64,000 bases of DNA, taken from positions 248,001 through 312,000 of the forward strand of contig NZ_SRUO01000004.1 in the NCBI RefSeq assembly GCF_004791025.1. Reading direction: 5' to 3'. The position numbers and the translations under genes are program-made. The number at the start of each line of letters is the position of its first letter. Position 1 is the first letter of the stretch. The stretch is from Mesorhizobium sp. M4B.F.Ca.ET.203.01.1.1. Lineage in GTDB: Bacteria > Pseudomonadota > Alphaproteobacteria > Rhizobiales > Rhizobiaceae. Positions 1 through 64,000 of the stretch are shown piece by piece. The notes under the pieces are model-generated. The model searched no databases. It worked only from the letters and a program-made list of their open reading frames with translations, and had not been told where the DNA came from.

Positions 1-12
1 AAGGAGACGGAT

Positions 13-306
13 ATGAAGAACGTTGTTCTCGCCGCCATGCTTGGCATGGCCACGCTGGCGCCGGTGACGGCTCCGGTGCAAGCGGCAAGCCTGACCATCA
101 CCACCGACAACGGCACGCGCTATAGCGATGATTACTCCTGGCGCCGCCATCATCGCCACTATGCGATGCGCGATTATGACCGTGACAATCGGCGCCACTG
201 GCGTCGCGACCGCGACCGCTGCCATGTCAGGGTGCACAAGCGCTGGCACCACCACCGCCTGGTGATCAAGCGGGTGTGGAGCTGCGGCTACCACCGAGGC
301 TGGTAA
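13..306 (+). CDS. Small secreted His/Arg/Tyr-rich protein
   Basis: The product is 97 residues with a clear signal peptide (hydrophobic residues 4-21, Ala-rich end near residue 25) and a mature part crowded with His, Arg, Asp, Tyr and Trp. Two cysteines flank a basic stretch near the C-terminus (about residues 70 and 91) and could form a disulfide in the periplasm. A strong ribosome binding site, AAGGAG, lies at bases 1-6, six bases before the ATG, which fixes the start. Many rhizobia carry such short basic secreted proteins of unknown role. The His-rich surface would allow metal binding, but that is only a guess. I do not recognise a named family. Confidence 0.7.
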   Translation: MKNVVLAAMLGMATLAPVTAPVQAASLTITTDNGTRYSDDYSWRRHHRHYAMRDYDRDNRRHWRRDRDRCHVRVHKRWHHHRLVIKRVWSCGYHRGW

Positions 307-401
307 CGTCATGGGCGTGGCGCGAACCGTGGCTCCAGGGCGAGCTTCGGTGAGCGCCTGTCCGACGTTTTGTCGGACTCTGCTTTAGCGGGAGGGTGTA
401 A

Positions 402-584
402 ATGCGTTTCGTTCCCGCCACCATGAGCCGGCGACAACGGCTTGGCCAGTTAGCCGGGCGGCTGTTCGTCAATGTCGTCGCAGCGCTTATCGCCGGCGTC
501 GCCATTCTCTTGCTCTTGCTTTCGACCCACCATCCGGGGTCGCCTAGCGCGCCGCCCCAGATCCTCACGACCACGGCGCCGTAG
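402..584 (+). CDS. Small single-span membrane protein
   Basis: The product is 60 residues with a basic N-terminus (several Arg before residue 20), one hydrophobic segment at about residues 21-40, and a Pro/Thr/Ser-rich tail. The charge pattern suggests the N-terminus stays in the cytoplasm. A GGGAGG-type ribosome binding site precedes the ATG. It could be a real small inner-membrane protein, but length and composition alone are weak support, and an overlapping frame is also open here. No function can be assigned. Confidence 0.4.
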   Translation: MRFVPATMSRRQRLGQLAGRLFVNVVAALIAGVAILLLLLSTHHPGSPSAPPQILTTTAP

Positions 585-758
585 CAGCGGCCCGGCTTGC
601 GCCTATCGAAGGCAACGCCCTGGTGCCCCTGGTGCCCCGCCTTATTCTCCCTAACCCCCAAAATCATGGAACCTCCCGCCCCTTCCCGCGTTCTCTGGCG
701 TTCGACCCCCGATCGGAAACCGGCGCCCGCCGACCTCCGCCCAACCCAAGAGGCCAGA

Positions 759-1061
759 ATGCACGACAGGATGTTCTTCACCCCGGTCGCCCTTACCGTT
801 GGCGCCGGCCACAAGCGCATGATCGCGTCGCTGTTCGACATGCATGAATTCCTGACCGAATTCCCGCCGTCGCGGCGGCGGCTGAGCTATGGCGCCGCGG
901 TGAAGGCGTGCGAAGCGGCGCGAGCCGGCGAGATCTCGCCCGAGGCGGCGCGCGATGCGCTGATCACCTTCGCGGTGACGGCAGGCATCCTCTGGCCCGC
1001 CGCCCAGCCCGCCGTCTCGGTCAAGCCGGTGGCGCGCAGCTTCGGCGGCTATGCTGCGTAA
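759..1061 (+). CDS. DUF982 domain protein
   Basis: The start is set at the ATG at 759 because the family pattern begins right there; the open frame upstream is Pro/Arg-rich and unlike it. The 100-residue product has the usual DUF982 layout: an N-terminal beta segment ending at a conserved Phe-Thr-Pro-Val, a helix with Leu-x-Glu-Phe-Pro, a Tyr-Gly-x-Ala-x-x-Ala-Cys motif, then a helix rich in Ala and Glu ending in an Ala-Arg-x-Ala-Leu-Ile motif. The family is small, abundant in Mesorhizobium and Rhizobium genomes and of unknown function. It stands alone and converges on the diguanylate cyclase gene. Confidence 0.72.
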   Translation: MHDRMFFTPVALTVGAGHKRMIASLFDMHEFLTEFPPSRRRLSYGAAVKACEAARAGEISPEAARDALITFAVTAGILWPAAQPAVSVKPVARSFGGYAA

Positions 1062-1062
1062 A

Positions 1063-1152
1063 GTGAATAGCGAATAGGGAATAGCGAGTAGGGAAGGCAA
1101 TGCATGCGCCAGCCGGCGCAACGCTATTTGCTACTCACTATTCGCTACTCGT
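1063..1152. repeat. Imperfect inverted repeat of short GAATAGC units
   Basis: The left arm (about 1063-1093) consists of near-tandem GAATAGCG / GAATAGGG / GAGTAGGG units. The right arm (about 1127-1150) is its imperfect reverse complement. The pair sits exactly between two convergent genes and could fold into a stem that stops transcription from both sides. Short mosaic repeats of this look are common between genes in rhizobial genomes; I cannot name the family. Confidence 0.5.
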
Positions 1153-1153
1153 C

Positions 1154-1942
1154 TCAATGGACCGTCGCGGCGTCATCGGTCAGCGGGCCAAGCAGCGCGA
1201 CCGTTGCGAAGCTGACCTGGTCGCGGCCGTTCGACTTTGCCTTGTAAAGGTGACTGTCCGCCGTCCGGTACATGTCGGCAAATGTAGCGGGACCGTTGAA
1301 GGCGACGCCGCCGATGCTGACCGAAAGCGGGCAAGGCCGGCCGTCGGGGGAGAACTCCACCTCGCGGATGCGCCGCCTGATCCCTTCGGCGACCAGCCAG
1401 GACTGCGAGGCGTCGGCGCCGGGAAGAAAGACCGCGAATTCCTCGCCGCCGATGCGCCCGACAATGTCGGCGCCGCGCAACTGGCCCTGGATCGTCTTGG
1501 CGATCAGCTTCAGCGCCTGGTCACCGCAATCGTGTCCGAGGCGATCGTTGATGGTCTTGAAATGGTCGGCGTCGACGATGAGGAAGGCGCCGGCATCGAC
1601 GACCGCCTGGCTGCGCGCCTGATCGAGGTAGGCCTCGACCAGCATCGAGAAGGCGCCGCGATTGAACACCGCCGTCAGGCTGTCGGTGGCCGCGACGATG
1701 CTCAGCTCCTTCTGGGCGACGGCAAGCTGGCGCATCTTGAACATCAGGAAGAAGAAGAACGACCCCGCCAGCACGAGCGGCAGCAAGAGGTCCGTCATCT
1801 GCGCGCGCCACAGGGCGTCCGGCGACAGCAAGGGGAAATTGTAGGAATCGACGAAGAAGGCCGCGGCGATGCAGACCGCCGTGCCGACCACCGTGACTGC
1901 AATGACCCTGCCCCAGCTCGTCGGGGACAAATCGATGCGCAT
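1154..1942 (-). CDS. Membrane-anchored diguanylate cyclase (GGDEF)
   Basis: The 262-residue protein has two membrane segments (about residues 13-31 and 51-69), then one GGDEF domain (about 80-245). It is predicted to join two GTP into cyclic di-GMP at the inner membrane. The active loop reads GGEEF at 165-169, the accepted active variant. Asp124/Asp126 in the preceding strand are where the metal-binding Asp is expected. An RGAD sequence at 156-159, five residues before the loop, matches the RxxD inhibitory site, so product feedback is likely. The region between the two membrane spans is only about 20 residues, too small for a usual ligand-binding domain, so the input signal is unclear. The gene is monocistronic. 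Confidence 0.9.
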   Translation of the reverse strand: MRIDLSPTSWGRVIAVTVVGTAVCIAAAFFVDSYNFPLLSPDALWRAQMTDLLLPLVLAGSFFFFLMFKMRQLAVAQKELSIVAATDSLTAVFNRGAFSMLVEAYLDQARSQAVVDAGAFLIVDADHFKTINDRLGHDCGDQALKLIAKTIQGQLRGADIVGRIGGEEFAVFLPGADASQSWLVAEGIRRRIREVEFSPDGRPCPLSVSIGGVAFNGPATFADMYRTADSHLYKAKSNGRDQVSFATVALLGPLTDDAATVH

Positions 1943-2065
1943 TCTATTGCTCCCGCTGCGTCAGGCCATCCTGCGTCGGGAAGGCAAACGAAATCCTAAT
2001 ATTAGCTTCGCCTTTCTTGAACGTGGTTAACCGCCCTCGAAAGGTCCTCGGCGGTCGGCACCCAA

Positions 2066-2101
2066 AAGCCCGCCACCGGGATGGCAAGGGGTGGCGGGCT
2101 T
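2066..2101 (-). terminator. Intrinsic terminator, 12-bp perfect stem
   Basis: Bases 2066-2077 and 2090-2101 are perfect reverse complements (12 bp, 12-base loop). Read on the minus strand, the stem ends in a short run of U, so it fits termination of the Gly-rich protein gene that ends at 2153. The plus-strand side lacks a U run. Confidence 0.7.
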
Positions 2102-2152
2102 CCGACTGCTGGCCGTCGTAAAGTCTCGCGGCCGGTTCAGGCGCCGGACTTG

Positions 2153-2740
2153 TCAGCGGCGGGCGATCAGCAGGCAGAGCTGGCGCAGGTCGCGGTCATA
2201 GGTGCCTTCGCTGCTCAGCACGTCGACGCAGCGCTTCTTCATCCGCGCAAGCTGGCCGCTCGACATGCTGGCGACGACGCTCGACAGGCCCAGCGTGCCG
2301 GCAGTCGCCGAAGTGCCGGGGATGCCAGGAACCCCTGACGTTCCAACCCCGATACCTGTGTTGGCGCTGGTACCGCCGAACGTCGTCCCTATGGCGGCGT
2401 CGACACCGTTGCCGGTGCCCAGGGACGCGTCAGCGCCCGCACCGCTGGTGCCGCCCAGGGACACCGTAGCCGCTCCGCCGCCTCCGCCGATCAAGGCATT
2501 GCCATTGGCGCCATTGGTGCCGCCGATCGAAGCGTTGGCGCTGGTGCTGCTGCCGCCAAAGGATGCATTGCCATTGGCCCCGCTGGGGCCGCCCGCATTG
2601 GCGCTGGCTGCATTGCCGCCGACCGAAACGCCGCCTAGGCCACCAAGGCCAACTTCGGCCGCACTCGCAGGAAAGGCGAGAATAACGACGATCGTTCCGC
2701 CCGCAAATGCTCTGGAGATTTTCCGAACGATACTGGACAT
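2153..2740 (-). CDS. Secreted Gly/Ala/Asn-rich low-complexity protein
   Basis: The start is placed at the ATG at 2740 because AAGGGAGAG precedes it and a signal peptide begins there; an upstream ATG at 2818 gives an unlikely leader. The 195-residue product has a signal peptide (to about residue 28). A central stretch of about 120 residues is built of degenerate Gly-Gly-x-x-Ser/Asn-Ala-Asn-Ala and Gly-Ala-Asn-Gly-Asn-Ala units, followed by a compact charged tail (about 158-195) with two cysteines. The repeat composition recalls self-associating extracellular or surface proteins, while the tail looks folded. No function is known to me. Confidence 0.72.
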   Translation of the reverse strand: MSSIVRKISRAFAGGTIVVILAFPASAAEVGLGGLGGVSVGGNAASANAGGPSGANGNASFGGSSTSANASIGGTNGANGNALIGGGGGAATVSLGGTSGAGADASLGTGNGVDAAIGTTFGGTSANTGIGVGTSGVPGIPGTSATAGTLGLSSVVASMSSGQLARMKKRCVDVLSSEGTYDRDLRQLCLLIARR

Positions 2741-2955
2741 GACACTCTCCCTTGTTGCCCTTCTGGTTCCTGCGCTGCAACGTTGTGGCAAAAATCGACA
2801 ATGTTGCTCGCGCATCAAGGGCTACGCTTGGAGATGCATTCCAGTTTCAACGCTCGTTCTGCCGTCGCGAGTCTTAGTTTTTGAACATTTCACAAAAAGT
2901 AGCGCTTTATTCTAAATATTTAGACATTTCTAATATAGAAACCCCAGCCGCGGAA

Positions 2956-3468
2956 TCAGGCATAGGCGCGGCCTTCCTCGCTGCGCTGGAACCGCACCAG
3001 ATCGAGCGGCACGGAAGGTCGGCCAAGCACGGTCAGGATCATGTGCGCATGGCCGCGATGGTGGGTCTGGTGGTTGAAGAAGTGGCTGAGCGCCGGCGCC
3101 AGCCGCTGCGAGACGGTGCGCATGTCGGAAAGGGTCATGTAGGAGAAGCGGCCGGCGAGCGCCTTGTCGCTCATGCCTTCGATCCAGCCGATGATCCTCT
3201 TGTCCTCCGCCTCGCGCGCCAGCCAGAGCACAGGCAAGGCGCGGTGGAGGATCGCGTCGGTCCTCGAAGGAGCATCGCCCTCGCCGGTGAAGCGCTTCAT
3301 CCAGATGCGGTCAGCGGCCAATAAATGGTTGAGCGTCCCCGCCATCGAGCCGAAGAAGGCGCCGACATCCCTTTCGAATTCTTCGTCCACGAGGTCGGCG
3401 GCAGCCTCGTAGATGCGGCCGTTGGCCCATTGGTTGTAGGCCGCAAACATCATGAAATGCTGTTTCAT
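2956..3468 (-). CDS. DinB family metal-dependent protein
   Basis: The 170-residue protein fits the DinB/DfsB four-helix bundle family. The expected metal triad is present: His48 in the second helix and the later cluster His133/His137 in an H-x3-H arrangement. Members bind a divalent metal; some act as thiol-dependent transferases, but most are uncharacterised. A GGAGAG ribosome binding site directly precedes the ATG. This gene has an AT-rich upstream region and diverges from bluB. A second, clearly different DinB protein lies at 15881-16411. Confidence 0.85.
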   Translation of the reverse strand: MKQHFMMFAAYNQWANGRIYEAAADLVDEEFERDVGAFFGSMAGTLNHLLAADRIWMKRFTGEGDAPSRTDAILHRALPVLWLAREAEDKRIIGWIEGMSDKALAGRFSYMTLSDMRTVSQRLAPALSHFFNHQTHHRGHAHMILTVLGRPSVPLDLVRFQRSEEGRAYA

Positions 3469-3687
3469 CTCTCCGGCCCCGCTGCGTTAGGTTCAGGCCT
3501 ACCTAAACCCTCGAAGGATTCGATTCTAGGGGAGTAAGGCAGCATGGCAGTAAGGCAGTATGCTGGGCCGCTGAGGTCGCCCCCGGGAAACGCTGCCCTG
3601 CAGCCCTCCCCCGAAATGCGACAAAGTGGACCCGCCTGCGTCGTTTCGCGCGCCTCATGGCCGCCTTGATCGGGGCAAAGAAGAAGC

Positions 3688-3704
3688 AGCCGGCAGACCC
3701 GGCT
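3688..3704 (+). promoter_or_regulatory. Hairpin resembling a B12 box before bluB
   Basis: The segment AGCCGGCAGACCCGGCT sits 25 bases before the bluB start. It matches 12 of 16 bases of the cobalamin-riboswitch B12 box and also forms a 6-bp hairpin with a 5-base loop. Cobalamin riboswitches before bluB are known in alphaproteobacteria. However, the other conserved riboswitch blocks are not convincing in 3470-3687, so this may be a degenerate riboswitch or simply a hairpin. The same leader holds two AGTAAGGCAG copies 16 bases apart (3533-3558). Confidence 0.25.
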
Positions 3705-3729
3705 AACACAATGAAGGCAGCACGGCGGC

Positions 3730-4365
3730 ATGGTACCAGCCCCGGATTTTTCCGACGAATTTCGTCTCGGGCTTGTCAGCCTGATGCAGTGGCGCCGCGA
3801 TGTCAGGCGCTTCAGGTCGACGCCGCTGCCCGACGGCACGCTGGAGCGGCTGCTGGCGCTGGCCGCTGTCGCGCCGTCCGTCGGCCTCAGCCAGCCCTGG
3901 CGCTTCGTCGTGGTCGACAGTTCCGAGCGGCGCGAAGCGGTGAGAGGCACGTTCGAGCGCTGCAACGCGGAAGCGCTGCGCTGCTTTTCCGGCGAGCGCG
4001 CCGCGCTCTACGCCCGCATGAAGCTCGCCGGGCTTGCCGAGGCGCCTTGTCAGTTCGCGGTCTTCGCCGACCGCACGACGGCGCAGGGCCATGGGCTCGG
4101 CCGCCTGACCATGCCCGCCACCATCGACTATTCGGCGGTCATGGCGGTGCATACGCTGTGGCTGGCGGCGCGGGCGGAAGGCATCGGCATGGGCTGGGTG
4201 TCGATTCTCGATCCGGCCGAAATCGCCGCCCTTCTCGACACGCCGCCGGAATGGACATTGATCGGCTATTTCTGTCTCGGCTATCCCAGCGAACAGGACT
4301 GCGTGCCGACGCTGGAGCGCGAGGGCTGGGAGCAGCGGCGCGCGCCGGTGGTCCTCAAGCGGTAA
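3730..4365 (+). CDS. bluB: 5,6-dimethylbenzimidazole synthase BluB
   Basis: The 211-residue nitroreductase-fold protein is predicted to fragment reduced FMN with oxygen to make 5,6-dimethylbenzimidazole, the lower ligand of vitamin B12. Family marks include the Arg-Arg-Asp-Val-Arg-Arg-Phe motif near residue 22, an Ala-Pro-Ser-Val-Gly-x-Ser-Gln-Pro-Trp motif near residue 48, the central Thr-Met-Pro-x-Thr segment and the C-terminal Gly-Tyr-x-x-Leu-Gly-Tyr-Pro. The length is typical. The gene stands apart from any cob operon here. A possible B12-responsive leader precedes it (see 3688-3704). It converges with no spacer on the small membrane protein gene ending at 4366. Confidence 0.93.
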   Translation: MVPAPDFSDEFRLGLVSLMQWRRDVRRFRSTPLPDGTLERLLALAAVAPSVGLSQPWRFVVVDSSERREAVRGTFERCNAEALRCFSGERAALYARMKLAGLAEAPCQFAVFADRTTAQGHGLGRLTMPATIDYSAVMAVHTLWLAARAEGIGMGWVSILDPAEIAALLDTPPEWTLIGYFCLGYPSEQDCVPTLEREGWEQRRAPVVLKR

Positions 4366-4572
4366 TCACTTCGCTCCGTCCCTGTCGACGAGCTTGACGC
4401 AGATCGGGTCGCCCTGCTCCATGCGGGCGCATTGCCATTCCGGGCCGAAACCGAAATTCTCCCTTGGCCCCAGCCCAGGAAAGACCAGCAGGACAAAGAG
4501 GGCGACGCCGACAAACACCGCCACGAACAGGATGCCGGCGATATCCCCGCGTCTGAGGTAAGGCCAGTTCAT
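4366..4572 (-). CDS. Small membrane protein, hypothetical
   Basis: The start is taken at the ATG at 4572, which gives a 68-residue protein. An upstream in-frame extension to 4677 has poor, shadow-like composition. The product has a short polar N-terminus, one strong hydrophobic segment (about residues 12-33) and a polar tail with two cysteines about ten residues apart and a Lys/Asp-rich end. Small proteins of this form occur in Mesorhizobium without known role. Its stop codon abuts the convergent bluB stop. Confidence 0.6.
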   Translation of the reverse strand: MNWPYLRRGDIAGILFVAVFVGVALFVLLVFPGLGPRENFGFGPEWQCARMEQGDPICVKLVDRDGAK

Positions 4573-4741
4573 CGTGTGCCGTGCCCGGCTCCTTCGCTCT
4601 TGACCGCACGCCGCCATTGTCGCGCAAAGCGCCGTCCTTGGCCAGAACGCCAGCGGGTGGGCGCCTCCCCTTGGCAAGGCGCCATGCGGCTTGTATAGAG
4701 CCCGCCACCTCCAATTCCATTCTCACCACAAGGACGACCCA

Positions 4742-5164
4742 ATGGCGATCGAACGCACCTTTTCCATGATCAAGCCGGACGCGACCCGGCGCAACCTGAC
4801 CGGCGCCATCACCCAGATGCTGGAAGATGCCGGCCTGCGCGTCGTCGCCTCCCGCCGGGTGTGGATGAGCCGCCGTGAGGCCGAGGGCTTCTACGCCGTG
4901 CACAAGGAACGCCCGTTCTTCGGCGAGCTGGTGGAATTCATGTCCTCGGCGCCGACCATCGTGCAGGTGCTGGAAGGCGAGAACGCGATCGCCAAGAACC
5001 GCGAAGTGATGGGCGCCACCAACCCGGCCAACGCCGCCGAGGGCACCATCCGCAAGGTGCATGCGCTGTCGATCGGCGAGAATTCGGTGCACGGCTCCGA
5101 CGCGCCGGAAACCGCCGCGCAGGAAATCAAGTACTGGTTCTCGGACACCGAGATCGTCGGCTGA
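4742..5164 (+). CDS. ndk: Nucleoside diphosphate kinase
   Basis: The 140-residue enzyme transfers the gamma phosphate from ATP to nucleoside diphosphates through a phosphohistidine. The catalytic His117 lies in the family signature Asn-Ser-Val-His-Gly-Ser-Asp. The N-terminal [10 protein letters not shown] motif and the full length match bacterial Ndk. The ATG at 4742 is chosen because the family begins there; an upstream in-frame ATG at 4691 would add an unrelated leader. A terminator follows at once. Confidence 0.98.
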
Positions 5165-5188
5165 ACCGTTCAGCACGACGCAGGAATG

Positions 5189-5223
5189 AAGGCGGCAGCC
5201 GGCCGGTCCGGCGCCGCCTTTTC
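5189..5223 (+). terminator. Intrinsic terminator after ndk
   Basis: A GC-rich stem (GGCGGC paired with GCCGCC, with an inner GCCGG/CCGGC pair) ends in TTTTC, 25 bases after the ndk stop. This is the expected form and position for rho-independent termination. Confidence 0.75.
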
Positions 5224-5344
5224 GATTCCAAGGTAGACAGGCCCATCTGGAGCGCTAACTTGATGTCATCGGCGATAACTGACCAAGGGCATCGCCGGCT
5301 GTGAGCGAGTATCGCGCTTCCGCCCTTCCACCAGGAAGCGGGCG

Positions 5345-5545
5345 ATGATCGATCCCAAGGTTTCCACGAGCGGCATTGCCTACCCTGACGACCTTGCCTT
5401 GCTGAAGCGGGTCTATGACCGCATCTGCCAGGAGCGGGGCATCGGCGCCGGCAGTGCCGAAGCCGCGGATCTGGCGGCGCAAGCGATGGCGCTGTTTGCT
5501 GCCGGCGTCTTCGACGAAGACGAGATCAACCGCAGCCTGTCCTAA
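5345..5545 (+). CDS. Small acidic hypothetical protein
   Basis: The 66-residue product is largely helical by composition, with Ala and acidic residues in the second half (a helix ending in Phe-Asp-Glu-Asp-Glu-Ile). AGGAAG lies eight bases before the ATG. Short soluble proteins of this pattern occur in rhizobia, often annotated only as hypothetical. A GC-rich hairpin lies about 25 bases past the stop. I cannot give a function. From the stop to 5799 I see no gene. Confidence 0.6.
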   Translation: MIDPKVSTSGIAYPDDLALLKRVYDRICQERGIGAGSAEAADLAAQAMALFAAGVFDEDEINRSLS

Positions 5546-5799
5546 GACGAGTAGCGCCCGCCTGGATGCCCCGCCGCCCCTCGCGGCGGGTTCCCGTCAC
5601 TTCGGTTGGCGGTCCTTCAGATTCGCATGCTCGTTGGCCGCCTCCGTGTCCGCCGCAGGCGTCCGCGTGTCGGCGCCTACAAACGGACGGCCCTGCCCGG
5701 GGGCGAGGTCGCCGCCAGGATGGCGCAGAACCAAGCTGAAAAACCTGTGATGCTTCGCGCGCCCTCTGTCACCCCAGTCCCATACGAAACTGTCGAGGA

Positions 5800-6564
5800 C
5801 TAACTCGCCGCGTTGAAGCGCAGTATGACGCGGTCGTCCTTGTCGGCGATGATGAGCTTGCCGGCGTCGATATGGTAGGAGGCGGCCTTGGCGAGCGCCT
5901 CGAACAGCGCCTTCTCCTGCGCCATCACCTCCGGGGCGCAGGCCATGTAGGTCGAGCCGATGTCGCTGATGGCGATCTTTTCGCCGTCCACCTTGGCGGT
6001 GGCGAAATAGGCGTTGCAAGGACCCTTGCCGCCGGCCTTGCCGGCCTCGCCGACGCGGAACGTCGCCTGCGGCTGCGAAATCACGCCGATGCCGTCGATA
6101 TATTCGATCAGCCAGCTCTGGCCGAGCAGCGCGTCGGCCGGCGCATCGCTCGACGCCACCATCTTCAGCATGATGCTTTGCGGCCTGTCGCTCAGCGGAT
6201 CGACCCGGTGGCGCGTGTCGGTGGTGAAGAGCAGCTTGTCGTCGACGGTGATGCGCGCCTGCAGCGCATAGGTCATGTTCGGCCGGATCACCTGCGGGTC
6301 GAAGCCGATCTCGAACCTGATCGGCACCTGACCGGCGGGCGCAACCTTGCGCTCGCCGATGATGGCTGCCGGCGCATCGGCCAGCGACACGTCCGCAAGC
6401 TGGACGGAGAGCACGGCATTGGGCGGCAGCGCGATGCGCTCGCGGTACGTCGCCTCGCCCTGCAGTGTCTTCTCGGCGGCATCGGGAAGTTCCGGCACTG
6501 CAAGCACGCCGACGACCAAGGGCACCAGGCCGAAGATGAAGAATTCCGCGATCCTGTCCAGCAT
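5800..6564 (-). CDS. YbaY-META two-domain envelope protein
   Basis: The 254-residue protein has an N-terminal hydrophobic segment (about residues 8-24, no lipobox Cys), a YbaY-type beta domain (about 34-135) and a C-terminal META/HslJ domain (about 140-250). The META domain shows its typical Gly-Pro-Cys-Asn-x-Tyr and Thr-Tyr-Met-Ala-Cys motifs. Both domain types are known from envelope proteins, and META proteins have been tied to motility and stress resistance in other bacteria. It is likely exported or anchored by the N-terminal segment. A GGGAGC ribosome binding site supports the ATG. It lies 78 bases downstream of moaE on the same strand and might be read through from that operon. Confidence 0.82.
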   Translation of the reverse strand: MLDRIAEFFIFGLVPLVVGVLAVPELPDAAEKTLQGEATYRERIALPPNAVLSVQLADVSLADAPAAIIGERKVAPAGQVPIRFEIGFDPQVIRPNMTYALQARITVDDKLLFTTDTRHRVDPLSDRPQSIMLKMVASSDAPADALLGQSWLIEYIDGIGVISQPQATFRVGEAGKAGGKGPCNAYFATAKVDGEKIAISDIGSTYMACAPEVMAQEKALFEALAKAASYHIDAGKLIIADKDDRVILRFNAAS

Positions 6565-6642
6565 GACCCAGCTCCCCTAGGTTGCGCCAGCAAGGGGAAG
6601 AATCCTTCAGGATTGCGGTCAATGCATGGCCACGGGGCGGAT

Positions 6643-7125
6643 TTAATCGGCCGGCTTGGTCGTCCAGCGGCTGGCCGCCTCGTCGTCGGCCTCCTTGGCC
6701 TCGACCCAGCCGCCCTCGGAGCCGTCGGCATGATGCTCCTTCTTCCAGAAGGGAGCGCGCGACTTGAGGTAATCCATGAGGAAATTCGCCGCCTCGAATG
6801 CCGCATGGCGGTGGGCTGAGGCAGCCACCACCAGCACAATGTTCTCGCCGGGCGCGATCCTGCCGTGACGATGGATGACGGTCAGCCCCTGCAACGGCCA
6901 ACGTTCGATCGCCTCGGCGGCGATGCGGCCGATCTCGGCCTCGGCCATGCCGGGATAGTGCTCGAGCTCGAGCGCCGAAAGCGCCCCCTGCTCGTCGCGG
7001 CAAAGGCCGGAGAAGGTGACCACGGCGCCGATGTCGGCACGCCCCTTGGTCAGTCCGGCAATCTCGGCGGCGACGTCGAAATCCTGCGCCTCGATGCGCA
7101 CGGTCGGCCGCACGGCGCCGGGCAC
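6643..7125 (-). CDS. moaE: Molybdopterin synthase catalytic subunit
   Basis: The 160-residue large subunit of molybdopterin synthase inserts the dithiolene sulfurs into precursor Z using the thiocarboxylated MoaD tail. Lys121 and Lys128, in a Leu-Lys-Ser-Arg-Ala-Pro-Phe-Trp-Lys-Lys-Glu segment, match the two catalytic lysines of E. coli MoaE. The conserved His-Arg-His-Gly-Arg motif is at about 85-89. The start is a GTG with GGGGG a few bases upstream, four bases after the moaD stop, so the two subunits are probably coupled in translation. Confidence 0.95.
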   Translation of the reverse strand: MPGAVRPTVRIEAQDFDVAAEIAGLTKGRADIGAVVTFSGLCRDEQGALSALELEHYPGMAEAEIGRIAAEAIERWPLQGLTVIHRHGRIAPGENIVLVVAASAHRHAAFEAANFLMDYLKSRAPFWKKEHHADGSEGGWVEAKEADDEAASRWTTKPAD

Positions 7126-7129
7126 GGTT

Positions 7130-7387
7130 TCAGCCCCCGGTCATCGGCGGGAACAGCGCGATCTCGCGCGCGCCCGCGATCTTCTCGCGGTGGCCGACCT
7201 GTTCCTGGTTGATGGCGACGCGGATGACGTCGGGAAACTGCAGCGCGTTCTCGTACTCCTCGCCGCGCGACTTCAGCCAACGCAGCAGGTCGGCCACCGT
7301 CTCGATGCCGGCTGGAAGTTCGACATCCTCCTCCGGCTTGCCGATCCGTTCGCGCACCCAGGCGAAATAGATGAGCTTGGTGGCCAT
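7130..7387 (-). CDS. moaD: Molybdopterin synthase sulfur carrier subunit
   Basis: The 85-residue ubiquitin-fold protein ends in Gly-Gly, the site of adenylation and thiocarboxylation, and carries sulfur to MoaE. The Asn-x-Glu/Gln-x-Val and Glu-Ile-Ala-Leu-Phe-Pro-Pro motifs before the tail are typical. The ATG lies one base after the pgsA stop and the stop four bases before moaE, so pgsA-moaD-moaE form one tightly packed transcript. Confidence 0.96.
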   Translation of the reverse strand: MATKLIYFAWVRERIGKPEEDVELPAGIETVADLLRWLKSRGEEYENALQFPDVIRVAINQEQVGHREKIAGAREIALFPPMTGG

Positions 7388-7388
7388 C

Positions 7389-7985
7389 TCACTCGTCCAT
7401 GATGTGCTTGAGGCCGGCGCGGAAATAATCGTAACCGGTGTAGAGCGTCACCAGCGCCGCGATCCATAGCAGCACCAGCCCGGTCTGGGTGGTCAGCGGG
7501 AAGATCTTGTCGCCGGCGGGACCCGCGAGCAGGAAGGCGATGGCGACCATCTGGATGGTGGTCTTCCATTTGGCGAGCTGGGTGACGGGCACCGAGACCT
7601 TGAGGGCCGCCAGATATTCGCGCAGGCCCGAGACCAGGATCTCGCGGCACAGTATGATGATCGCCGCCCACAGCGACCAGCCGGCGATGCCGGCATGGCG
7701 GTCGGTATCGGCGGCAAGCAGCAGCAGGCAGGTCGAGACCAAAAGCTTGTCGGCAATCGGGTCGAGCATCTTGCCGATGTTGGAGGTCTGCTGCCAGGCA
7801 CGCGCCAGATAGCCGTCGAAATAATCGGTGATGGAAGCGAGCAGGAAGATGGCCAGCGCCGACCAGCGGGCGAAGTCGGAAGACTTCAGATGGCCCTCGA
7901 GGAAAAAGCACAGCACCACCAGCGGCACCGCGATGATGCGGGCGTAGGTGAGGATATTCGGCAGGTTGAACGCGCGCTGGGCCAT
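7389..7985 (-). CDS. pgsA: CDP-diacylglycerol-glycerol-3-phosphate phosphatidyltransferase
   Basis: The 198-residue membrane enzyme makes phosphatidylglycerol phosphate from CDP-diacylglycerol and glycerol-3-phosphate. The CDP-alcohol phosphatidyltransferase signature is complete: Asp54, Asp57-Gly58, Ala61-Arg62, Gly71, Asp75 and Asp79. Four to six hydrophobic segments surround it. The ATG at 7985 is preferred because family members begin Met-x-x-Arg-Ala-x-Asn-Leu-Pro-Asn; a TTG at 8018 would add 11 residues. It lies downstream of uvrC, an order seen in many alphaproteobacteria. Confidence 0.95.
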   Translation of the reverse strand: MAQRAFNLPNILTYARIIAVPLVVLCFFLEGHLKSSDFARWSALAIFLLASITDYFDGYLARAWQQTSNIGKMLDPIADKLLVSTCLLLLAADTDRHAGIAGWSLWAAIIILCREILVSGLREYLAALKVSVPVTQLAKWKTTIQMVAIAFLLAGPAGDKIFPLTTQTGLVLLWIAALVTLYTGYDYFRAGLKHIMDE

Positions 7986-8087
7986 CTTCTCGGGAACTCT
8001 TTCTGCCTGCGTACTCAAATCAGAAGGGAATGTGGGGGGTCAACAGGGCAGATTCGATTGGTCAGCCGAAAATAGGCGCAAGAATGG

Positions 8088-10178
8088 TCAGCTGTCATGA
8101 AAATGGTTGTAAACCAGCTTCGCCATCTGCTCGGAGATGCCGTCGACCTTGACCAGATCCTCGACCGCGGCACGGCTGACCGCCTTGGCGGTGCCGAAAT
8201 GCAAAAGCAGCGCTCGCTTGCGGCCGGGGCCGATGCCGGCGATCTCGTCGAGCGGGCTCTTGACCATCTCCTTCTTGCGGCGGGCGCGGTGGGAGCCGAT
8301 GGCGAAGCGGTGCACCTCGTCGCGCAGGCGCTGGACGAAATAGAGCACGGGATCGCGCACCGGCAGGGTGAAGGAGTCCCTGCCCCGGACGAAGAAGCGC
8401 TCGCGGCCGGCGTCGCGATCCTGGCCCTTGGCGATGCCGATCGCGGCGACGCGGTCCTCGATGCCGAGATCGGCGAGGATCTTGCGCACCGCCGTCATCT
8501 GGCCCTGGCCGCCGTCGATCAGGATGACGTCGGGCCAGGCCGGGAAGGCTCCATTGCCGCCGACAAGATCGTCGGCCGTTTCGTCCTCGACTTCGGCAGC
8601 CGCCACCTCGCTTGAGGGCTGGACATCGCCATGCTCCTTCAGCAAGCGCGAAAAACGCCGCTCCATCACCTCGCGCATCATGCCGAAATCGTCGCCAGGC
8701 GTGATCTCGGTCGAGCGGATGTTGAATTTGCGGTATTGGTTCTTCACGAAACCTTCGGGCCCGGCAACGACCATGGCGCCGACGGCGTTGGTGCCCATGA
8801 TGTGCGAGTTGTCGTAGACCTCGATGCGCACCGGCCGCTTGGCCAGGCCGAAGGTCTCGGCAAAACCGGTAAGCAGGCGCGCCTGCGTCGAGGTTTCGGC
8901 CAGCCGTCGGCCGAGCGCCTCGCGCGCGTTCTGCAGCGCGTTGTCGGTCAGGTCCTTCTTCTCGCCGCGCTGCGGCACCGAGATCGACACCTTGCGGCCG
9001 GCGCGGGTCGAGAGCGCCTCGGCGAGCAGATCCTGCTCCTCGACGGCAAGCGAGAGCAGGATGGCACGCGGCGTCGGCTTGTCGTCATAGAACTGCGCCA
9101 GGAACGAGCCCAGCACTTCCGATCCCTCCAGCGCCGGGTCGGCCTTGGGGAAATAGGCTCGGTTGCCCCAGTTCTGGCCGGTGCGGAAGAAGAACACCTG
9201 GATGCAGGTCTGGCCGCCCTCCTGGTGGATGGCGAAAACGTCGGCCTCCTCGACGGTTTGCGGGTTGATGCCCTGATGCGCCTGCACATGCGAGAGCGCG
9301 GCCAGCCGGTCGCGATAGATGGCGGCACGCTCGAAATCGAGCTCCTCGGACGCCTGCTGCATGGCGGTCGAGATCTCGGTCTTCACCTTGAGGCTGCGAC
9401 CGGAGAGGAAATCCTTCGCCTCGGCGACCAGCCCGGCATAATCCTCATGCGAGATCTCGCCGGTGCACGGACCGGCGCAGCGCTTGATCTGGTAGAGCAG
9501 GCACGGCCGGGTGCGGTTCTCGTAGAAGGAATTGGTGCAGCTTCTCAAAAGAAAGGCGCGCTGCAGCGAGTTGATGGTGCGGCCGACCGCGCCGGCCGAG
9601 GCAAAGGGGCCGAAATAGTCGCCTTTGCGCGAGCGCGCGCCGCGATGCTTGTAGATGCCGGGCGAGACATGGTCGCCGGTCAAGAGGATGTAGGGGAACG
9701 ATTTGTCGTCCCGCATCAGCACGTTGAAACGGGGTCGCAGCCGCTTGATGAGGTTCGCCTCGAGCAGCAGCGCCTCGATCTCGGTGCGGGTGACGACGAA
9801 CTCCATCGTCGCCGTCTCGCGCACCATGCGGCCGATGCGCAGCGTGTGGAAGCGCCCTTGCGCGTAGTTGGTGACGCGCTTCTTCAGGCTGCGCGCCTTG
9901 CCGACATAGAGCACATCGCCGGCAGAGTTCATCATGCGATAGACGCCGGGCGCGTTAGGCAGCCGCTTGACCAGCGTCTGGATCACCTCGGCGCCGACCA
10001 TGCCGTCGGCGTCTCCGGCATGCGGCGTCCAGTCTATGGCGGTGAAGGCGACGTCCGGTCCGGCCGGGACGGCTTCCGGCTCCACGATCTCCTCGGCCGC
10101 ATCGTCCTCGAGATCGATCTCGGGGGGCAGGTCGTCGGCAGCGCCGCGCGTCTTGTGTTTTTGCTCTGCGGGACTCAT
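8088..10178 (-). CDS. uvrC: Excinuclease ABC subunit C
   Basis: The 696-residue nuclease makes both incisions in nucleotide excision repair. Domains run in order: an acidic N-terminal extension of about 60 residues, a GIY-YIG nuclease (about 70-155, with Gly78-Val-Tyr and Tyr91-Val-Gly), a UVR motif that binds UvrB, the RNase-H-like nuclease (Glu-Val-Tyr-Asp-Asn-Ser-His motif) and two C-terminal helix-hairpin-helix units. The ATG at 10178 overlaps the stop of the SDR gene as ATGA and has GGTGGA directly upstream, so I prefer it to the ATG-less extension to 10211. The N-terminal acidic tail is longer than in E. coli UvrC. Confidence 0.97.
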
Positions 10179-10936
10179 TCCACCATGCCTGTCACATCGG
10201 GCGTCTGCCACGCAAGATGCTGGCCGCCGTCGAGCGCGATCATCTGGCCGGTGACCGAGCGCGCTTGCCAGAGATAGCGGATGGTAGCGCCGAATTCGGT
10301 CAAATCCGGGCCACGCTTGAGGATCAGCCCGTCGAGCTGCGCGGCGAAATCATCATCGTCCTGGCGGACGCTCTTCAGCGTCGGGCCGGGGCCGATGGCG
10401 TTGACGCGGATGCGAGGCCCGAGCGCCTGCGCCAGCATCTCGGTTTGCGTCCACAGCGCCGACTTCGACAGCGCATAGGAAAAATAGCGCGGCGTCGGGC
10501 GCCAGACGCGCTGGTCGATGATGTTGACGATCAGCCCCTCCTCGCCTTCCGGCAGGGCGCGGGCGAAATTCTGCGCCAGCAGCGCCGGCGTCTTCACATG
10601 GATGGCGAAGTGGCGGTCCCAAGCCTGCCAATCGAAATCCTCGACACTGTCGTCGACGAAAAGCGAGGCATTGTTGACGAGCAGCGTGACGGGGCCAAGC
10701 GCCGCCTCGGCGCGGCCGACGAGATCGCCGACCGCATCCATGTCGGTGAGGTCGGCGGCGACGACCGCGGCGCGGCCGCCCTTGCCCCTTATCTGTTCCG
10801 CCAGCGCCTCGGCCTCGGCGCCCGAACGGTTGGCGTGGATGGCGACCGCGAAGCCGTGTGCCGCCAGATCCTCGACGATCGCCTTGCCGATCCGTTTTGC
10901 GCCACCGGTCACCAGCGCCGTCGCGGTCTTGGTCAT
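10175..10936 (-). CDS. SDR oxidoreductase, pteridine-reductase-like
   Basis: The 253-residue short-chain dehydrogenase has a Thr-Gly-Gly-Ala-Lys-Arg-Ile-Gly cofactor loop (residues 10-17), an Asn-Asn-Ala-Ser motif near residue 88 and a Tyr-x3-Lys catalytic pair near residue 155. The Arg in the TGxxxRxG loop is the mark of the FolM/PTR1 group, which uses NADPH to reduce dihydrofolate or pterins; ordinary SDRs have TGxxxGxG. A role in pterin reduction next to the molybdopterin genes would be fitting but is only inference. The stop overlaps the uvrC start, so it is the first gene of the SDR-uvrC-pgsA-moaD-moaE operon. Confidence 0.88.
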
Positions 10937-11350
10937 CTGTCAATCCTCAATCGGCGCCTCGATTCCACCAGCCGGCACATTATGACCGGCTGAGGGGTTA
11001 AACGCCGTTTCCACCTGGGGCGGGAATGTGGCGAAGCGGCCTCGCCGCAACCTTTGCGTGATCCGGATTCGCGCCGGCAGGATCGCAATATAGGATGCTC
11101 GACTCCTTGTACCAAGCCGCGTGCAGCGCAGCATGAAAGCGCTGCTGACATTTCGCTGTTGCGAAGATGCAACGTCACGGTTCAGCCTCATTCGCGCCGG
11201 GGAATGACCCAAGTTCAGGTTCGCTTCAGCCGCATTTCGACACGACATTCGGAACCGTTGAGCGCCGGGTCCGTTTATCCCCCCGGACGGGTCTTGGGGT
11301 GCTCATGAACAACAAGCCTACGTGTCCTGTGGCTTAAGGAGTAAAGAACA
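10937..11350. other. 414-base divergent intergenic region
   Basis: No gene is supported here. The region must hold the promoters of the SDR-uvrC operon (minus) and the porin gene (plus). A short palindrome, GTTGC-N6-GCAAC, lies at about 11158-11173. The last 40 bases before the porin include a strong AAGGAG ribosome binding site. I could not assign a confident -35/-10 pair. Confidence 0.5.
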
Positions 11351-11998
11351 ATGCAAGCCAATCTCAAATTCGCACGGCCGCTGGCTGTTGCCCTCGGGCT
11401 CTTCGCCCTCGGCGGTACCGCTTACGCAGCCGACGTCGTCTCTGAAGAGCCGCCGGCGCCCGCCCCGGTTGCCGAACTCCCCGTCGCTTCCTGGGCCGGT
11501 CCGTATCTCGGTCTGAGCGCCGGCTACGGCTTCAGCGGCCATGCCGACGTTTCCGGCGGCCCCGACATCAAGACCAAGGGCTTTGTCGGCGGCGTCTTCG
11601 GCGGCTACCAGTGGCAGCAGGAGAACTTCGTGTACGGTGCTGAAGCCGATCTCGGCTACAACGGCGTCAAGGGTTCCAGCGCCGGCGTCGAAGCCAAGGG
11701 CGGCCTGGACGGCTCGCTGCGCGCTCGCCTCGGTTATTCCGTGACTCCGGAAATCCTGCTCTACGGCACCGGCGGTCTTGCGGCCAAGAACCAGAAGATC
11801 GACGACGGCGTCTCCAGCGACAGCAAGGCGATGCTCGGCTGGACGGCCGGTGTCGGCACCGACATCAAGATCACGGACAACGTGTTCGGCCGTGTCGAGT
11901 ACCGCTACACCGACTACGGCGACAAGGACTTCGACAATGTCGGCAACGTCAAGTCGAAGGACAACCGCGTCACCTTCGGCGTCGGTATGAAGTTCTAA
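11351..11998 (+). CDS. Omp25/Omp31-family outer membrane beta-barrel protein
   Basis: The 215-residue protein has a signal peptide cut after Ala-Tyr-Ala-Ala (about residue 27), a short Pro/Ala/Glu-rich linker, then an eight-stranded barrel with alternating aromatic and glycine residues and the C-terminal Phe recognised by the Bam machinery. The Trp-Ala-Gly-Pro-Tyr-Leu-Gly-Leu motif at the first strand and the Tyr-Arg-Tyr-Thr-Asp-Tyr-Gly motif near the end are typical of the Omp25/31 (RopB-like) family of Hyphomicrobiales. AAGGAG precedes the ATG, and codon choice is strongly biased to C-ending codons, which suggests high expression. Confidence 0.92.
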   Translation: MQANLKFARPLAVALGLFALGGTAYAADVVSEEPPAPAPVAELPVASWAGPYLGLSAGYGFSGHADVSGGPDIKTKGFVGGVFGGYQWQQENFVYGAEADLGYNGVKGSSAGVEAKGGLDGSLRARLGYSVTPEILLYGTGGLAAKNQKIDDGVSSDSKAMLGWTAGVGTDIKITDNVFGRVEYRYTDYGDKDFDNVGNVKSKDNRVTFGVGMKF

Positions 11999-12018
11999 GT
12001 CGTCGAAGCCACGACACG

Positions 12019-12049
12019 AAAAAGCCGGGCCTCGCGCCCGGCTTTTTTT
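12019..12049 (+). terminator. Strong intrinsic terminator after the porin gene
   Basis: AAAAGCCGGGC and GCCCGGCTTTTTTT pair around a CTCGC loop. The A-run and T-run make it potentially bidirectional, but the only gene leading into it is the porin gene ending 21 bases upstream. Confidence 0.92.
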
Positions 12050-12090
12050 GTGCCTGCACTTGAACGGATGCCCCCGCACCTATCAGCTTG

Positions 12091-12510
12091 TCAGGTGCCT
12101 GGTCGATCGGCTGGCTTTTCCTGGAAGCCGTCATGGGCGGGTATCGATGGCAGCCGATCGAGCCATTTCATCCGCGATCGCGTCAAGACCTGCGCATCGG
12201 GCTGGTAGTCGTCCGGATTGGTCATGGTGGCGGCGTGTACGTGGATCTCGCGAGGCCATGTGTCGGAGCGGAAATAGAGCCTCGTACCGCAGGCCGGACA
12301 GAACCCGCGAAAGGTGTTCGGGCTGCTTTCAAAGTGCCTGATCTCGCCGGTCCAACTCACCTGCTCCGGCCGCATGCCGAGGAAGGCCGTCAGCGGGGCG
12401 GACGTGGCGCGCCGACAATCGGCGCAATGACAGACCAGATTGCGGGTGATGTCCCCGGAATAGGTCCAGGTGACCGCTTCGCACATGCAACGTCCCGTCA
12501 GAAACGCCAT
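12091..12510 (-). CDS. GFA/CENP-V zinc-fold family protein
   Basis: The 139-residue protein has the cysteine pattern of the glutathione-dependent formaldehyde-activating enzyme fold: Cys8/Cys10, Cys27-His-Cys29-x2-Cys32, and Cys71-x2-Cys74, which bind two zinc ions. The ATG at 12510 is preferred because GGGAGG precedes it. Most family members are of unknown substrate; the original member speeds the formation of S-hydroxymethylglutathione. The gene converges on the porin terminator. Confidence 0.88.
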   Translation of the reverse strand: MAFLTGRCMCEAVTWTYSGDITRNLVCHCADCRRATSAPLTAFLGMRPEQVSWTGEIRHFESSPNTFRGFCPACGTRLYFRSDTWPREIHVHAATMTNPDDYQPDAQVLTRSRMKWLDRLPSIPAHDGFQEKPADRPGT

Positions 12511-12590
12511 CGCAATCCTCCCGCCGGCCGCGTTGCCGAGCCGGTTCACGACACCAGTCGATGCAGCCCAAGATAGGCTGCTCCATCAAC

Positions 12591-12974
12591 TCACATTCGC
12601 TTCTTTGCGACCTTGGCTGGCTTCGATTTCGTCGGCAGCGTCTCGACGAAGGCCAGCGCGAGATCGAGCCAGCTGGCGAGATCGGCTGCGCTCGCGGTGC
12701 CTTCCGGCGCGACGTGGACGTAACCCTCCATCCCGCGCCCTCCCATTTCCATCGGGCGCGCATGCGGACGGGCGACCGCCGCTTCATGCGCCGCCTTGCC
12801 GACGCGAACCAGCAGCCCGCGTTTCGAGGTGCCAATCAGCATGTTGCCGTTGAGCATGAAGCAGGTGCCGCCGAACATCTTCTGTTCGGTGAAGGCGCGC
12901 CGGCCAAGGGCTGCACGCAGGCGCTCGACCATGGGATCTGGCGCGACGCTGGTTTTGGTGACTGACTTCGCCAT
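12591..12974 (-). CDS. TfoX N-terminal domain protein
   Basis: The 127-residue protein fits the TfoX/Sxy N-terminal domain, with the Lys-Met-Phe-Gly-Gly-x-Cys-Phe-Met motif near residue 33 and a conserved Met-Glu-Met-Gly-Gly-Arg-x-Met-x-Gly-Tyr segment near residue 76. It ends in a Lys/Ala/Pro-rich tail. TfoX controls competence in gammaproteobacteria, but stand-alone N-terminal domain proteins in rhizobia have no proven role, so I do not infer competence. It lies 80 bases upstream of the GFA gene on the same strand. Confidence 0.85.
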   Translation of the reverse strand: MAKSVTKTSVAPDPMVERLRAALGRRAFTEQKMFGGTCFMLNGNMLIGTSKRGLLVRVGKAAHEAAVARPHARPMEMGGRGMEGYVHVAPEGTASAADLASWLDLALAFVETLPTKSKPAKVAKKRM

Positions 12975-13243
12975 GCTCAGCCCTCCGCGAAATGCGCGGC
13001 GTCAAGCAAGCATGAAAGCAGGAGGAGATTCAAGCCGGAAGCAAGGGCGGAATTCTCGATCCACCCGGCGACGGAAGGCGTTTCCAAAGGCTGCAATTAT
13101 TCTTGACTTAAATAATCATCTTAATCTAAGGCGAGCCACCAAGCCAACGGCGCGTCCCCTCCTGGGCGGCCTCAGCCAAAGTCATTCAACAAAAGAGACG
13201 TTCCCGGTCGGCGGGCACGCGCGAATGTAATTTGGCGGGCAAC

Positions 13244-13903
13244 ATGAACGGTCCTGAAATCTTCACCGTCTCACCGGTCACACTGGCCTCTTACGCCCGA
13301 ACCTGCCTCAGGCTGGTTCATTTTGCGGGTCTGACTTTGGGGTTCGGAGGGGCCGTCTTCCTCGATCTCATGTTTTCACGCTACCGAAAGACCCCCGTGA
13401 CGACCGAACTCGCCGACAATGTGGAGTGGGTCAGCAAGTTCGTGGCTCTGGGACTCGGTCTGCTTTGGGTCTCGGGGCTGGGATTCCTCGTGCTGTATCA
13501 CTTCGCCGAGCCGGAAAAACTGACGAACCCGAAGATCTGGGCAAAGGTCGTGATCGTTGCGATCCTTACCCTCAATGGCGTCGCCATCCACAAACTGGTC
13601 ATACCTTTTGTGCGTCGGCGGATCGGCAGCCAACTCCTTGTCGGCATGACACCCCGCATGCACGGCACTTTGGTTGGTTGCGGCGTCGTCTCCCTTGTGT
13701 CCTGGACGATGCCCGTAGTGCTCGGCACGGCGCCGCAACTGAACTTCGTCGTTCCGTGCGCGCTTATCCTGGCCGGATACGCGGCAGTTCTCGGACAGGC
13801 GTTTCTGATCGCAAACTTCTTGCTACGTCGCGCCTCGGGGAACATCTCGGTCCCGGCGTCGTCAACGCCGGGCGAGCCTGATCCAGGTCTTGCCCCTTCC
13901 TGA
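13244..13903 (+). CDS. Multi-span inner membrane protein, hypothetical
   Basis: The 219-residue product has about five hydrophobic segments (roughly 23-43, 65-85, 100-120, 137-160, 168-195). Conserved-looking His26, His86 and His116 lie at or near the ends of the membrane segments. Such placement occurs in haem-binding or CopD-like membrane proteins, but no signature is clear and I do not assign a cofactor. The ATG at 13244 is preferred to a TTG at 13232. An AT-rich stretch with TTGACT (13103) lies 130 bases upstream and may hold the promoter. Confidence 0.65.
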   Translation: MNGPEIFTVSPVTLASYARTCLRLVHFAGLTLGFGGAVFLDLMFSRYRKTPVTTELADNVEWVSKFVALGLGLLWVSGLGFLVLYHFAEPEKLTNPKIWAKVVIVAILTLNGVAIHKLVIPFVRRRIGSQLLVGMTPRMHGTLVGCGVVSLVSWTMPVVLGTAPQLNFVVPCALILAGYAAVLGQAFLIANFLLRRASGNISVPASSTPGEPDPGLAPS

Positions 13904-14000
13904 AAAGGCTCGCAACGCAAGGCAGTTCAGGGGAGGCGTGTCGCAGAGCGACCATGACGGTCACTCTCCACACAAGCGTCCCCCGGGGAGATCGCAGTTC

Positions 14001-14597
14001 TCAGCCTGGCACTGCCGGCTTCAGTTCCGGGAACTTCTCGTCGAAGCGCGCCGCCCAGCGGGTCAGCCGGCCGCGGCCCTTTTCCCATTTGCCGGCGAAG
14101 CGCAGCGCCAGATAGCCGAGCGTGGCGCGCAGCGCCATCTGGCCGGCGGTGATCTTCTTGGGCAGCTTCGGCGGGTTGGCGTTGAGCAGGTCGAGCGCGG
14201 TGGTGATCTTCGCCCACTGGCGATCGAGCCACGGCTGATAGACCATCTCTTCCGGCCGCGTGCGCCGCTCGTAGACCATCGACAGCGCGCAGTCGCAGAT
14301 GCCGTCGGCAAGCGCCTCCAGCACCTCGGCCTCGAGCCGCTTGTCGGGATTGCGCGGGAACAGCGCGTTCTTCGATACGCGATTGAAATGCTGGGTGATG
14401 GCGCGGCTGTCGTAGATCGAGCGGCCGTCGTCGAGGACCAGCACGGGGATCTTGCCGAGCGGATTGGCGCCGATCAATTCGGCCGGCTTCTCCTCGGTCT
14501 TGACCGGCACTAGGTCGATGGCGATGCCGGCATAGAGCGCGGCCATGCGGACCTTCGAGCTGTAGGGAGAGGTGGAGGCGTAGAGCAGCTTCGGCAT
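14001..14597 (-). CDS. Glutathione S-transferase family protein
   Basis: The 198-residue protein has an N-terminal thioredoxin-fold domain (1-78) with a Ser-Pro-Tyr-Ser-Ser-Lys-Val-Arg segment at the glutathione site, the cis-Pro in Gly-Lys-Ile-Pro-Val-Leu (about residue 51) and an Asp-Ser-Arg-Ala-Ile motif that holds the gamma-glutamyl group, followed by a helical C-terminal domain. Substrate is unknown. The ATG at 14597, with AGGAAC upstream, is used; an in-frame extension to 14720 would run into the terminator stem at 14720-14766. It lies downstream of the histone-like gene but is separated from it by that terminator. Confidence 0.9.
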   Translation of the reverse strand: MPKLLYASTSPYSSKVRMAALYAGIAIDLVPVKTEEKPAELIGANPLGKIPVLVLDDGRSIYDSRAITQHFNRVSKNALFPRNPDKRLEAEVLEALADGICDCALSMVYERRTRPEEMVYQPWLDRQWAKITTALDLLNANPPKLPKKITAGQMALRATLGYLALRFAGKWEKGRGRLTRWAARFDEKFPELKPAVPG

Positions 14598-14719
14598 GGT
14601 CGGGTTCCTGATTGTCTGCGCGCACTGTTGACCGATCATGGCCGGCAAGACAACGGCCAGTGTCGCGAAACCGGACAGCCAATGCGCCGGAAACGAATTG
14701 CTGGCGAAGCCGGACAACA

Positions 14720-14766
14720 AAAAAGCTCCCGGAAGTTTGCCGACGGCAAAGTCCCGGGAGCTTTAG
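14720..14766 (-). terminator. Intrinsic terminator after histone-like gene
   Basis: On the minus strand an AAAGCTCCCGGGA arm pairs with TCCGGGAGCTTTTTT around a loop that itself contains a small TTTGCCG-TCGGCAAA stem. The U run is on the minus strand, 102 bases past the stop of the Ala/Lys/Pro-rich gene. Confidence 0.85.
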
Positions 14767-14867
14767 GGGGAGCGTGCGCTCCAGCTTCGCCAGCGACGCC
14801 GAACCGGCGAGAGGGGCACCGACGGCACCCGCCCTCACCTGTCCTTGTAGCGAGCGAAGCTACGCGA

Positions 14868-15248
14868 TCACTTCTTGGCGGCCGGCTTCTTTGCCGGAGC
14901 TGCCTTCTTCACTGCAGACGCCGACTTGGCGGCGGCCGCCTTCATCGGTGCCTTGGCGGCGGGCTTGGCCGCTGCCTTGGCTGCAGGCTTCTTGGCGGCA
15001 GGCTTCGCTGCCTTGGCGGCAGGCTTCGCTGCTGCCTTGGCTGCGGGCTTCGCCGCTGCCTTGGCGGCGGGCTTGGCCGCGGCCTTGGCGACCGGCTTCT
15101 TGGCGGCGGGTTTCGCCGCTGCCTTCGCCGGAGCCTTGGCGGCTGCCTTCGGCGCTGCCTTCTTCACTGCGGGTTTCGCGGCAGCCTTCGGTGCCGCTTT
15201 CTTTGCCGGCGCTTTCGCCGCCGGCGCCTTGCTTGTCGTCTTTGCCAT
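14868..15248 (-). CDS. Histone H1-like Ala/Lys/Pro repeat protein
   Basis: The 126-residue product is almost wholly Ala, Lys and Pro, arranged as degenerate Lys-Pro-Ala-Ala-Lys-Ala-Ala-Ala units from end to end, with no hydrophobic core, Cys or aromatic residues. This is the composition of bacterial histone-H1-like proteins such as AlgP or the C-terminal tails of some HU proteins, which bind DNA loosely and condense it. AAGGGG precedes the ATG and a strong terminator follows, so it is a single-gene unit. The repeats would favour slippage, so its length may vary between strains. DNA binding is inferred from charge only. Confidence 0.8.
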   Translation of the reverse strand: MAKTTSKAPAAKAPAKKAAPKAAAKPAVKKAAPKAAAKAPAKAAAKPAAKKPVAKAAAKPAAKAAAKPAAKAAAKPAAKAAKPAAKKPAAKAAAKPAAKAPMKAAAAKSASAVKKAAPAKKPAAKK

Positions 15249-15880
15249 GCGATGCCCCTTGCGTTTTGCCGGCGATCGTCAGTGATCCGGCATGCTCATG
15301 CATATCTGACTCGCGGCTTTCTAGCCAGCGAAGCATTACACTGAATTTCGCAGATTAAATTTCGGTTACGGCGAAAGCATGCTCGCAATGATCGGCACTA
15401 ACGTGCGCAGAGATTCTTCCCAGCCCGCCGCGAACTTCCGCGAGAGAAATTTGAAGCCTCGCGACTCATGCGATCTTCTCGTCAAGCATGGGAACTCCTA
15501 GCTATGGCGGCGGTCGTGCGCGTTCACCCGAAGAGCTGTCGTATCGGCTTGCTTGATAGAGCGACTGCAGAACAACTTAAAACTTAATGCGAGCTTTTAG
15601 CTCGTATATGTTCTGCCCGAACTAAGTGGCGGTGAAGCAGCATTCACTGCAGGACAACGCCACTCTCTGTGCCACCGACTTTCGTCACTCGGCAAGCCAA
15701 ACCGTTGGCTTTCCGTTCGCGACACGGACCGCTCCTCAACTCCTCACTTGGGGGAAATTGGACGCCGCGTCGGCTTTCGCCAGTTGCCCATGCTGCAGGA
15801 TTGAATGGGGCGCGAAGGAATGGTCTTATCCGCCACCTCGCGCAGCCGCTTTTCCCTTGAAATGCAAGGCTTTCGGGCCG
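15249..15880. other. 632-base region without a supported gene
   Basis: Open frames here have shadow-like composition and no ribosome binding site I trust. The first part must hold the promoter of the histone-like gene. A small hairpin (CGAGCTTTTAGCTCG, about 15589-15603) lies in an AT-rich patch at 15570-15625. The rest has lower GC than its flanks and may be a decayed gene or regulatory RNA region, but I see nothing firm. Confidence 0.4.
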
Positions 15881-16411
15881 TCACAGCCCGGCCGGCTCGC
15901 ACACCTTCTGCAGCCTTCGCGAAGGCTCGGTCCGATGGAGATGGACGGCAAATGTGTCCCAGGGCGGAGTGACGCCGATTTGCGCGACGATGCGGCCGAT
16001 CTCGCCGCGATGATAGCCGCCGTGGATGACGACATGGGTCAGCATTTCCTGGCGCGACATCATCGCCTTGTCGCCATCAGTGAAGGCGAACGGCATCGGC
16101 TCCGAGAGTAGATTGGGCGAGACGGTTTCCAGATAGTCGCGATACCAGCGATCCATCGCCGCGACATCGCCGTGCAACGTGTCGAGCGACGGCGTCTTCT
16201 CGGTGTTGTCGGAGGCAAAGCCGTGTTGCGTGCCGGAAAGATGCGCGGCGAATATCTTCGAGACGACAAGGTTGTGGTTGAGGAGACGGATCGCTGCGTG
16301 GCGCTCCTTCGCGTGCGCATCCGGGTCGAGGTGTGCGAGCTTCTCCAGCAGTTCGTCGTTGGCCCAGGCTTGATAGGCGAAGAGGCTGCGAAGCAAGTCA
16401 AGCGCGCTCAT
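15881..16411 (-). CDS. DinB family protein
   Basis: The 176-residue protein belongs to the DinB-like four-helix family. The metal ligands are seen as His45 in a Leu-Asn-His-Asn segment and the His-Val-Val-Ile-His-Gly-Gly-Tyr-His-Arg-Gly-Glu-Ile-Gly motif near residue 135. The ATG at 16411, after AAAAGGAAC, is used because the family begins there. It diverges from a TetR-type regulator across only 63 bases, which suggests that regulator controls it. It is not closely similar to the other DinB protein at 2956. Confidence 0.86.
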   Translation of the reverse strand: MSALDLLRSLFAYQAWANDELLEKLAHLDPDAHAKERHAAIRLLNHNLVVSKIFAAHLSGTQHGFASDNTEKTPSLDTLHGDVAAMDRWYRDYLETVSPNLLSEPMPFAFTDGDKAMMSRQEMLTHVVIHGGYHRGEIGRIVAQIGVTPPWDTFAVHLHRTEPSRRLQKVCEPAGL

Positions 16412-16474
16412 GGCCGGTGTTCCTTTTTTCGAAATGTGAGTATGTTGTTTATATTTTCGCGACGTGGAGCAAAC

Positions 16475-17098
16475 ATGTCTACTCGCATTGCAAAGCCGCG
16501 CATGCGCATGCGTAAGGTGCCGCGCCAGGCGCGTTCGCGGGCAACCGTCGAGGCGATCATCGAGGCGGGTGCTCATGTTCTGAGCGAGCTCGGATGGGCC
16601 GGCTTCACCACCAACAAGGTGGCCGAGGCGGCCGGCGTCAGCATCGGCTCGCTCTACCAATATTTTCCCGACAAGCTGTCGCTGCTCGAAGCGATCCGGC
16701 GCCGCCATTTCGATCAGGTGCTGTCGGTGATCGCCGAATCAGCCGAAGGCGGCAAACCGCTCAGGCGATTCGCGCAGGAGCTGGTGCGCGGCATGATCGA
16801 GGCGCACAGCATCCATCCGACGCTGCATCAGGTGCTGCTCGACGAAGCCCCAGGCGACCGCGGCTCGCGCGCCGCGCATGCCTCGTTCCAGGCCCGCTAT
16901 CTCGAACACTACACGGCCGCCGTGGCGCAGTATCGCCGACGCCGGAAAGACGTCGAGACGATCGCGCGCGTGCTGTCGTCGGCGGTCGAGGGCGTGATCC
17001 ACAATGCAGCGCGACGCGACATGCTGGACGCGCCGGAGCTGCGCAAGCAGCTGGTCGAGCTGATCTGCGCTTACCTCTCCGCCACGCGTACGGGATGA
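16475..17098 (+). CDS. TetR/AcrR family transcriptional regulator
   Basis: The 207-residue protein starts with a basic arm rich in Arg and Met, then a TetR helix-turn-helix (about 22-68, with Phe-Thr-Thr-Asn-Lys-Val-Ala-Glu-x-Ala-Gly-Val-Ser-x-Gly-Ser-Leu-Tyr-Gln-Tyr-Phe) and a ligand-binding helical domain. It is divergent from the DinB gene; the 63-base gap (16412-16474) is AT-rich, holds a TTTCGAAA palindrome at 16427-16434, and probably carries both promoters and the operator. Self-control and control of the DinB gene is inference from arrangement. Confidence 0.88.
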   Translation: MSTRIAKPRMRMRKVPRQARSRATVEAIIEAGAHVLSELGWAGFTTNKVAEAAGVSIGSLYQYFPDKLSLLEAIRRRHFDQVLSVIAESAEGGKPLRRFAQELVRGMIEAHSIHPTLHQVLLDEAPGDRGSRAAHASFQARYLEHYTAAVAQYRRRRKDVETIARVLSSAVEGVIHNAARRDMLDAPELRKQLVELICAYLSATRTG

Positions 17099-17120
17099 TA
17101 CGGTCGAACCCCTTCGCCGC

Positions 17121-17957
17121 TCACGCCTGATAGCCGAGGCAGATGGCGCCGAGCGCGACGACGGCGCAGGCGCCGACGCGGCGCGGCGTCAGTTGCTCGC
17201 CGAGGAAGAACCGGCCGATGAAGGCGGCGAAGACGACGCTGGTTTCGCGGATGGCGGTGATCGGGCCGGCGGGGCCGAGCGCGAAGGCGGCGACCACCAC
17301 GCCGTAGGCAAGCAGCGCGAACAGGCCGCCGGCCAGCGCCTTGCGGGTTTCCGGCGCGCTGAAGTCGACGATGAGCCTGCCGCGCAGCATGACGAAGGTG
17401 GCCGGCAGCAGGGCGCCGTAGATCAGCAGCACCCAGGCAGTGTAGGCGCCGCTGTCGCCGGCGGCGCGGACGCCGATCGCATCGACGGTCGCGTAGGCGG
17501 CGATGATCGCGCCCGTCGCCAGCGCGTAGAGGATCGACGTCGTCGATGCCCTTCCCTTGCCGAGCGACAGTCCCATGATGCCGCAGGCGACCAGCGCGAC
17601 GCCGGCGATCTCCGGCGTGGTGAGCCGCTGGCCGGCCATGAGGAAGCTGCCAAGCGTAACCAGCAACGGCACGCTGCCGCGCACGATCGGATAGACCTGC
17701 CCCAGCTCGCCATAGCGGTAGGCGGCGACAAGGAACACGCTGTAGCCGACCTGCAGGCCGGCCGAGAGCACGACATAGGGCCAGGCGGCCGCGGCCGGAA
17801 GCGCGTGAAAAAGCGCCATGGGAATGGCGATGAACGTGCTGGAAAAGCTCATGACCGTGATCGTCCACAGCCTGTCGGCCCCCGTCCGCAGGAAGGCGTT
17901 CCAGCTGGCATGCAGGATGGCGGCGAACAGCGCCAGCCCGATGACCGCCGCGCTCAT
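17121..17957 (-). CDS. EamA (DMT) family transporter
   Basis: The 278-residue protein has about ten hydrophobic segments forming two EamA repeats (about 5-135 and 145-277), the usual form of drug/metabolite exporters. The second repeat ends in the common Phe-Leu-Gly-Glu-Gln-Leu-Thr-Pro-Arg-Arg motif. The ATG at 17957 overlaps the TGA of the upstream TetR gene as ATGA, so the two are translated together, and the transporter is likely the regulator's own target. Substrate unknown. Confidence 0.88.
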   Translation of the reverse strand: MSAAVIGLALFAAILHASWNAFLRTGADRLWTITVMSFSSTFIAIPMALFHALPAAAAWPYVVLSAGLQVGYSVFLVAAYRYGELGQVYPIVRGSVPLLVTLGSFLMAGQRLTTPEIAGVALVACGIMGLSLGKGRASTTSILYALATGAIIAAYATVDAIGVRAAGDSGAYTAWVLLIYGALLPATFVMLRGRLIVDFSAPETRKALAGGLFALLAYGVVVAAFALGPAGPITAIRETSVVFAAFIGRFFLGEQLTPRRVGACAVVALGAICLGYQA

Positions 17958-18535
17958 TGCCGCCCCCACGCGCCCGCGATGATGGCGGCCGCTGCCTTGC
18001 GGGCATTGCCGATGGCGGCGTCAGCCTCGCCCATCTGCGCCAGCAGCGTCGCCCCCTCGATCAGCATCAGCAGCGCCGCCGCGGCGCCCTCCGCCCGCTC
18101 CGGCGGCATCGTCTGCTCGAGGATCGCCTGCATGCGCGACCTCAGGCCATTCTTCTGGCGGGCGACGGCCTTGAACACCGGGTGGGCGGGATCGCCGAAC
18201 TCGGCCAGCGCATGCGCGAACAGACAGCCATGGAAATCGGCGCTGCGGAACCAGCGCTCGTGCCAGTCGAGGATCGTCGCGATTTTTTGCCCGGGCGTCG
18301 CGGCTGCCGTCGCGAGCCGGTCGAGCTGGCGCTCGAAACGGCGGGCGCGATGATCCAGCACCGCGACGATCAACTCGTCCTTGCTCGGGAAATTCCGGTA
18401 CATCGTCATCTTCGCGATGTCAGCCTCGGCGATGATCCGGTCGATGCCGGTGGCATGGAAGCCGTCGCGCTTGAACAGCGCATAGGCGGTGTCGACAACG
18501 TGCTGGCGTTTGGCCGAGGTGCGTGCGGGTGCCAT
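17954..18535 (-). CDS. TetR family transcriptional regulator
   Basis: The 193-residue regulator has a TetR DNA-binding domain at about 8-55 (Phe-His-Ala-Thr-Gly-Ile-Asp-Arg-Ile-Ile-Ala-Glu-Ala-Asp-Ile-Ala and Met-Tyr-Arg-Asn-Phe motifs) and a C-terminal domain of the TetR_C type seen in small repressors of this group. A perfect palindrome at 18552-18567, 16 bases before the start codon, is the evident operator, so it should repress itself and the overlapping EamA exporter gene. The inducer is unknown. Confidence 0.9.
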   Translation of the reverse strand: MAPARTSAKRQHVVDTAYALFKRDGFHATGIDRIIAEADIAKMTMYRNFPSKDELIVAVLDHRARRFERQLDRLATAAATPGQKIATILDWHERWFRSADFHGCLFAHALAEFGDPAHPVFKAVARQKNGLRSRMQAILEQTMPPERAEGAAAALLMLIEGATLLAQMGEADAAIGNARKAAAAIIAGAWGRQ

Positions 18536-18551
18536 GGCATCGCCCCGTGAT

Positions 18552-18567
18552 GAGACAGGTCTGTCTC
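18552..18567. promoter_or_regulatory. Palindromic TetR operator
   Basis: GAGACAG-GT-CTGTCTC has perfect 7-bp arms around two bases. It lies just upstream of the TetR-EamA operon, where an RNA polymerase site is expected, and matches the size of operators bound by TetR dimers. Confidence 0.8.
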
Positions 18568-18718
18568 TTTTCTAGGACGTGAGCGTGCCTATGTCAACTG
18601 GCGAGTCGGCGCGATGGCTCGGAGACACAGACTATGGACTCACAGTTCGGGTCCGCGATGGCCAATCGCAGGCGAGCACCCGCCTTCCTGGGCCGGGAGC
18701 CGGCGGTCAGCGCTGCCC

Positions 18719-19333
18719 TTAGCGCGTGGCGACCACGGCCACGCCGGCGCCGATCATCGCGCCACCGGCGGCGCGGTTCACGCGGCGCACGACGGCGGGC
18801 GTCCGCAGCAGGCCGCGGGCGCGGCCGGCGAGAAGCACATGCCCGCCGATGACCACCGCCTCGACGACCAGGATCACCATTGCCAGCACGCCGAGATGAC
18901 CGGGTGCGAGCGATGCGCCGACCACGTTCGGCAGCAGCGCCACATAGAACAACGGCATCTTCGGATTGCCGAGATTGAGCGCGACGCCGGTGGCGAAGGT
19001 CGCCAGCAGGCCCCGCCGGCCGGAGACGGGCTGCAGGTCAGGCACCACTGGCACGGCAGTCCACAGCCTGATGCCCATCCAGATCAGATAGGCCGCGCCG
19101 CCATAGCGCAGCATGGTCATGACGATCGCCATCTTGGCGGCGATGATCGACAGGCCGAAGGCGGCGAGCGCCAGGAAGATGAGGATGCCGACCACCGTGC
19201 CCGCGCCGTAGGCGATGCCCGACGCGGCGCCATTGGAGAGGGTGCGGGCGACGATCGTCATATTGTCCGGACCTGGGCTCGCGGCAAAGACGAAGAAGGC
19301 TGCCGCGAAGGCAAGCAGGGTCGCAATGTCCAT
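18719..19333 (-). CDS. LysE family exporter
   Basis: The 204-residue protein has six hydrophobic segments and the LysE/RhtB N-terminal signature with Ser-Pro-Gly-Pro-Asp (about residues 19-23) in the first span, followed by a Gly-x-x-x-Gly-x-Gly motif in the second. It is predicted to export an amino acid or homoserine-lactone-like compound. CGGGAG upstream supports the ATG. It is a single gene, 150 bases upstream-facing from the TetR operator region. Confidence 0.88.
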   Translation of the reverse strand: MDIATLLAFAAAFFVFAASPGPDNMTIVARTLSNGAASGIAYGAGTVVGILIFLALAAFGLSIIAAKMAIVMTMLRYGGAAYLIWMGIRLWTAVPVVPDLQPVSGRRGLLATFATGVALNLGNPKMPLFYVALLPNVVGASLAPGHLGVLAMVILVVEAVVIGGHVLLAGRARGLLRTPAVVRRVNRAAGGAMIGAGVAVVATR

Positions 19334-19447
19334 GAAAACTCCCGAGTGTGATCAATCGCTCTCGGGAGATCAGGTTAGCCGATTTGCCACGCGGCGAAAG
19401 CCGGCAAAGCCGGAATCTTCGCTACGACAACCGCGCTTGCGCCTGGC

Positions 19448-19900
19448 TCAGCGCAGCACGCGGCAGCGGCCGTTATAGACCATCCAGCGGTCGAAGCCCG
19501 AAACGCAGAATTCGACATTGTCGCCGATCGAGGCAAAGCCCTGGCCTTCCTCGATCAGGTACCAGATGGTGCGGGCGCGACCGTCGGACAGGCTGACCGT
19601 GGCGCCGCAATAGCGGCGGCCGATCGGCCATTCCTCGCTGGCCGGCAGGTAGCGGTGCTGGTGGATGCGGCTGAAATCGGTGATTGCGACATCGGGCAGA
19701 TGCGGCACGTGGCGCACCTGATAGGCGAAGCGGTTGGTGATCTTGTTCAGCACCCAGGCCTCGCCGCAGATGCCGCCGTCCTCCTCGGAATAGACGGCGA
19801 GGTCGGCGGCATGCGCCGCCTGGGTGAAGCCGAGCGACGTGGCCAGCGGCGTGCAGAGCGAAATCAGGGCGGCAAGAGCGGAACGAGCGAAGCGAGTCAT
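19448..19900 (-). CDS. Secreted hypothetical protein with four cysteines
   Basis: The 150-residue product has a long signal peptide (to about residue 31, Ala-His-Ala-Ala) and a compact mature part with four cysteines (near residues 45, 97, 132 and 145) that could make two disulfides in the periplasm. Tyr, Arg and Trp are frequent. It is a small one-gene unit between LysE and rlmJ. I do not recognise the family. Confidence 0.68.
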   Translation of the reverse strand: MTRFARSALAALISLCTPLATSLGFTQAAHAADLAVYSEEDGGICGEAWVLNKITNRFAYQVRHVPHLPDVAITDFSRIHQHRYLPASEEWPIGRRYCGATVSLSDGRARTIWYLIEEGQGFASIGDNVEFCVSGFDRWMVYNGRCRVLR

Positions 19901-20092
19901 GGCAGCCTCTCAAGGTCGATTGCGCGCACTGTGCGGATTCGCCGCTCAACGGTCAAGCGGTTGCGCTGGCAATGGTTTCCAAGGCATGGCCAGCGGCATC
20001 GACGGTCGATCGTCAATCCTCACAAGGCACCGCGCGGCCGAAGCCGGCGACACTTTCCCGCTTGGCTAGCGCCCCGGCCTGAAGTGGGCGGG

Positions 20093-20941
20093 CTACTCGC
20101 CCGCCAGCCAGTCAACCGTCCAGCGCGACGGCTGCGCGAGCGCCATCGCCTTGTGCAGGGCCGGCAGCATCAGGCGCAACTCGCCTTCCAGCGTGAAGGG
20201 CGGGTTGACCACCACCATGCCGGTGCCGTCGAGGCTGGGCTCGGCTGATGCCGGCCGGATCTCGAAGCCGATGTCGAGCAGCTTGGGGATGCCGGCATTC
20301 CTCAGCGCCGCCCTGAAGGCAGCGACCGCCTTGCGGTCCTTGATCGGATACCAGAGCGCGTAGATGCCGCCCGGCCAGCGCCTGTGCGCCTTCGACAGCC
20401 CGTCGACGAGGCGGGCGAACTCCCCCTCCTCCTCGAAAGGCGGATCGACGAGCACCAGGCCGCGTTTCTCCTTCGGCGGCAGATGCGCGCCGAGCGCCAG
20501 CCAGCCGTCGAGTTCGATCACCCTGGTCTGGAAATCGCCGGCGAAGACTGCTTTGAGCCGCTCCGCGTCCTGCGGATGCAGTTCGATCGCCGTCAGCCGG
20601 TCCTGCTTGCGCAGCAGGTGCCTGGCGATCAGAGGCGAGCCGGGATAGTTCTTCACCCCGCCTTCGGGGTTCACGGCGCGAACGGCCTCGAGGTAGGGCG
20701 CCAGCAGGGCGGCGACCCTGGTATCCAGATCCGCGCCGACCAGCCGGCCGATGCCGCCCAGCCATTCGCCGGTCTTCTGCGCTTCAACCGACGACAGGTC
20801 GTAGCGGCCGATGCCGGCATGGGTGTCGATGACGCGAAACGCCTTGTCCTTCTGCTTCAGATAGTCGAGCAGCCGCGTCAGCACGGCATGCTTGACGACA
20901 TCGGCGAAATTGCCGGCGTGGTAGGCGTGGCGGTAGTTCAT
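20093..20941 (-). CDS. rlmJ: 23S rRNA (adenine-2030-N6)-methyltransferase RlmJ
   Basis: The 282-residue enzyme methylates A2030 in 23S rRNA. The N-terminus (Tyr-Arg-His-Ala-Tyr-His-Ala-Gly-Asn-Phe-Ala-Asp-Val-Val-Lys-His) matches the RlmJ signature that forms part of the SAM pocket, and the catalytic Asp-Pro-Pro-Phe is at 166-169. Length is typical. It starts seven bases after the stop of a small membrane protein gene and is probably cotranscribed with that gene and the TetR gene further upstream. Confidence 0.93.
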   Translation of the reverse strand: MNYRHAYHAGNFADVVKHAVLTRLLDYLKQKDKAFRVIDTHAGIGRYDLSSVEAQKTGEWLGGIGRLVGADLDTRVAALLAPYLEAVRAVNPEGGVKNYPGSPLIARHLLRKQDRLTAIELHPQDAERLKAVFAGDFQTRVIELDGWLALGAHLPPKEKRGLVLVDPPFEEEGEFARLVDGLSKAHRRWPGGIYALWYPIKDRKAVAAFRAALRNAGIPKLLDIGFEIRPASAEPSLDGTGMVVVNPPFTLEGELRLMLPALHKAMALAQPSRWTVDWLAGE

Positions 20942-20948
20942 GCCGGGC

Positions 20949-21572
20949 TCAATTCGACGAGCCGCCGCGGCCCCAGCGCGGTGGTGGAGGCTGCGAGTTC
21001 GGGTTCGGCGGCCGGCCGCCGCGACCGCCGAACGCGAAGGAAAGCACCAGTCCGATCAGACCGGCTGCCATCAGCGCATAGCCGGCCGGCCGCGCCCGCC
21101 CGTCGATCGCGCCGGCCTCGGCGCGCAGCACGAGATCCACCGCGCGGATCGGGATGTCCTCGGCATCGCCCGGACCGACGGTGAAGAGATAGGGGCCGGC
21201 GCTGACCGTCTGGATCACGCCCGCCTCGTCGCGGAAGATCTTGTCCGGCAGTTGCGGGCTTGCCTGGCGCGGATTGTCGGAGTGGTTGAACTGGAGCGTC
21301 GAGGCGAGTTCGGTGCGACCGCCCGTGGCGGCGGTGAGCGTTAGCACGGTGCGCTGCTGCGAGACGATGCGTTCGGCCCGAGCGGTGAGATCCACCAGCA
21401 CCCGCAGCGGCGCGTCGCGCGCGGCAAGCGGGATCGTCACCGGCCGGAAGCGGCCTTGCTCGTAGACCCGCCAGGTGCCGATCTCGTGGCCGGAGAAATT
21501 GCTCATCGCCCAGGGATAGAGGACGCCGATGGCGACGCCGGCGAGGAGAACAAGAACGAAGAGAAAGCGCAT
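20949..21572 (-). CDS. Membrane protein with periplasmic domain, hypothetical
   Basis: The 207-residue product has an N-terminal span (about 3-22), a beta-rich region of about 135 residues probably in the periplasm, a second span (about 163-183) and a Gly/Pro/Asn-rich cytoplasmic tail. This is a two-span envelope protein of unknown function. It lies between the TetR gene (16-base gap) and rlmJ (7-base gap), so the three likely share a message. Confidence 0.7.
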   Translation of the reverse strand: MRFLFVLVLLAGVAIGVLYPWAMSNFSGHEIGTWRVYEQGRFRPVTIPLAARDAPLRVLVDLTARAERIVSQQRTVLTLTAATGGRTELASTLQFNHSDNPRQASPQLPDKIFRDEAGVIQTVSAGPYLFTVGPGDAEDIPIRAVDLVLRAEAGAIDGRARPAGYALMAAGLIGLVLSFAFGGRGGRPPNPNSQPPPPRWGRGGSSN

Positions 21573-21588
21573 CGAGGGCCTTGGCTAG

Positions 21589-22284
21589 CTAATTGCTGTG
21601 GCCGCGATCGCTTCCAGCTTTTGCGGTCGCGGCCCGGGCACCATCGCGAATCCGCTCCATCTCGTCCAGCAGCATCTCCAGGCCGAGATCGAAGGTCTTG
21701 TCGAAACCGGTGGTGCCGAAATAGGCCCCGGCCGCCACGACGCTGGGAAAATCCCGCGCCATCTCCTCGCTGCTGACGGTGGTGACGGCCGACGGGCCCT
21801 TGGCATAGCCGGCGGTCTCGTCGAGGATCCCCCCCATCAGGTAATAGCCAGCGGCACGGAACAGCCGGGCGCTGAGCTCGGGCCCGAAGCCGCCCGCCTC
21901 GAACAGGCCGATGATGCTGTTCAGCTTGGCCAGACATGGCGGCGAGTTCATGCGGTAGACGACGATGAACGGCGCGAAGGCCGGATGCTCGGTCGCGACG
22001 CGGCGGAACTCCTGCATGCCGATGCGGACCCGTTCGCGCCAGGGCAGGCCGTCGCCGGGGATCACCAGCGCGTTCATCTGCCGGTCGACCAGCGCCTCAT
22101 AGAGATGCGCCTGCGAAGGATAGTGATGATAGATGCTCATCGCCTCGCAGCCGAGCGCCGCGGCGAGTTTTCGCATCGAAAAGCCGGAAAGGCCCTCCCG
22201 TTCGATCACCTCGAAGGCGGCGTCCTCGATCATCTCGCGGGACAGCCGGCCGCGCGCTCGCTTTTTTTTGATCGATGAGTCCAT
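21589..22284 (-). CDS. TetR family transcriptional regulator
   Basis: The 231-residue regulator opens with a Lys/Arg arm, then a TetR helix-turn-helix (about 14-60, Phe-Ser-Met-Arg-Lys-Leu-Ala-Ala-Ala-Leu-Gly and Ser-Ile-Tyr-His-His-Tyr motifs), and a C-terminal domain like TetR_C_1. It is divergent from an exported CxxC protein gene. Two palindromes, at 22300-22312 and 22331-22343, fill the space between them and are the likely operators for control of both directions. Confidence 0.9.
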   Translation of the reverse strand: MDSSIKKKRARGRLSREMIEDAAFEVIEREGLSGFSMRKLAAALGCEAMSIYHHYPSQAHLYEALVDRQMNALVIPGDGLPWRERVRIGMQEFRRVATEHPAFAPFIVVYRMNSPPCLAKLNSIIGLFEAGGFGPELSARLFRAAGYYLMGGILDETAGYAKGPSAVTTVSSEEMARDFPSVVAAGAYFGTTGFDKTFDLGLEMLLDEMERIRDGARAATAKAGSDRGHSN

Positions 22285-22299
22285 GGCGTCGCTTGACAG

Positions 22300-22343
22300 C
22301 TTACACTGTAAGGTTCATTTTCTGCCCTACCTTACATCGTAAG
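22300..22343. promoter_or_regulatory. Tandem palindromic operators in divergent region
   Basis: CTTACA-C-TGTAAG (22300-22312) and CTTAC-ATC-GTAAG (22331-22343) are two near-identical palindromes with centres 31 bases apart, about three helical turns, so two dimers would bind one face. A TTGACA at 22294-22299 touches the first, which fits repression by blocking a plus-strand promoter. Confidence 0.82.
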
Positions 22344-22369
22344 GCTAACAAACACCAGAGGAGAAAAAC

Positions 22370-22849
22370 ATGTCGGCCCGTCGCACGCTTTCGATCACAC
22401 AGTCCTCCCTTCGCCTTGCCTCCGCATCCATGCTGGCTACCGCTTGCGCGCTGACCCTGACCCTGGCCTCGGCGCCCGCCCAGGCCGACGACTACGACGC
22501 CACCATCAAGGACATCCAGTCGACCATGGGCGGCGTGCCAAGCTTCGTGAAGCAGTTCCCGAAGGCCGGTCTGCCCGGCGCCTGGGCCGAGGTCAAGGCC
22601 ATCGAGCTCAGCGACAAGACGGCGCTGCCGCCCAAGGTCAAGTCGCTGATCTCGCTGGCGGTCGCCGCCCAGATCCCGTGCAACTACTGTATATGGTCGG
22701 ACACGCAGGACGCCAAGCGCGCCGGCGCCACCGACGAGGAGATCCAGGAGGCTGTGGCGATGGCTGCGCTAACCCGCCACTGGAGCACCATCTTCAACGG
22801 CATGCAGGTCGATTTCGAGCAGTTCAAGAAGGAAATGGGCGGCGAATAG
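22370..22849 (+). CDS. Exported carboxymuconolactone decarboxylase/AhpD-like protein
   Basis: The 159-residue protein carries a signal peptide (to about residue 39, Ala-Gln-Ala) before a carboxymuconolactone-decarboxylase/AhpD helical domain. The Cys104-x2-Cys107 redox pair is kept, and the Gly-Ala-Thr-x-Glu-Glu-Ile-x-Glu-Ala stretch follows it. The His usually four residues after the second Cys is replaced by Asp111. Most AhpD-like proteins are cytoplasmic, so export is unusual; a periplasmic thiol redox role is possible. GAGGAGAAAAAC gives a strong ribosome binding site. It is probably repressed by the divergent TetR through the two operators. Confidence 0.87.
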   Translation: MSARRTLSITQSSLRLASASMLATACALTLTLASAPAQADDYDATIKDIQSTMGGVPSFVKQFPKAGLPGAWAEVKAIELSDKTALPPKVKSLISLAVAAQIPCNYCIWSDTQDAKRAGATDEEIQEAVAMAALTRHWSTIFNGMQVDFEQFKKEMGGE

Positions 22850-22902
22850 GAGAGGAATGGGGCGGCGGGCAGCCCGCCGGCAGCAAGGATCTGGTTGATC
22901 GA

Positions 22903-22929
22903 CAAGGCCCGTCATCGGCGGGCCTTGCT
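22903..22929 (+). terminator. Probable terminator hairpin
   Basis: AAGGCCCG and CGGGCCTT pair around a short loop, followed by a weak T-rich tract (TTGCTTGC). It lies 54 bases past the stop of the AhpD-like gene. A second small hairpin lies at 22863-22878. Confidence 0.55.
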
Positions 22930-23772
22930 TGCTGCCGCCGATGGCTACCGCGCTCTTCCTCCAACTCGCGCGGCGCGGCATGCTGCGCCCTTCGGTCGCC
23001 GGATCAAGCCCGGCCGTTCAATGCATCCCAGAGTGGCAGACCTCACGCCGTTCCGGTTGAAACCGGGCCGCGGCGCCCGGATGACGGGCACGCCCGCCTG
23101 CCCGGCGAGATATGCGGCAGTCGCCGTCCGGCGCCGTCGCGCCTGTTTGCGATCCGGGCGAGTGCTGACAGAAATCGCGCCAACTCTTTACCGACATAGA
23201 ACGGAGCCTGGTCAAGAAAACCTGTATTTCCCAAGATTGAGCAAAGCACATCCGCAGCGCACGGAAAGACAGACACCCGCTGCATTTGCCGGTTCGATAA
23301 GTCGACACCTTCAAGTCCGCTGGCCCCTTCGCCAACAAGCTTTGCGAGGCTCCCAGAGAGCCTGCCTCGCCGGGGGCCGCAGCCGATTTCGCCCACCATT
23401 CCGGACCGGCAGGCAGCCCGATTCGTAAGGTGCATGATTAACCAATCACCAATGTATGAGGTTAACGGATCGCTAATTTAGTTGACTACAATCGCCATAG
23501 GTATATTTTTATATGCGTTGGGTGTGCAATTTGGGCGAGCAAGATCGGCGATGGTGGCAACCAGACGCGTGATCGCGATTCACGGGGCATAGCGGGCTGA
23601 GCGGCAACCAATAAGCCGTACGGCACTGCTCCCGCAAACTCAGACGTTTTTACGCACATCATGGGTGATGGCGCCTCGGCTTACGCTGAGGGTCGCTACT
23701 GTTTCGGGACTTGGTCGAGCAACGCTCTTGCTTGGCCGGGGTGGTGGTGCGCGTGCTGCGTAAGGGGGAGTC
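22930..23772. promoter_or_regulatory. 843-base leader region before the carbohydrate genes
   Basis: I find no supported gene; the open frames have poor composition. The stretch 23430-23520 drops sharply in GC and looks like a promoter. TTGACT at 23482-23487 with TATTTT at 23504-23509 (16-base spacer) is the best candidate pair, which would leave an untranslated leader of roughly 250 bases before the UDP-xylose synthase gene. Confidence 0.4.
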
Positions 23773-24813
23773 ATGAGCAGGGTGATGAAGGTCGTGAAGC
23801 TCGACCCAAGGGGTGGTCGCAAGGGTGCCAATACCGATCGCGGCCGGGCGCTGGTCGCTGGCGGCGCCGGGTTCCTGGGTTCGCATCTGTGCGAGAGGCT
23901 GCTGCATGACGGATACGAAGTCGTCGTCCTCGACAACTTCCACACCGGAAAGCGCTACAACCTCAACGGCATGCATCGCGATCCGTTCTTCACCTGCATC
24001 AAGCACGACATCGTCGACGCCTTGCCGATGGATCTCGCCGTCGACGAGATATACAACCTCGCCTGCCCCGCCTCTCCGCCGCACTATCAGGCCGATCCGA
24101 TCCATACATTCAAGACGAGCGTGCTGGGCTCCATCAACCTTCTGGAACTCGCCCGGCGGCACAATGCCAAGATCTTCCAGGCTTCGACGTCGGAGATCTA
24201 TGGCGACCCGCTGGTGCACCCGCAGCCCGAAAGCTATTTCGGCAACGTCAACACGCATGGCCCGCGCTCCTGCTATGACGAGGGCAAGCGCTCGGCCGAG
24301 ACGCTGTTCTTCGACTATTCGAGGACATACGGTATCGACGTGCGCGTCGCGCGCATCTTCAACACCTATGGCCGCCGCATGCAGCCCGATGACGGGCGGG
24401 TGGTGTCGAACTTCATCGTCCAGGCGCTGCGCGGCGAAGACATAACCGTCTACGGCAGCGGCATGCAGACGCGCTCGTTCTGCTACGTCGACGACCTCAT
24501 CGAAGGCTTCATCCGGCTGATGAACGCCCCAACTTCGCCCGCCCATCCGGTCAATCTCGGCAACCCCGTCGAATTCACCATCATGGAACTGGCAGAGCTG
24601 GTCATCGACTATACGAATTCGCGCTCGCGGATCGTGCACCGGCCGCTGCCGGTCGACGACCCCAAGCAACGCAAGCCGGACATCTCCTTCGCCAGGCAGC
24701 ATCTCGACTGGGAGCCGAAGATCAGCCTGAGAGAAGGGCTCGCCCATACCACGCAGTATTTCGACGCCTTGCTCGGCAGTCGCCGGCCCGTCAAGGAGGC
24801 TGTCACGTCATGA
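23773..24813 (+). CDS. UDP-glucuronate decarboxylase (UDP-xylose synthase)
   Basis: The 346-residue SDR-fold enzyme should oxidise, decarboxylate and re-reduce UDP-glucuronate to UDP-xylose with bound NAD. Family marks are the nucleotide loop Gly30-Gly-Ala-Gly-Phe-Leu-Gly36, the [10 protein letters not shown] segment near 98, Ser140-Glu141 in Ser-Thr-Ser-Glu-Ile-Tyr-Gly-Asp-Pro, and the Tyr168-x3-Lys172 pair in Tyr-Asp-Glu-Gly-Lys. All are diagnostic of UXS over other epimerases. The basic N-terminal 25 residues are an extension. The stop overlaps galE as ATGA. Confidence 0.93.
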
Positions 24814-25895
24814 AACGCCGCCCGATCCTGGTGACAGGTGGGGCCGGATACATCGGCAGCCACACCTGCAAACTCCTGTCGGAGGCGGGCTACCTGCCGG
24901 TGGCGTACGACAATCTGAGCCGCGGCAATGAGGGGTCCGTAGCCTGGGGTCCTTTGATCGTCGGCGACGTCCGCGATCGTCGGACGCTCGAGCGGGCGAT
25001 CACGACCCGCCGGCCGCAGGCGATCATCCATTTCGCAGCGCTGGCCTATGTCGGGGAGTCGGTCAGCGAACCGGCCGACTATTATTCGACCAACGTGGCG
25101 GGAACGATCGCGGTGCTCGACGCGGCGCGGGCAAACGGCATCGACAACATCATCTTTTCCTCGAGCTGCGCGACCTACGGCGTGCCGGCGTCGCTGCCGG
25201 TCAGCGAGACCTCGCCGCAGCGCCCGATCAGCCCCTATGGCCGCACCAAGCTGATGGGCGAAGAGATCATCCGCGACTATGCCTCGGCCTATGGCATGAA
25301 GTACGCGATCCTGCGCTATTTCAACGCCTGCGGCGCCGACCCGGACGGCGAGCTCGGTGAATGGCACACCCCCGAAACCCATCTCCTGCCCAGGGTGCTG
25401 ATGGCTGCGTCCGGCATGATCGATGCGATCGAGGTCTTCGGCACCGACTACGACACGGCGGACGGCACCTGCGTGCGCGACTATATCCACGTCAGCGATC
25501 TTGCCCGTGCCCACCTGAAGGCGCTCATTCATCTGGAAGCGGGCGGCGACAGCCTGTCGGTCAATCTCGGCACCGGCCGCGGCGTTTCCATCAGGGAGAT
25601 CCTGGAAACGGTCGCCCGGATGACGGCGCGACCGGTTCCGGTCGTCTACCGGCCGCGGCGTCCCGGCGATCCGGCCGAGCTCTATGCCGATCCGAGCCTG
25701 GCGCGCGAGCAACTGGGCTTCGTGGCGGAACTGTCCGACATCGACACCATCGTCAGGACGGCCGCGCCCTTCTTCGGTCTCGGCCCGGCAATGCCGGCGC
25801 CCGCAATTTCCGCTCCGGATCCCGTGACAGCGCCGCGCACTGCTGCGCGGGCACCGGTAAACACCAGCCCACAAGGCTGGCAGTCGTCCCTGTGA
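24810..25895 (+). CDS. galE: UDP-glucose 4-epimerase
   Basis: The 361-residue SDR-fold epimerase should interconvert UDP-glucose and UDP-galactose. It has the Gly10-Gly-Ala-Gly-Tyr-Ile-Gly16 NAD loop, a Ser-Ser-Cys-Ala-Thr-Tyr-Gly segment near 118-124, Tyr143-x3-Lys147 and the GalE-type Asn-Ala-Cys-Gly-Ala-Asp-Pro motif. The last 35 residues are a Pro/Ala/Thr-rich tail beyond the usual end. A related activity on UDP-xylose (to UDP-arabinose) cannot be ruled out, given that its start overlaps the UDP-xylose synthase gene. Confidence 0.9.
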
Positions 25896-25913
25896 GTAAT
25901 GTGTCGGGGCGTG

Positions 25914-25960
25914 GGCTCGCTGAGTTGGGTTGAAAACTCGCTCAGCGGGCCTCTTCTTTT
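25914..25960 (+). terminator. Terminator after galE
   Basis: GGCTCGCTGAG (25914-25924) pairs with CTCAGCGGGCC (25941-25951) with one mismatch, followed by TCTTCTTTTT. It closes the UDP-xylose synthase-galE unit. Confidence 0.7.
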
Positions 25961-26088
25961 TGCTGATTGCTGCGGTGGGCCGACCAGTGCCTGACGGTCA
26001 CGGTTTCCACCGAAACGGAGAACCGCTCTATCTCTTGTTTTGTCGCAATTCCGGACGGAAAACCGCCTCACGCGTTTCCTGCAATTGC

Positions 26089-26652
26089 TTAGCCCTTGGG
26101 ATCCACCAGCTTGCGGGCCGTTTCGAACTCTATGTTCTTGGCGTCGCCTTCCTGGAACTTCCGGTGCTCCCCGGAAGCATCGTCCGAAGCGTGCTTGAAG
26201 CTGTACCAGCCGCCGTCCGGATCCTTGCGCTGCTCGACGTTGCCGTCCTGGATGCGATGGCTGAAGCAGGTGCGGATCGGCGTCGCGGCATAGGCCGTGG
26301 ACCGCCAGACGAGCTCCATGCACATCTTGCCGTTGCTGGTCAGCAGCCATCTGCCTTCGGCGATGGAGGTCGAATCCGGTCCGGCGGTCCAGGCACGCAA
26401 ACGCCTGTCCTGCGCGAAATAGGCGGCTCCATCCTGCCAGTTCCACGTGCGGTCCGCGTAGAACAGCTGCATCTCGAACGCCGTCGGAACGGTGGCGGTC
26501 TGGGTAGGCGCTCGATCCTTCGCGGCGGCCGTGTGCGCAACGCCGGCAAGCGCCATTTCGCTGCAGGCGACGAGGGCGATCAGCAAGGCGTGCCGCGCAA
26601 GCGGCCGGCCCCTTCCGGCTCGTTGAATTGTCGGCATGATAGACGGTCGCAT
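26089..26652 (-). CDS. Secreted DUF995 family protein
   Basis: The 187-residue product has a signal peptide (hydrophobic segment about residues 18-38) and a mature domain with the DUF995 pattern: Trp-Asn-Trp-x-x-Gly-Ala-Ala-Tyr-Phe, Glu-Gly-Arg-Trp, a central Cys, Arg-x-Cys-Phe-Ser-His, then Gln-Arg-Lys-Asp-Pro-x-Gly-x-Trp-Tyr-x-Phe-Lys. The family is found in rhizobia, often beside polysaccharide genes, and has no proven function. The ATG at 26652 after GGGGGAGG is preferred; other ATGs lie at 26715 and 26637. It is a single minus-strand gene inside an otherwise plus-strand sugar region. Confidence 0.82.
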   Translation of the reverse strand: MRPSIMPTIQRAGRGRPLARHALLIALVACSEMALAGVAHTAAAKDRAPTQTATVPTAFEMQLFYADRTWNWQDGAAYFAQDRRLRAWTAGPDSTSIAEGRWLLTSNGKMCMELVWRSTAYAATPIRTCFSHRIQDGNVEQRKDPDGGWYSFKHASDDASGEHRKFQEGDAKNIEFETARKLVDPKG

Positions 26653-26917
26653 GTCGGTGTTCGCCTCCCCCATCCGGCGCCAACACGCACACGCAAGCCT
26701 TCGCCCCAAAGGCATCGCGGTTGCCGCCCCCGCCTGCTATTAACCGCGAGGCAAGGAGCGGTGTCAATCGCTGTTGCCCACGGATCCACGACACCGTCTC
26801 GACGGGCGGGACCAAGCTTGTGGATTCGAACAGGCTGCTGGTCTATAGGAGCAGCCGCCACCACAAGGAGCCGCGACCTTTGGGCTTAGGGGCCGCGGAC
26901 AATCGGCAAGGAACCCG

Positions 26918-27913
26918 ATGCCGGGCATCTCGGATCTTCCCGATGAGCCCACCGGAACGCGGCGGCGAAAGCCTGCGGAGAATTGGTTGAAACGAGCAAT
27001 CTCGATAGTCGTTACCCTGGCGCTGCTGGCCTGGCTTGCCAGCGACGCGCGCTGGAAGATGGTGGGCGATGTCTTCGACCGCGTCACGCCAGCCACCTTC
27101 GTGGCTGTCGCCCTTACTCTGTTCGTTACCTATGGGCTGCGGGCGCTGCGCGTCTGCGACGAATTCCGCGACGAGGTGCATGGTCGTTTCGGCGCCTGCC
27201 TGCGCGTCATCCTGATCCACAATGCGATGATCAACGTCGTGCCCTTCCGCGGCGGCGAGACCGCCTTTCCGCTGCTTTTGCGCCAGGTCTTCGGCATCTC
27301 GATCATGCGCGCCAGCGCCTCGCTTTTGTGGTTCAGGCTGCAGGACGCCTTCGTCGTCGGCATCCTCGCTTGCCTGGTCTGGCCAGGGTTGCACCCAGCG
27401 CTGAGAGCCGCGGGGATCGCGGCGCTGATCGCCGCCGCCTGGTACCTGCCGCGCTGGGCGCGCGCGCCGCATGACTGGGACGGGCGGGGCCGGCTGGTGG
27501 CCAAGCTCGGCCGCATTCGCGACATCTTCACCGAAGCGACCGGACGCTCGCGCTATGGCTGGTGGTGGACGGTCGCCAACTGGGCGCTGAAGCTTTCCGT
27601 TCAGGCCTGGCTGCTGGCGCTGATGCTGGGGACATCCTTCACGACCGCCTTTCCGGGCGTGGTCGGCGCCGAGGGCGCCGCCATCTTGCCGGTGCAGGGC
27701 GTTGCCGGCTTCGGCACCTATGAGGCGGGCGCGGCGGCGGCGCTGCTCACCTCCGGCATCGCCATGAAGAGCGGCCTGCAGGCGGCGCTGGCGCTGCACC
27801 TGTTCATCTTCGGCTCGGCGATCGCCACCGGCGCGATCGCCTGGCTGTTCCCCTCCAAATCGACGCTGCCGGAAAGCCCGGCGGCGGAACCTGCAAGGAA
27901 GCCCTCGCTATGA
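26918..27913 (+). CDS. Flippase-like (lysylphosphatidylglycerol synthase TM-region) protein
   Basis: The 331-residue membrane protein has about eight hydrophobic segments and the pattern of the LPG-synthase transmembrane/AglD family, including Pro-Phe-Arg-Gly-Gly-Glu (about residue 110) and Gly-Val-Ala-Gly-Phe-Gly-Thr-Tyr-Glu near residue 270. Members without a catalytic domain are often paired with polyprenyl-phosphate glycosyltransferases and thought to help move the lipid-linked sugar across the membrane. Its stop overlaps such a glycosyltransferase as ATGA, which supports a joint job. AAGGAA precedes the ATG. Confidence 0.85.
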   Translation: MPGISDLPDEPTGTRRRKPAENWLKRAISIVVTLALLAWLASDARWKMVGDVFDRVTPATFVAVALTLFVTYGLRALRVCDEFRDEVHGRFGACLRVILIHNAMINVVPFRGGETAFPLLLRQVFGISIMRASASLLWFRLQDAFVVGILACLVWPGLHPALRAAGIAALIAAAWYLPRWARAPHDWDGRGRLVAKLGRIRDIFTEATGRSRYGWWWTVANWALKLSVQAWLLALMLGTSFTTAFPGVVGAEGAAILPVQGVAGFGTYEAGAAAALLTSGIAMKSGLQAALALHLFIFGSAIATGAIAWLFPSKSTLPESPAAEPARKPSL

Positions 27914-28953
27914 GCCTGCTGCCCATCCCTGCGTCAGGTTTGCCCGACGGCGCGGTCATGCCGGAACATATGCTGTCGATCGTCGTGCCCATGTACAACG
28001 AGGCCGAGAATGTCGAGCCGCTGCTGGCGCGCATTCACCAGGCGATGGAGCACTATAGCCAGCCCTGGGAGGTCGTGCTCGTCGATGACGGCAGCACCGA
28101 CGCGACGGCAAACGAAATCCGCCGCCTGGCGGCGCATTACGGGGCGCATGTGCATGCGGTCGAGCTGGTGCGCAACTACAAGCAGACCGCTGCCATGCAG
28201 GCAGGGCTCGATGCCGCGCGCGGCGACGTCATCGCCACCCTCGACGGCGACCTGCAGAACGATCCTTTCGACATACCGCGCATGGTCTATCGCCTGCTGA
28301 CCGAGGACCTCGATCTCGTGGCCGGCTGGCGCAAGGACCGCCAGGAGGGCTTTTGGATGCGCCGGCTGCCCTCGCGCATCGCCAACAGGCTGATCGGGCG
28401 CGTCACCGGCGTGCGGCTGAAGGATTATGGCTGCAGCCTGAAGGTCTTCCGCGGCAGCGTCATCCGCAGCGTCCGGCTCTATGGCGAAATGCACCGCTTC
28501 ATCCCGGCCTGGCTGGCGACGGTGACGACGCCGCGGCGCATCGCGCAGGAAGTGGTGACGCATCATGCGCGCATCTACGGCCAGTCCAAATACGGCATCT
28601 CGCGCACCTTCAGGGTCGTGCTCGACCTGGTGTTCATGTACTTCTTCATGCGTTACCGCACCCGGCCCGGACATTTCTTCGGCGGCATCGGCATCGTGCT
28701 CGGCGCGCTGGGTTCGCTGGTGCTTGCCTATCTCTTCTGCGTGAAACTGTTCCTCGGCCAGGACATCGGCACGCGCCCGATGCTGTTCGCCGGCTTCTTC
28801 CTGCTCATCGCCGGAGTGCAGATGGTGACGTCCGGCGTGCTGGCGGAAATGCTGGCGCGCGTCTATCACGAGGCGAACGGGGCGTCGGCCTATGTTGCGC
28901 GGCCGCGGCCGGATGAACAGGAAAGTGACGGCTGGCGTCGCCCGGCGTCATGA
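27910..28953 (+). CDS. Polyprenyl-phosphate glycosyltransferase (GT2, DPMS-like)
   Basis: The 347-residue protein has a GT2 domain (about 22-235) with Val-Asp-Asp-Gly-Ser-Thr-Asp and Leu-Asp-Gly-Asp-Leu-Gln-Asn-Asp motifs, then two C-terminal membrane spans (about 255-280 and 288-312). This is the build of dolichol-phosphate-mannose-synthase relatives such as GtrB, ArnC and rhizobial RgtE, which move a sugar from a nucleotide to a polyprenyl phosphate on the cytoplasmic face. The sugar is unknown; galacturonate is plausible because a UDP-glucuronate 4-epimerase gene follows. It overlaps the flippase-like gene. Confidence 0.9.
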   Translation: MSLLPIPASGLPDGAVMPEHMLSIVVPMYNEAENVEPLLARIHQAMEHYSQPWEVVLVDDGSTDATANEIRRLAAHYGAHVHAVELVRNYKQTAAMQAGLDAARGDVIATLDGDLQNDPFDIPRMVYRLLTEDLDLVAGWRKDRQEGFWMRRLPSRIANRLIGRVTGVRLKDYGCSLKVFRGSVIRSVRLYGEMHRFIPAWLATVTTPRRIAQEVVTHHARIYGQSKYGISRTFRVVLDLVFMYFFMRYRTRPGHFFGGIGIVLGALGSLVLAYLFCVKLFLGQDIGTRPMLFAGFFLLIAGVQMVTSGVLAEMLARVYHEANGASAYVARPRPDEQESDGWRRPAS

Positions 28954-29045
28954 TTTGACCGGACTTCCATGGAACTTGCGCCAGCAATGATCCCGCCAAT
29001 ACGCAGGCGCGGCAGTGCGCTTGCCGCCTCGCCGCAGGAGGTTCG

Positions 29046-30029
29046 ATGTCGATAGTGGTGACCGGAGCCGCCGGCTTCATCGGCAGCCATGTCTGCCAGC
29101 GGCTGCTGGCGCGCGGCGACGATGTCATCGGCATCGACAATATGAACAGCTATTACGACCCGGCGCTGAAGGCGGCGCGGCTGGCGCGGCTTTCCGGCAG
29201 GAAAGCATTTTCGTTCCACCAGCTCGACATCGCCGAGCCGGGCGCCCTGGCGGCAGCGCTGGGCAAGCGGCCGGTGCGCGGCATCGTGCATCTGGCGGCG
29301 CAGGCGGGCGTGCGCTATTCGCTCGAAAATCCGCGCGCCTATATCCACGCCAACATCGCCGGGCAGCTCGAAATCCTGGAGCTCTGCCGGGCCTCCTCCG
29401 GGCTCGAGCATCTGGTCTATGCCTCGTCGAGCTCGGTCTATGGCGGCAACACGAAAGTGCCGTTCGCCGAGAGCGACCGCGTCGACGACCCGGTGTCGAT
29501 TTACGCGGCGACGAAGAAGGCGGACGAGCTGATGAGCTCGACCTACGCGCATCTGTTCGGCCTGCCGCAGACGGGCCTGCGCTTCTTCACCGTCTATGGC
29601 CCGTGGGGCCGGCCAGACATGGCGAGCTGGATCTTCACCGAGGCGATGCTCGCCGGCAAGCCGATCCGCGTCTTCAACCATGGCGAGATGTGGCGTGACT
29701 TCACCTATATCGACGACATTGTCGAGGGCGTCGTCGCCGTCCTCGACAAGCCGCCCGCGTCCGACGGCCCGCGGCACAGGCTCTACAACATCGGCAACAG
29801 CCAGCCGGTGCATCTCGGCCGCTTCATCGACACGCTGGAGAGCCTGCTCGGCGTCAAGGCGATACGCGACAACCTGCCCCTGCAGCCCGGCGAGGTCGAA
29901 AAAACCTATGCCGACACCAGCGCGCTGGAGCGGGATTTCGGTTTCAGGCCGAAGGTGCGGATCGAGGAAGGCCTGCGGAAATTCGTCGACTGGTACCGGC
30001 AGGAATGGCGGCCGGAGGGCAAGAGGTAA
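29046..30029 (+). CDS. UDP-glucuronate 4-epimerase (LpsL-like)
   Basis: The 327-residue SDR enzyme should turn UDP-glucuronate into UDP-galacturonate. It has the Thr-Gly-Ala-Ala-Gly-Phe-Ile-Gly loop (6-13), the Gln-Ala-Gly-Val-Arg-Tyr-Ser segment near 86, the Tyr-Gly-Gly-Asn-Thr-Lys-Val-Pro-Phe motif near 132 and Tyr153-x3-Lys157 in Tyr-Ala-Ala-Thr-Lys. This set is typical of LpsL/CapI-type enzymes. AGGAGG precedes the ATG. In rhizobia UDP-galacturonate supplies galacturonic acid for LPS core and lipid A. It follows the polyprenyl-phosphate transferase gene by 92 bases. Confidence 0.91.
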   Translation: MSIVVTGAAGFIGSHVCQRLLARGDDVIGIDNMNSYYDPALKAARLARLSGRKAFSFHQLDIAEPGALAAALGKRPVRGIVHLAAQAGVRYSLENPRAYIHANIAGQLEILELCRASSGLEHLVYASSSSVYGGNTKVPFAESDRVDDPVSIYAATKKADELMSSTYAHLFGLPQTGLRFFTVYGPWGRPDMASWIFTEAMLAGKPIRVFNHGEMWRDFTYIDDIVEGVVAVLDKPPASDGPRHRLYNIGNSQPVHLGRFIDTLESLLGVKAIRDNLPLQPGEVEKTYADTSALERDFGFRPKVRIEEGLRKFVDWYRQEWRPEGKR

Positions 30030-30287
30030 GGCGCAAGGCCTGCGCCAGCCTCTCGCCCTCGGCTCGCGCCCCCCGGCGAAGGATCAGTGTCGCGAGCGGC
30101 GGCTTGAACGCCAGCCGCTCTTTTCCACTGCCCTTCCATATTAGTCGACGCTGATTAAAATTCGGGCAAGCGGCGTGGTGAGCACCGTCTTTCGCCATTG
30201 CGCCAGATATTGTTAAAATGCCACCTATTGGCTTTGCTGCCCGCCCTCGGAAGGCGGCGCGTCAACGCGGTACGCAGATCCTCGCTC

Positions 30288-32720
30288 CTACACGCATCCG
30301 TCGACGAAGGGACCGCCGACCCATAGCGAGCCGTTGTTGTACATGCTGGTGCCGCTGCCATCGGTGTAGCCGGTGGCCCGGTTGTCGATATGCAGCCTGC
30401 TGTTTGGGACCAGCTGGCCGTTCACCTTAATGCTCTTGATGAACAGGTTGCGATCGCCTGGCTTGCCCTGCCCGGCCCACAGATCATTGGCAAAGCGAAG
30501 CTCGATCAAATGCGGACTGGCCACGGCGCTGAGGTCGACGAAGAATGGCTTCGCATCGGCCGACGCCGCCTGCAGCTCGGCGCCGATCTGGTCGGGCGTT
30601 ATGGCCTTGCTTTGCACGCCCGAAACGTTGATCTGGGCGACGGGCTTGCCATCCACCAGGACATCCAGGCGCGGCGGTCCTTCGAACTCCGTGCCGGTGG
30701 CGTCGATCTCCAGGTTGGTGACGGTGCAGCGCGCAGTGTCTTTGGCCTCGGCAGCGACCAGATCGGCGACGCGCCGCCGCTGCGACTGCACCCATCCGGC
30801 GATTGGCTGCAGCAGCGCGTTGCGATCGCTGGCGTCGTTGAAGAGATTTGTCCGCTCGTCGGGATCGGCCTTGAGGTCGTACTGCTCGACCTTGCCGGTG
30901 GTCGCGTTGAAGACGACCTTGCGGTCGTCCTCGCGGTAGCCGAACAGGAAGCCAGCCCAGGGATTGAAGAAGAAGGTCTTGTTCGGCCGCTGCTCGCTGA
31001 ACAGGCTGCGCCCCTGCCACTGCTTGGGCAGCGGAAGACCGAGTATGTCGAGGATGGTCGGGGCGATGTCGACGATGCCGCCGACGGAATGTACGACCTG
31101 ATCGTGGAAGAGATGCTTGTTGATCATGATCAGCGGGATGTGGACGTTCTCCTCATAGATCGCGCTGGCATGGACATAGTCGTCATGCTCGCCGAACGCC
31201 TCGCCATGATCGCCAAGGATCACGACCAACGTTGAATCGAGCTTGCCCGACTGCTTCAGCGACTCGAGGATTTCGCCAAGCGCCGTATCGCCGACCTTGA
31301 GGGCATTGAGGTAGGCATTGAATTTTTCGTCGTCCGAGTAGTGGACCAGCCCGGTGTGGGAGGACGGCGCCATCTTCGAGAACATCGGGCTGTCGGTGAT
31401 GTAGGGATAATGGGTCATCGCCGTGAACATGATGGCGAAGAAAGGATTGCCCTCGTCCTTGTTCATCCAGTCGATGGTCGACTGCGCCGTGCACAGATCA
31501 CTGTTGTAATCCATATTCTTCCACTGCTCGGAACTGAGCTTGAAGGTGGGAGTGGCGCATTTCTGCCCGCGATAATCCTGGATCGTATCAAGCCCCTTGT
31601 TGAGCAGGAATTCGTCGACGCGCTGGAACCGGGAATCCGCGCTCCAGAAGAAGCCGGTGCGAAAGCTGTGCGCGGAAAGGATGTTGGAGATCGAGTCCAG
31701 CGGCAGATACGGGTGCTGCATCGTCATGCCGTAGTATGAGATGTCGTTGTACATCGAGGTAAACAGAGAAAATAGCGAGTAGTGCGTGGAAGGGGCATGC
31801 GCATAGATGTTGTCAAAGCGCACGGAATCCGCCGCATAGCTTTTTATGTTTGGCGTGACGGGGTATTTACCGCCAAAGGTCTCGATATATTTGGATGGCA
31901 CCGACTCCATCATGAAAATCAGCACGTTCTTGATCGGGTTCGGTACTGGCGCCTTGAAGCTCGAGGTTTCCGGCGGCCGCTCCGCGACGCTGGCGGTGTC
32001 GGGGTCATTGGCGCTGGCGTTCATCGTCAGGACCACCGGCGTCGGACTGAGCAGGGCCGATTCGACGAAATGCACGATCGGATTGTCGATCTTCGCCGCT
32101 GGCAGCGCTTCCGCATGCACGTGATAGGCCGTGCCGGCCAAGGCGCCGGCGACGCCCAGCACGAGCGTGGCCAGAAGGACCCTGTGACCGACGACACCGA
32201 GCCGCAGCCACAGTCTGGCCGCCGCGTAGCCTAGGACAAGCACCAGAAGGATGGACAACGACACGATGGCGACGTCCCTGGTGTTGAGCGCGTCGCCCAT
32301 GGCGTTCCGGGCGTCGGCATTCTGCAGGAAGTCGCCATAGACCAGCCATTGGAAGGTGAACGGTTCGCCCAGCATCTTGACGAGATTTATGTTGGCAAAG
32401 CCCCAGCCCAGCGACACCAGGACGGCGAGGTAGAAAATGAAGCCGACAACAGCGCAGCCAAGCCGGCTGGCCTTGACCGGAAAAAGAAGGATCAAGGCCG
32501 TCACGGTCAGGGACGCCATGACGATCAGGTCGTAGTAGCTCGATGCCAGTCCCTTGGGCATGGACGCGACAAGGCCGCCAAGCGTCGTTTGCGGATCGAC
32601 GATGACGCCCCGGTAGACGCCCAGAAGCAGCCACGACAACAAGCCTGTGCAAATGATCTGCAGGCTCATGCGCCGGAAGCGCGTGTCCCGCGACGACGCT
32701 GGCGGCTCGTTCGACACCAT
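30288..32720 (-). CDS. Membrane sulfatase/LTA-synthase-like enzyme with CBM-like tail
   Basis: The roughly 810-residue protein has about five membrane spans (to residue 200), a long periplasmic alkaline-phosphatase-superfamily domain (about 255-600) and a C-terminal beta domain (about 650-810). Likely metal ligands and nucleophile are Glu272, Thr312 (Ala-Pro-Ser-Thr-His), Asp504-His505 in Gly-Asp-His-Gly-Glu, and His527, the layout of lipoteichoic-acid-synthase and phosphoethanolamine-transferase relatives. The tail has a Phe-Ala-Asn-Asp and Gly-Asp-Arg-Asn-Leu-Phe-Ile-Lys-Ser-Ile-Lys-Val-Asn-Gly pattern like the Ca-dependent xylan-binding module. It may transfer or remove phospho- or sulfo-groups on an envelope glycan. 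Start: ATG 32720 preferred, GTG 32732 possible. Confidence 0.85.
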   Translation of the reverse strand: MVSNEPPASSRDTRFRRMSLQIICTGLLSWLLLGVYRGVIVDPQTTLGGLVASMPKGLASSYYDLIVMASLTVTALILLFPVKASRLGCAVVGFIFYLAVLVSLGWGFANINLVKMLGEPFTFQWLVYGDFLQNADARNAMGDALNTRDVAIVSLSILLVLVLGYAAARLWLRLGVVGHRVLLATLVLGVAGALAGTAYHVHAEALPAAKIDNPIVHFVESALLSPTPVVLTMNASANDPDTASVAERPPETSSFKAPVPNPIKNVLIFMMESVPSKYIETFGGKYPVTPNIKSYAADSVRFDNIYAHAPSTHYSLFSLFTSMYNDISYYGMTMQHPYLPLDSISNILSAHSFRTGFFWSADSRFQRVDEFLLNKGLDTIQDYRGQKCATPTFKLSSEQWKNMDYNSDLCTAQSTIDWMNKDEGNPFFAIMFTAMTHYPYITDSPMFSKMAPSSHTGLVHYSDDEKFNAYLNALKVGDTALGEILESLKQSGKLDSTLVVILGDHGEAFGEHDDYVHASAIYEENVHIPLIMINKHLFHDQVVHSVGGIVDIAPTILDILGLPLPKQWQGRSLFSEQRPNKTFFFNPWAGFLFGYREDDRKVVFNATTGKVEQYDLKADPDERTNLFNDASDRNALLQPIAGWVQSQRRRVADLVAAEAKDTARCTVTNLEIDATGTEFEGPPRLDVLVDGKPVAQINVSGVQSKAITPDQIGAELQAASADAKPFFVDLSAVASPHLIELRFANDLWAGQGKPGDRNLFIKSIKVNGQLVPNSRLHIDNRATGYTDGSGTSMYNNGSLWVGGPFVDGCV

Positions 32721-32966
32721 ACGGCCGCTCACGGCAATGCCCTGCCCGGCGTGCCGGAACGGCTCGCCCAGCCCGTGCCGCCAATGACGCCGGCAATCGC
32801 GAAAACACTCATAGGACTATCCGCCGCCAGTTTGCGCTTCGGCCCAGCCACGGCCGAAAGCCTTCAAACCCCCATGACAGAATCGGTCCGAGCTAAAAAA
32901 GAGTCAACAAAATCAAGTATTCGTTAACCAAACTTGTCGTGAACTGGTTAACCGGACGCGTTGACC

Positions 32967-33707
32967 TCACCCGAACGCGTAGAGGGCTTCCGTGGAAATG
33001 GCCCTGAAGTAGGCGGTGAATTCCCAGTAATTCTCGATGCGCTCGGCGAACGGGCGCGATGGCGGCTTCAGGATGTCGGTCTCGAAACGGTCGAGGCGCT
33101 GAGAGCCGCCGAGATAGGCTATGATCGCGTTGCCGACCAGCGGATCGGCGATGTCGCTGTAGTGGATCGGGAAATAGGGCTGCCCGGTTTCGAACAGTAC
33201 GGATTTGATCTTGGCCCGAAACAGGTTCAGTTCGTGGAGATAGGCATTGAAGCGGTCGATGTCGAAACGCACCTTTTTCCGGTAGTCGCCGGCGGGCAGC
33301 GGATCCGAGGCATGAACCGCCCAGACTCCGGACGCCTCCGCCTCGAGCAATGAAACGAACGACGCGACCGGGTTCCTGACGAGCCAGAGTTTCTTGACGC
33401 TCTGGTCTTCCAGAACCGGAAGAATGGCGGGGCGCGTCTGTTCGGGGAATATGTGGAAGCCGACAAAGCGGGCCGCCGGGTCGTCGAAAATCCGCGCTAT
33501 GAATTGTTCTGGGTCGGCGTCGCGCATCTCGACGCCTTCACGCGGCAGGCTCAGCTTCTCGTGGTAGTCGCTGCGCAAGCCGACAAAGCCCGCGTTGAAG
33601 ATCTCGCCATGCATCACCATCCCCTCATACTGGTTGAGATGGCGGTTGAGCGCTTGCGATCCTGTCCTTTGCGAGGCGAGAAGCACGAACTTTTGGCAAG
33701 ACTGCAT
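32967..33707 (-). CDS. Stf0-like sulfotransferase family protein
   Basis: The 246-residue protein begins with a Val-Leu-Leu-Ala-Ser-Gln-Arg-Thr-Gly-Ser-Gln loop (about 8-18), the 5'-phosphosulfate-binding loop of PAPS sulfotransferases, and later has Trp-Leu-Val-Arg-Asn-Pro-Val-Ala-Ser-Phe-Val-Ser, which fits the 3'-phosphate-binding Arg...Ser segment. It is predicted to move sulfate from PAPS to a carbohydrate or lipid. The ATG at 33707 is used since the family starts there. It lies upstream of the sulfatase-like gene on the same strand with 246 bases between. Confidence 0.8.
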   Translation of the reverse strand: MQSCQKFVLLASQRTGSQALNRHLNQYEGMVMHGEIFNAGFVGLRSDYHEKLSLPREGVEMRDADPEQFIARIFDDPAARFVGFHIFPEQTRPAILPVLEDQSVKKLWLVRNPVASFVSLLEAEASGVWAVHASDPLPAGDYRKKVRFDIDRFNAYLHELNLFRAKIKSVLFETGQPYFPIHYSDIADPLVGNAIIAYLGGSQRLDRFETDILKPPSRPFAERIENYWEFTAYFRAISTEALYAFG

Positions 33708-33852
33708 TCGCACCAGGCCCGTGACGAATAAGACGGCTTCGAAAATACACCAATGACTTCTTGGATCAAATGCGGGCAGCCGCGGGCATGAATCGGCTGT
33801 GGCGGGCCTGCGCCCGCCACCCGTCAATGCCTTTCAGTACTGGTTCGCAGGA

Positions 33853-34371
33853 TCAGCCGCCACGCAGGCGCGTCGGGCCGAAGCTGGCAATGGTCGTGCC
33901 GCGCTGCTCGGAAGGACATGTCGGCAGAAAGCGGCTGGCATCCGCATATGTCATGGTCGCGATCGAACCCTTCAGTCCGCCGCGCTTGGCGATCCAGCCG
34001 CGAACCCAGCCCGGATAGTTCTTCATCATGAAATTGGCGGCGACCTGGTTGCCCCGCGCCCCTGCGCCATAGGGCAGGTGGAAGCCGAAAGACGCGCGCT
34101 GCGTGACGCACACCTTGCTCTTGGGCATCGACAGATAGAGCGTGCAGGCCGAGTCGCACGCACCGTTGAAACGCACGAAGGTGCCGCTGCGGCGCATCTT
34201 CAGCGCACGGATAGCATAGTCGATCACATAGCCGCCGCGGTCGCCGCTGATCGTCTTGACGTTGGCACTGCCGAGGTTGATGCGCGGCCGCAAAAGTTGG
34301 TCGGCGGAGCTCGCCGAGACCGTTGCGCCCATTACGACGAGCGCACCGAGAAACTTCATTGTCGTTTTCAT
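33853..34371 (-). CDS. Periplasmic ClpP/crotonase-like protein, hypothetical
   Basis: The 172-residue protein has a signal peptide (to about residue 23) and a domain resembling the ClpP/SppA-type serine protease fold of periplasmic COG3904 proteins: a long helix, a Gly-Ala-Cys-Asp-Ser74-Ala-Cys segment where the nucleophilic Ser is expected between two cysteines, and Gly-Phe-His98. A third acid residue is not evident, so activity is uncertain. AGGAGG before the ATG at 34371 fixes the start. It lies upstream of the sulfotransferase gene. Confidence 0.72.
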   Translation of the reverse strand: MKTTMKFLGALVVMGATVSASSADQLLRPRINLGSANVKTISGDRGGYVIDYAIRALKMRRSGTFVRFNGACDSACTLYLSMPKSKVCVTQRASFGFHLPYGAGARGNQVAANFMMKNYPGWVRGWIAKRGGLKGSIATMTYADASRFLPTCPSEQRGTTIASFGPTRLRGG

Positions 34372-34605
34372 TTGCGCCTCCTGATATGCCGTCATGACTA
34401 GCCAGGAGCCGTAAAGATTGCTTATGCCGGGTCGCTAAAGTTGTAACAGTCGATTGTTTGCACAGTCATTTTAGCACCTGCTTGACGAGTTGGTTTACCG
34501 ATGGCGCAAAAGCATGATCACCGAAAAGTAAACCTGACGCGGGCATAATGGCGGGTGGACCGCGTCGCGAAGGGCGCTGTCGGCGGGACCGAACAGGGAA
34601 TTTCG

Positions 34606-37275
34606 ATGGTCGTTGGTGGCAAGGAGCTGGGGCCGGTGGAGCCGGAAGGCAAGCCTCGCCGCGTCTGCGTCGTGACGAGCGTGATCGGCCGTCGCGGCGA
34701 GGACGATGCTGCCATGCCCGAGCTGGCCAGGCTCTTCGCCGGAGACGGCGACGACGTCACCCTGGTTTGGGTGCCGGGCCCGGACGCGCCGTCTTCCGAG
34801 GTGGTGGCGACACACCGCGGCGAGTTGGAGGCGGCCTCCATCCGGCTGCAGGTCCTCGACCGATCGGATCAGCTGCTTCCTTGGCTGGCGACGCCCGAGA
34901 GCCGGTCGGCCGCCCTGCTGCACTACCTGGAGCGGTCCGGCCATGACCTGGTCTATGCGCCGCTCGAGGGCGGATTGCCCTACTTCACCTTGCTCGCGGC
35001 CGAGACGGCGGCGTTCGCCGCACCGCCCATCGTGGCCGTCGCCCATGCCCCCAGCGAGTGGGCCGATGAAGCCGACAAGGCGTTCATGGACAGTACCGAG
35101 GCGATTGCCGTCGCCCATATGGAAAAATACTGCGCCGAGATGGCCGACAGCACGGTCTGTGCGTCGGCCGCCCTGCGAAAATGGATGTTGTCGCGGGGCT
35201 GGAAGGTCAGGAAGGCGACAGTGGCGCCGCTGCTGCGCGATCCGCGCGACGCGGCCGGCGCACGCACGCCGATTGCCAGGAAAAGCGCGAGCGAACTCGT
35301 CGTCCTCGCCGGGTGGCGGGTTCGCGATGGCCTGACGCTGCTCTGCGATGCGCTGGACACCCTCGCGCCGACCGCGCCCGAAGGCCTTACGGTCACCGCG
35401 TTCGGCCCGTTCGGAAGGATCATGGGCGAGCATAGCGGCGGACTGCTTCTGCGGCGCGCCGAGCGATGGCCGTTCAAGCTCAACCTTTTGCCGGACGCCG
35501 ACCTGAACGCAAGGCTCGACCACGCCGCGCGGACCGGGGGGCTCGCTGTCGTTCCCGCGCGGGCGGCATCGACCGGCGGGGTCGTCGCTGCCTGCATCGC
35601 GGCGGGGTTGCCGGTCGTTGCGACCAATGTTGGCGCGAACGCCGAGGCCTGGATCGCCGAGGCCGGTCAGCCCGGGCTGGTCGATCCCGATCCCGCCGCG
35701 CTGGCGCGGGCGATTTCGGCCGCGCTCGACAGCCCGCCACGCCCCCAGCGGATCGTGCGCCAAAATCGCCAGGCCTGGTTGGATACGCGCGAAGCGCCGC
35801 GCAAGCGGACCCGCAGGGGCGCCGGCCCATCGCCGCTGGTTTCGATCGTCATGGCCCATCGCAATCGGCCGCTCTATCTGAAACAGGCGATCGCGGCGAT
35901 CGAAGCGCAGACTTACCGGGATCTCGAGCTGGTGCTGGTCGACGATGGCAGCGACCAGGACGGGGCCAGGCGATTGCTGGATGCGCTGGAACCGGACTTC
36001 CGCCGGCGCGGATGGAAGATCCTGCGCCGGCCGCACCGGCATCTCGGCGCGGCGCGAAACGCCGGCGTTCGCGCCGCCAAGGGCGAGTTGATCCTGTTCG
36101 CGGACGACGACAACGCATTGTTCCCGGAGGCGGTGGACCATTTCGTGCGCGCCATGGCAGCAACGGGCGCGGACATCTGCACGGCGTTCCAGCTGATTTT
36201 CTACGAGGACGTCGTGCCGGAGAAGCGGGCCGACGGGCTGATCCAGTATCTGCCGCTCGGCGGCCCCGACGCGCTCGGCCTGATCCACAACGTCTATGGC
36301 GACGCCAATGCGATGGTGCGCCGGTCGGTCTTCTCGCGGATCGGATTCCTGGTCGAAGAGCCTGGCTACGCCGTGCACGACTGGGAATTCTTTGCGCGAG
36401 CCTCGCTTGCCGGGCTGAAGATCAGGCCGATCCCGAAGCCGCTCTACTGGTACCGCTCGAAACCGGATAGCATGTTCCGGACATCGAACTGGTACGATAA
36501 TCGCCGCCCTGTCCTGGAGACATTTGGCTCCGGCCAGTTCGATGGCGCCGGGCCGCTCTACCAGCTCGCCATCGCCCAGAACACGACGCGATCCGAACTG
36601 GAAAGCGCGCGCGAAAACCTGAGGTACACACCCGCCTATCGAGACTATCTGGAGCTCTGCGATCTCGAGCCGAACAGCGATGTGGCCCTGAAGAAACTGG
36701 CGGGCATTGCCGGCTCGATCGGCCGTCCCGAGACCGTGGCCGGCCTGCTTGGACGGCCTGCCACCATGGCCGTTGATGCCCCCGGTCGTCCGCGCGACGG
36801 CGGCGGTTCAACCACCCTCGCCTACGAAGTGCTGCGGAGCGCCAGGTTGCTGACGCCACGCGCCTCGGCCCTGCCACTGTTGCTTGTCGCGCCGGATGGT
36901 GGCGGCGTGTTCCTGCGCCCGCACGCGGACGGCGTCGTCGCGGCCTCGCTTGATCTCCATTTTCCGCCCTTCTTTCGAAGGGTGGAGGCAACGGTCGAGA
37001 TCGCGCATGCCGACGCGTCGGCATTGGACTTCGCGCTTGCGCTTGCCCGCCCCGATCAAACCATAGACTGGCAGGGGGATATCGCCTCCCAGACCTTTGC
37101 CTTCTCAGGCTGGACGACCGTCGAGGAAAAATTCGTGCGCCACTCGCTGGTGGCGGCGCTTCGCGCGCGGCGCAAAATGCCGCTCTCGATCGCGCTTGCG
37201 GTTCGTTTCGCGGGAAGGCCGAATGGTTCGCCGACCAATGCCTTCTTTCGGCAGCTTGTATTGTTCAGCGACTAG
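34606..37275 (+). CDS. Large GT-B/GT2 fusion glycosyltransferase with novel C-terminal domain
   Basis: The 889-residue protein joins three parts. Residues 1-385 resemble a GT4/GT-B glycosyltransferase, with a Glu-His-Ser-Gly-Gly near 277 and a Pro-Val-Val-Ala-Thr-Asn-Val-Gly segment near 340. Residues about 406-650 are a GT2 domain with Val-Asp-Asp-Gly-Ser and Ala-Asp-Asp-Asp-Asn motifs and an Asp-Trp-Glu-Phe acceptor motif. Residues about 745-889 are a beta-rich domain I do not recognise. There is no signal peptide or membrane span. The ATG at 34606 after CAGGGAA is preferred to a GTG at 34555. A longer paralogue lies at 38864. It probably builds a surface polysaccharide. Confidence 0.83.
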   Translation: MVVGGKELGPVEPEGKPRRVCVVTSVIGRRGEDDAAMPELARLFAGDGDDVTLVWVPGPDAPSSEVVATHRGELEAASIRLQVLDRSDQLLPWLATPESRSAALLHYLERSGHDLVYAPLEGGLPYFTLLAAETAAFAAPPIVAVAHAPSEWADEADKAFMDSTEAIAVAHMEKYCAEMADSTVCASAALRKWMLSRGWKVRKATVAPLLRDPRDAAGARTPIARKSASELVVLAGWRVRDGLTLLCDALDTLAPTAPEGLTVTAFGPFGRIMGEHSGGLLLRRAERWPFKLNLLPDADLNARLDHAARTGGLAVVPARAASTGGVVAACIAAGLPVVATNVGANAEAWIAEAGQPGLVDPDPAALARAISAALDSPPRPQRIVRQNRQAWLDTREAPRKRTRRGAGPSPLVSIVMAHRNRPLYLKQAIAAIEAQTYRDLELVLVDDGSDQDGARRLLDALEPDFRRRGWKILRRPHRHLGAARNAGVRAAKGELILFADDDNALFPEAVDHFVRAMAATGADICTAFQLIFYEDVVPEKRADGLIQYLPLGGPDALGLIHNVYGDANAMVRRSVFSRIGFLVEEPGYAVHDWEFFARASLAGLKIRPIPKPLYWYRSKPDSMFRTSNWYDNRRPVLETFGSGQFDGAGPLYQLAIAQNTTRSELESARENLRYTPAYRDYLELCDLEPNSDVALKKLAGIAGSIGRPETVAGLLGRPATMAVDAPGRPRDGGGSTTLAYEVLRSARLLTPRASALPLLLVAPDGGGVFLRPHADGVVAASLDLHFPPFFRRVEATVEIAHADASALDFALALARPDQTIDWQGDIASQTFAFSGWTTVEEKFVRHSLVAALRARRKMPLSIALAVRFAGRPNGSPTNAFFRQLVLFSD

Positions 37276-37342
37276 CGCCTTCGCGGCGGATTCGGACGTT
37301 AACCTTGCGCCAGGATGGGGCACGGCACACCCGCAGTTATGG

Positions 37343-37371
37343 TTGACAAAATGCTAACAAAACAATAAATT
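37343..37371 (+). promoter_or_regulatory. Sigma-70-type promoter
   Basis: TTGACA at 37343-37348 and TAAATT at 37366-37371 are separated by exactly 17 bases in an AT-rich patch, 31 bases before the start codon of the small secreted protein gene. It is the closest match to a consensus promoter I see in the window. Confidence 0.75.
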
Positions 37372-37401
37372 CAATATGGTGCGTGGTGAAAGGGGTTAGT
37401 T

Positions 37402-37689
37402 ATGCGTAAGATCCAATCGCTACTGTTGGGTGGGCTTAGTATTCTTGGTGTAAGCGTCGCTTTCTCGGGCGCGGCGCAGGCGCAATTCGAAGTCGGGGTC
37501 AAGGAGGCCGAGCTCGCATGTGAGCAGGCCCTCAGGATCGGCACGATCGAGGCGCTCGAGGACTATCTGCATCGCTATCCGAATGCTCCGACGGCATGCA
37601 AAGCGCTTGCTTTGAACAGCCTGGCGCAGTTCGGTCCGGATGGCGACGGCGGAGATCATGGAGAGGGTGGCGGCGGCTACGGCGGATAA
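37402..37689 (+). CDS. Small secreted protein with Gly-rich tail
   Basis: The 95-residue product has a signal peptide (to Ala-Gln-Ala, about residue 27) and a short helical domain with Leu-Ala-Cys-Glu-Gln-Ala and a Tyr-Leu-x-Arg-Tyr-Pro-x-Ala-Pro-Thr-Ala-Cys-Lys-Ala motif. It ends in a tail of Gly, Asp and Tyr. The two cysteines may pair. The helical motif looks like one repeat of the short helical units seen at the ends of some rhizobial caspase-like or TPR proteins. A strong promoter precedes it. Confidence 0.7.
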   Translation: MRKIQSLLLGGLSILGVSVAFSGAAQAQFEVGVKEAELACEQALRIGTIEALEDYLHRYPNAPTACKALALNSLAQFGPDGDGGDHGEGGGGYGG

Positions 37690-37717
37690 GTCCCGCCGCA
37701 GTTTCCAGTTCGCTATG

Positions 37718-38722
37718 TCAGGTGGCCGTGCCTTGGCGCGGCCCGACGGCGTTTGCGACGAACTCGGCGTAGCGATCCGAGGTTTTCATCCAGCCGAGGT
37801 CCACAAGCTGCGCGGCGTCGTGATAGCGAACGGAGCGATGGTTCCGGAGCGACAGTTTCGGATTGCGCTCCAGCGCCTCCATGTAGGCGGCGCGCTCCTC
37901 GAGCGTCTTTTCCTTAAGCTGCGTGTTCTCGCTCAGCGACGACGCTGATTTCTGGCGGAAGCCCCAGACGAATTTGAAGTGCAGCAGCGCGACGCGGAGT
38001 TCGCTGAACCGGACCTTGCTGATCGTGTGCTGCGCCACGTGATAGTGCCTGCCCCGCTCCCATCGCACGATCGGAACCTTGCTCAGGCACGGTGGAAAAG
38101 TCTGCTTGAACCGGCCGTGCCAGAAGACGCGCTCCCGCACGCCGCCGAACATCTGCTGCGGCGGATACAAGCCGTCACGCGCACGCAGCCAACCCGGCTC
38201 CGGATCGAAATAGGGTGAGGCCTCGATAAGCGGGATCTTGCCGTCATAGCTGCACTCGGCCAATGGGCCGTCGGCGTACATGTCGATCATGGAGCCAATC
38301 ACCGCTTCCGAGCCGGTCGCGTCGAGATAATCGCAAAGCCGATGCAGATCCACCCGCTCGAAATCCGGGTAGACGAGCAGTTCGTCGGCGTCGATCGACA
38401 GACACCAATGGCCGGTGCCGAAGACGTTCATCAGCGTGTTGATCCACCGCGGTGGATCGATGTTTTCGGCGAAATGCGATCCCTCGGTGTGGAAGCAGTG
38501 GCTGTCCGCCTGCTCCAATATCAGTTCGCGCGTACCGTCGGTGGAGCCGTTGTCCAGGAAGAAAAACCGATCGACGCCGAGGCCGCGATAGTGATCGAGA
38601 AGCTTGGGCAGCAACGTCGCTTCGTTGCGCAGTCCGACAAAGCACAGGATCTCGCCAGCGGCCATGTCGATCGGCCGCTCGTCCAGTCGCGCGAGGTGTT
38701 TTGGGGATTGCAGGCCAACCAT
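37718..38722 (-). CDS. GT2-type glycosyltransferase (Glyco_tranf_2_4)
   Basis: The 334-residue protein has the fold signs of the GT2_4/GT92-like group: Leu-Arg-Asn-Glu-Ala-x-x-Leu-Pro-Lys near 31, Phe-Leu-Asp-Asn-Gly-Ser-Thr-Asp-Gly-Thr near 55 and an Asp111-Ala-Asp113-Glu metal motif. It lacks membrane spans. An internal ATG at 38665 is also possible as start. It lies between the two giant glycosyltransferase genes but on the opposite strand, so it has its own promoter. Confidence 0.85.
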   Translation of the reverse strand: MVGLQSPKHLARLDERPIDMAAGEILCFVGLRNEATLLPKLLDHYRGLGVDRFFFLDNGSTDGTRELILEQADSHCFHTEGSHFAENIDPPRWINTLMNVFGTGHWCLSIDADELLVYPDFERVDLHRLCDYLDATGSEAVIGSMIDMYADGPLAECSYDGKIPLIEASPYFDPEPGWLRARDGLYPPQQMFGGVRERVFWHGRFKQTFPPCLSKVPIVRWERGRHYHVAQHTISKVRFSELRVALLHFKFVWGFRQKSASSLSENTQLKEKTLEERAAYMEALERNPKLSLRNHRSVRYHDAAQLVDLGWMKTSDRYAEFVANAVGPRQGTAT

Positions 38723-38863
38723 CGGAACGTCATCAATCCGGTTACGCGAACGCGTGGGAGCGCTATTGTGAGCCGCAAAACAATTATCAAAGTATTATCC
38801 AACTGTTGGCAAGACTGTTTCGAGCGCGGCGGCAGGCTGACAGTGGACCGATAGGGGGACCGA

Positions 38864-41800
38864 TTGAGCGTTGGTTCGAAGGCAGGCACGGCGCCCAAAG
38901 GCAAGCGGCAGGCAAGCCGGAAGCCGCGCAATGTATGCATCGTTTCGGAGGTCGAGTTCGGCTCAACGGTGACCGCCGATCCCGGGTCGGCGACCTACGC
39001 GCTGGCGCAGCATCTGGCGGCGACCGGCGATACGGTGACGCTGCTCTGGGTGCCGAGCCCCACAGGCACCCAGCCGAACGAGCAGGAGATCGCCAGGCTC
39101 GGCAAATGGTGTTTCGACAATTTCCTGGTTCGGCTCGAATTGTTGCCGCCATCGCCCGAATTGCTGCGTGGGTACGATTCGAGCGACAAGCACTCCGTGG
39201 CCGTCTACCACTATCTCAAGCAGAACGCGTTCGATGTCGTCTATTTCGCGCTCGAAGGCGGACTGGCGCATTTCCCGACCGTTGCCAAGCGCACCGGCGT
39301 CTTTCCCGATCCTCCCGCCATCGTCGTGCTCGCCCACGAACCGCTGATGTGGAAGCTGCAGGCGAACGGTCGGGCGGTCGAGCGCAAGGAGCAGATGACC
39401 GTCGCGCATATGGAACGGATTTCGGCCGAGACCTGCGACCATCTCGTCGTCAGCGGCCAGTCACTGCTCGACTGGATGACCAAGGCGGGGTGGAAGCTGC
39501 CGGCCAGCCGCCATGTTGCCGCTCCGCTGGTGCCGGAGGAATGGCGTTCGAACTTCCACTCCGATCATTATCGGCCGCGACAGCGGCTGACCACGGAAGT
39601 GGTTCATTTCTCGGGGACCGAAGCGCGCGGCGGCCTGACGCTGTTTTGCGATGCGCTCGACCGTCTGGCCGACAGCGGCATCACCGATCTGGCGGTGACT
39701 GTCGTGGGCGCCTTCGGGCATGTGCTTGGCGAGCATTCGGGCGGCATGATCGTGCGGCGCGCGCAGCAATGGCCGTTCAAGCTCAAGCTGCTGCCGATTC
39801 GCGACGAGCCGGACATTTTCAGGTATCTGCGGCAGAGCCATGCGCTGGTGGCGATCACCCATGCGGCGGCACAGCTGCCGATGGATGTGGTGGCCTGCAT
39901 CGATGAGGAGATCCCGTTCGTCGCCACCGATGTCGGCAGCGTACGCGACATGCTGCAGCCAAAGTCGGCCGATGCCGTCCTGATGGCGCCTGCCGCTTCC
40001 GCCATCGCGGCCAAAATCGCGACGGTGCTGGAAAACCGCTCGATCGTCGCGGCGAAGCCGCTGCATGGGCGCGAGGCCCGCGCCAAGGCCTGGAGCCGGC
40101 TGCACGAGAAATTCGGCCGCGAACCGCGCAAGACCGCGAGCCCGCGCCGCAGCCGGCCGCCGCTGGTTTCGATCATCACCGCGCACTACAACCGGGCGCC
40201 GCTGTTGCCGCAGGCGATCGCCTCGGTTCGCCGCCAGGACTATCCGAACATCGAATTGGTCGTTGTCGACGACGGCAGCACCGATCCGGACGCGGTTCGG
40301 CTGCTGGCGGAACTCGAACCGGAGTTCGAGCAGCGCGGCTGGCGGATCATTAGGCAAAAGAACGGCTTCCTCGGCAAGGCGCGCAACACCGGCATCCGCG
40401 CCGCCAAAGGCTCGCTGATCCTGTTCCTGGACGACGACAATGCGCTGTTCCCGAACGCCGTCAGCACGCTTGTCGCCGGCATGCAGAACTCCGGCGCCGA
40501 TATATGCACGACCTTTGCCAAGTGGCTCAACGAGCCCTTCGTGCCGCCGGATACCAAGAGCGGCTACATGCTCTATTTCCCGGTCGGCGGCCCCACCGAC
40601 ATCGCCCTGATCACCAATCCCTATGGCGATGCCAATGCGATGTTCCGGCGCGAGGTGTTCGACAAGATCGGCTATCTCAACGAAGAGCGCGGCTTTTCCG
40701 CGAGCGATTGGGAATTCTTCCTGCGCGCCGACCTCGCCGGCCTGGAGGTCGTTACCGTGCCAGAGCCGCTCTATTGGTACCGGTCGGCGCCGACAGGCAT
40801 GAACCGGAATGCCGAGTGGCTGAGGAACCGCAGGCCGATCATCGAGGTCTTCCGCAAGCACAAATTCGCGCGAACGGACATGTTCGTGCAGCTCGGCATC
40901 AGCTCGAACACGGCCAGCCACGAGAAGGACCTCAACCTCTGGAATCTGGAACTGCGGGTCAAGGACGAGCGGTATCTGAGGCTGAGCGCGGGTTCCGCCA
41001 ATGCCCCGGACGCGATGCAGCTGCTGGCCGAGATCGCGGCCCGTGAAGGCCGGGCGGACACCGCGATTTCGCTGCTCGCCCATGCGGGGCGATCCGACTT
41101 TACGCTTGGCGTGGTCGACATGCTCAAGGCAGCCGCCGACGAAACCGTGCCGGAACTGCATTCCTCGCTCTATCGCGAGCACTACCTTTCCGTCGAGCCG
41201 CTGCGCCTGGCGCATGTCGGTTCACATCCGGATGCCGATGCCAATCCGCTGAGCTATGTCGAACAATCGCCGGATCAGCTGTTTCTCGAAGCCAAGGGCG
41301 GCAACATCACCATGGCCTTGCTGAAGGGCGTCTGCCCGCCGGGCGCCATCGGCGCGAGCTGCTGGGTCTATCTCGACGAGGACCTGACCGAGCCCGCGCA
41401 GTTCCAGCTGGCGATCGTCGACGCGGAAAACCAGACCTTCGGCGACCTCGCCAAGGTGCTGGAGAGCAATGGCGGGAGCGGCTGGGCGGATGTCAGCCGG
41501 GCGCACGAGGCGCGCGAGATCCAGGCGGCCGTCAGCTCGCCGTCGTTTGCCAGGCGCGACCTGCTGCTCGCGGTACGGACTGCCGGCAGCCGCGTGCTGG
41601 GAGGCTTTTCGAGCATCCAGGTTCGCCATGCGGTTTCGAACGGCGCGAGACACCCGCGTCTCAACGCGCCGCAACAGCGCCAGCGCATGCGCCGGATAAC
41701 CAATGACGAGCTCAAGCATGCGGCGCTCGTCACCAACCATCCCTCCGACCTGCCGACGCTGCTCGTCGCCGGCGACAGTGGCGGCATATTCCTGCGGCCG

Positions 41801-42154
41801 AACACGCATGGCCCGGTCGTCGCCGCGCTCAATTCAGCCTTCCCGGCCTTTGCCAGAAGCGTCGTGGCAACGGTAGAGATCGCTCATGAGGAGGCGTCTC
41901 CTTTCGAGTTCGCCATGGCGCTGGGCAAGCCGGAGGAAAAGCTCTCCTGGAAAGGCGATGCCCCGACCGGCGCCCTCGCCTTCTCCGGATGGACACGGGT
42001 TTCGAGACCTTTCGAGCTGCAAGACTTGAAAGTCTCGATCCGCGAGATAGATCGCAAATGGCTGACGATCTATCTGGCCATCCGCCTGCCGCGCGGCTCC
42101 AAGTCGATGCCGTCCAATGCCTTCTGGCGCAAGCTGCTGCTCGTGTGGGACTGA
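38864..42154 (+). CDS. Giant GT-B/GT2 fusion glycosyltransferase, paralogue with insert
   Basis: The 1096-residue protein is a paralogue of the one at 34606. Residues about 20-410 are GT-B-like (same Glu-His-Ser-Gly-Gly and Trp-Pro-Phe-Lys-Leu motifs), about 430-690 a GT2 domain (Val-Asp-Asp-Gly-Ser-Thr-Asp; Leu-Asp-Asp-Asp-Asn; Asp-Trp-Glu-Phe-Phe) and about 960-1096 the same unrecognised C-terminal domain. A region of about 200 residues (730-940) that the shorter paralogue lacks is mostly beta by composition. The start is a TTG with AGGGGG six bases upstream and no better ATG. Cytoplasmic, no membrane span. Likely role: building a surface glycan repeat. Confidence 0.83.
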   Translation: MSVGSKAGTAPKGKRQASRKPRNVCIVSEVEFGSTVTADPGSATYALAQHLAATGDTVTLLWVPSPTGTQPNEQEIARLGKWCFDNFLVRLELLPPSPELLRGYDSSDKHSVAVYHYLKQNAFDVVYFALEGGLAHFPTVAKRTGVFPDPPAIVVLAHEPLMWKLQANGRAVERKEQMTVAHMERISAETCDHLVVSGQSLLDWMTKAGWKLPASRHVAAPLVPEEWRSNFHSDHYRPRQRLTTEVVHFSGTEARGGLTLFCDALDRLADSGITDLAVTVVGAFGHVLGEHSGGMIVRRAQQWPFKLKLLPIRDEPDIFRYLRQSHALVAITHAAAQLPMDVVACIDEEIPFVATDVGSVRDMLQPKSADAVLMAPAASAIAAKIATVLENRSIVAAKPLHGREARAKAWSRLHEKFGREPRKTASPRRSRPPLVSIITAHYNRAPLLPQAIASVRRQDYPNIELVVVDDGSTDPDAVRLLAELEPEFEQRGWRIIRQKNGFLGKARNTGIRAAKGSLILFLDDDNALFPNAVSTLVAGMQNSGADICTTFAKWLNEPFVPPDTKSGYMLYFPVGGPTDIALITNPYGDANAMFRREVFDKIGYLNEERGFSASDWEFFLRADLAGLEVVTVPEPLYWYRSAPTGMNRNAEWLRNRRPIIEVFRKHKFARTDMFVQLGISSNTASHEKDLNLWNLELRVKDERYLRLSAGSANAPDAMQLLAEIAAREGRADTAISLLAHAGRSDFTLGVVDMLKAAADETVPELHSSLYREHYLSVEPLRLAHVGSHPDADANPLSYVEQSPDQLFLEAKGGNITMALLKGVCPPGAIGASCWVYLDEDLTEPAQFQLAIVDAENQTFGDLAKVLESNGGSGWADVSRAHEAREIQAAVSSPSFARRDLLLAVRTAGSRVLGGFSSIQVRHAVSNGARHPRLNAPQQRQRMRRITNDELKHAALVTNHPSDLPTLLVAGDSGGIFLRPNTHGPVVAALNSAFPAFARSVVATVEIAHEEASPFEFAMALGKPEEKLSWKGDAPTGALAFSGWTRVSRPFELQDLKVSIREIDRKWLTIYLAIRLPRGSKSMPSNAFWRKLLLVWD

Positions 42155-42236
42155 CGAACGCCGGCCGCGGTTTGCCCACCTTGCCGCAGTAAAGAGCGGG
42201 GCGTTAGACTAAGCCGCAGCAGGAGGCGCCAAGAAA

Positions 42237-43013
42237 ATGAAGAAATCATTCATTCTTGTTCTGGCCTTTATTAGCGCTGTCGCAAGTACGGTAACTTTCA
42301 GCGCAGTCGCCCAGGAACGCGACGTTGGCCCGAACTGCACGCAGTGGAACTCCTATCGCGTCCTCTTCAAGAAGGGCGACGGCAAGATAGCGGAGGATTC
42401 CGCCAACGCGTTGAAGGCTTTCATCAAGGACGCCGGGAAGGATTGCGGCTACAGGCTCTATGCGACGGCGAGCAAAGAAGGTGGCTACGACAAGGCTGAC
42501 GGCATTGCCGGCCGCAGGCTGAACGCGACCAGCGACTTCCTCAAGGTACAAGGCGTCAAGCCGGAAATGGTGCTGGCGCTCTCGCATTGGGTCGACGACA
42601 GCGCCACAAACACGAACACGGCGCGGAGCGCGATCGTGTACACCTTGCCGAAGCAAGGCATATCGTGCCGGCAATATGAGAGACGCGCAGCTGTCCAGGT
42701 CCATCTGTTTTTCGACAGCCAGTCCTCTGTGATTTCATCGCGGATCAAGAATGACCTCGAGAAGTTCGCCGCGAGCATCAAGGACTCGCGCTGCAACGTC
42801 GAACTGACGGCCTTGGCGGCCAAGGAATTCAAAGGCGCCAATGCCGCAAAGACAAACAAGGCACTGGCCAGGCAGCGTGCGAAGGCGATCGTGGACATCC
42901 TGACCGCGGCTGGGATCGACGGTGACCGGCTCATCGACACGAACGTCGAATATGTTGGCGACAGCAAGCCGAACGTCGCCAGGAATCGCCTGGCGATCGC
43001 CTCGTTGATGTAG
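42237..43013 (+). CDS. Secreted protein with two OmpA-like folds
   Basis: The 258-residue protein has a signal peptide (to about residue 25) and two tandem regions (about 40-130 and 150-255) that each show the beta-alpha-beta order of the OmpA C-terminal domain. In the second, Val-His-Leu-Phe-Phe-Asp-Ser, a long helix, and Leu-Ala-Arg-Gln-Arg-Ala-Lys-Ala-Ile follow the OmpA pattern. The Asp and Arg that bind diaminopimelate are only partly kept, so peptidoglycan binding is uncertain. AGGAGG precedes the ATG. The stop lies seven bases before the next gene. Confidence 0.75.
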   Translation: MKKSFILVLAFISAVASTVTFSAVAQERDVGPNCTQWNSYRVLFKKGDGKIAEDSANALKAFIKDAGKDCGYRLYATASKEGGYDKADGIAGRRLNATSDFLKVQGVKPEMVLALSHWVDDSATNTNTARSAIVYTLPKQGISCRQYERRAAVQVHLFFDSQSSVISSRIKNDLEKFAASIKDSRCNVELTALAAKEFKGANAAKTNKALARQRAKAIVDILTAAGIDGDRLIDTNVEYVGDSKPNVARNRLAIASLM

Positions 43014-43020
43014 CAAAAAC

Positions 43021-43599
43021 ATGACTGGCAACCTGAGCAGGATCGTGCGTTTGGTGGCGATCCTGAACCTTGCCTATTTCGGGATAGAATTTGCCATTGC
43101 CGTCCGGATCGGGTCCGTATCGCTATTTGCCGACAGCATCGATTTTCTGGAGGATGCGTCGATCAATCTCCTGATCCTGGTCGGGCTGGGTTGGGCGGCC
43201 CGCAATCGGGCGCGGCTTGGAATGCTGCTCGCCGGCGTACTCCTGGTCCCGGCTTTGGCCACGCTATGGACCGCATGGCAAAAGCTCCATCTTCCGGTTC
43301 CGCCCTCGCCCGTACCACTCACTCTCACGGCGATGGGTGCGATCCTCGTGAACCTGTCATGCGCACTCATGCTCGCGCGTTATCGCCATCATGGAGGAAG
43401 CCTCTCCCGCGCCGCGTTCCTGTCGGCGCGCAACGATGTCCTTGCCAACGTAGCGATCATCGCTGCCGGTCTGGTCACGGCATTCCTGTGGAATTCGGCC
43501 TGGCCCGATATCATCGTCGGGCTTGCCATCGCTGTCTTGAACGCCGATGCCGCCCGCGAGGTTTTCAGTGCCGCGAGGCGCGAGCAGGCCGAAAGTTGA
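43021..43599 (+). CDS. Transmembrane-only cation diffusion facilitator
   Basis: The 192-residue protein has six spans like cation diffusion facilitators, with the TM2 motif Ser-Leu-Phe-Ala-Asp38-Ser-Ile-Asp41-x3-Asp45. In TM5 the usual His-x3-Asp metal site reads Ser135-x3-Asp139. The cytoplasmic C-terminal metal-binding domain (about 80 residues) is absent, and the frame ends cleanly, so this looks like a natural short form and not a truncation. Substrate could be zinc, iron, manganese or something else. It is probably cotranscribed with the OmpA-like gene. Confidence 0.8.
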   Translation: MTGNLSRIVRLVAILNLAYFGIEFAIAVRIGSVSLFADSIDFLEDASINLLILVGLGWAARNRARLGMLLAGVLLVPALATLWTAWQKLHLPVPPSPVPLTLTAMGAILVNLSCALMLARYRHHGGSLSRAAFLSARNDVLANVAIIAAGLVTAFLWNSAWPDIIVGLAIAVLNADAAREVFSAARREQAES

Positions 43600-43675
43600 A
43601 TCCGACATGACACATTCAGGCGGCCTGGTTGTGATGCCTCTTCCCCGAAGATCGTGCCGGGCACGGCAATGGAAC

Positions 43676-44266
43676 TCAGAACGTATCGAAGCGACGCTCC
43701 ACCTCGCGCGCGAACATTTCCCGCTTTTCGTCCGATATGCTGTGAACGGAGTATCGCGACAGGTACAGATGCCGCACGTCCCGGCCGCACATGGTCTTCA
43801 GGCCGCGCAGCAGCACCTTCTTTCCGGGGTTCTGCATATAGAGTTGGGTGTACCACCACGGCGACCCGCATGTGGTGACCACGCCCATGCGGCGGATATT
43901 GAGCAGCGAAGGCTTGATCAGGCCGTCATCGGGCGGCACCTCGTAAGCGATGCCTGGGCGCCATACGCGATCGAAATAGCCTTTCAGTATGGCGGGCATG
44001 CCCGACCACCAGGTCGGAAAGCAGAAGACGCATGCCTCTGCCCATAACAGCGCATCGACATAGACCTGCAGATCCTTCGGCACCTGGGAGGGATCGTAAT
44101 GGCCACGCCATTCCTCGGGCAGCATCGCCGGATTGAAACCCATCTTGTACAGGTCGAAGTCGATGACTTCGTCGCCTCTCGCCTTGAGCGTCTTGACGAT
44201 GCGCTGGTGAAGCGACGCCAAATAGCTGTCAGCCGCCGGGTGCGCGTAGAGTACGTTGACCTTCAT
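43676..44266 (-). CDS. NAD(P)H-quinone oxidoreductase, flavodoxin fold
   Basis: The 196-residue flavoprotein belongs to the NQO/MdaB/KefF-like flavodoxin-fold group, with Tyr-Ala-His-Pro-x-x-x-Ser near 8-15, Phe-Pro-Thr-Trp-Trp-Ser-Gly-Met-Pro-Ala-Ile-Leu-Lys-Gly-Tyr-Phe-Asp near 83-99, and Thr-Thr-Cys-Gly near 130. It should reduce quinones with two electrons using FMN or FAD. The gene stands alone, converging on the cation efflux gene. Confidence 0.88.
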   Translation of the reverse strand: MKVNVLYAHPAADSYLASLHQRIVKTLKARGDEVIDFDLYKMGFNPAMLPEEWRGHYDPSQVPKDLQVYVDALLWAEACVFCFPTWWSGMPAILKGYFDRVWRPGIAYEVPPDDGLIKPSLLNIRRMGVVTTCGSPWWYTQLYMQNPGKKVLLRGLKTMCGRDVRHLYLSRYSVHSISDEKREMFAREVERRFDTF

Positions 44267-44375
44267 CGGATGACGCCCTCAAGCCTTCCACCTCCGAAGG
44301 TACTAGTCGAAGCTAATAGGCTTGCCTAGCTGCCGAGGCACGCCCTTGCGTTTGGCGTCATCCTTGCCGCTTCGG

Positions 44376-44744
44376 CTAGGCCACGCAGATCCCCGGCACC
44401 GCGACCTTCTCGAACAGATGCGGCGACGCGACGGCCGAGGACGGATAGGCCGAGATCTTCGCCCTGAACTGCGGATGCGTGAAGGCGGCACGGAAGGCGG
44501 CGGTCGATTCCCACACGGCATAGTTCAGGTAGGTCGGGCTGTCGCCGATCGCGCGGTGAAGCTGGGTCGAGATGAAGCCCGGCTGCTGCTTCATGAACAC
44601 GGCGTCGTCCTGCCAGACGTCGAGGAAGGTCTGCTCGTCGGCCTTGTCGAGCGTGAAGACGTTCACCAGCACGACGGCGGTGGCATCGATGGCGACCTGG
44701 CGGTCGATCGGGAAAGCGGGGTCGAGGGGGCGCATATGGGTCAT
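44376..44744 (-). CDS. Antibiotic biosynthesis monooxygenase (ABM) family protein
   Basis: The 122-residue protein has the dimeric ferredoxin-like ABM fold: Val-Leu-Val-Asn-Val-Phe, Phe-Met-Lys-Gln-Gln-Pro-Gly-Phe-Ile, and Tyr-Leu-Asn-Tyr-Ala-Val-Trp-Glu-Ser. Members include cofactor-free quinol monooxygenases and haem-degrading enzymes; nothing here picks between them. The ATG at 44744 is preferred (AAGGAA upstream). It diverges from a MarR regulator across a short region with clear repeats, so it is likely MarR-controlled. Confidence 0.85.
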   Translation of the reverse strand: MTHMRPLDPAFPIDRQVAIDATAVVLVNVFTLDKADEQTFLDVWQDDAVFMKQQPGFISTQLHRAIGDSPTYLNYAVWESTAAFRAAFTHPQFRAKISAYPSSAVASPHLFEKVAVPGICVA

Positions 44745-44767
44745 GAGGGTTTCCTTCAATTGGTGTT

Positions 44768-44821
44768 ATGATGTCAATCTGTTACGATGCCTACATATGC
44801 ATTTGACAACATGATGTCAAT
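44768..44821. promoter_or_regulatory. MarR-type operator repeats in divergent region
   Basis: ATGATGTCAAT occurs twice in direct orientation (44768-44778 and 44811-44821), 43 bases apart, about four helical turns. The second copy completes a palindrome TTGACA-N6-TGTCAA (44803-44820), a form typical for MarR dimers. It would cover both divergent promoters. Confidence 0.75.
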
Positions 44822-44839
44822 ATCGATACAAGGTGACAA

Positions 44840-45316
44840 ATGTCCAGCACGAAACGAACACCGCCCGGCAAGGCCTTGAGCGACCTCATCCTTGACCTGT
44901 TCAGGTTGAACAGCCGCATCAGCGCGGCCGGCGACAGGCTGGTCGCAGATCTCGGCCTGACCAGCGCTCGCTGGCAGGTGCTGGGCGCCATCGTCGCCGC
45001 CGCGCATCCGCAGCCGGTGGCGTGGCTGGCGCGGGATCTCGGCGCAAACCGCCAGAACGTGCAGCGCATCGTCAACGATCTCGAAAGCGAAGGGCTGGTC
45101 GCCTTCAGGGTAAACCCGCATCACCGGCGGGCGCAGCTTGTCGTGCTGGCCGACAAGGGGCGTGCAGCCTACGACGCGGCCATGCGCCTGCAGGCCCCCT
45201 GGATCAACAACCTCGCCGACGGGCTTTCGGTCGAGGACATCAACACCATGCACGGCGTGATCACGGCGCTGCGCAAAAAACTGGAAGGCAACGACGACGC
45301 TGAAGAGCAGAGCTGA
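44840..45316 (+). CDS. MarR family transcriptional regulator
   Basis: The 158-residue protein has the MarR winged helix: an N-terminal dimer helix, a recognition segment Val-Ala-Trp-Leu-Ala-Arg-Asp-Leu-Gly-Ala-Asn-Arg-Gln-Asn-Val-Gln-Arg (about 56-72), then the wing with Asn-Pro-His-His-Arg-Arg-Ala-Gln. Its likely targets are its own gene and the divergent ABM monooxygenase gene through the operators at 44768-44821. The ligand is not known. It ends in an acidic tail. Confidence 0.9.
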   Translation: MSSTKRTPPGKALSDLILDLFRLNSRISAAGDRLVADLGLTSARWQVLGAIVAAAHPQPVAWLARDLGANRQNVQRIVNDLESEGLVAFRVNPHHRRAQLVVLADKGRAAYDAAMRLQAPWINNLADGLSVEDINTMHGVITALRKKLEGNDDAEEQS

Positions 45317-45514
45317 CCGCTGCGGAACGGTGGCTGTTCCATCCACTTGCTGAGCGCCGTCCCGATCCTGGCGCTGCTCGGTTCGCAGGATCGCCGGCTT
45401 TGGACCGCCCGAGCCGGCTGACGATGGCGCGGCTCCGTTGCCAAGCGCGCCGATTTCGCGCAACGGTTCCGCCAACCGCAATCACCGCCGTGGGCTTGCC
45501 GATGCCAATGTCCC

Positions 45515-46675
45515 GTGCCCGATAGCACTGTCCTCGTTACCGGAGCGCGCGCGCCGGTGGCGCTGCATCTGGCGCGGCTGCTGCATGGCGCCGGGCGACG
45601 CGTGATCCTGGCCGACACCCCTGCCCGGCCGATCGCCGCCGCCAGCATAGCCTGCGCGCTCTATCGCCGCCTGCCGCCGCCGCGCTTCGAGCCGGCGGCC
45701 TATGCCGAGGCCGTCGAGGCGCTGGTGCGCGCCGAAGGGATTGGCCTGGTCATCCCGACCTGCGAGGAGGTTTTTCATCTGGCGCTCGCCTGGCGCGGCC
45801 GCGCGATCTCGGCGCGCCTGTTCGCCCCCGGAATCGAGCTGCTTGCCGAGGTCCACAACAAGCATGCCTTCATCCGGCTGGCCGAACGGCTTGGCCTCGC
45901 CGTGCCGCAAACGACGCTGCTGCAATCCAGAGCCGATCTGGAAGCGGTGCGCGGCCGCGCGCGCGAACTGGTGTTCAAACCGGTATGGTCGCGCTTCGCC
46001 AGCCAGGTGCTTTTGCGCCCCTCGCCCGACGAACTCGATGCCGTCAACCCCTCGCCCGCCATGAAGTGGGTAGCGCAGCGTTTCGTGACGGGCGAGGAGA
46101 TCAGCGCCTATGCGGTGGCGCGCGCGGGCAAGCTCAAGGCGTTCGCGCTCTATCGCTCGCTCTACCGTGCCGGCAAGGGCGCCGGAATCTTCTTCGAACG
46201 GATCGAGGATGTCTGGGCGCGCGAGCTGGTCGAGCGCATCGCCGGTGGCACGTCATGGACCGGGCAAATCTCCTTCGACCTGATGCGGCAGGCGGACGGA
46301 ACAGTGCTGCCGCTGGAGTGCAACCCGCGCGCCGTCAGCGGCCTGCATTTCTTCCGCGATCCGGCGCGCTTCGCGGACGCCGTGCTGGGAGACGGGCCCG
46401 AGGTCAGACCCGATGTCACCGCGCCCCAGACAGTGCGGCTCGCCATGTGGATCTACGGGCTGCCGGCGGCCTTGCGCTCCGGTGGCCTCGGCCGCTTCAG
46501 CAAGGCGATGCGCGGTGCGGAGGAACTGCTCGACTGGCCCGGCGATCCTGCACCGGTCAAGGCGCAGTGGCCGGCGCTGGCCGAGATCGCCGGCATCGCG
46601 CTTCGAGGACGCATCGGCCTGCAGGCGGCGTCAACGCGCGACATCGAATGGAACGGGCCTGAGGAGCTCTTCTGA
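45515..46675 (+). CDS. ATP-grasp family ligase
   Basis: The 386-residue protein has an N-terminal Rossmann-like pre-ATP-grasp part (Val-Leu-Val-Thr-Gly-Ala-Arg-Ala-Pro) and an ATP-grasp core (about 115-290), with Phe-Lys-Pro-Val near 150, Val-Ala-Gln-Arg-Phe-Val-Thr-Gly-Glu-Glu near 190 and Leu-Glu-Cys-Asn-Pro-Arg near 270 holding the magnesium ligands. Such enzymes join a carboxylate to an amine, thiol or hydroxyl by an acyl phosphate. The start is a GTG with no strong ribosome site. It converges on the Rieske gene of the neighbouring operon, 45 bases away, and may serve the same pathway. Confidence 0.85.
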   Translation: MPDSTVLVTGARAPVALHLARLLHGAGRRVILADTPARPIAAASIACALYRRLPPPRFEPAAYAEAVEALVRAEGIGLVIPTCEEVFHLALAWRGRAISARLFAPGIELLAEVHNKHAFIRLAERLGLAVPQTTLLQSRADLEAVRGRARELVFKPVWSRFASQVLLRPSPDELDAVNPSPAMKWVAQRFVTGEEISAYAVARAGKLKAFALYRSLYRAGKGAGIFFERIEDVWARELVERIAGGTSWTGQISFDLMRQADGTVLPLECNPRAVSGLHFFRDPARFADAVLGDGPEVRPDVTAPQTVRLAMWIYGLPAALRSGGLGRFSKAMRGAEELLDWPGDPAPVKAQWPALAEIAGIALRGRIGLQAASTRDIEWNGPEELF

Positions 46676-46720
46676 GGTCCGGCCCGAAGGAACGACACGC
46701 CGAGTTCTCCAATGCACCGT

Positions 46721-47719
46721 CTAAAGCTCGATCTGGTGCACGCGCGGCTCTTCCGCTGCCGGGGGCAGCTCGCCCGCGATGATCGCGGCGATGTCTCGGC
46801 GCAGGAAATCGAGCGGCCCGATCACCGGCAGCGCTGGCGGGGCAAAACGGGCGTTGTCGCTCGCCGATTTCAGCACGCGGCGATCCTGCTGCAACGCGAT
46901 GTTGAACAGCGGTTTGAAGGCAAGCGCCTTGATCCCGCCGAACCAGCCCTGGCGCGGGCCGATCAGCCAGTCGACGCCCTCGACGGTGCGCTCGTCGGCC
47001 TGGCGCAGATGGAAGGTGGTGGCGAGCGCAAGCCCATCCTTGCCCCAATATTCGAGTTCGGCGATGCCGGGGTAACGGAAGCGGCCGATGGTTTTCGCGC
47101 GCTCGCCTTCCAATAGCCGGCTGATCAGCCCCTGCTGTCGATCCTCGCCGGTGTAGCAAGCCTCGACCCAGCCCTCGCCGCCGGTCACTTCGACGCGCAC
47201 GAGATGGCGCTTCGAACCCAGGCCACGCAGCAGGCCCTTGTGGGTGAAGTGGGTGTGGGTGGCATCGAGGATGTTTTCGGCCGCGTCGATCACCGTCGAT
47301 TGCGTCGAGCTGCGCACCCGCCGCACGACGACGTTCTTGCCCTGCATGCAATGGAGATAGGGTTCGGCCTCGGGCGTGCCCGACGAGACGAAGACGACGC
47401 CGTCGCGCTCGATGGCGCCAAAGCGGCGCACCCGGTAATGCGGCATCTCGCCGACATGACCGGGGATGGCGGTGCAGCGCCCTTCCCCGTCATAGCGCCA
47501 GCCGTGATAGGGGCACTCGATCTCGCCGCCGACGAGCTTGCCGGTCGACAGTTCGACCAGCCGGTGCGGGCAGCGGTCGAACAGCGCCGCAATGCCTTGC
47601 GCCGAGCGGAACAGCACCAGCGGCTGGCCGTCGAACAGGATGCGCTTCGGCTTGCCCCTGATGTCGCCCGACAGCGCCACGGCCTGCCAGTGATCCTTCC
47701 GCTTTTGGCGCTCGCTCAA
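46721..47719 (-). CDS. Rieske non-haem iron oxygenase
   Basis: The 332-residue protein has an N-terminal Rieske [2Fe-2S] domain (Cys50-x-His52 and Cys69-x2-His72) and a catalytic domain with the mononuclear iron motif Asn149-x2-Asp152-x2-His155-x4-His160. This is the alpha-subunit layout of Rieske oxygenases that hydroxylate, desaturate or demethylate; no beta subunit or reductase gene is adjacent, so a reductase must come from elsewhere. It is the last gene of a six-gene operon and overlaps the preceding GNAT-like gene as ATGA. Confidence 0.93.
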   Translation of the reverse strand: MSERQKRKDHWQAVALSGDIRGKPKRILFDGQPLVLFRSAQGIAALFDRCPHRLVELSTGKLVGGEIECPYHGWRYDGEGRCTAIPGHVGEMPHYRVRRFGAIERDGVVFVSSGTPEAEPYLHCMQGKNVVVRRVRSSTQSTVIDAAENILDATHTHFTHKGLLRGLGSKRHLVRVEVTGGEGWVEACYTGEDRQQGLISRLLEGERAKTIGRFRYPGIAELEYWGKDGLALATTFHLRQADERTVEGVDWLIGPRQGWFGGIKALAFKPLFNIALQQDRRVLKSASDNARFAPPALPVIGPLDFLRRDIAAIIAGELPPAAEEPRVHQIEL

Positions 47720-48861
47720 AGTTCGAACCTCCTGAGCAGGGGAATGCCTACCCGCGCCAGCACGGTTTCCATGACGCGGATCGCCACGCGTCGGCGACGC
47801 GGCAAATGACCGGCATAGACGGCGTTGTATTCGATCGCCGCGACGGCGCCGCGCCGTCGCTTGAAGCTTGCGGCCCCGGCGCTCATGTTGAAGAACAGGC
47901 CGCGCGCCGTGGCATGGTCCTGCGCCATCGCCATCACCATGCGATAGAGGCCCTCCTCTATCGGCAGCCCGGTGTCGTAGCCGACGATCGGCTGGGTCAG
48001 CGTGCCGCCGTTCTCGAACAGGCCGGTGACGGCGACGAGTTCGCCGCCCGGCCGACGCAGGCCGACCAGGCTGAGAACGCCGCGCCGGTGCATCTCGGCG
48101 ATGTAGCGAGCGGTGTAGTGCGGGTTGAGCGGCGTGTATTTTTCCAGATAGAGCATGCTGTAGAGCTGTTCCGCGCGCGCATAGTCGGGATCGCTGAAAT
48201 CGGCATCGCCGACGCGCTTGAAGGGCGTGCTGCCGAGCCGCTTGCGGTCGCGCTTCATGTCGTTGCTCATGGCCGGCGCCGAACCGCGGTCGGCGAAGAT
48301 GTAGATCTGGCGCGCCGCCAGCATGCGAAAGCCTTCCGCTTTCAGCGCCGCGATGGTGGCCGGGTCGGCGATCTCGTTCAGCGAACGGATGACGATGGCG
48401 CGGTCCGGGAAGCGCGCCGCAAGGTCGGCGCGCAAGGCGGCGATTGCGGCACGGTCGAGCAGCGGCACCGGGTTGGTCGAGTAGAGCCAGTTGTTGAGCT
48501 GAACCTGATGGTCGAGGCCGCTCGCCCGCACCAGCGGCGCGCAGGCGCCGATCAGCGCCTTGAGCGAGCGCCGCAGCGACGGGTGCGCGATGAAGTTGCG
48601 CGTCTCGTCGACGGCATAGTCGATATAGGCGCCGGACGGGCAGCAGATGTAGCAGTTGGGCGCGTCGCTGGTGTCGTTCAGCGTCAGCGGGAAGGTGCGG
48701 CCGGCGACCTCCACGCTTTCGACCGACGTGGTAAGGTTGGCAACGAGATCGCGTACCGGCACGTCGTTGAAGAGCCGGACGAAAGCCTCGACCTTGCCGG
48801 GGCTGTTCTGGACCCGGTCCGCCTGCTGAAGCGGCCTCTCCATCATGGCGGCCGGGCTCAC
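47716..48861 (-). CDS. GNAT-fold acyltransferase-like protein
   Basis: The 381-residue protein resembles GNAT/FemAB-type acyltransferases in its second half (about 190-360), with a Lys-Arg-Asp-Arg-Lys-Arg-Leu basic patch, Tyr-Thr-Pro-Leu-Asn, a Leu-Val-Ala-Val-Thr-Gly core strand and Phe-Phe-Asn-Met-Ser-Ala-Gly-Ala. The first half holds a Cys-Tyr-Ile-Cys-Cys-Pro-Ser motif. The start is placed at a GTG at 48861, because GGGAG lies seven bases upstream and the GTGA overlaps the previous stop, as at other junctions here; ATG 48846 and ATG 48882 are alternatives. The acceptor is unknown. Confidence 0.7.
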   Translation of the reverse strand: MSPAAMMERPLQQADRVQNSPGKVEAFVRLFNDVPVRDLVANLTTSVESVEVAGRTFPLTLNDTSDAPNCYICCPSGAYIDYAVDETRNFIAHPSLRRSLKALIGACAPLVRASGLDHQVQLNNWLYSTNPVPLLDRAAIAALRADLAARFPDRAIVIRSLNEIADPATIAALKAEGFRMLAARQIYIFADRGSAPAMSNDMKRDRKRLGSTPFKRVGDADFSDPDYARAEQLYSMLYLEKYTPLNPHYTARYIAEMHRRGVLSLVGLRRPGGELVAVTGLFENGGTLTQPIVGYDTGLPIEEGLYRMVMAMAQDHATARGLFFNMSAGAASFKRRRGAVAAIEYNAVYAGHLPRRRRVAIRVMETVLARVGIPLLRRFEL

Positions 48862-50114
48862 GGCGCCACTCCCAGCCGGCATTCGACGCGGCGCAATTTG
48901 CGGTCGGTCTCCAGCGGCAGCGGCGCCCGCACCAGATCGACCGTCGCCATCGCCTTGCGCGCCGCGAGCAGCGCGAGCACCGCCTGATGCGCGGCAGTCG
49001 CCGCCTCGTCGGCGAGATCCGGCGCGAGCCTCAGCTCAATGGCATCGGTCGCCGACTGCACCAGCCGGAAATCGTCGATGCGACGGTCGGCCTTGAGCAC
49101 CGCATTGCGCAGTATGTCGGGGGTGAGCAGGACCTGGCCGGCGGCCGATTCCAGCCGGAAGACGTCGTCCATGCGGCCAACGATCTCGTCGACGCAGCGC
49201 AGCGGCGAACCGCATTTGCAAGGCTGCTCAGAGAGCCGCAACAGGTCGTTCATCCGGTATCGCGCCATGATCTGGGTCTGACGACGGAAGGCCGTGACCA
49301 GCGGCGTCACCAGCCCGTCGCCGGCCGGCTCGAATTCGAAGAACACCGAATCCTCGGCGAGATGCAGGCCGCCCTGCCGGCAGGTCACCGCGAACAGGCC
49401 CTCCGTCGCCATGTAGATCTGGTCGAGGGGCAGCCGGAAGAAATTCTCGATAACCGGACGGTCGACCGGATCGAGCGTCTCGGCGGCCGAGAGGACGCGT
49501 TGCGGCGAGAGCCGAAAGCCCGACGCCGCGAAATGCCGCAACATCTTCGGCGGCGCGATGATCACCGTTGGCTGAAAGTCCTCGAGCGTCGCGCGCCAAT
49601 GTTCCGGGCCGAGCGTCAGGCCGAAGAAGCGCAGGTCGATGCGCCGCGATTTGCGGGCGCTGTCGTACAGTCCCGTGTTCTGCGGCAGGATGACGGCGAC
49701 GCGCATTCCGCGCCACAGAAGATCGGGTGCCGCCTTGGCGAGGAGCGTACCCAGCCAGCGGTATTTTTCCGCCTCGGAGATGACGAACAGGCCGCGATTG
49801 CCGGATGTACCGGTACTCGCGCCAACCGTCAGGTCGCCGAGGCGGCAGTCGGCGGAAGCGGCGGCCCAGGCATCGCGGGCCGACACGCCGCCGATATTGA
49901 AGCGCTCGAAATTCGCCATCAGCAGCGCCTTGTCGGTCACAGGCAGGTCGCCGAGCTGTCGCGGCGCCTGGCCATAGAACGGCGCCAGCGGCAGGTCGTG
50001 GTCGAGCCAACGACGCAGGGTGGCCGCTTGCCAGCGCTCGAAGGCCGGCCGGCTTTTGCGCGAAACCCAGCGCGTCAGCACGAAGGAACCGATGGCTTCC
50101 GTGAGCCCGTTCAT
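48858..50114 (-). CDS. PaaK/F390-synthetase-like adenylate-forming enzyme
   Basis: The 418-residue protein matches the F390-synthetase-related group of adenylate-forming enzymes, with Gly-Ala-Ser-Thr-Gly-Thr-Ser-Gly-Asn-Arg-Gly (about 99-109) as the phosphate loop. It also has a Tyr-Met-Ala-Thr-Glu-Gly segment near 239, a Cys-Lys-Cys-Gly-x-x-Leu-Arg-Cys cluster near 304 and a Gly-Arg-Met-Asp-Asp motif near 319. It should activate a carboxylic acid as acyl-AMP, then pass it to CoA or another acceptor. The ATG at 50114 overlaps the stop of the MBL gene as ATGA. Substrate unknown. Confidence 0.87.
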   Translation of the reverse strand: MNGLTEAIGSFVLTRWVSRKSRPAFERWQAATLRRWLDHDLPLAPFYGQAPRQLGDLPVTDKALLMANFERFNIGGVSARDAWAAASADCRLGDLTVGASTGTSGNRGLFVISEAEKYRWLGTLLAKAAPDLLWRGMRVAVILPQNTGLYDSARKSRRIDLRFFGLTLGPEHWRATLEDFQPTVIIAPPKMLRHFAASGFRLSPQRVLSAAETLDPVDRPVIENFFRLPLDQIYMATEGLFAVTCRQGGLHLAEDSVFFEFEPAGDGLVTPLVTAFRRQTQIMARYRMNDLLRLSEQPCKCGSPLRCVDEIVGRMDDVFRLESAAGQVLLTPDILRNAVLKADRRIDDFRLVQSATDAIELRLAPDLADEAATAAHQAVLALLAARKAMATVDLVRAPLPLETDRKLRRVECRLGVAP

Positions 50115-50950
50115 CCGGCCCCCGCCGCCAGTTCGTGCGCAGTCAGGTCGTACTGCGTCATAGCAGGGTCGTGGCAGAGCATCACCTGTCCACCCGCCGC
50201 CTGGAAGCGACGCAGCGTCTCGCAGGTCGGGCCGATGACGGCAACATCCTCGGCGATGAGGCTGGAGGGAAAGCCGGGGGCGCGCTTCGGATCGAGTGCG
50301 GCGAGCAGCCATTGCGCGTCGACGGCATAGAGCAGCGGCCGCTCCAGCCCGGCGAACAAAAGGCCGAACTGGCCGTCGGCATGGCCGGGCAGATCGACCG
50401 CCACGACGCTCCCGTCGCCGAAGAGATCGGCTCCGCCTGGCACGCCGCCGCGCGTGTCGATCCGCCGCTTCATGGACAGCCCGTCGAGCCTTGCCTCGAA
50501 GTCGGCCGGGAAGAGTTCGGTGAAGACGCCGTGGCGGAGGTTCTGCCTCGGCGTGCGCGCCTTGACGCGAGCCCAGGCGGAGCCGCTGGCGATGAAACGG
50601 GCGTTGGGAAACAGCGACAGACCCGAGATGTGGTCGGCGTGGAAATGGCTAACGATGACGGCGCGGACATCGCCGGGCGCAAGGCCGAAGCGCTGGAGCA
50701 CCGTCAGCACCTGCTCGGTCGCGTTGAGTTCAGGCCTGAGCACCGCTCCGTAGAGGCGCAGCATCCAGCCGCGCCCCTCGCCCGTGACAGACTCCGGCGT
50801 GTAGCCGGTGTCGACCAGCACCGGCCCGGCCTGCGGATGCAGGATCAAGCCGTAGCGGACGCGCAGCCGCACACTGTGCCAGCCGCCGCCGCGCAGGATC
50901 AGCCGTTCGGCGGCACTGACCCAGGCACTGTTGGCAAAGTGGACCTTCAT
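50111..50950 (-). CDS. MBL-fold metallo-hydrolase
   Basis: The 279-residue protein has the metallo-beta-lactamase signature His102-Phe-His104-Ala-Asp106-His107, a later Gly-His (about 190) and an Asp near 212, completing a two-metal site. It is cytoplasmic by sequence (no signal peptide). In this operon it could act as a thioesterase or lactone hydrolase that releases the product, a task other clusters give to alpha/beta hydrolases; this is inference. It overlaps the neighbours on both sides by four bases. Confidence 0.9.
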   Translation of the reverse strand: MKVHFANSAWVSAAERLILRGGGWHSVRLRVRYGLILHPQAGPVLVDTGYTPESVTGEGRGWMLRLYGAVLRPELNATEQVLTVLQRFGLAPGDVRAVIVSHFHADHISGLSLFPNARFIASGSAWARVKARTPRQNLRHGVFTELFPADFEARLDGLSMKRRIDTRGGVPGGADLFGDGSVVAVDLPGHADGQFGLLFAGLERPLLYAVDAQWLLAALDPKRAPGFPSSLIAEDVAVIGPTCETLRRFQAAGGQVMLCHDPAMTQYDLTAHELAAGAG

Positions 50951-51930
50951 GCCGGGCCTCCGCCGGCGAAGGTGCGGTCGAGCCCCTGCGCGAAGGGGAT
51001 TTTCGGCGCCCAGCCGAGCAGGCGGCGCGCCTTGGCGAGGTCGAGACTTTGCGCGTAGGCGAAGAGGCCGAGCCCATAGCGCGTCACCGGCGGCTCGGGA
51101 CGGCCGGGAAGAGCGAGCGCTACCGCCTCCATGGCGCCGGCGGCCAGCATCGCCGGCCAGAGCGGCATCCGCCGCCAGCGCGCTGTGATACCGGCGCGGG
51201 CGCAGGCCTCGTCGGCGATGCGGCGCACCGGCAGCGGCTCGCCGCCCGAGACGTTGAAGACCTCGCCTTCCGCCTCCGGCGGCGCCGCAAGCGCCACCAT
51301 CACCGCATCGACGACATCGTCGACATGGGTGAGATCGATGCGGGCGCGGCCGTCGCGGAAGACCGGCAGCGGGCGGTTCTTCGCCGCCTTGATGAGGCGC
51401 GGCAGCAACGCGCGGTCGCCGGCGCCGTAGATGCCGCGCGGCCGCAACACTACCGGGTGGATGGCGGGCGCCGCCAGCACCAGCCGCTCAGCCTCGCGTT
51501 TGGTGCGGGCATAATGGTTGACCGGATCGGGCAAGGCGGCGTCCTCGGTGAGACCGAGCTGGTCGCGAAAGGCGAAGCACACGGACGGGCTTGAAATGTG
51601 GACGAAGCGGCTCACACCTTGCCGGGCCGCGAAATCGAGCAGGTTTTTCGTCGCCGTGACATTGGCCGCCTCGAAATCCGCCAGGCGCCCGAAAGGCGCG
51701 GAGAGTGCCGCGCAATGGATGATCCGCTCGACCCTGCCCAGTCTCGGATCGAGCGCGCTTTCGAGCGGCCGCGACAAGTCATGGCGGATGATCCGATGGC
51801 CGGCGGCCTCCAGCGCAGCACAACATGCCGCATCGCGGCCGAGCCCGAGCGCCAGCGTGCCGGACGCGGCCAGCCTTGCCAGCACATGGGAGCCCAGAAA
51901 GCCGCTGGCGCCGGTGACGAGCACGGCCAT
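50947..51930 (-). CDS. NAD(P)-dependent epimerase/3-beta-HSD-like reductase
   Basis: The 327-residue extended-SDR protein has Val-Thr-Gly-Ala-Ser-Gly-Phe-Leu-Gly-Ser-His at 5-15, His-Cys-Ala-Ala near 73 and a Tyr-Ala-Arg-Thr-Lys catalytic pair near 143. The pattern is close to the 3-beta-hydroxysteroid-dehydrogenase/OleD group, which reduces 3-keto groups of long acyl chains, and less to nucleotide-sugar epimerases. It lies two bases after the KAS III gene, fitting a condensation-then-reduction order. The upstream extension to 52479 is only a shadow of the KAS III gene. Confidence 0.87.
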   Translation of the reverse strand: MAVLVTGASGFLGSHVLARLAASGTLALGLGRDAACCAALEAAGHRIIRHDLSRPLESALDPRLGRVERIIHCAALSAPFGRLADFEAANVTATKNLLDFAARQGVSRFVHISSPSVCFAFRDQLGLTEDAALPDPVNHYARTKREAERLVLAAPAIHPVVLRPRGIYGAGDRALLPRLIKAAKNRPLPVFRDGRARIDLTHVDDVVDAVMVALAAPPEAEGEVFNVSGGEPLPVRRIADEACARAGITARWRRMPLWPAMLAAGAMEAVALALPGRPEPPVTRYGLGLFAYAQSLDLAKARRLLGWAPKIPFAQGLDRTFAGGGPA

Positions 51931-51932
51931 CG

Positions 51933-52922
51933 TCAAACCTCCAGCGCCATGCCGCCGAAGGACACGCCGGCCGAGGTGCCGAGGAACAGCAGCCTGGCGC
52001 CCGACGCGATCCGGTCCCCGCGCCGCGCGACATCGAGCGCGAACGGAATGGAGGCGGCGATCTGGTTGCCGTAGCGGGCGGAGATGTCGACGAGTTTTTC
52101 CGGCGCGAAGCCGGTCTGGCGCGCCATATGCGCCAGCGCGAACGGGCTTGCCTGATGCGGCACGACGAGGTCGACATCCGCGTGCCGCCAGCCGGCGCGC
52201 TGCAAAAGCTCGGTTACGAAGCCGCCGAAATGGCGCGCTGTGACGCGGAACAGTTCCTTGCCGTCCATGTGGAACAGGCTGTGGCGGGCGAATTCCTCCG
52301 GCTGGCGATGGAAGTCGAAACGCGTGCCGCCCGAGCCGATGCCGCAGGCCTCGTAGGCCGAAGGATAGGTGCGCATCAGATTGGCCACCACCCTGCCCCC
52401 GCCCGGCCCTGCCTTCTGCAACACCGCCGCCGCCGCGCCGTCGCCGAAGAGAGCGGCGACCTCCGGCTGGTCGCGCCACGGCAGCGCGCGCGAGGCGACC
52501 TCCGAGGAGAACACCAGCGCCGTGCTGAATTGCCCGGCCTCGATCAGGCGCGAAGCGGTCTCGAAGGCGGTGAGGAAGCCGAGGCAGGTGCTGTTGACGT
52601 CGAAGGCGGCGGCCGAACCGTCTGGCAGGCCAAGGCGCTGCATGACGAGTGGCGCGGTCGCCGGCAGCGGCTGATACGGCACGCCGCAGCCGCCGATGAT
52701 CAGATCGACCTCACAGGCTTCCAGCCCGGCATCGGTCAGCGCCAGACTGGCCGCCGCGCAGGCCAGATCGATCTGCGATTCGCCTTCGCAGACGTAGCGC
52801 TCGACGACACCGGTGGCGGCTTCGAGCCGACCTTGGGCAAGGCCAAGCCGTTCCTCCAGCGCGCGCGAGGTCACGCACTGGGCCGGCACCGCCCCACCGG
52901 TTCCGATGATCTTGATACGCAT
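51933..52922 (-). CDS. KAS III-family 3-oxoacyl synthase
   Basis: The 329-residue thiolase-fold enzyme has the Cys-His-Asn triad of beta-ketoacyl synthase III: Cys113 in Asn-Ser-Thr-Cys-Leu-Gly, His255 in Val-Pro-His-Gln-Ala-Ser and Asn285 in Tyr-Gly-Asn-Gln. The Gln after Asn285 replaces the usual Thr of the FabH Gly-Asn-Thr-Ser, which sets it apart from housekeeping FabH. It should condense an acyl-CoA with malonyl-ACP, or two acyl-CoAs as OleA does. It is the first gene of the operon. The ATG at 52922 is preferred to a TTG at 52928. Confidence 0.9.
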   Translation of the reverse strand: MRIKIIGTGGAVPAQCVTSRALEERLGLAQGRLEAATGVVERYVCEGESQIDLACAAASLALTDAGLEACEVDLIIGGCGVPYQPLPATAPLVMQRLGLPDGSAAAFDVNSTCLGFLTAFETASRLIEAGQFSTALVFSSEVASRALPWRDQPEVAALFGDGAAAAVLQKAGPGGGRVVANLMRTYPSAYEACGIGSGGTRFDFHRQPEEFARHSLFHMDGKELFRVTARHFGGFVTELLQRAGWRHADVDLVVPHQASPFALAHMARQTGFAPEKLVDISARYGNQIAASIPFALDVARRGDRIASGARLLFLGTSAGVSFGGMALEV

Positions 52923-53099
52923 TCTCAACCCGCCGAATGAGTTCGCGTCTATCTAATCCATAAAGCGGATCAGGGGCGATGGCCATGATGGTGGCCCAAG
53001 GGTGGGAGCTATCCGGGGGGCTCGCATCGCCCCAGAAATCGTCTATCGGCGCCGCGCCGACGTTTCCTATCTAATGATTGGCGCCCATCAGTATGGAAC

Positions 53100-53549
53100 C
53101 TACGCCTTGCGCTCCCAGCGCCGATCCGGCGTCTGCTGCCAGTAGGTCACCGTGTGGCCGGCCTCCTTCATCGTTTTCCAATGGCTGCGCGCCCCATCCA
53201 ATTGCGCGGCGTCATGGCCGTCGAACAGGAAGACGGCGCGCTCGTAGCCCGAGAGGTCGGCAGGCGCCGCGCCGTCGACCAGGAAACGGATCTGCGCGGC
53301 ATTCGGGTTGCCCTCGCCGGTGGTGAGCAGGATCGGCTGCTCGCCCGGATAGGCTTCACGGTCGGTGGCATGCGCCAGGAAGGAATCGTCGCGGAACGTC
53401 CACAGATGCTGGTCGAGCGCGTCGCGCCGCTCCTCGGTGCCGGTCTGCACGACGGCGCGCCAGCCGCGGTCGACGCTGCGCTCGAGCAGGCCGGGCAGCG
53501 CCTCCTCGAGCGTCGATTCGGTCAGGTGGTAGAACAGGATCTCGGCCAT
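53100..53549 (-). CDS. holC: DNA polymerase III chi subunit
   Basis: The 149-residue protein fits HolC of alphaproteobacteria: Phe-Tyr-His-Leu near the N-terminus, Leu-x-Glu-Arg-Ser near 23, a Leu-Trp-Thr-Phe-Arg-Asp-Asp-Ser-Phe-Leu-Ala-His segment near 49-60, Pro-Ile-Leu-Leu near 72 and a C-terminal helix with Trp-Lys. Chi binds single-strand binding protein and joins it to the clamp loader. It lies 19 bases after pepA and they probably form an operon, a common order in this group. Confidence 0.9.
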   Translation of the reverse strand: MAEILFYHLTESTLEEALPGLLERSVDRGWRAVVQTGTEERRDALDQHLWTFRDDSFLAHATDREAYPGEQPILLTTGEGNPNAAQIRFLVDGAAPADLSGYERAVFLFDGHDAAQLDGARSHWKTMKEAGHTVTYWQQTPDRRWERKA

Positions 53550-53568
53550 GATCGCGCCTCGAACGGCC

Positions 53569-55053
53569 TTACCCCTCGTAGTGGTCGCGCACGAGACGGT
53601 CGAGCAGCCGCACGCCGAAGCCCGAGCCCCAGGACTGGTTGATCTCGCTCGGCGGCGAGCCCATCGCCGTGCCGGCGATGTCGAGATGCGCCCACGGCGT
53701 CTCCTTGACGAAGCGCTGCAGGAACTGCGCGGCGATGATGGCGCCGCCGTAGCGTCCGCCGATGTTCTTCATGTCGGCGTTCTTGGAATCGATCAGCTTG
53801 TCGTATTCGGCGCCGAGCGGCATGCGCCACAGCCGCTCCTGCGTCGCCTGCCCGGCGCCGGAGAGCCGGTCCGCCAGCTCGTCATTGTTGGAGAACAGGC
53901 CGGCATAGTGCTGGCCGAGCGCGACCATGATGGCGCCGGTCAGCGTCGCCAGATTGACCATGAATCTCGGCTTGAAGCGGTCATTGGTGTACCAGAGCGC
54001 GTCGGCCAGCACGAGGCGGCCTTCGGCATCGGTGTTCAGAACCTCGATGGTCTGGCCCGACATCGAGGTGACGATATCGCCGGGGCGCTGGGCGTGGCCG
54101 TCGACGGCATTCTCGACCAGGCCGATGACGCCGATGACATTGGCCTTGGCCTTGCGGGCGGCAAGGGCGTGGATGAGCCCGGTGACGGCGGCGGCACCGC
54201 CCATGTCGCCCTTCATCTCCTCCATGCCTGAGGCCGGCTTCATCGAATTGCCGCCGGTGTCGAAGGTGACGCCCTTGCCGATGAAGGCGACCGGCGCGTC
54301 CTTGGCCTTGCCGCCCTTCCAGTGCATGACCGCCATGCGGGCGCCGCGCGGCGAACCCTGCGCGACGCCGAGCAACGAGCCCATGCCGAGCTTCTTCATC
54401 TCCTTCTCGGTCAGAATCTCGACCTCGACGCCGAGCGCCTCCAGGTCCTTGGCGCGCGCGGCGAACTCCACCGGGCCCAGCGTGTTGGCGGGCTCGTTCA
54501 CAAGATCGCGCGCGAGAAGCACGCCGTCGATCACCGCCGCCTCGTCGGTGAAAGCCTTCTTTGCCGCGGCGGGATCGGCGCAGTGGATGGTCACCTTGAC
54601 CGGCTTCTTCGGCTCGTCCTTGTCCTTCTTGGTCTTGTACTTGTCGAAGGAATAGCTGCGCAAAAGGATGCCAGCGGCGAGGTTCGCGGCCTGCCTGCCG
54701 CCGGCCTCGGCGCCCGGAACATCGAGCACGACGGCGACTTCCGTCGCCTTGCGCAGCAAGGCCGCGATGGTGCCGCCCAGCCTCAGCCAGGCCTGGTCGT
54801 CGAGGGCGGCGGCCTTGCCGGCGCCGACCGCCACCAGGCGGTCGAGCGAAGTCCCCTCCGGCGCCAGCACCTCGGCGACGGTGCCGAACTTGCCGGAAAA
54901 GTCGGCCACCGGGAACGCGCGCGCGAGCGCGCCGCCCGGATCGCAAGCCTTGCCGGCTTCGCCAACGGCGCCATCGTCGGCCGCCAGCACGAAGGCGCTG
55001 CCCTTTTTCGGCGCGGCAAATTTGGCGAAGGCAATCGAAGGTGTCGAAGTCAT
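53569..55053 (-). CDS. pepA: Leucyl aminopeptidase (M17)
   Basis: The 494-residue protein is a cytosol aminopeptidase. The metal and catalytic residues are seen in [10 protein letters not shown], Met-Lys-x-Asp-Met-Gly-Gly-Ala-Ala, and the family signature Asn-Thr-Asp-Ala-Glu-Gly-Arg-Leu. It removes N-terminal residues with two zinc or manganese ions and works as a hexamer. The ATG at 55053 follows GCAGG; an upstream in-frame ATG at 55086 would add 11 residues. It is divergent from lptF. Confidence 0.96.
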
Positions 55054-55401
55054 CAGAACCTGCTTTCGGGGATAGGCGCCGCACAACGGCTTTCAAGAGT
55101 GCGCGACATTTGGTCGTTTTCCATCATTTGGCAAGACTTTGGCCGAAATCGCAGCCTATATCGCCGCCGCAACCATCAGTGGATTCGTCGCGGCATGGCC
55201 CCGCATTCCTGCCGTAACCTCTTGTTAACCACCAATGTTTTGCATTTCTTATGCATTGCCTTGGACACTCCGGCCAGCCGGGGCGCGTGATGTGGAACGG
55301 GAACCAGATCGAGCCGCCAATGCAGCCAGTTGTACTGCCGTCGCCGGATGACTACCTTGTCGGCGGGCATGATGCCGTTCGGCAAAATCGAGAAAGCCTT
55401 C
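55054..55401. other. 348-base divergent region pepA/lptF
   Basis: No gene is supported. It should hold the promoters for pepA-holC (minus) and for the lptF-lptG-lptD-surA-pdxA-rsmA unit (plus). An AT-rich patch with GTTAACC at 55214-55260 is the best place for a promoter, but I cannot fix the -35/-10. Confidence 0.45.
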
Positions 55402-56598
55402 ATGAAGGTCGTTGAACGCTACATCATGCGTCGCGCAGCGACGGTCTTCGTGGCCGCGCTGACCTGGACGCTGGCGATCGTGTGGACGACGCAGGTGCTC
55501 GCCAAGATCGATCTCGTCACCGACAGCGGCCAATCGGCGCTGACCTTCTTCGAGGTCGCGGCGCTGATCATCCCGTCGATCATCCCGATCGTGGTGCCGT
55601 TCGCGCTGGTGGTGGCGGTGGCGCAGACGCTCAGCGTCATGAACACCGATTCGGAACTGGCCGTCATCAATGCTGCCGGCGCCTCGCGCTGGACCATCGC
55701 GCGGCCGATCCTCCTGCTGGCGCTCGCGGCCAGCGTCTTTTCCTTTGCCGTCGACAATGGCGTCGACCCCTATGCCAGGCAGAAGAACCGGCAGCTGGTG
55801 GCGTCGTCGCGCGCCGACCTTCTGTCGCTGATCATCCAGGAAGGAACGTTCCGCAAGATCGACGACGGCCTGTTCCTGCAGATCGGCGAACGCCTGCCGG
55901 ACAACAGGCTCGGCGGCATCTTCGTGGCCGATTCGCGCGAGGAAGGCGCCAACCTGATCTACTACGCCAAGTCCGGCAGCATCGTCGAAAAGGGCGACGA
56001 GAAGGTGCTGATGATGAATGACGGCGTCATCAACCGCAAATCGCTGACCGGCGACCTGTCGGTGATCCGCTTCACCTCCTATGCCTTCGACCTCTCGGCC
56101 TTCATGTCGGCGGCGAACGAGATCACGCTGCTGCCCAAGGACCGCACGACGCAGTACCTGCTCAACCCGGATCCCAACGACAAGATGTTCCAGCGCAAGC
56201 CGGGCAGCTACACCGCCGAGCTCGACCAGCGCTTCTCCGAATGGTCCTACCCGCTGGTGTTCGCGCTGATCGCGCTGGCGGTGGCGGGCGACGCGCGCTC
56301 GCACCGGGAAGCGCGGATCCATCCGCTGATCACGGCCATCGCGATCGCGCTGTTCGTGCGCTGGCTCGGCTTCTTCGCCGCCGGCAAGGCCGACAAGGTG
56401 CCGCTCTATGCCTATATGGTCTACGGCGTGCCGATCGTGGCCTCGGCTGTCGCCACCTGGTTCATCGTCTCGTCGAGGTCGATGGAACTGCCGGCGGCCT
56501 GGGCGGACTGGATGACCAATCTCGCCGGCCGCGTCAGCGAGACCTGGACGGCCATCAAGCTGCGTCTCTCCCGGCGCGCCTCCGGCCAGGGGGCATGA
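55402..56598 (+). CDS. lptF: LPS export permease LptF
   Basis: The 398-residue protein has the LptF/LptG build: three N-terminal spans (to about residue 120), a periplasmic beta-jellyroll domain (about 125-290) and three C-terminal spans. With LptG and the LptB ATPase it extracts LPS from the inner membrane and passes it to LptC. The ATG at 55402 is chosen since LptF proteins begin Met-Lys-x-x-Glu-Arg-Tyr; an earlier ATG at 55372 cannot be excluded. The stop overlaps lptG as ATGA. Confidence 0.94.
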   Translation: MKVVERYIMRRAATVFVAALTWTLAIVWTTQVLAKIDLVTDSGQSALTFFEVAALIIPSIIPIVVPFALVVAVAQTLSVMNTDSELAVINAAGASRWTIARPILLLALAASVFSFAVDNGVDPYARQKNRQLVASSRADLLSLIIQEGTFRKIDDGLFLQIGERLPDNRLGGIFVADSREEGANLIYYAKSGSIVEKGDEKVLMMNDGVINRKSLTGDLSVIRFTSYAFDLSAFMSAANEITLLPKDRTTQYLLNPDPNDKMFQRKPGSYTAELDQRFSEWSYPLVFALIALAVAGDARSHREARIHPLITAIAIALFVRWLGFFAAGKADKVPLYAYMVYGVPIVASAVATWFIVSSRSMELPAAWADWMTNLAGRVSETWTAIKLRLSRRASGQGA

Positions 56599-57683
56599 CG
56601 ATGGGCTGGACGCTGGGCCGCTACTTCTTCTTCCGCTACGTGTCGATCACCATCTGGTTCTTCCTAGGCCTGCTGGCGCTGGTGTTCCTGATCGACTTCA
56701 CCGAACTGTCCGGCCGGACCACCGGCCTGCCCGGCTTCACCTACGGCACCGCCTTCGCCATTTCGGCGCTGAGGATGCCGATGATCATGCTGCAGACCGT
56801 GCCGTTCGTCGGCCTGTTCTCGGCGATGGCGACGCTGGTCTCGCTCAACCGCAAATACGAGCTGGTCATCGCGCGCTCGGCCGGCGTTTCCGCCTGGCAA
56901 TTCCTGCTGCCCTGCTGCATCGGCGCGCTCATGTTCGGCGTGCTGTCGGTCGGCGTGCTCAATCCGATCGCGGCGCACGGCTTCTCCTGGTCCGAGCAGA
57001 TGGAAAACCAGCTGCGCGCCGGCAATTCGAACGCGGTGCCGGCCGACACGACGCCTTGGATCCGGCAAAAGACCGCTTCCGGCGACACCATCATCGGCGC
57101 CCGGGCGATTCTCAACCAGGGCCTGGAAATGGCCGACGCGGTGTTCTTCGTGCTCGACCAGCAAGGCAACATCGTCGAGCGCAAGGACGCGGCGCACGCC
57201 TTCCTGCGCGACGGCTATTGGGAGTTGCAGGACGTCAAGGTGTTCAAGGACGGCACTATCCGGCCCGCGACATCCGACCGGGTCCAGACGAACCTCAAGC
57301 CTGAATTCGTGCAAGAGCGGCTGGCGCGCCCGGAAACCATTCCCTTTTACGACCTGCCCGGCAAGATCGAGGTTGCCCGTTCCTTCGGGCTGAAGGCAAA
57401 TGCCTTCGCCATGCAGTTTGATTCGCTGGTGGCGCTGCCGTTCCTCCTCGTCGCCATGACGCTAATTGCGGCAACAGTTTCAATGCGATTTGCGCGTATG
57501 GGGCAGTCGGCGACGATGATTCTGGGTGGCGTCCTCGCCGGCTTTCTGCTTTATGTCGTTTCGGTATTGGTCAAGGCATTCGGCGTGGCGGGATTCGTCC
57601 CTACGGCGGTGGCCGCATGGGTTCCGGTTGTCGTGGCTATGTTCTTCGGGGTGACGTTTCTGCTATACAAGGAAGACGGCTAG
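56595..57683 (+). CDS. lptG: LPS export permease LptG
   Basis: The 362-residue partner of LptF has the same layout: three spans, a periplasmic beta domain (about 125-265) and three more spans. The N-terminal Thr-Leu-Gly-Arg-Tyr-Phe-Phe-Phe-Arg-Tyr motif is typical of LptG. The ATG at 56595 is fixed by its 4-base overlap with the lptF stop. It is followed directly by lptD with no gap, which keeps the export machine in one message. Confidence 0.95.
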   Translation: MTMGWTLGRYFFFRYVSITIWFFLGLLALVFLIDFTELSGRTTGLPGFTYGTAFAISALRMPMIMLQTVPFVGLFSAMATLVSLNRKYELVIARSAGVSAWQFLLPCCIGALMFGVLSVGVLNPIAAHGFSWSEQMENQLRAGNSNAVPADTTPWIRQKTASGDTIIGARAILNQGLEMADAVFFVLDQQGNIVERKDAAHAFLRDGYWELQDVKVFKDGTIRPATSDRVQTNLKPEFVQERLARPETIPFYDLPGKIEVARSFGLKANAFAMQFDSLVALPFLLVAMTLIAATVSMRFARMGQSATMILGGVLAGFLLYVVSVLVKAFGVAGFVPTAVAAWVPVVVAMFFGVTFLLYKEDG

Positions 57684-57694
57684 TGAGGGAGGCG

Positions 57695-60094
57695 GTTTTG
57701 CGCAGCCATAGGCACGCCGGTTTGGCACGCCTCTATGGGGCGACCGCCTTGGCATGTCTGTTCGCCTGCGCGGTGCCGACGGTACCGGCGCTGGCGCAGG
57801 ACATTACGGCGAATCCCGTTCCGTCCGGCACGCAGATGCTGCTTGCCGCAGATACGCTCGTCTACAACAACGACAACAACACGGTGACCGCTGTCGGCGG
57901 CGTGCAGATCGACTACGGCGGCAACAAGCTGGTCGCCCAGCGCGTCGAATACAACCGCAACACCAAGCGCCTGGTCGCGAGCGGTGCGGTCGAGCTGATC
58001 AACAGCGACGGCACCAAGATCAATTCGGACCATATCGACATCACCGACGACTTCGCCGACGGCTTCGTCAACGCGCTGCGTGTCGAGACCGTCAACAAGG
58101 CCTATTTCGCCTCCGAGAGCGCCGAGCGCATGGGCGGCGTTCTGACCACCTTCCACAACGGCGTCTACACGGCCTGCGAACCCTGCGAGGACAAGCCGGA
58201 CAGCGCGCCGACATGGCGCGTCAAGGCGCGCAAGATCATCTGGAACGGCGAGAAGAAGACGGTCCGCTTCGAGAATGCAAATTTCGAGTTCTTCGGCTTC
58301 CCGCTCGCTTATCTGCCGGCTTTCGAGATCGCCGACCCGACGGTGAAGCGCAAGAGCGGCTTCCTGATCCCCGGTATCGTCTACAAGAGCGACCTCGGCG
58401 TCGGCGTCAAGATCCCCTATTACTTCGCCCTGTCGCCGACCTATGACCTCACCGTCACCGGCACCGGCTACACCAAGCAAGGCTTCCTCGGCGAAGCCGA
58501 ATGGCGCCAGCGCTTCAACAATGGCGAATACAGCCTGAAGATCGCCGGCATCCATCAGCAGGATCCCGACGCCTTCATCGACAACGGCGTGCGCAATGTC
58601 GATTCGGGCGCGGCGGGCGATCCGAACAAGTTCCGCGGCATGATGGGCACCAAGGGCCAGTTCGCCATCAACGACCGCTGGAACTTCGGCTGGGACGTGC
58701 TGCTGCAGACCGACAAGAACTTCTCGCGCACCTATGCCATCGACGGCTACAGCGACACCGTCCACCAGTCGTCGATCTACCTGACCGGCCTCAACGACCG
58801 CAACTATTTCGATGTCCGCGCCATGCGGTTCGAGGTCCAGGAAAACACGCTCTCCAGCGACGCGACGGCGCGCGCCGGTGAACAGCCCTGGGTGCTGCCG
58901 TCGCTCGACTACGCCTACATCCCCGATATGGCCGTGGCCGGCGGGCAATTGTCGCTCAACGTCAATGCGCGCGTTATCAGCCGCGACCGGCTCGACGTGG
59001 CGCTGGCGGATCCTCTCGATGACACCTCGATCAACAATGTGCGCGGCATCGAAGGCCAGTCCAGCCGGCTGACAACCGAGGCTGAGTGGAAGCGTACCTT
59101 CACCACCGATGGCGGCCTGCAACTGACGCCGCTGCTGGCGCTGCGTGGCGACGCCGGCTATGTCAACGCCAATACCGCCTCGCTGAACGCGATCAACCAG
59201 ATGGCGACCAATCTGGGCGAACAGGACGACATGCGCACCTCGCTGGCCCGCTACATGGCGACGCTAGGCCTCGAAATGCGGTGGCCGGTGCTGTTCTCGA
59301 TGGCGAGTTCCAGCCATATCGTCGAGCCGATGGCGCAGGTATTCGTGCGTCCGAACGAGCAGTATGTCGGCGGCCTCGCTGTTCCCAACGAGGATGCGCA
59401 GAGCTTCGTCTTCGATGCCACGACGCTGTTCGAGCGCGACAAGTTCTCCGGCTACGACCGCATGGAAGGCGGCACGCGCGCCAATGTCGGCTTCCGCTAT
59501 TCCGGCGCCTATGAGGGTGGCTGGAGCACCAACGCCATCTTCGGCCAATCCTACCAGCTGGCCGGCCAGAATTCGTACACCGCGCCCGACCTGGTCAATG
59601 TCGGCGCCTATTCGGGCCTCGACAAACCGACTTCGGACTATGTCGGGCTGATCGGCTTCAACAGCCCGAGCGGCTTCTCCGGCTCGCTCAGCGGCCGCTT
59701 CGACGAGCAGACCTTCGACGTCAGGCGCGCCGAGGTGAAGGCCGCCTATTCCGGCCTGCCGGTTTCGCTCACTGCCAAATATGCCTTCATCCAGGCGCAG
59801 CCACTCTACGGCTTCGAAACCGATCGCCACGAGGTCACGCTCGGCGCTTCGACCCACCTTGCCGAGAACTGGCGCGTCTTCGGCACCGGCACCTACGACA
59901 TCAAGCAGAGCGTTCTGGTCAAGGACGGCGTCGGCTTTGCCTATAATGATTCCTGCTTCACCTATTTGATGACGTTCTCGGAATCGCGCGACCTTGTGAC
60001 CAAGGAAGTGTCGCAGAATGTCGGCTTCAACCTGTCGTTCCGCACGCTTGGCGATTTCGGGTCGTCGACCAGCGCCATCGACACCATCCAGTGA
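57695..60094 (+). CDS. lptD: LPS-assembly protein LptD
   Basis: The 799-residue outer-membrane protein has a signal peptide (cut near Ala-Leu-Ala-Gln, about residue 34), an OstA/LptA-like jellyroll (about 50-190) and a large C-terminal barrel (about 210-799). It inserts LPS into the outer leaflet. A Cys-Glu-Pro-Cys-Glu-Asp-Lys motif near 165 holds two of the cysteines. I use a TTG start at 57695, because GGGAGG sits five bases upstream; a GTG at 57683 that touches the lptG stop is the alternative. No ATG lies before the signal peptide. Confidence 0.95.
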   Translation, partial: VLRSHRHAGLARLYGATALACLFACAVPTVPALAQDITANPVPSGTQMLLAADTLVYNNDNNTVTAVGGVQIDYGGNKLVAQRVEYNRNTKRLVASGAVELINSDGTKINSDHIDITDDFADGFVNALRVETVNKAYFASESAERMGGVLTTFHNGVYTACEPCEDKPDSAPTWRVKARKIIWNGEKKTVRFENANFEFFGFPLAYLPAFEIADPTVKRKSGFLIPGIVYKSDLGVGVKIPYYFALSPTYDLTVTGTGYTKQGFLGEAEWRQRFNNGEYSLKIAGIHQQDPDAFIDNGVRNVDSGAAGDPNKFRGMMGTKGQFAINDRWNFGWDVLLQTDKNFSRTYAIDGYSDTVHQSSIYLTGLNDRNYFDVRAMRFEVQENTLSSDATARAGEQPWVLPSLDYAYIPDMAVAGGQLSLNVNARVISRDRLDVALADPLDDTSINNVRGIEGQSSRLTTEAEWKRTFTTDGGLQLTPLLALRGDAGYVNANTASLNAINQMATNLGEQDDMRTSLARYMATLGLEMRWPVLFSMASSSHIVEPMAQVFVRPNEQYVGGLAVPNEDAQSFVFDATTLFERDKFSGYDRMEGGTRANVGFRYSGAYEGGWSTNAIFGQSYQLAGQNSYTAPDLVNVGAYSGLDKPTSDYVGLIGFNSPSGFSGSLSGRFDEQTFDVRRAEVKAAYSGLPVSLTAKYAFIQAQPLYGFETDRHEVTLGASTHLAENWRVFGTGTYDIKQSVLVKDGVGFAYNDSCFTYLMTFSESRDLVTKEVSQNVGFNLSFRTLGDFGSSTSAIDTIQ

Positions 60095-60279
60095 CGGCTG
60101 GCTGACGACATGGTTTCGCCGCATAGGGCTGGCAGGGGTTTCGGTCACATTGCGCATGACCCCGAAACCGGAAGACATTTGCCGAAGGATCATGCGCCAG
60201 ATCAATTGCCATAGCGTCTGCCGCGGGTCCGAGGGGACGCTCGGCGCTGTAGAAGCGGGACAGAATTGGGATACGTGAG

Positions 60280-61203
60280 ATGAGGAAATACCTGTTTTCA
60301 GCAGGCTTCGCGCTGCTGGTGGCGGCGACCTCGGTTTCGATCACGGCGATGACGCCGCCTGCCTTCGCCAGCACGATCAAATATGTCGTCAACAACGTAC
60401 CGATCACCACCGGCGACATCGCGCACCGGGCCGCATTCCTGAAACTGCAGCGCAAGAAGGGCGATGCTGGGCAGGAAATGATCGACCAGACGCTGCGCAT
60501 GGCCGAGGCCCGGCGGCTCGGCATCCGCATCACCGATGCCCAGGTCGATGCGGCGTATCAGCGCTTTGCCACCAACAACAAGATGCAGCTCAAGCAGCTC
60601 GACGGCATCATGGCGCAGTCCGGCGTCACCAAGGAGCACTTCAAGGACTTCATCCGCGCCCAGATGGCCTGGAACCAGGCGTTGGGTGCCCGCTATCGTT
60701 CCGGCGAGGGCGGCGCGGTGACAGAGCAGGACGCGGTGCGGCGCATGCTGGACAAGGGCGGCGCCAAGCCGACCGCCATGGAATACATGCTGCAGCAGGT
60801 GATCTTCGTGGTGCCGGCCTCCGAGCGCAGCGCGACACTGGCCAAGCGCAAGCGCGAGGCCGATGCCATGCGCGCGCGCTTCAACGGCTGCGACAGCACG
60901 CGCCAGTTCGCCAAGGGGCTGCTCGACGTCACCGTGCGCGATCTCGGCCGGGTCCTGGCGCCTCAGCTGCCGGCTGACTGGGCCGACCAAATCAAGGCGA
61001 CCAAGGTCGGCGGCGCCACCGCCACCCGCGAGACCGAGCGCGGCATCGAATTCATCGGCATCTGCTCGTCGCGCGAAGTGTCCGACGACAAGGCGGCGCA
61101 GATGGTGTTCCAGAGCGAGGGCGGCAACGACAAGGACGCCGACGAGCTCTCGAAGAAATATGTCGACGAGCTGCGGAAGAAGGCCAAAATCGTCGAGCGC
61201 TAG
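60280..61203 (+). CDS. surA: SurA-like periplasmic chaperone
   Basis: The 307-residue protein has a signal peptide (to about residue 30, Ala-Phe-Ala), a SurA N-terminal helical chaperone region (about 32-145) and a single degenerate rotamase-like region (about 155-255). The N-terminal motif Val-Asn-Asn-Val-Pro-Ile-Thr-Thr-Gly-Asp-Ile matches SurA. It is shorter than E. coli SurA (one parvulin-like region, no clear active-site residues), so a chaperone role is more likely than a peptidyl-prolyl isomerase role. It sits next to lptD, whose folding depends on SurA in other species. Confidence 0.88.
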   Translation: MRKYLFSAGFALLVAATSVSITAMTPPAFASTIKYVVNNVPITTGDIAHRAAFLKLQRKKGDAGQEMIDQTLRMAEARRLGIRITDAQVDAAYQRFATNNKMQLKQLDGIMAQSGVTKEHFKDFIRAQMAWNQALGARYRSGEGGAVTEQDAVRRMLDKGGAKPTAMEYMLQQVIFVVPASERSATLAKRKREADAMRARFNGCDSTRQFAKGLLDVTVRDLGRVLAPQLPADWADQIKATKVGGATATRETERGIEFIGICSSREVSDDKAAQMVFQSEGGNDKDADELSKKYVDELRKKAKIVER

Positions 61204-61292
61204 ATTGGCAGGGTTTTGGGCGTGAGTGAACGAGACGACAGAGCCACCTCCTGTCCATACCCGGGCAGATCGCCCCGCAAGACGGCCTAGAC

Positions 61293-62321
61293 ATGCGCAA
61301 GACCGATGCCCCGCTGGCAGTGAGCGTCGGCGATCCATCCGGCGTCGGCCCGGAGATCGCCATCGCCGCCTGGCTCGCCGGTGAAAGCGCCGGGGTGCCG
61401 CCCTTCTACCTGCTTGCCGATCCGACACTGATCGAGGCGCGCGCGCACCACATCGGCGCCAGGATAGCCATCGCCGAAACGCTGCCGGCGCAAGCAGCGC
61501 GGATGTTTTCGCGGGCGCTGCCGATCGTGCCGCTCGATGCCGGCCATGTCGACAATCCCGGGCGGCCCGACATCGCCAATGCCGCAGGCACCCTCGAAGC
61601 CATCGATCGGGCCGTGGCCGATTGTCTTGCCGACCGCGCCGCGGCCGTGGTCACCTGCCCCATCGCCAAGAAGCCGCTCTACGATGCCGGCTTCCGCTTT
61701 CCCGGCCACACCGAATATCTGGCGCATCTGGCGGGACTGCACACGGGCGCCGAGGTGACGCCGGTAATGCTGCTTGCCGGCCCGGAACTGCGCACCGTCC
61801 CGGTCACCATCCACATCCCGCTCGTCGACGTGCCGAAGGCGCTGACGAGCGAGCTGATCGTCACCACCGCACGCATCACCGCCGCCGACCTGAAAACCCG
61901 CTTCGGCATCGCCAGGCCGAGGCTCGCGGTCGCCGGCCTCAACCCGCATGCCGGCGAAGGCGGTGCAATGGGGGTGGAGGACAGGCGGGTCATCCAGCCG
62001 GCGATCGAGCAACTGAGGGCGGAGGGCATCGACGCCTTCGGACCGCTGCCGGCCGACACCATGTTCCATGCACGGGCGCGAGCCGGCTACGACGCGGCAC
62101 TTTGCATGTACCACGACCAGGCGCTGATCCCGGCCAAGACGCTGGCCTTCGACGAGGCGGTCAACGTCACGCTCGGCCTGCCCTTCATCCGCACCTCGCC
62201 CGACCACGGCACCGCTTTCGACATTGCGGGCCAGGGCATCGCGCGCGCCGACAGCCTGATCGCGGCCCTGAGGCTCGCCCGCCGGCTTGCCGACAGCGGG
62301 ACCGAGGCCGTGGCCGCATGA
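61293..62321 (+). CDS. pdxA: 4-hydroxythreonine-4-phosphate dehydrogenase
   Basis: The 342-residue enzyme oxidises 4-phosphohydroxy-L-threonine with NAD in pyridoxal phosphate synthesis. Marks are [10 protein letters not shown] at the N-terminus, Phe-Pro-Gly-His-Thr-Glu-Tyr-Leu (zinc His), [10 protein letters not shown] and Tyr-His-Asp-Gln-Ala-Leu-Ile-Pro. The surA-pdxA-rsmA order is the same as in many proteobacteria. Confidence 0.97.
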
Positions 62322-62345
62322 GCGCATTGCCGTGAGCCTGACCGC

Positions 62346-63176
62346 ATGACGATCGACGGGTTGCCGCCGCTGCGCGAGGTGATCGAACGCCATGGGCTGC
62401 AGGCGAAGAAGTCGCTCGGCCAGAATTTCCTGCTCGACCTCAATTTGACCGGCAAGATCGCGCGCTCCGCCGGCGACCTCGCTGACGCCACCGTGATCGA
62501 GGTCGGCCCCGGCCCCGGCGGATTGACGCGGGCGCTGTTGTTCAACGGCGCCAGGCGGGTCGTCGCCATCGAACGCGACGAGCGCTGCCTGGAAGCGCTG
62601 GCGGAGGTCTCCAATCACTATCCCGGCCGTTTGCACGTCATTCCCGGCGATGCGCTGAAGACGGACTTCGCCGCGCTTGCCGGGGAAGCCGGCGGACCGG
62701 TGAAGATCGTCGCCAACCTGCCCTACAATATCGGTACCGAACTCCTGATCCGCTGGCTGACGATTGCCGAATGGCCGCCCTTCTACCAATCGATGACGCT
62801 GATGTTCCAGCGCGAGGTAGCCGAGCGCATCACCGCCGCCCCAGGCAGCGATGCCTATGGCCGGCTCGGCGTGCTCGCCGGCTGGCGCACGCAAGCCAGG
62901 ATCGCCTTCGACGTGCCACCGCAGGCCTTCACCCCGCCGCCGAAGGTGACGTCATCGGTGGTGCATCTGGTGCCGCGCACGGCCCCCTTGCCGGTAGAAG
63001 CGAAAAAGCTCGGCCGCGTCACCGAGGCCGCCTTCGGCCAGCGCCGGAAAATGCTGCGGCAAAGCGTCAAGAGCCTCGGCGGCGAGGCCTTGCTGGTCCG
63101 CGCCGGCATCGACCCGACGCGGCGGGCGGAGACGCTCAGCGTGGACGAGTTCGTAAGGTTGACGAACGCGGTGTAG
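62346..63176 (+). CDS. rsmA: 16S rRNA dimethyladenosine transferase
   Basis: The 276-residue enzyme (KsgA) dimethylates A1518 and A1519 of 16S rRNA. It has Lys-Ser-Leu-Gly-Gln-Asn-Phe-Leu near the N-terminus, the SAM loop [10 protein letters not shown] and the catalytic Asn-Leu-Pro-Tyr-Asn motif. Length is typical. It starts 25 bases after pdxA and ends the long plus-strand unit; a palindromic repeat lies right after. Confidence 0.97.
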
Positions 63177-63183
63177 TGCTGCG

Positions 63184-63381
63184 GCCTCTCCTTCTCCCCT
63201 TGTGGGAGAAGGTGGCCTCGCGAAGCGAGGTCGGATGAGGGGTGTTGGACGGATCGCTACGCAGAAGGGCGTAAGCGCAGAAAAGCCTTCTGCTTTTCAC
63301 GCCTCATTTCTTCCAGCACCCCTCATCCGTCTCGGCGCTGCGCGCCGATCCACCTTCTCCCACAAGGGGAGAAGGAGAGGC
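63184..63381. repeat. RIME-like palindromic mosaic element
   Basis: Bases 63184-63215 and 63350-63381 are perfect 32-bp inverted repeats, each itself a hairpin (CCTTCTCCC / GGGAGAAGG around CTTGT). Inside each lies a variable small hairpin and then a shared CGGATGAGGGGTG block. The whole 198-base element sits between convergent rsmA and gmk. This matches the build of the Rhizobium intergenic mosaic elements (RIME), which are common in rhizobia. Confidence 0.75.
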
Positions 63382-63389
63382 GCACCGCC

Positions 63390-64000
63390 TCACTCCGTCT
63401 TCTCGTCCAGCAACCCCGAAACGAAATCGAACAGGCCCGGCCGCCTGTCGCGCCGCAGCCGCTCGGCGGTGACGATGCCGCGCACCTCGGCGAAGGCGCG
63501 GTCGAGATCGTCGTTGACGATGACGAAGTCGTATTCCTTCCAGTGCTCGATCTCGAGGCGGGCGTTCTTCAGCCTGGTCTCGATCACCGATTCCTGGTCC
63601 TCGGCGCGGCGTTTCAGCCGCGCCTTCAATTCCTTCATCGACGGCGGCAGGATGAAGATCGAGACGATGTCGGCGCGCATCTTCTCCTTGAGCTGCTGGG
63701 CGCCCTGCCAGTCGATGTCGAACAGCATGTCGCGGCCCTGCGCCAGCGCCAGCTCCGCCGGCTCGCGCGGCGTGGCGTAGCAATTGCCGTGCACCTCCGC
63801 CCATTCGAGCAGGGCGTCAGAATCGCGCAGCCGCTCGAACTCGCGCATGGTGCGGAAGTGATAGTGCACGCCTTCGATCTCCGAGCCCCGGCGCGGTCTG
63901 GTGGTGACCGAGACCGACAGCTCGAGACTGGAATCGCTTTCGAGAAGATTGCGCGCGATCGTTGACTTGCCGGCGCCCGACGGCGACGACAGAACCAGCA
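63390..64000 (-). CDS. gmk: Guanylate kinase (5' end cut by window)
   Basis: The last roughly 200 codons of a guanylate kinase are seen; the start is beyond base 64000. The visible part begins with the nucleotide loop Ser-Pro-Ser-Gly-Ala-Gly-Lys-Ser-Thr, followed by [11 protein letters not shown] and Tyr-His-Phe, then Asp-Ile-Asp-Trp-Gln-Gly-Ala and Phe-Ile-Leu-Pro-Pro-Ser, all typical of Gmk, which phosphorylates GMP. Residues C-terminal to these are complete. It converges on rsmA across the mosaic repeat. Confidence 0.96.

Follow-up and report, generated by a model that had tools for sequence, protein, structure and literature searches.

Six closely spaced genes in Mesorhizobium sp. M4B.F.Ca.ET.203.01.1.1 raise the question of what their enzymes make together. 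They lie in a 64,000-nucleotide stretch of contig NZ_SRUO01000004.1 (hereafter the window, whose own numbering is used), and an original prediction made from the letters alone described them as one uncharacterised pathway. No paper on this gene set or its product was found in the open-access literature, as searched by titles and the beginnings of abstracts, with broad searches viewed in part. Here, we report that the six genes and a convergent seventh form a conserved locus, with a four-gene core that is also found across many unrelated bacteria, and that its most likely product is an unusual hydroxylated lipid whose head groups can be exchanged.

Organisation of the locus

The six genes occupy positions 52922 to 46721 of the minus strand without internal stops and with junctions of +2, −4, −4, −4 and −4, exactly as originally predicted, and Pfam and NCBIfam confirmed their six family assignments. 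The first codes for a KAS III-like condensing enzyme (51933..52922; 329 aa) with Cys113, His256 and Asn286 placed by alignment and an HQxS signature. After a 2-base gap follow an OleD-like SDR reductase (50947..51930) with a YxxxK motif, a metallo-beta-lactamase-fold (MBL) hydrolase resembling AHL lactonases (50111..50950) with HxHxDH, a PaaK-like adenylate-forming enzyme of the F390 synthetase-related NCBIfam family TIGR02304 (48858..50114) with TGTSG, a dual-GNAT-like protein (PF13480; 47716..48861) with a GTG start and a predicted fold similar to aminoacyl-tRNA-dependent transferases, and a Rieske oxygenase (46721..47719) with a TTG start and the motifs CxH-CxxH and DxxHxHxxH. The catalytic motifs are thus intact, including the Cys-His-Asn set of the KAS III. 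The other four junctions are 4-base overlaps (ATGA, ATGA, GTGA and TTGA); that of the GNAT-like gene hinges on its GTG start and would grow to 25 bases with the in-frame ATG at 48882. Gene overlaps do not establish the fixed stoichiometry that had been read from them.

The extent first proposed (46721..52922) holds the six genes correctly and leaves out a conserved seventh, which encodes a PRK06849-like ATP-grasp ligase (305.7 bits, cut-off 406) on the plus strand at 45515..46675, convergent with the operon. On the other side, 177 bases (52923..53099) separate the operon from the gene for DNA polymerase III chi, and alignments within the genus extend past the operon into this gap, to about 52950–52991. 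No sigma-70-like promoter was found in 46600–53150, and searches of the 64-kb window gave neither Rfam elements nor tRNAs. A role in anti-phage defence was rejected, as PADLOC returned matches for none of the seven proteins.

Conservation within the genus

A strong TIGR02304 match was present in 18 of 37 genomes of the genus, the window's included, and weak matches occurred in two further genomes, outside the genus, among the 61 searched. The GNAT-like gene followed the same distribution, present in these 18 genomes and missing from the remaining 19, a co-occurrence that rests on these 37 genomes; in a larger sample it was carried by 31 of 121 genomes, all from the window's genus, 13 of which lie outside that count. 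All seven genes, in identical order and with the convergent ATP-grasp gene, were retained in 17 of 18 other copies from the genus, and the 18th (L148) is cut off by the end of its contig ahead of the KAS III gene. Gene by gene, median dN/dS values against the window were 0.16–0.20 (over 18 copies, or 17 in the case of the KAS III gene), and all seven genes are therefore under purifying selection. Since order is kept in 17 of 18 copies and dN/dS is low, the arrangement is more than chance: the six genes and the convergent ATP-grasp gene form a conserved seven-gene locus, and the proposal of a single functional unit holds.

The site of the locus could also be defined. In the eight copies compared by blastn (of 18), chi and pepA are no more than about 3 kb from the operon, on the side where the window has them, and in all eight operon-less genomes examined (of 19 lacking the operon) chi and pepA occur without it. 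One operon-less genome, L217, retains degraded fragments of the ATP-grasp gene at the chi-pepA site; because of these remnants, loss of the entire locus, ATP-grasp gene included, would fit the history of its lineage.

A four-gene core in unrelated bacteria

The window holds the rhizobial member of a wider family with a core of KAS III, OleD-like reductase, metallo-hydrolase and TIGR02304 enzyme. A scan of labelled genomes gave at least 588 confirmed relatives, and the 80 best-scoring ones served for neighbourhood counts. These lean to Bacillota, mostly Paenibacillus and its kin, because the query was a Paenibacillus protein; the two exceptions (L108 and L109) are metagenome-assembled genomes that are possibly misbinned. 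At a distance of up to 6.5 kb from the TIGR02304 gene, these 80 loci held a KAS III gene in 80 cases, an MBL gene in 78, an SDR gene in 77, an ATP-grasp gene in 76, a GNAT-like gene in 55 and a Rieske gene in 2, and the complete core was found in 75, counts in which some absences may stem from the simple ORF caller used. The two loci with a Rieske gene (L090 and L115) read KAS III, ATP-grasp, SDR, MBL, TIGR02304, ATP-grasp, GNAT-like, Rieske; the window's full enzyme set therefore exists in Bacillota as well. On a Paraburkholderia plasmid the core is followed by ATP-grasp and GNAT-like genes, with the Rieske gene in two pieces.

Among 26 alphaproteobacterial loci, 20 have the arrangement of the window, and a further one, on a truncated contig, has it apart from the KAS III gene. 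Another carries all seven genes with the ATP-grasp gene pointing the same way as the operon, in one the ATP-grasp and Rieske genes occur without a GNAT-like gene, and three are without both Rieske and ATP-grasp genes. The ATP-grasp gene is thus convergent in 21 loci, in the operon's direction in two and not found in three, and its reading as a chance neighbour was rejected on the strength of the 21. None of these 26 loci showed the scattering that would have spoken against a common pathway; dispersed genes were seen in one case, a Pseudomonas megaplasmid. The co-occurrence expected for relatives in the Hyphomicrobiales was indeed found, with a core that is not confined to that order.

In even samples the family is rare: the TIGR02304 cut-off was passed in 8 of 397 genomes of the order and 7 of 398 of the phylum, the window's genome counting in both. 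The core nevertheless recurs in many unrelated bacteria, among them E. coli, where it was found in 672 of 5426 complete genomes (about one in eight). In E. coli LF82 the cluster lies between narI and two tRNA-Tyr genes, and no ATP-grasp gene was found within 6.5 kb of its TIGR02304 gene (L024).

The genes that flank the core vary, and most are of lipid or head-group type. Three loci from the window's taxonomic order carry a DUF3419 gene between the TIGR02304 and GNAT-like genes (assigned by Pfam scan for two and by similarity for the third, L164), in the slot that the ATP-grasp gene occupies in L090, L115 and L186. We take the DUF3419 family to include the betaine-lipid enzyme BtaA. A GT21 glycosyltransferase gene is present at a Fusobacterium locus and, by similarity, in Paenibacillus caui. 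The E. coli operon includes genes for PAP2, fatty-acid hydroxylase and desaturase proteins, relatives of which occur in three genomes of the phylum sample (L181–L183), and in L163 a methyltransferase occupies the place of the GNAT-like gene. The divergent sulfotransferase and TetR genes that adjoin the loci of Ketogulonicigenium and Paracoccus are weaker evidence, and the downstream genes for VOC, RtcB, DUF2812, EamA, DJ-1, kinase-like and SUKH proteins, which are not lipid-like, count against the pattern. On two Deinococcus plasmids the ATP-grasp and GNAT-like genes stand paired, with a 4-base overlap; in the 13–15 kb read around them KAS III, MBL, TIGR02304 and Rieske genes had no match, and two weak SDR matches lay near one of the pairs. 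The interchange of flanking genes around the core points to a backbone module with exchangeable head-group modules.

The condensing enzyme

A separate FabH (401.8 bits) is encoded on contig C11 of the same genome, which also holds, besides the window's KAS III gene, three further FabH-like genes that score more than 130 bits. In a tree of 30 rows, the core KAS III sequences fell outside the FabH group (split support 90/81), so that a housekeeping FabH, let alone the sole copy in the genome, was rejected as the identity of this enzyme. They formed a joint group with MxnB, CorB and a Priestia enzyme (support 92/92; core alone 43/0), the last of which is not accompanied by a TIGR02304 gene in the annotated region around it. 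The inner forks of this tree are weak (10 of 27 starred) and the branches to OleA and to own_L034 are long. The placement originally suggested was thus carried out in the tree for FabH and OleA; PqsD and DarB, which like PpyS are outside the tree, were compared through PDB and NCBIfam lists only. A larger published tree, in the available part of its source, puts MxnB and CorB within the FabH clade (PMC4578411), which tempers the placement of the core KAS III near them and outside FabH. The core KAS III therefore appears to group nearer to MxnB/CorB than to FabH, with exact branching that is weakly supported.

At the position of the OleA base glutamate, the 18 core KAS III sequences have Leu (7, the window's among them) or Ile (11). 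Both OleA controls have Glu there, MxnB and CorB Val, the FabH controls Phe or Ile, and two FabH-like paralogues Leu. The same partial source reports that E105 of PpyS is required and that MxnB and CorB have V94 at that site (PMC4578411). HQxS was found in all 20 cluster KAS III of the set and HQAN in none of them, HQAN being present in seven FabH-like rows of the alignment.

A PDB sequence search with the window's KAS III returned MxnB first (166 bits), followed by FabH 4ryb (162.5 bits). Together with the likeness of the MBL hydrolase to AHL lactonases, this match to an enzyme of pyrone formation would suit a diffusible signal or antibiotic-like small amphiphile built along the lines of an alkyl pyrone, quinolone or lactone, in which the MBL enzyme would act as a thioesterase or in signal turnover. 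We consider such a product unlikely, as the operon contains no PQS-type or PKS set and the recurrent hydroxylase, desaturase, glycosyltransferase and DUF3419 partners suit lipids better.

The reductase, hydrolase, adenylating enzyme and Rieske oxygenase

The best NCBIfam model for the SDR is that of OleD (NF042422), at 177.4 bits and thus far below its cut-off of 580, and OleD models are likewise nearest for the E. coli and Fusobacterium reductases. The best AHL-lactonase equivalog for the MBL hydrolase scored 76.4 bits, short of the cut-off of 390. At 265.1 bits the adenylating enzyme exceeds the curated TIGR02304 cut-off of 251.9, and models of OleC and OleB were missing from the Pfam and NCBIfam matches of the operon proteins. 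Of the resemblance to the Ole system claimed at the outset, the OleD-like reductase remains; the OleA glutamate does not, and the adenylating enzyme is of the TIGR02304 family. With the glutamate missing and the SDR below the OleD cut-off, a plain Ole pathway was rejected. A genuine Ole-type route might still join two long chains head to head, reduce the product and form a beta-lactone by means of the adenylating enzyme, with MBL opening in place of OleB decarboxylation. The OleD-like reductases, the lactonase-like MBL enzyme, and the HQxS signature that the KAS III shares with OleA and its grouping with MxnB/CorB, which join two chains, all agree with it, but the missing glutamate in 18 of 18 core sequences, the SDR score, the TIGR02304 assignment and the want of OleB in the operon make it improbable.

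The closest solved match of the adenylating enzyme is phenylacetate-CoA ligase and that of the Rieske enzyme is DdmC, an aromatic-type Rieske demethylase; the CxH-CxxH cluster ligands are present in seven of seven copies of the set and D..H..H-type iron ligands in the window's copy. These matches would agree with an aryl or amino-acid-derived metabolite that starts from an aryl acid activated by the PaaK-like enzyme, with extension by KAS III and ring hydroxylation by the Rieske enzyme, a reading made improbable by the scarcity of the Rieske gene (2 of the 80 best-scoring loci) and by the fatty-acid hydroxylase and desaturase found in its stead in E. coli.

The GNAT-like protein

The predicted structure of the GNAT-like protein has the dual GNAT fold of the Fem/MprF/Sbb17 family, and its best matches are the aminoacyl-tRNA-dependent transferases Sbb17, FemX and MprF. 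Because of these matches of the model, plain acyl transfer, the extra step first attributed to this protein, is not the likeliest one. In the PDB, neither the GNAT-like nor the ATP-grasp protein had a close relative by sequence, and the GNAT-like protein matched no member of the Fem/MprF/Sbb17 family in that search.

Proposed biosynthesis

The lipid-type product of the original prediction stands as our best guess, and we infer every reaction, substrate and product of the route from the observed gene order, co-conservation, selection, motifs and gene interchange, from the predicted folds and from the missing OleA base. We tentatively favour, ahead of the alternatives above, a hydroxylated acyl lipid with an amino-acid-type head group. 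KAS III would condense an acyl thioester and another acyl or a malonyl unit, and the OleD-like SDR would reduce the resulting beta-keto thioester to the beta-hydroxy form. The MBL hydrolase could then release the acid or open a lactone, and the TIGR02304 enzyme would adenylate the freed acid and pass it to an acceptor, giving a common lipid backbone. An amino acid or amine may be attached by the ATP-grasp ligase, and an aminoacyl group, probably derived from aminoacyl-tRNA, by the GNAT-like protein; the Rieske enzyme would account for a hydroxylation.

Somewhat less confidently, we consider it possible that the core defines a phylum-spanning lipid class whose backbone is made by a four-enzyme route of its own and which differs from glycerolipids, sphingolipids and Ole hydrocarbons. 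Its interchangeable head-group modules would comprise ATP-grasp ligase with aminoacyl-tRNA-dependent transferase in the window, BtaA-type homoserine transfer, a GT21 sugar, and desaturase/hydroxylase in E. coli. If true, an overlooked family of bacterial lipids would have its genes in rhizobia, Bacillota, Fusobacterium and the E. coli genomes counted above, the TIGR02304 family would gain a function, and aminoacyl-tRNA perhaps a new role in lipid making. As carriers and non-carriers occur in one genus and the site is known, their lipids can be compared directly.

Comparison with known systems

In OleABCD systems, as in the window, a condensing enzyme, an OleD-like reductase and an adenylate-forming enzyme are clustered. 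The window differs in that its KAS III lacks the OleA glutamate, TIGR02304 and MBL enzymes replace OleC and OleB, and head-group-type genes are added. A published account of ole clusters, in its available part, includes one with proposed hydroxylation and glycosylation (PMC7064751); these clusters, though they have OleA and OleC, are the nearest published logic found. MxnB and CorB, from myxopyronin and corallopyronin biosynthesis, are the closest characterised KAS III in the tree and share with the core Cys-His-Asn, HQxS and the missing base glutamate, but the window's operon holds no PKS. MprF, FemX and Sbb17 have 8–15% identity to the GNAT-like protein, which is without the membrane domain of MprF.

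The TIGR02304 name, 'F390 synthetase-related protein', is given by similarity only. The window's enzyme is a member, its relatives lie within the same core of four genes, and the rhizobial version adds the GNAT-like, Rieske and convergent ATP-grasp genes. By name only, an F390 synthetase-like gene appears within a ladderane-type fatty-acid cluster (PMC2649909), and 'F390 synthetase' is mentioned as a table row (PMC5467263), as a table row listing a transposon mutant (PMC9823363) and in the context of phenol degradation (PMC5501837); the available parts of these four papers do not describe the present gene set. The E. coli cluster at the tyrTV site (LF82 1296271–1303152) has the core in the window's order, KAS III, SDR, MBL and TIGR02304, with PAP2, fatty-acid hydroxylase and desaturase genes where the window has the GNAT-like and Rieske genes.

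Results and discussion

The conserved locus, comprising the six-gene operon and the convergent ATP-grasp gene, is adjoined by a stretch at 43014-45436 that encodes a flavodoxin-like reductase, an ABM protein and a MarR regulator. No blastn match to this stretch was present in L147 or L217, the two loci in which both flanks could be aligned, and it was therefore considered to vary beside the conserved locus. L217 is from a genome of the genus that lacks the operon, and at approximately 8400-8775 it retains the ATP-grasp gene in degraded pieces adjoining the DNA polymerase III chi gene. These remains fit the scar of a loss.

The ATP-grasp and GNAT-like genes were also found as a pair, overlapping by four bases, on two Deinococcus plasmids (L193:5688-7936 and L223:4541-6798). 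Within the 13-15 kb read, the core (KAS III, OleD-like reductase, MBL hydrolase and TIGR02304 adenylating enzyme) had no match beside either pair, save two weak SDR matches near one. Pseudomonas megaplasmids (L188, L192) showed either core genes scattered among unknown genes or a TIGR02304 gene with an ATP-grasp-like match alone nearby. On a Paraburkholderia plasmid, an unannotated Rieske gene 3' of the cluster (L186:11600-12500) appears to be split in two.

In the 30-row KAS III tree, two FabH-like paralogues of the window's own genome, L031 and L032, were near-alike (branch lengths 0.046 and 0.066) and lie on separate contigs.

In E. coli LF82, an operon of seven genes (L224:5001-11882) lies at the tyrTV site. 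Of the 5426 genomes of this species, 672 carry its first four genes.
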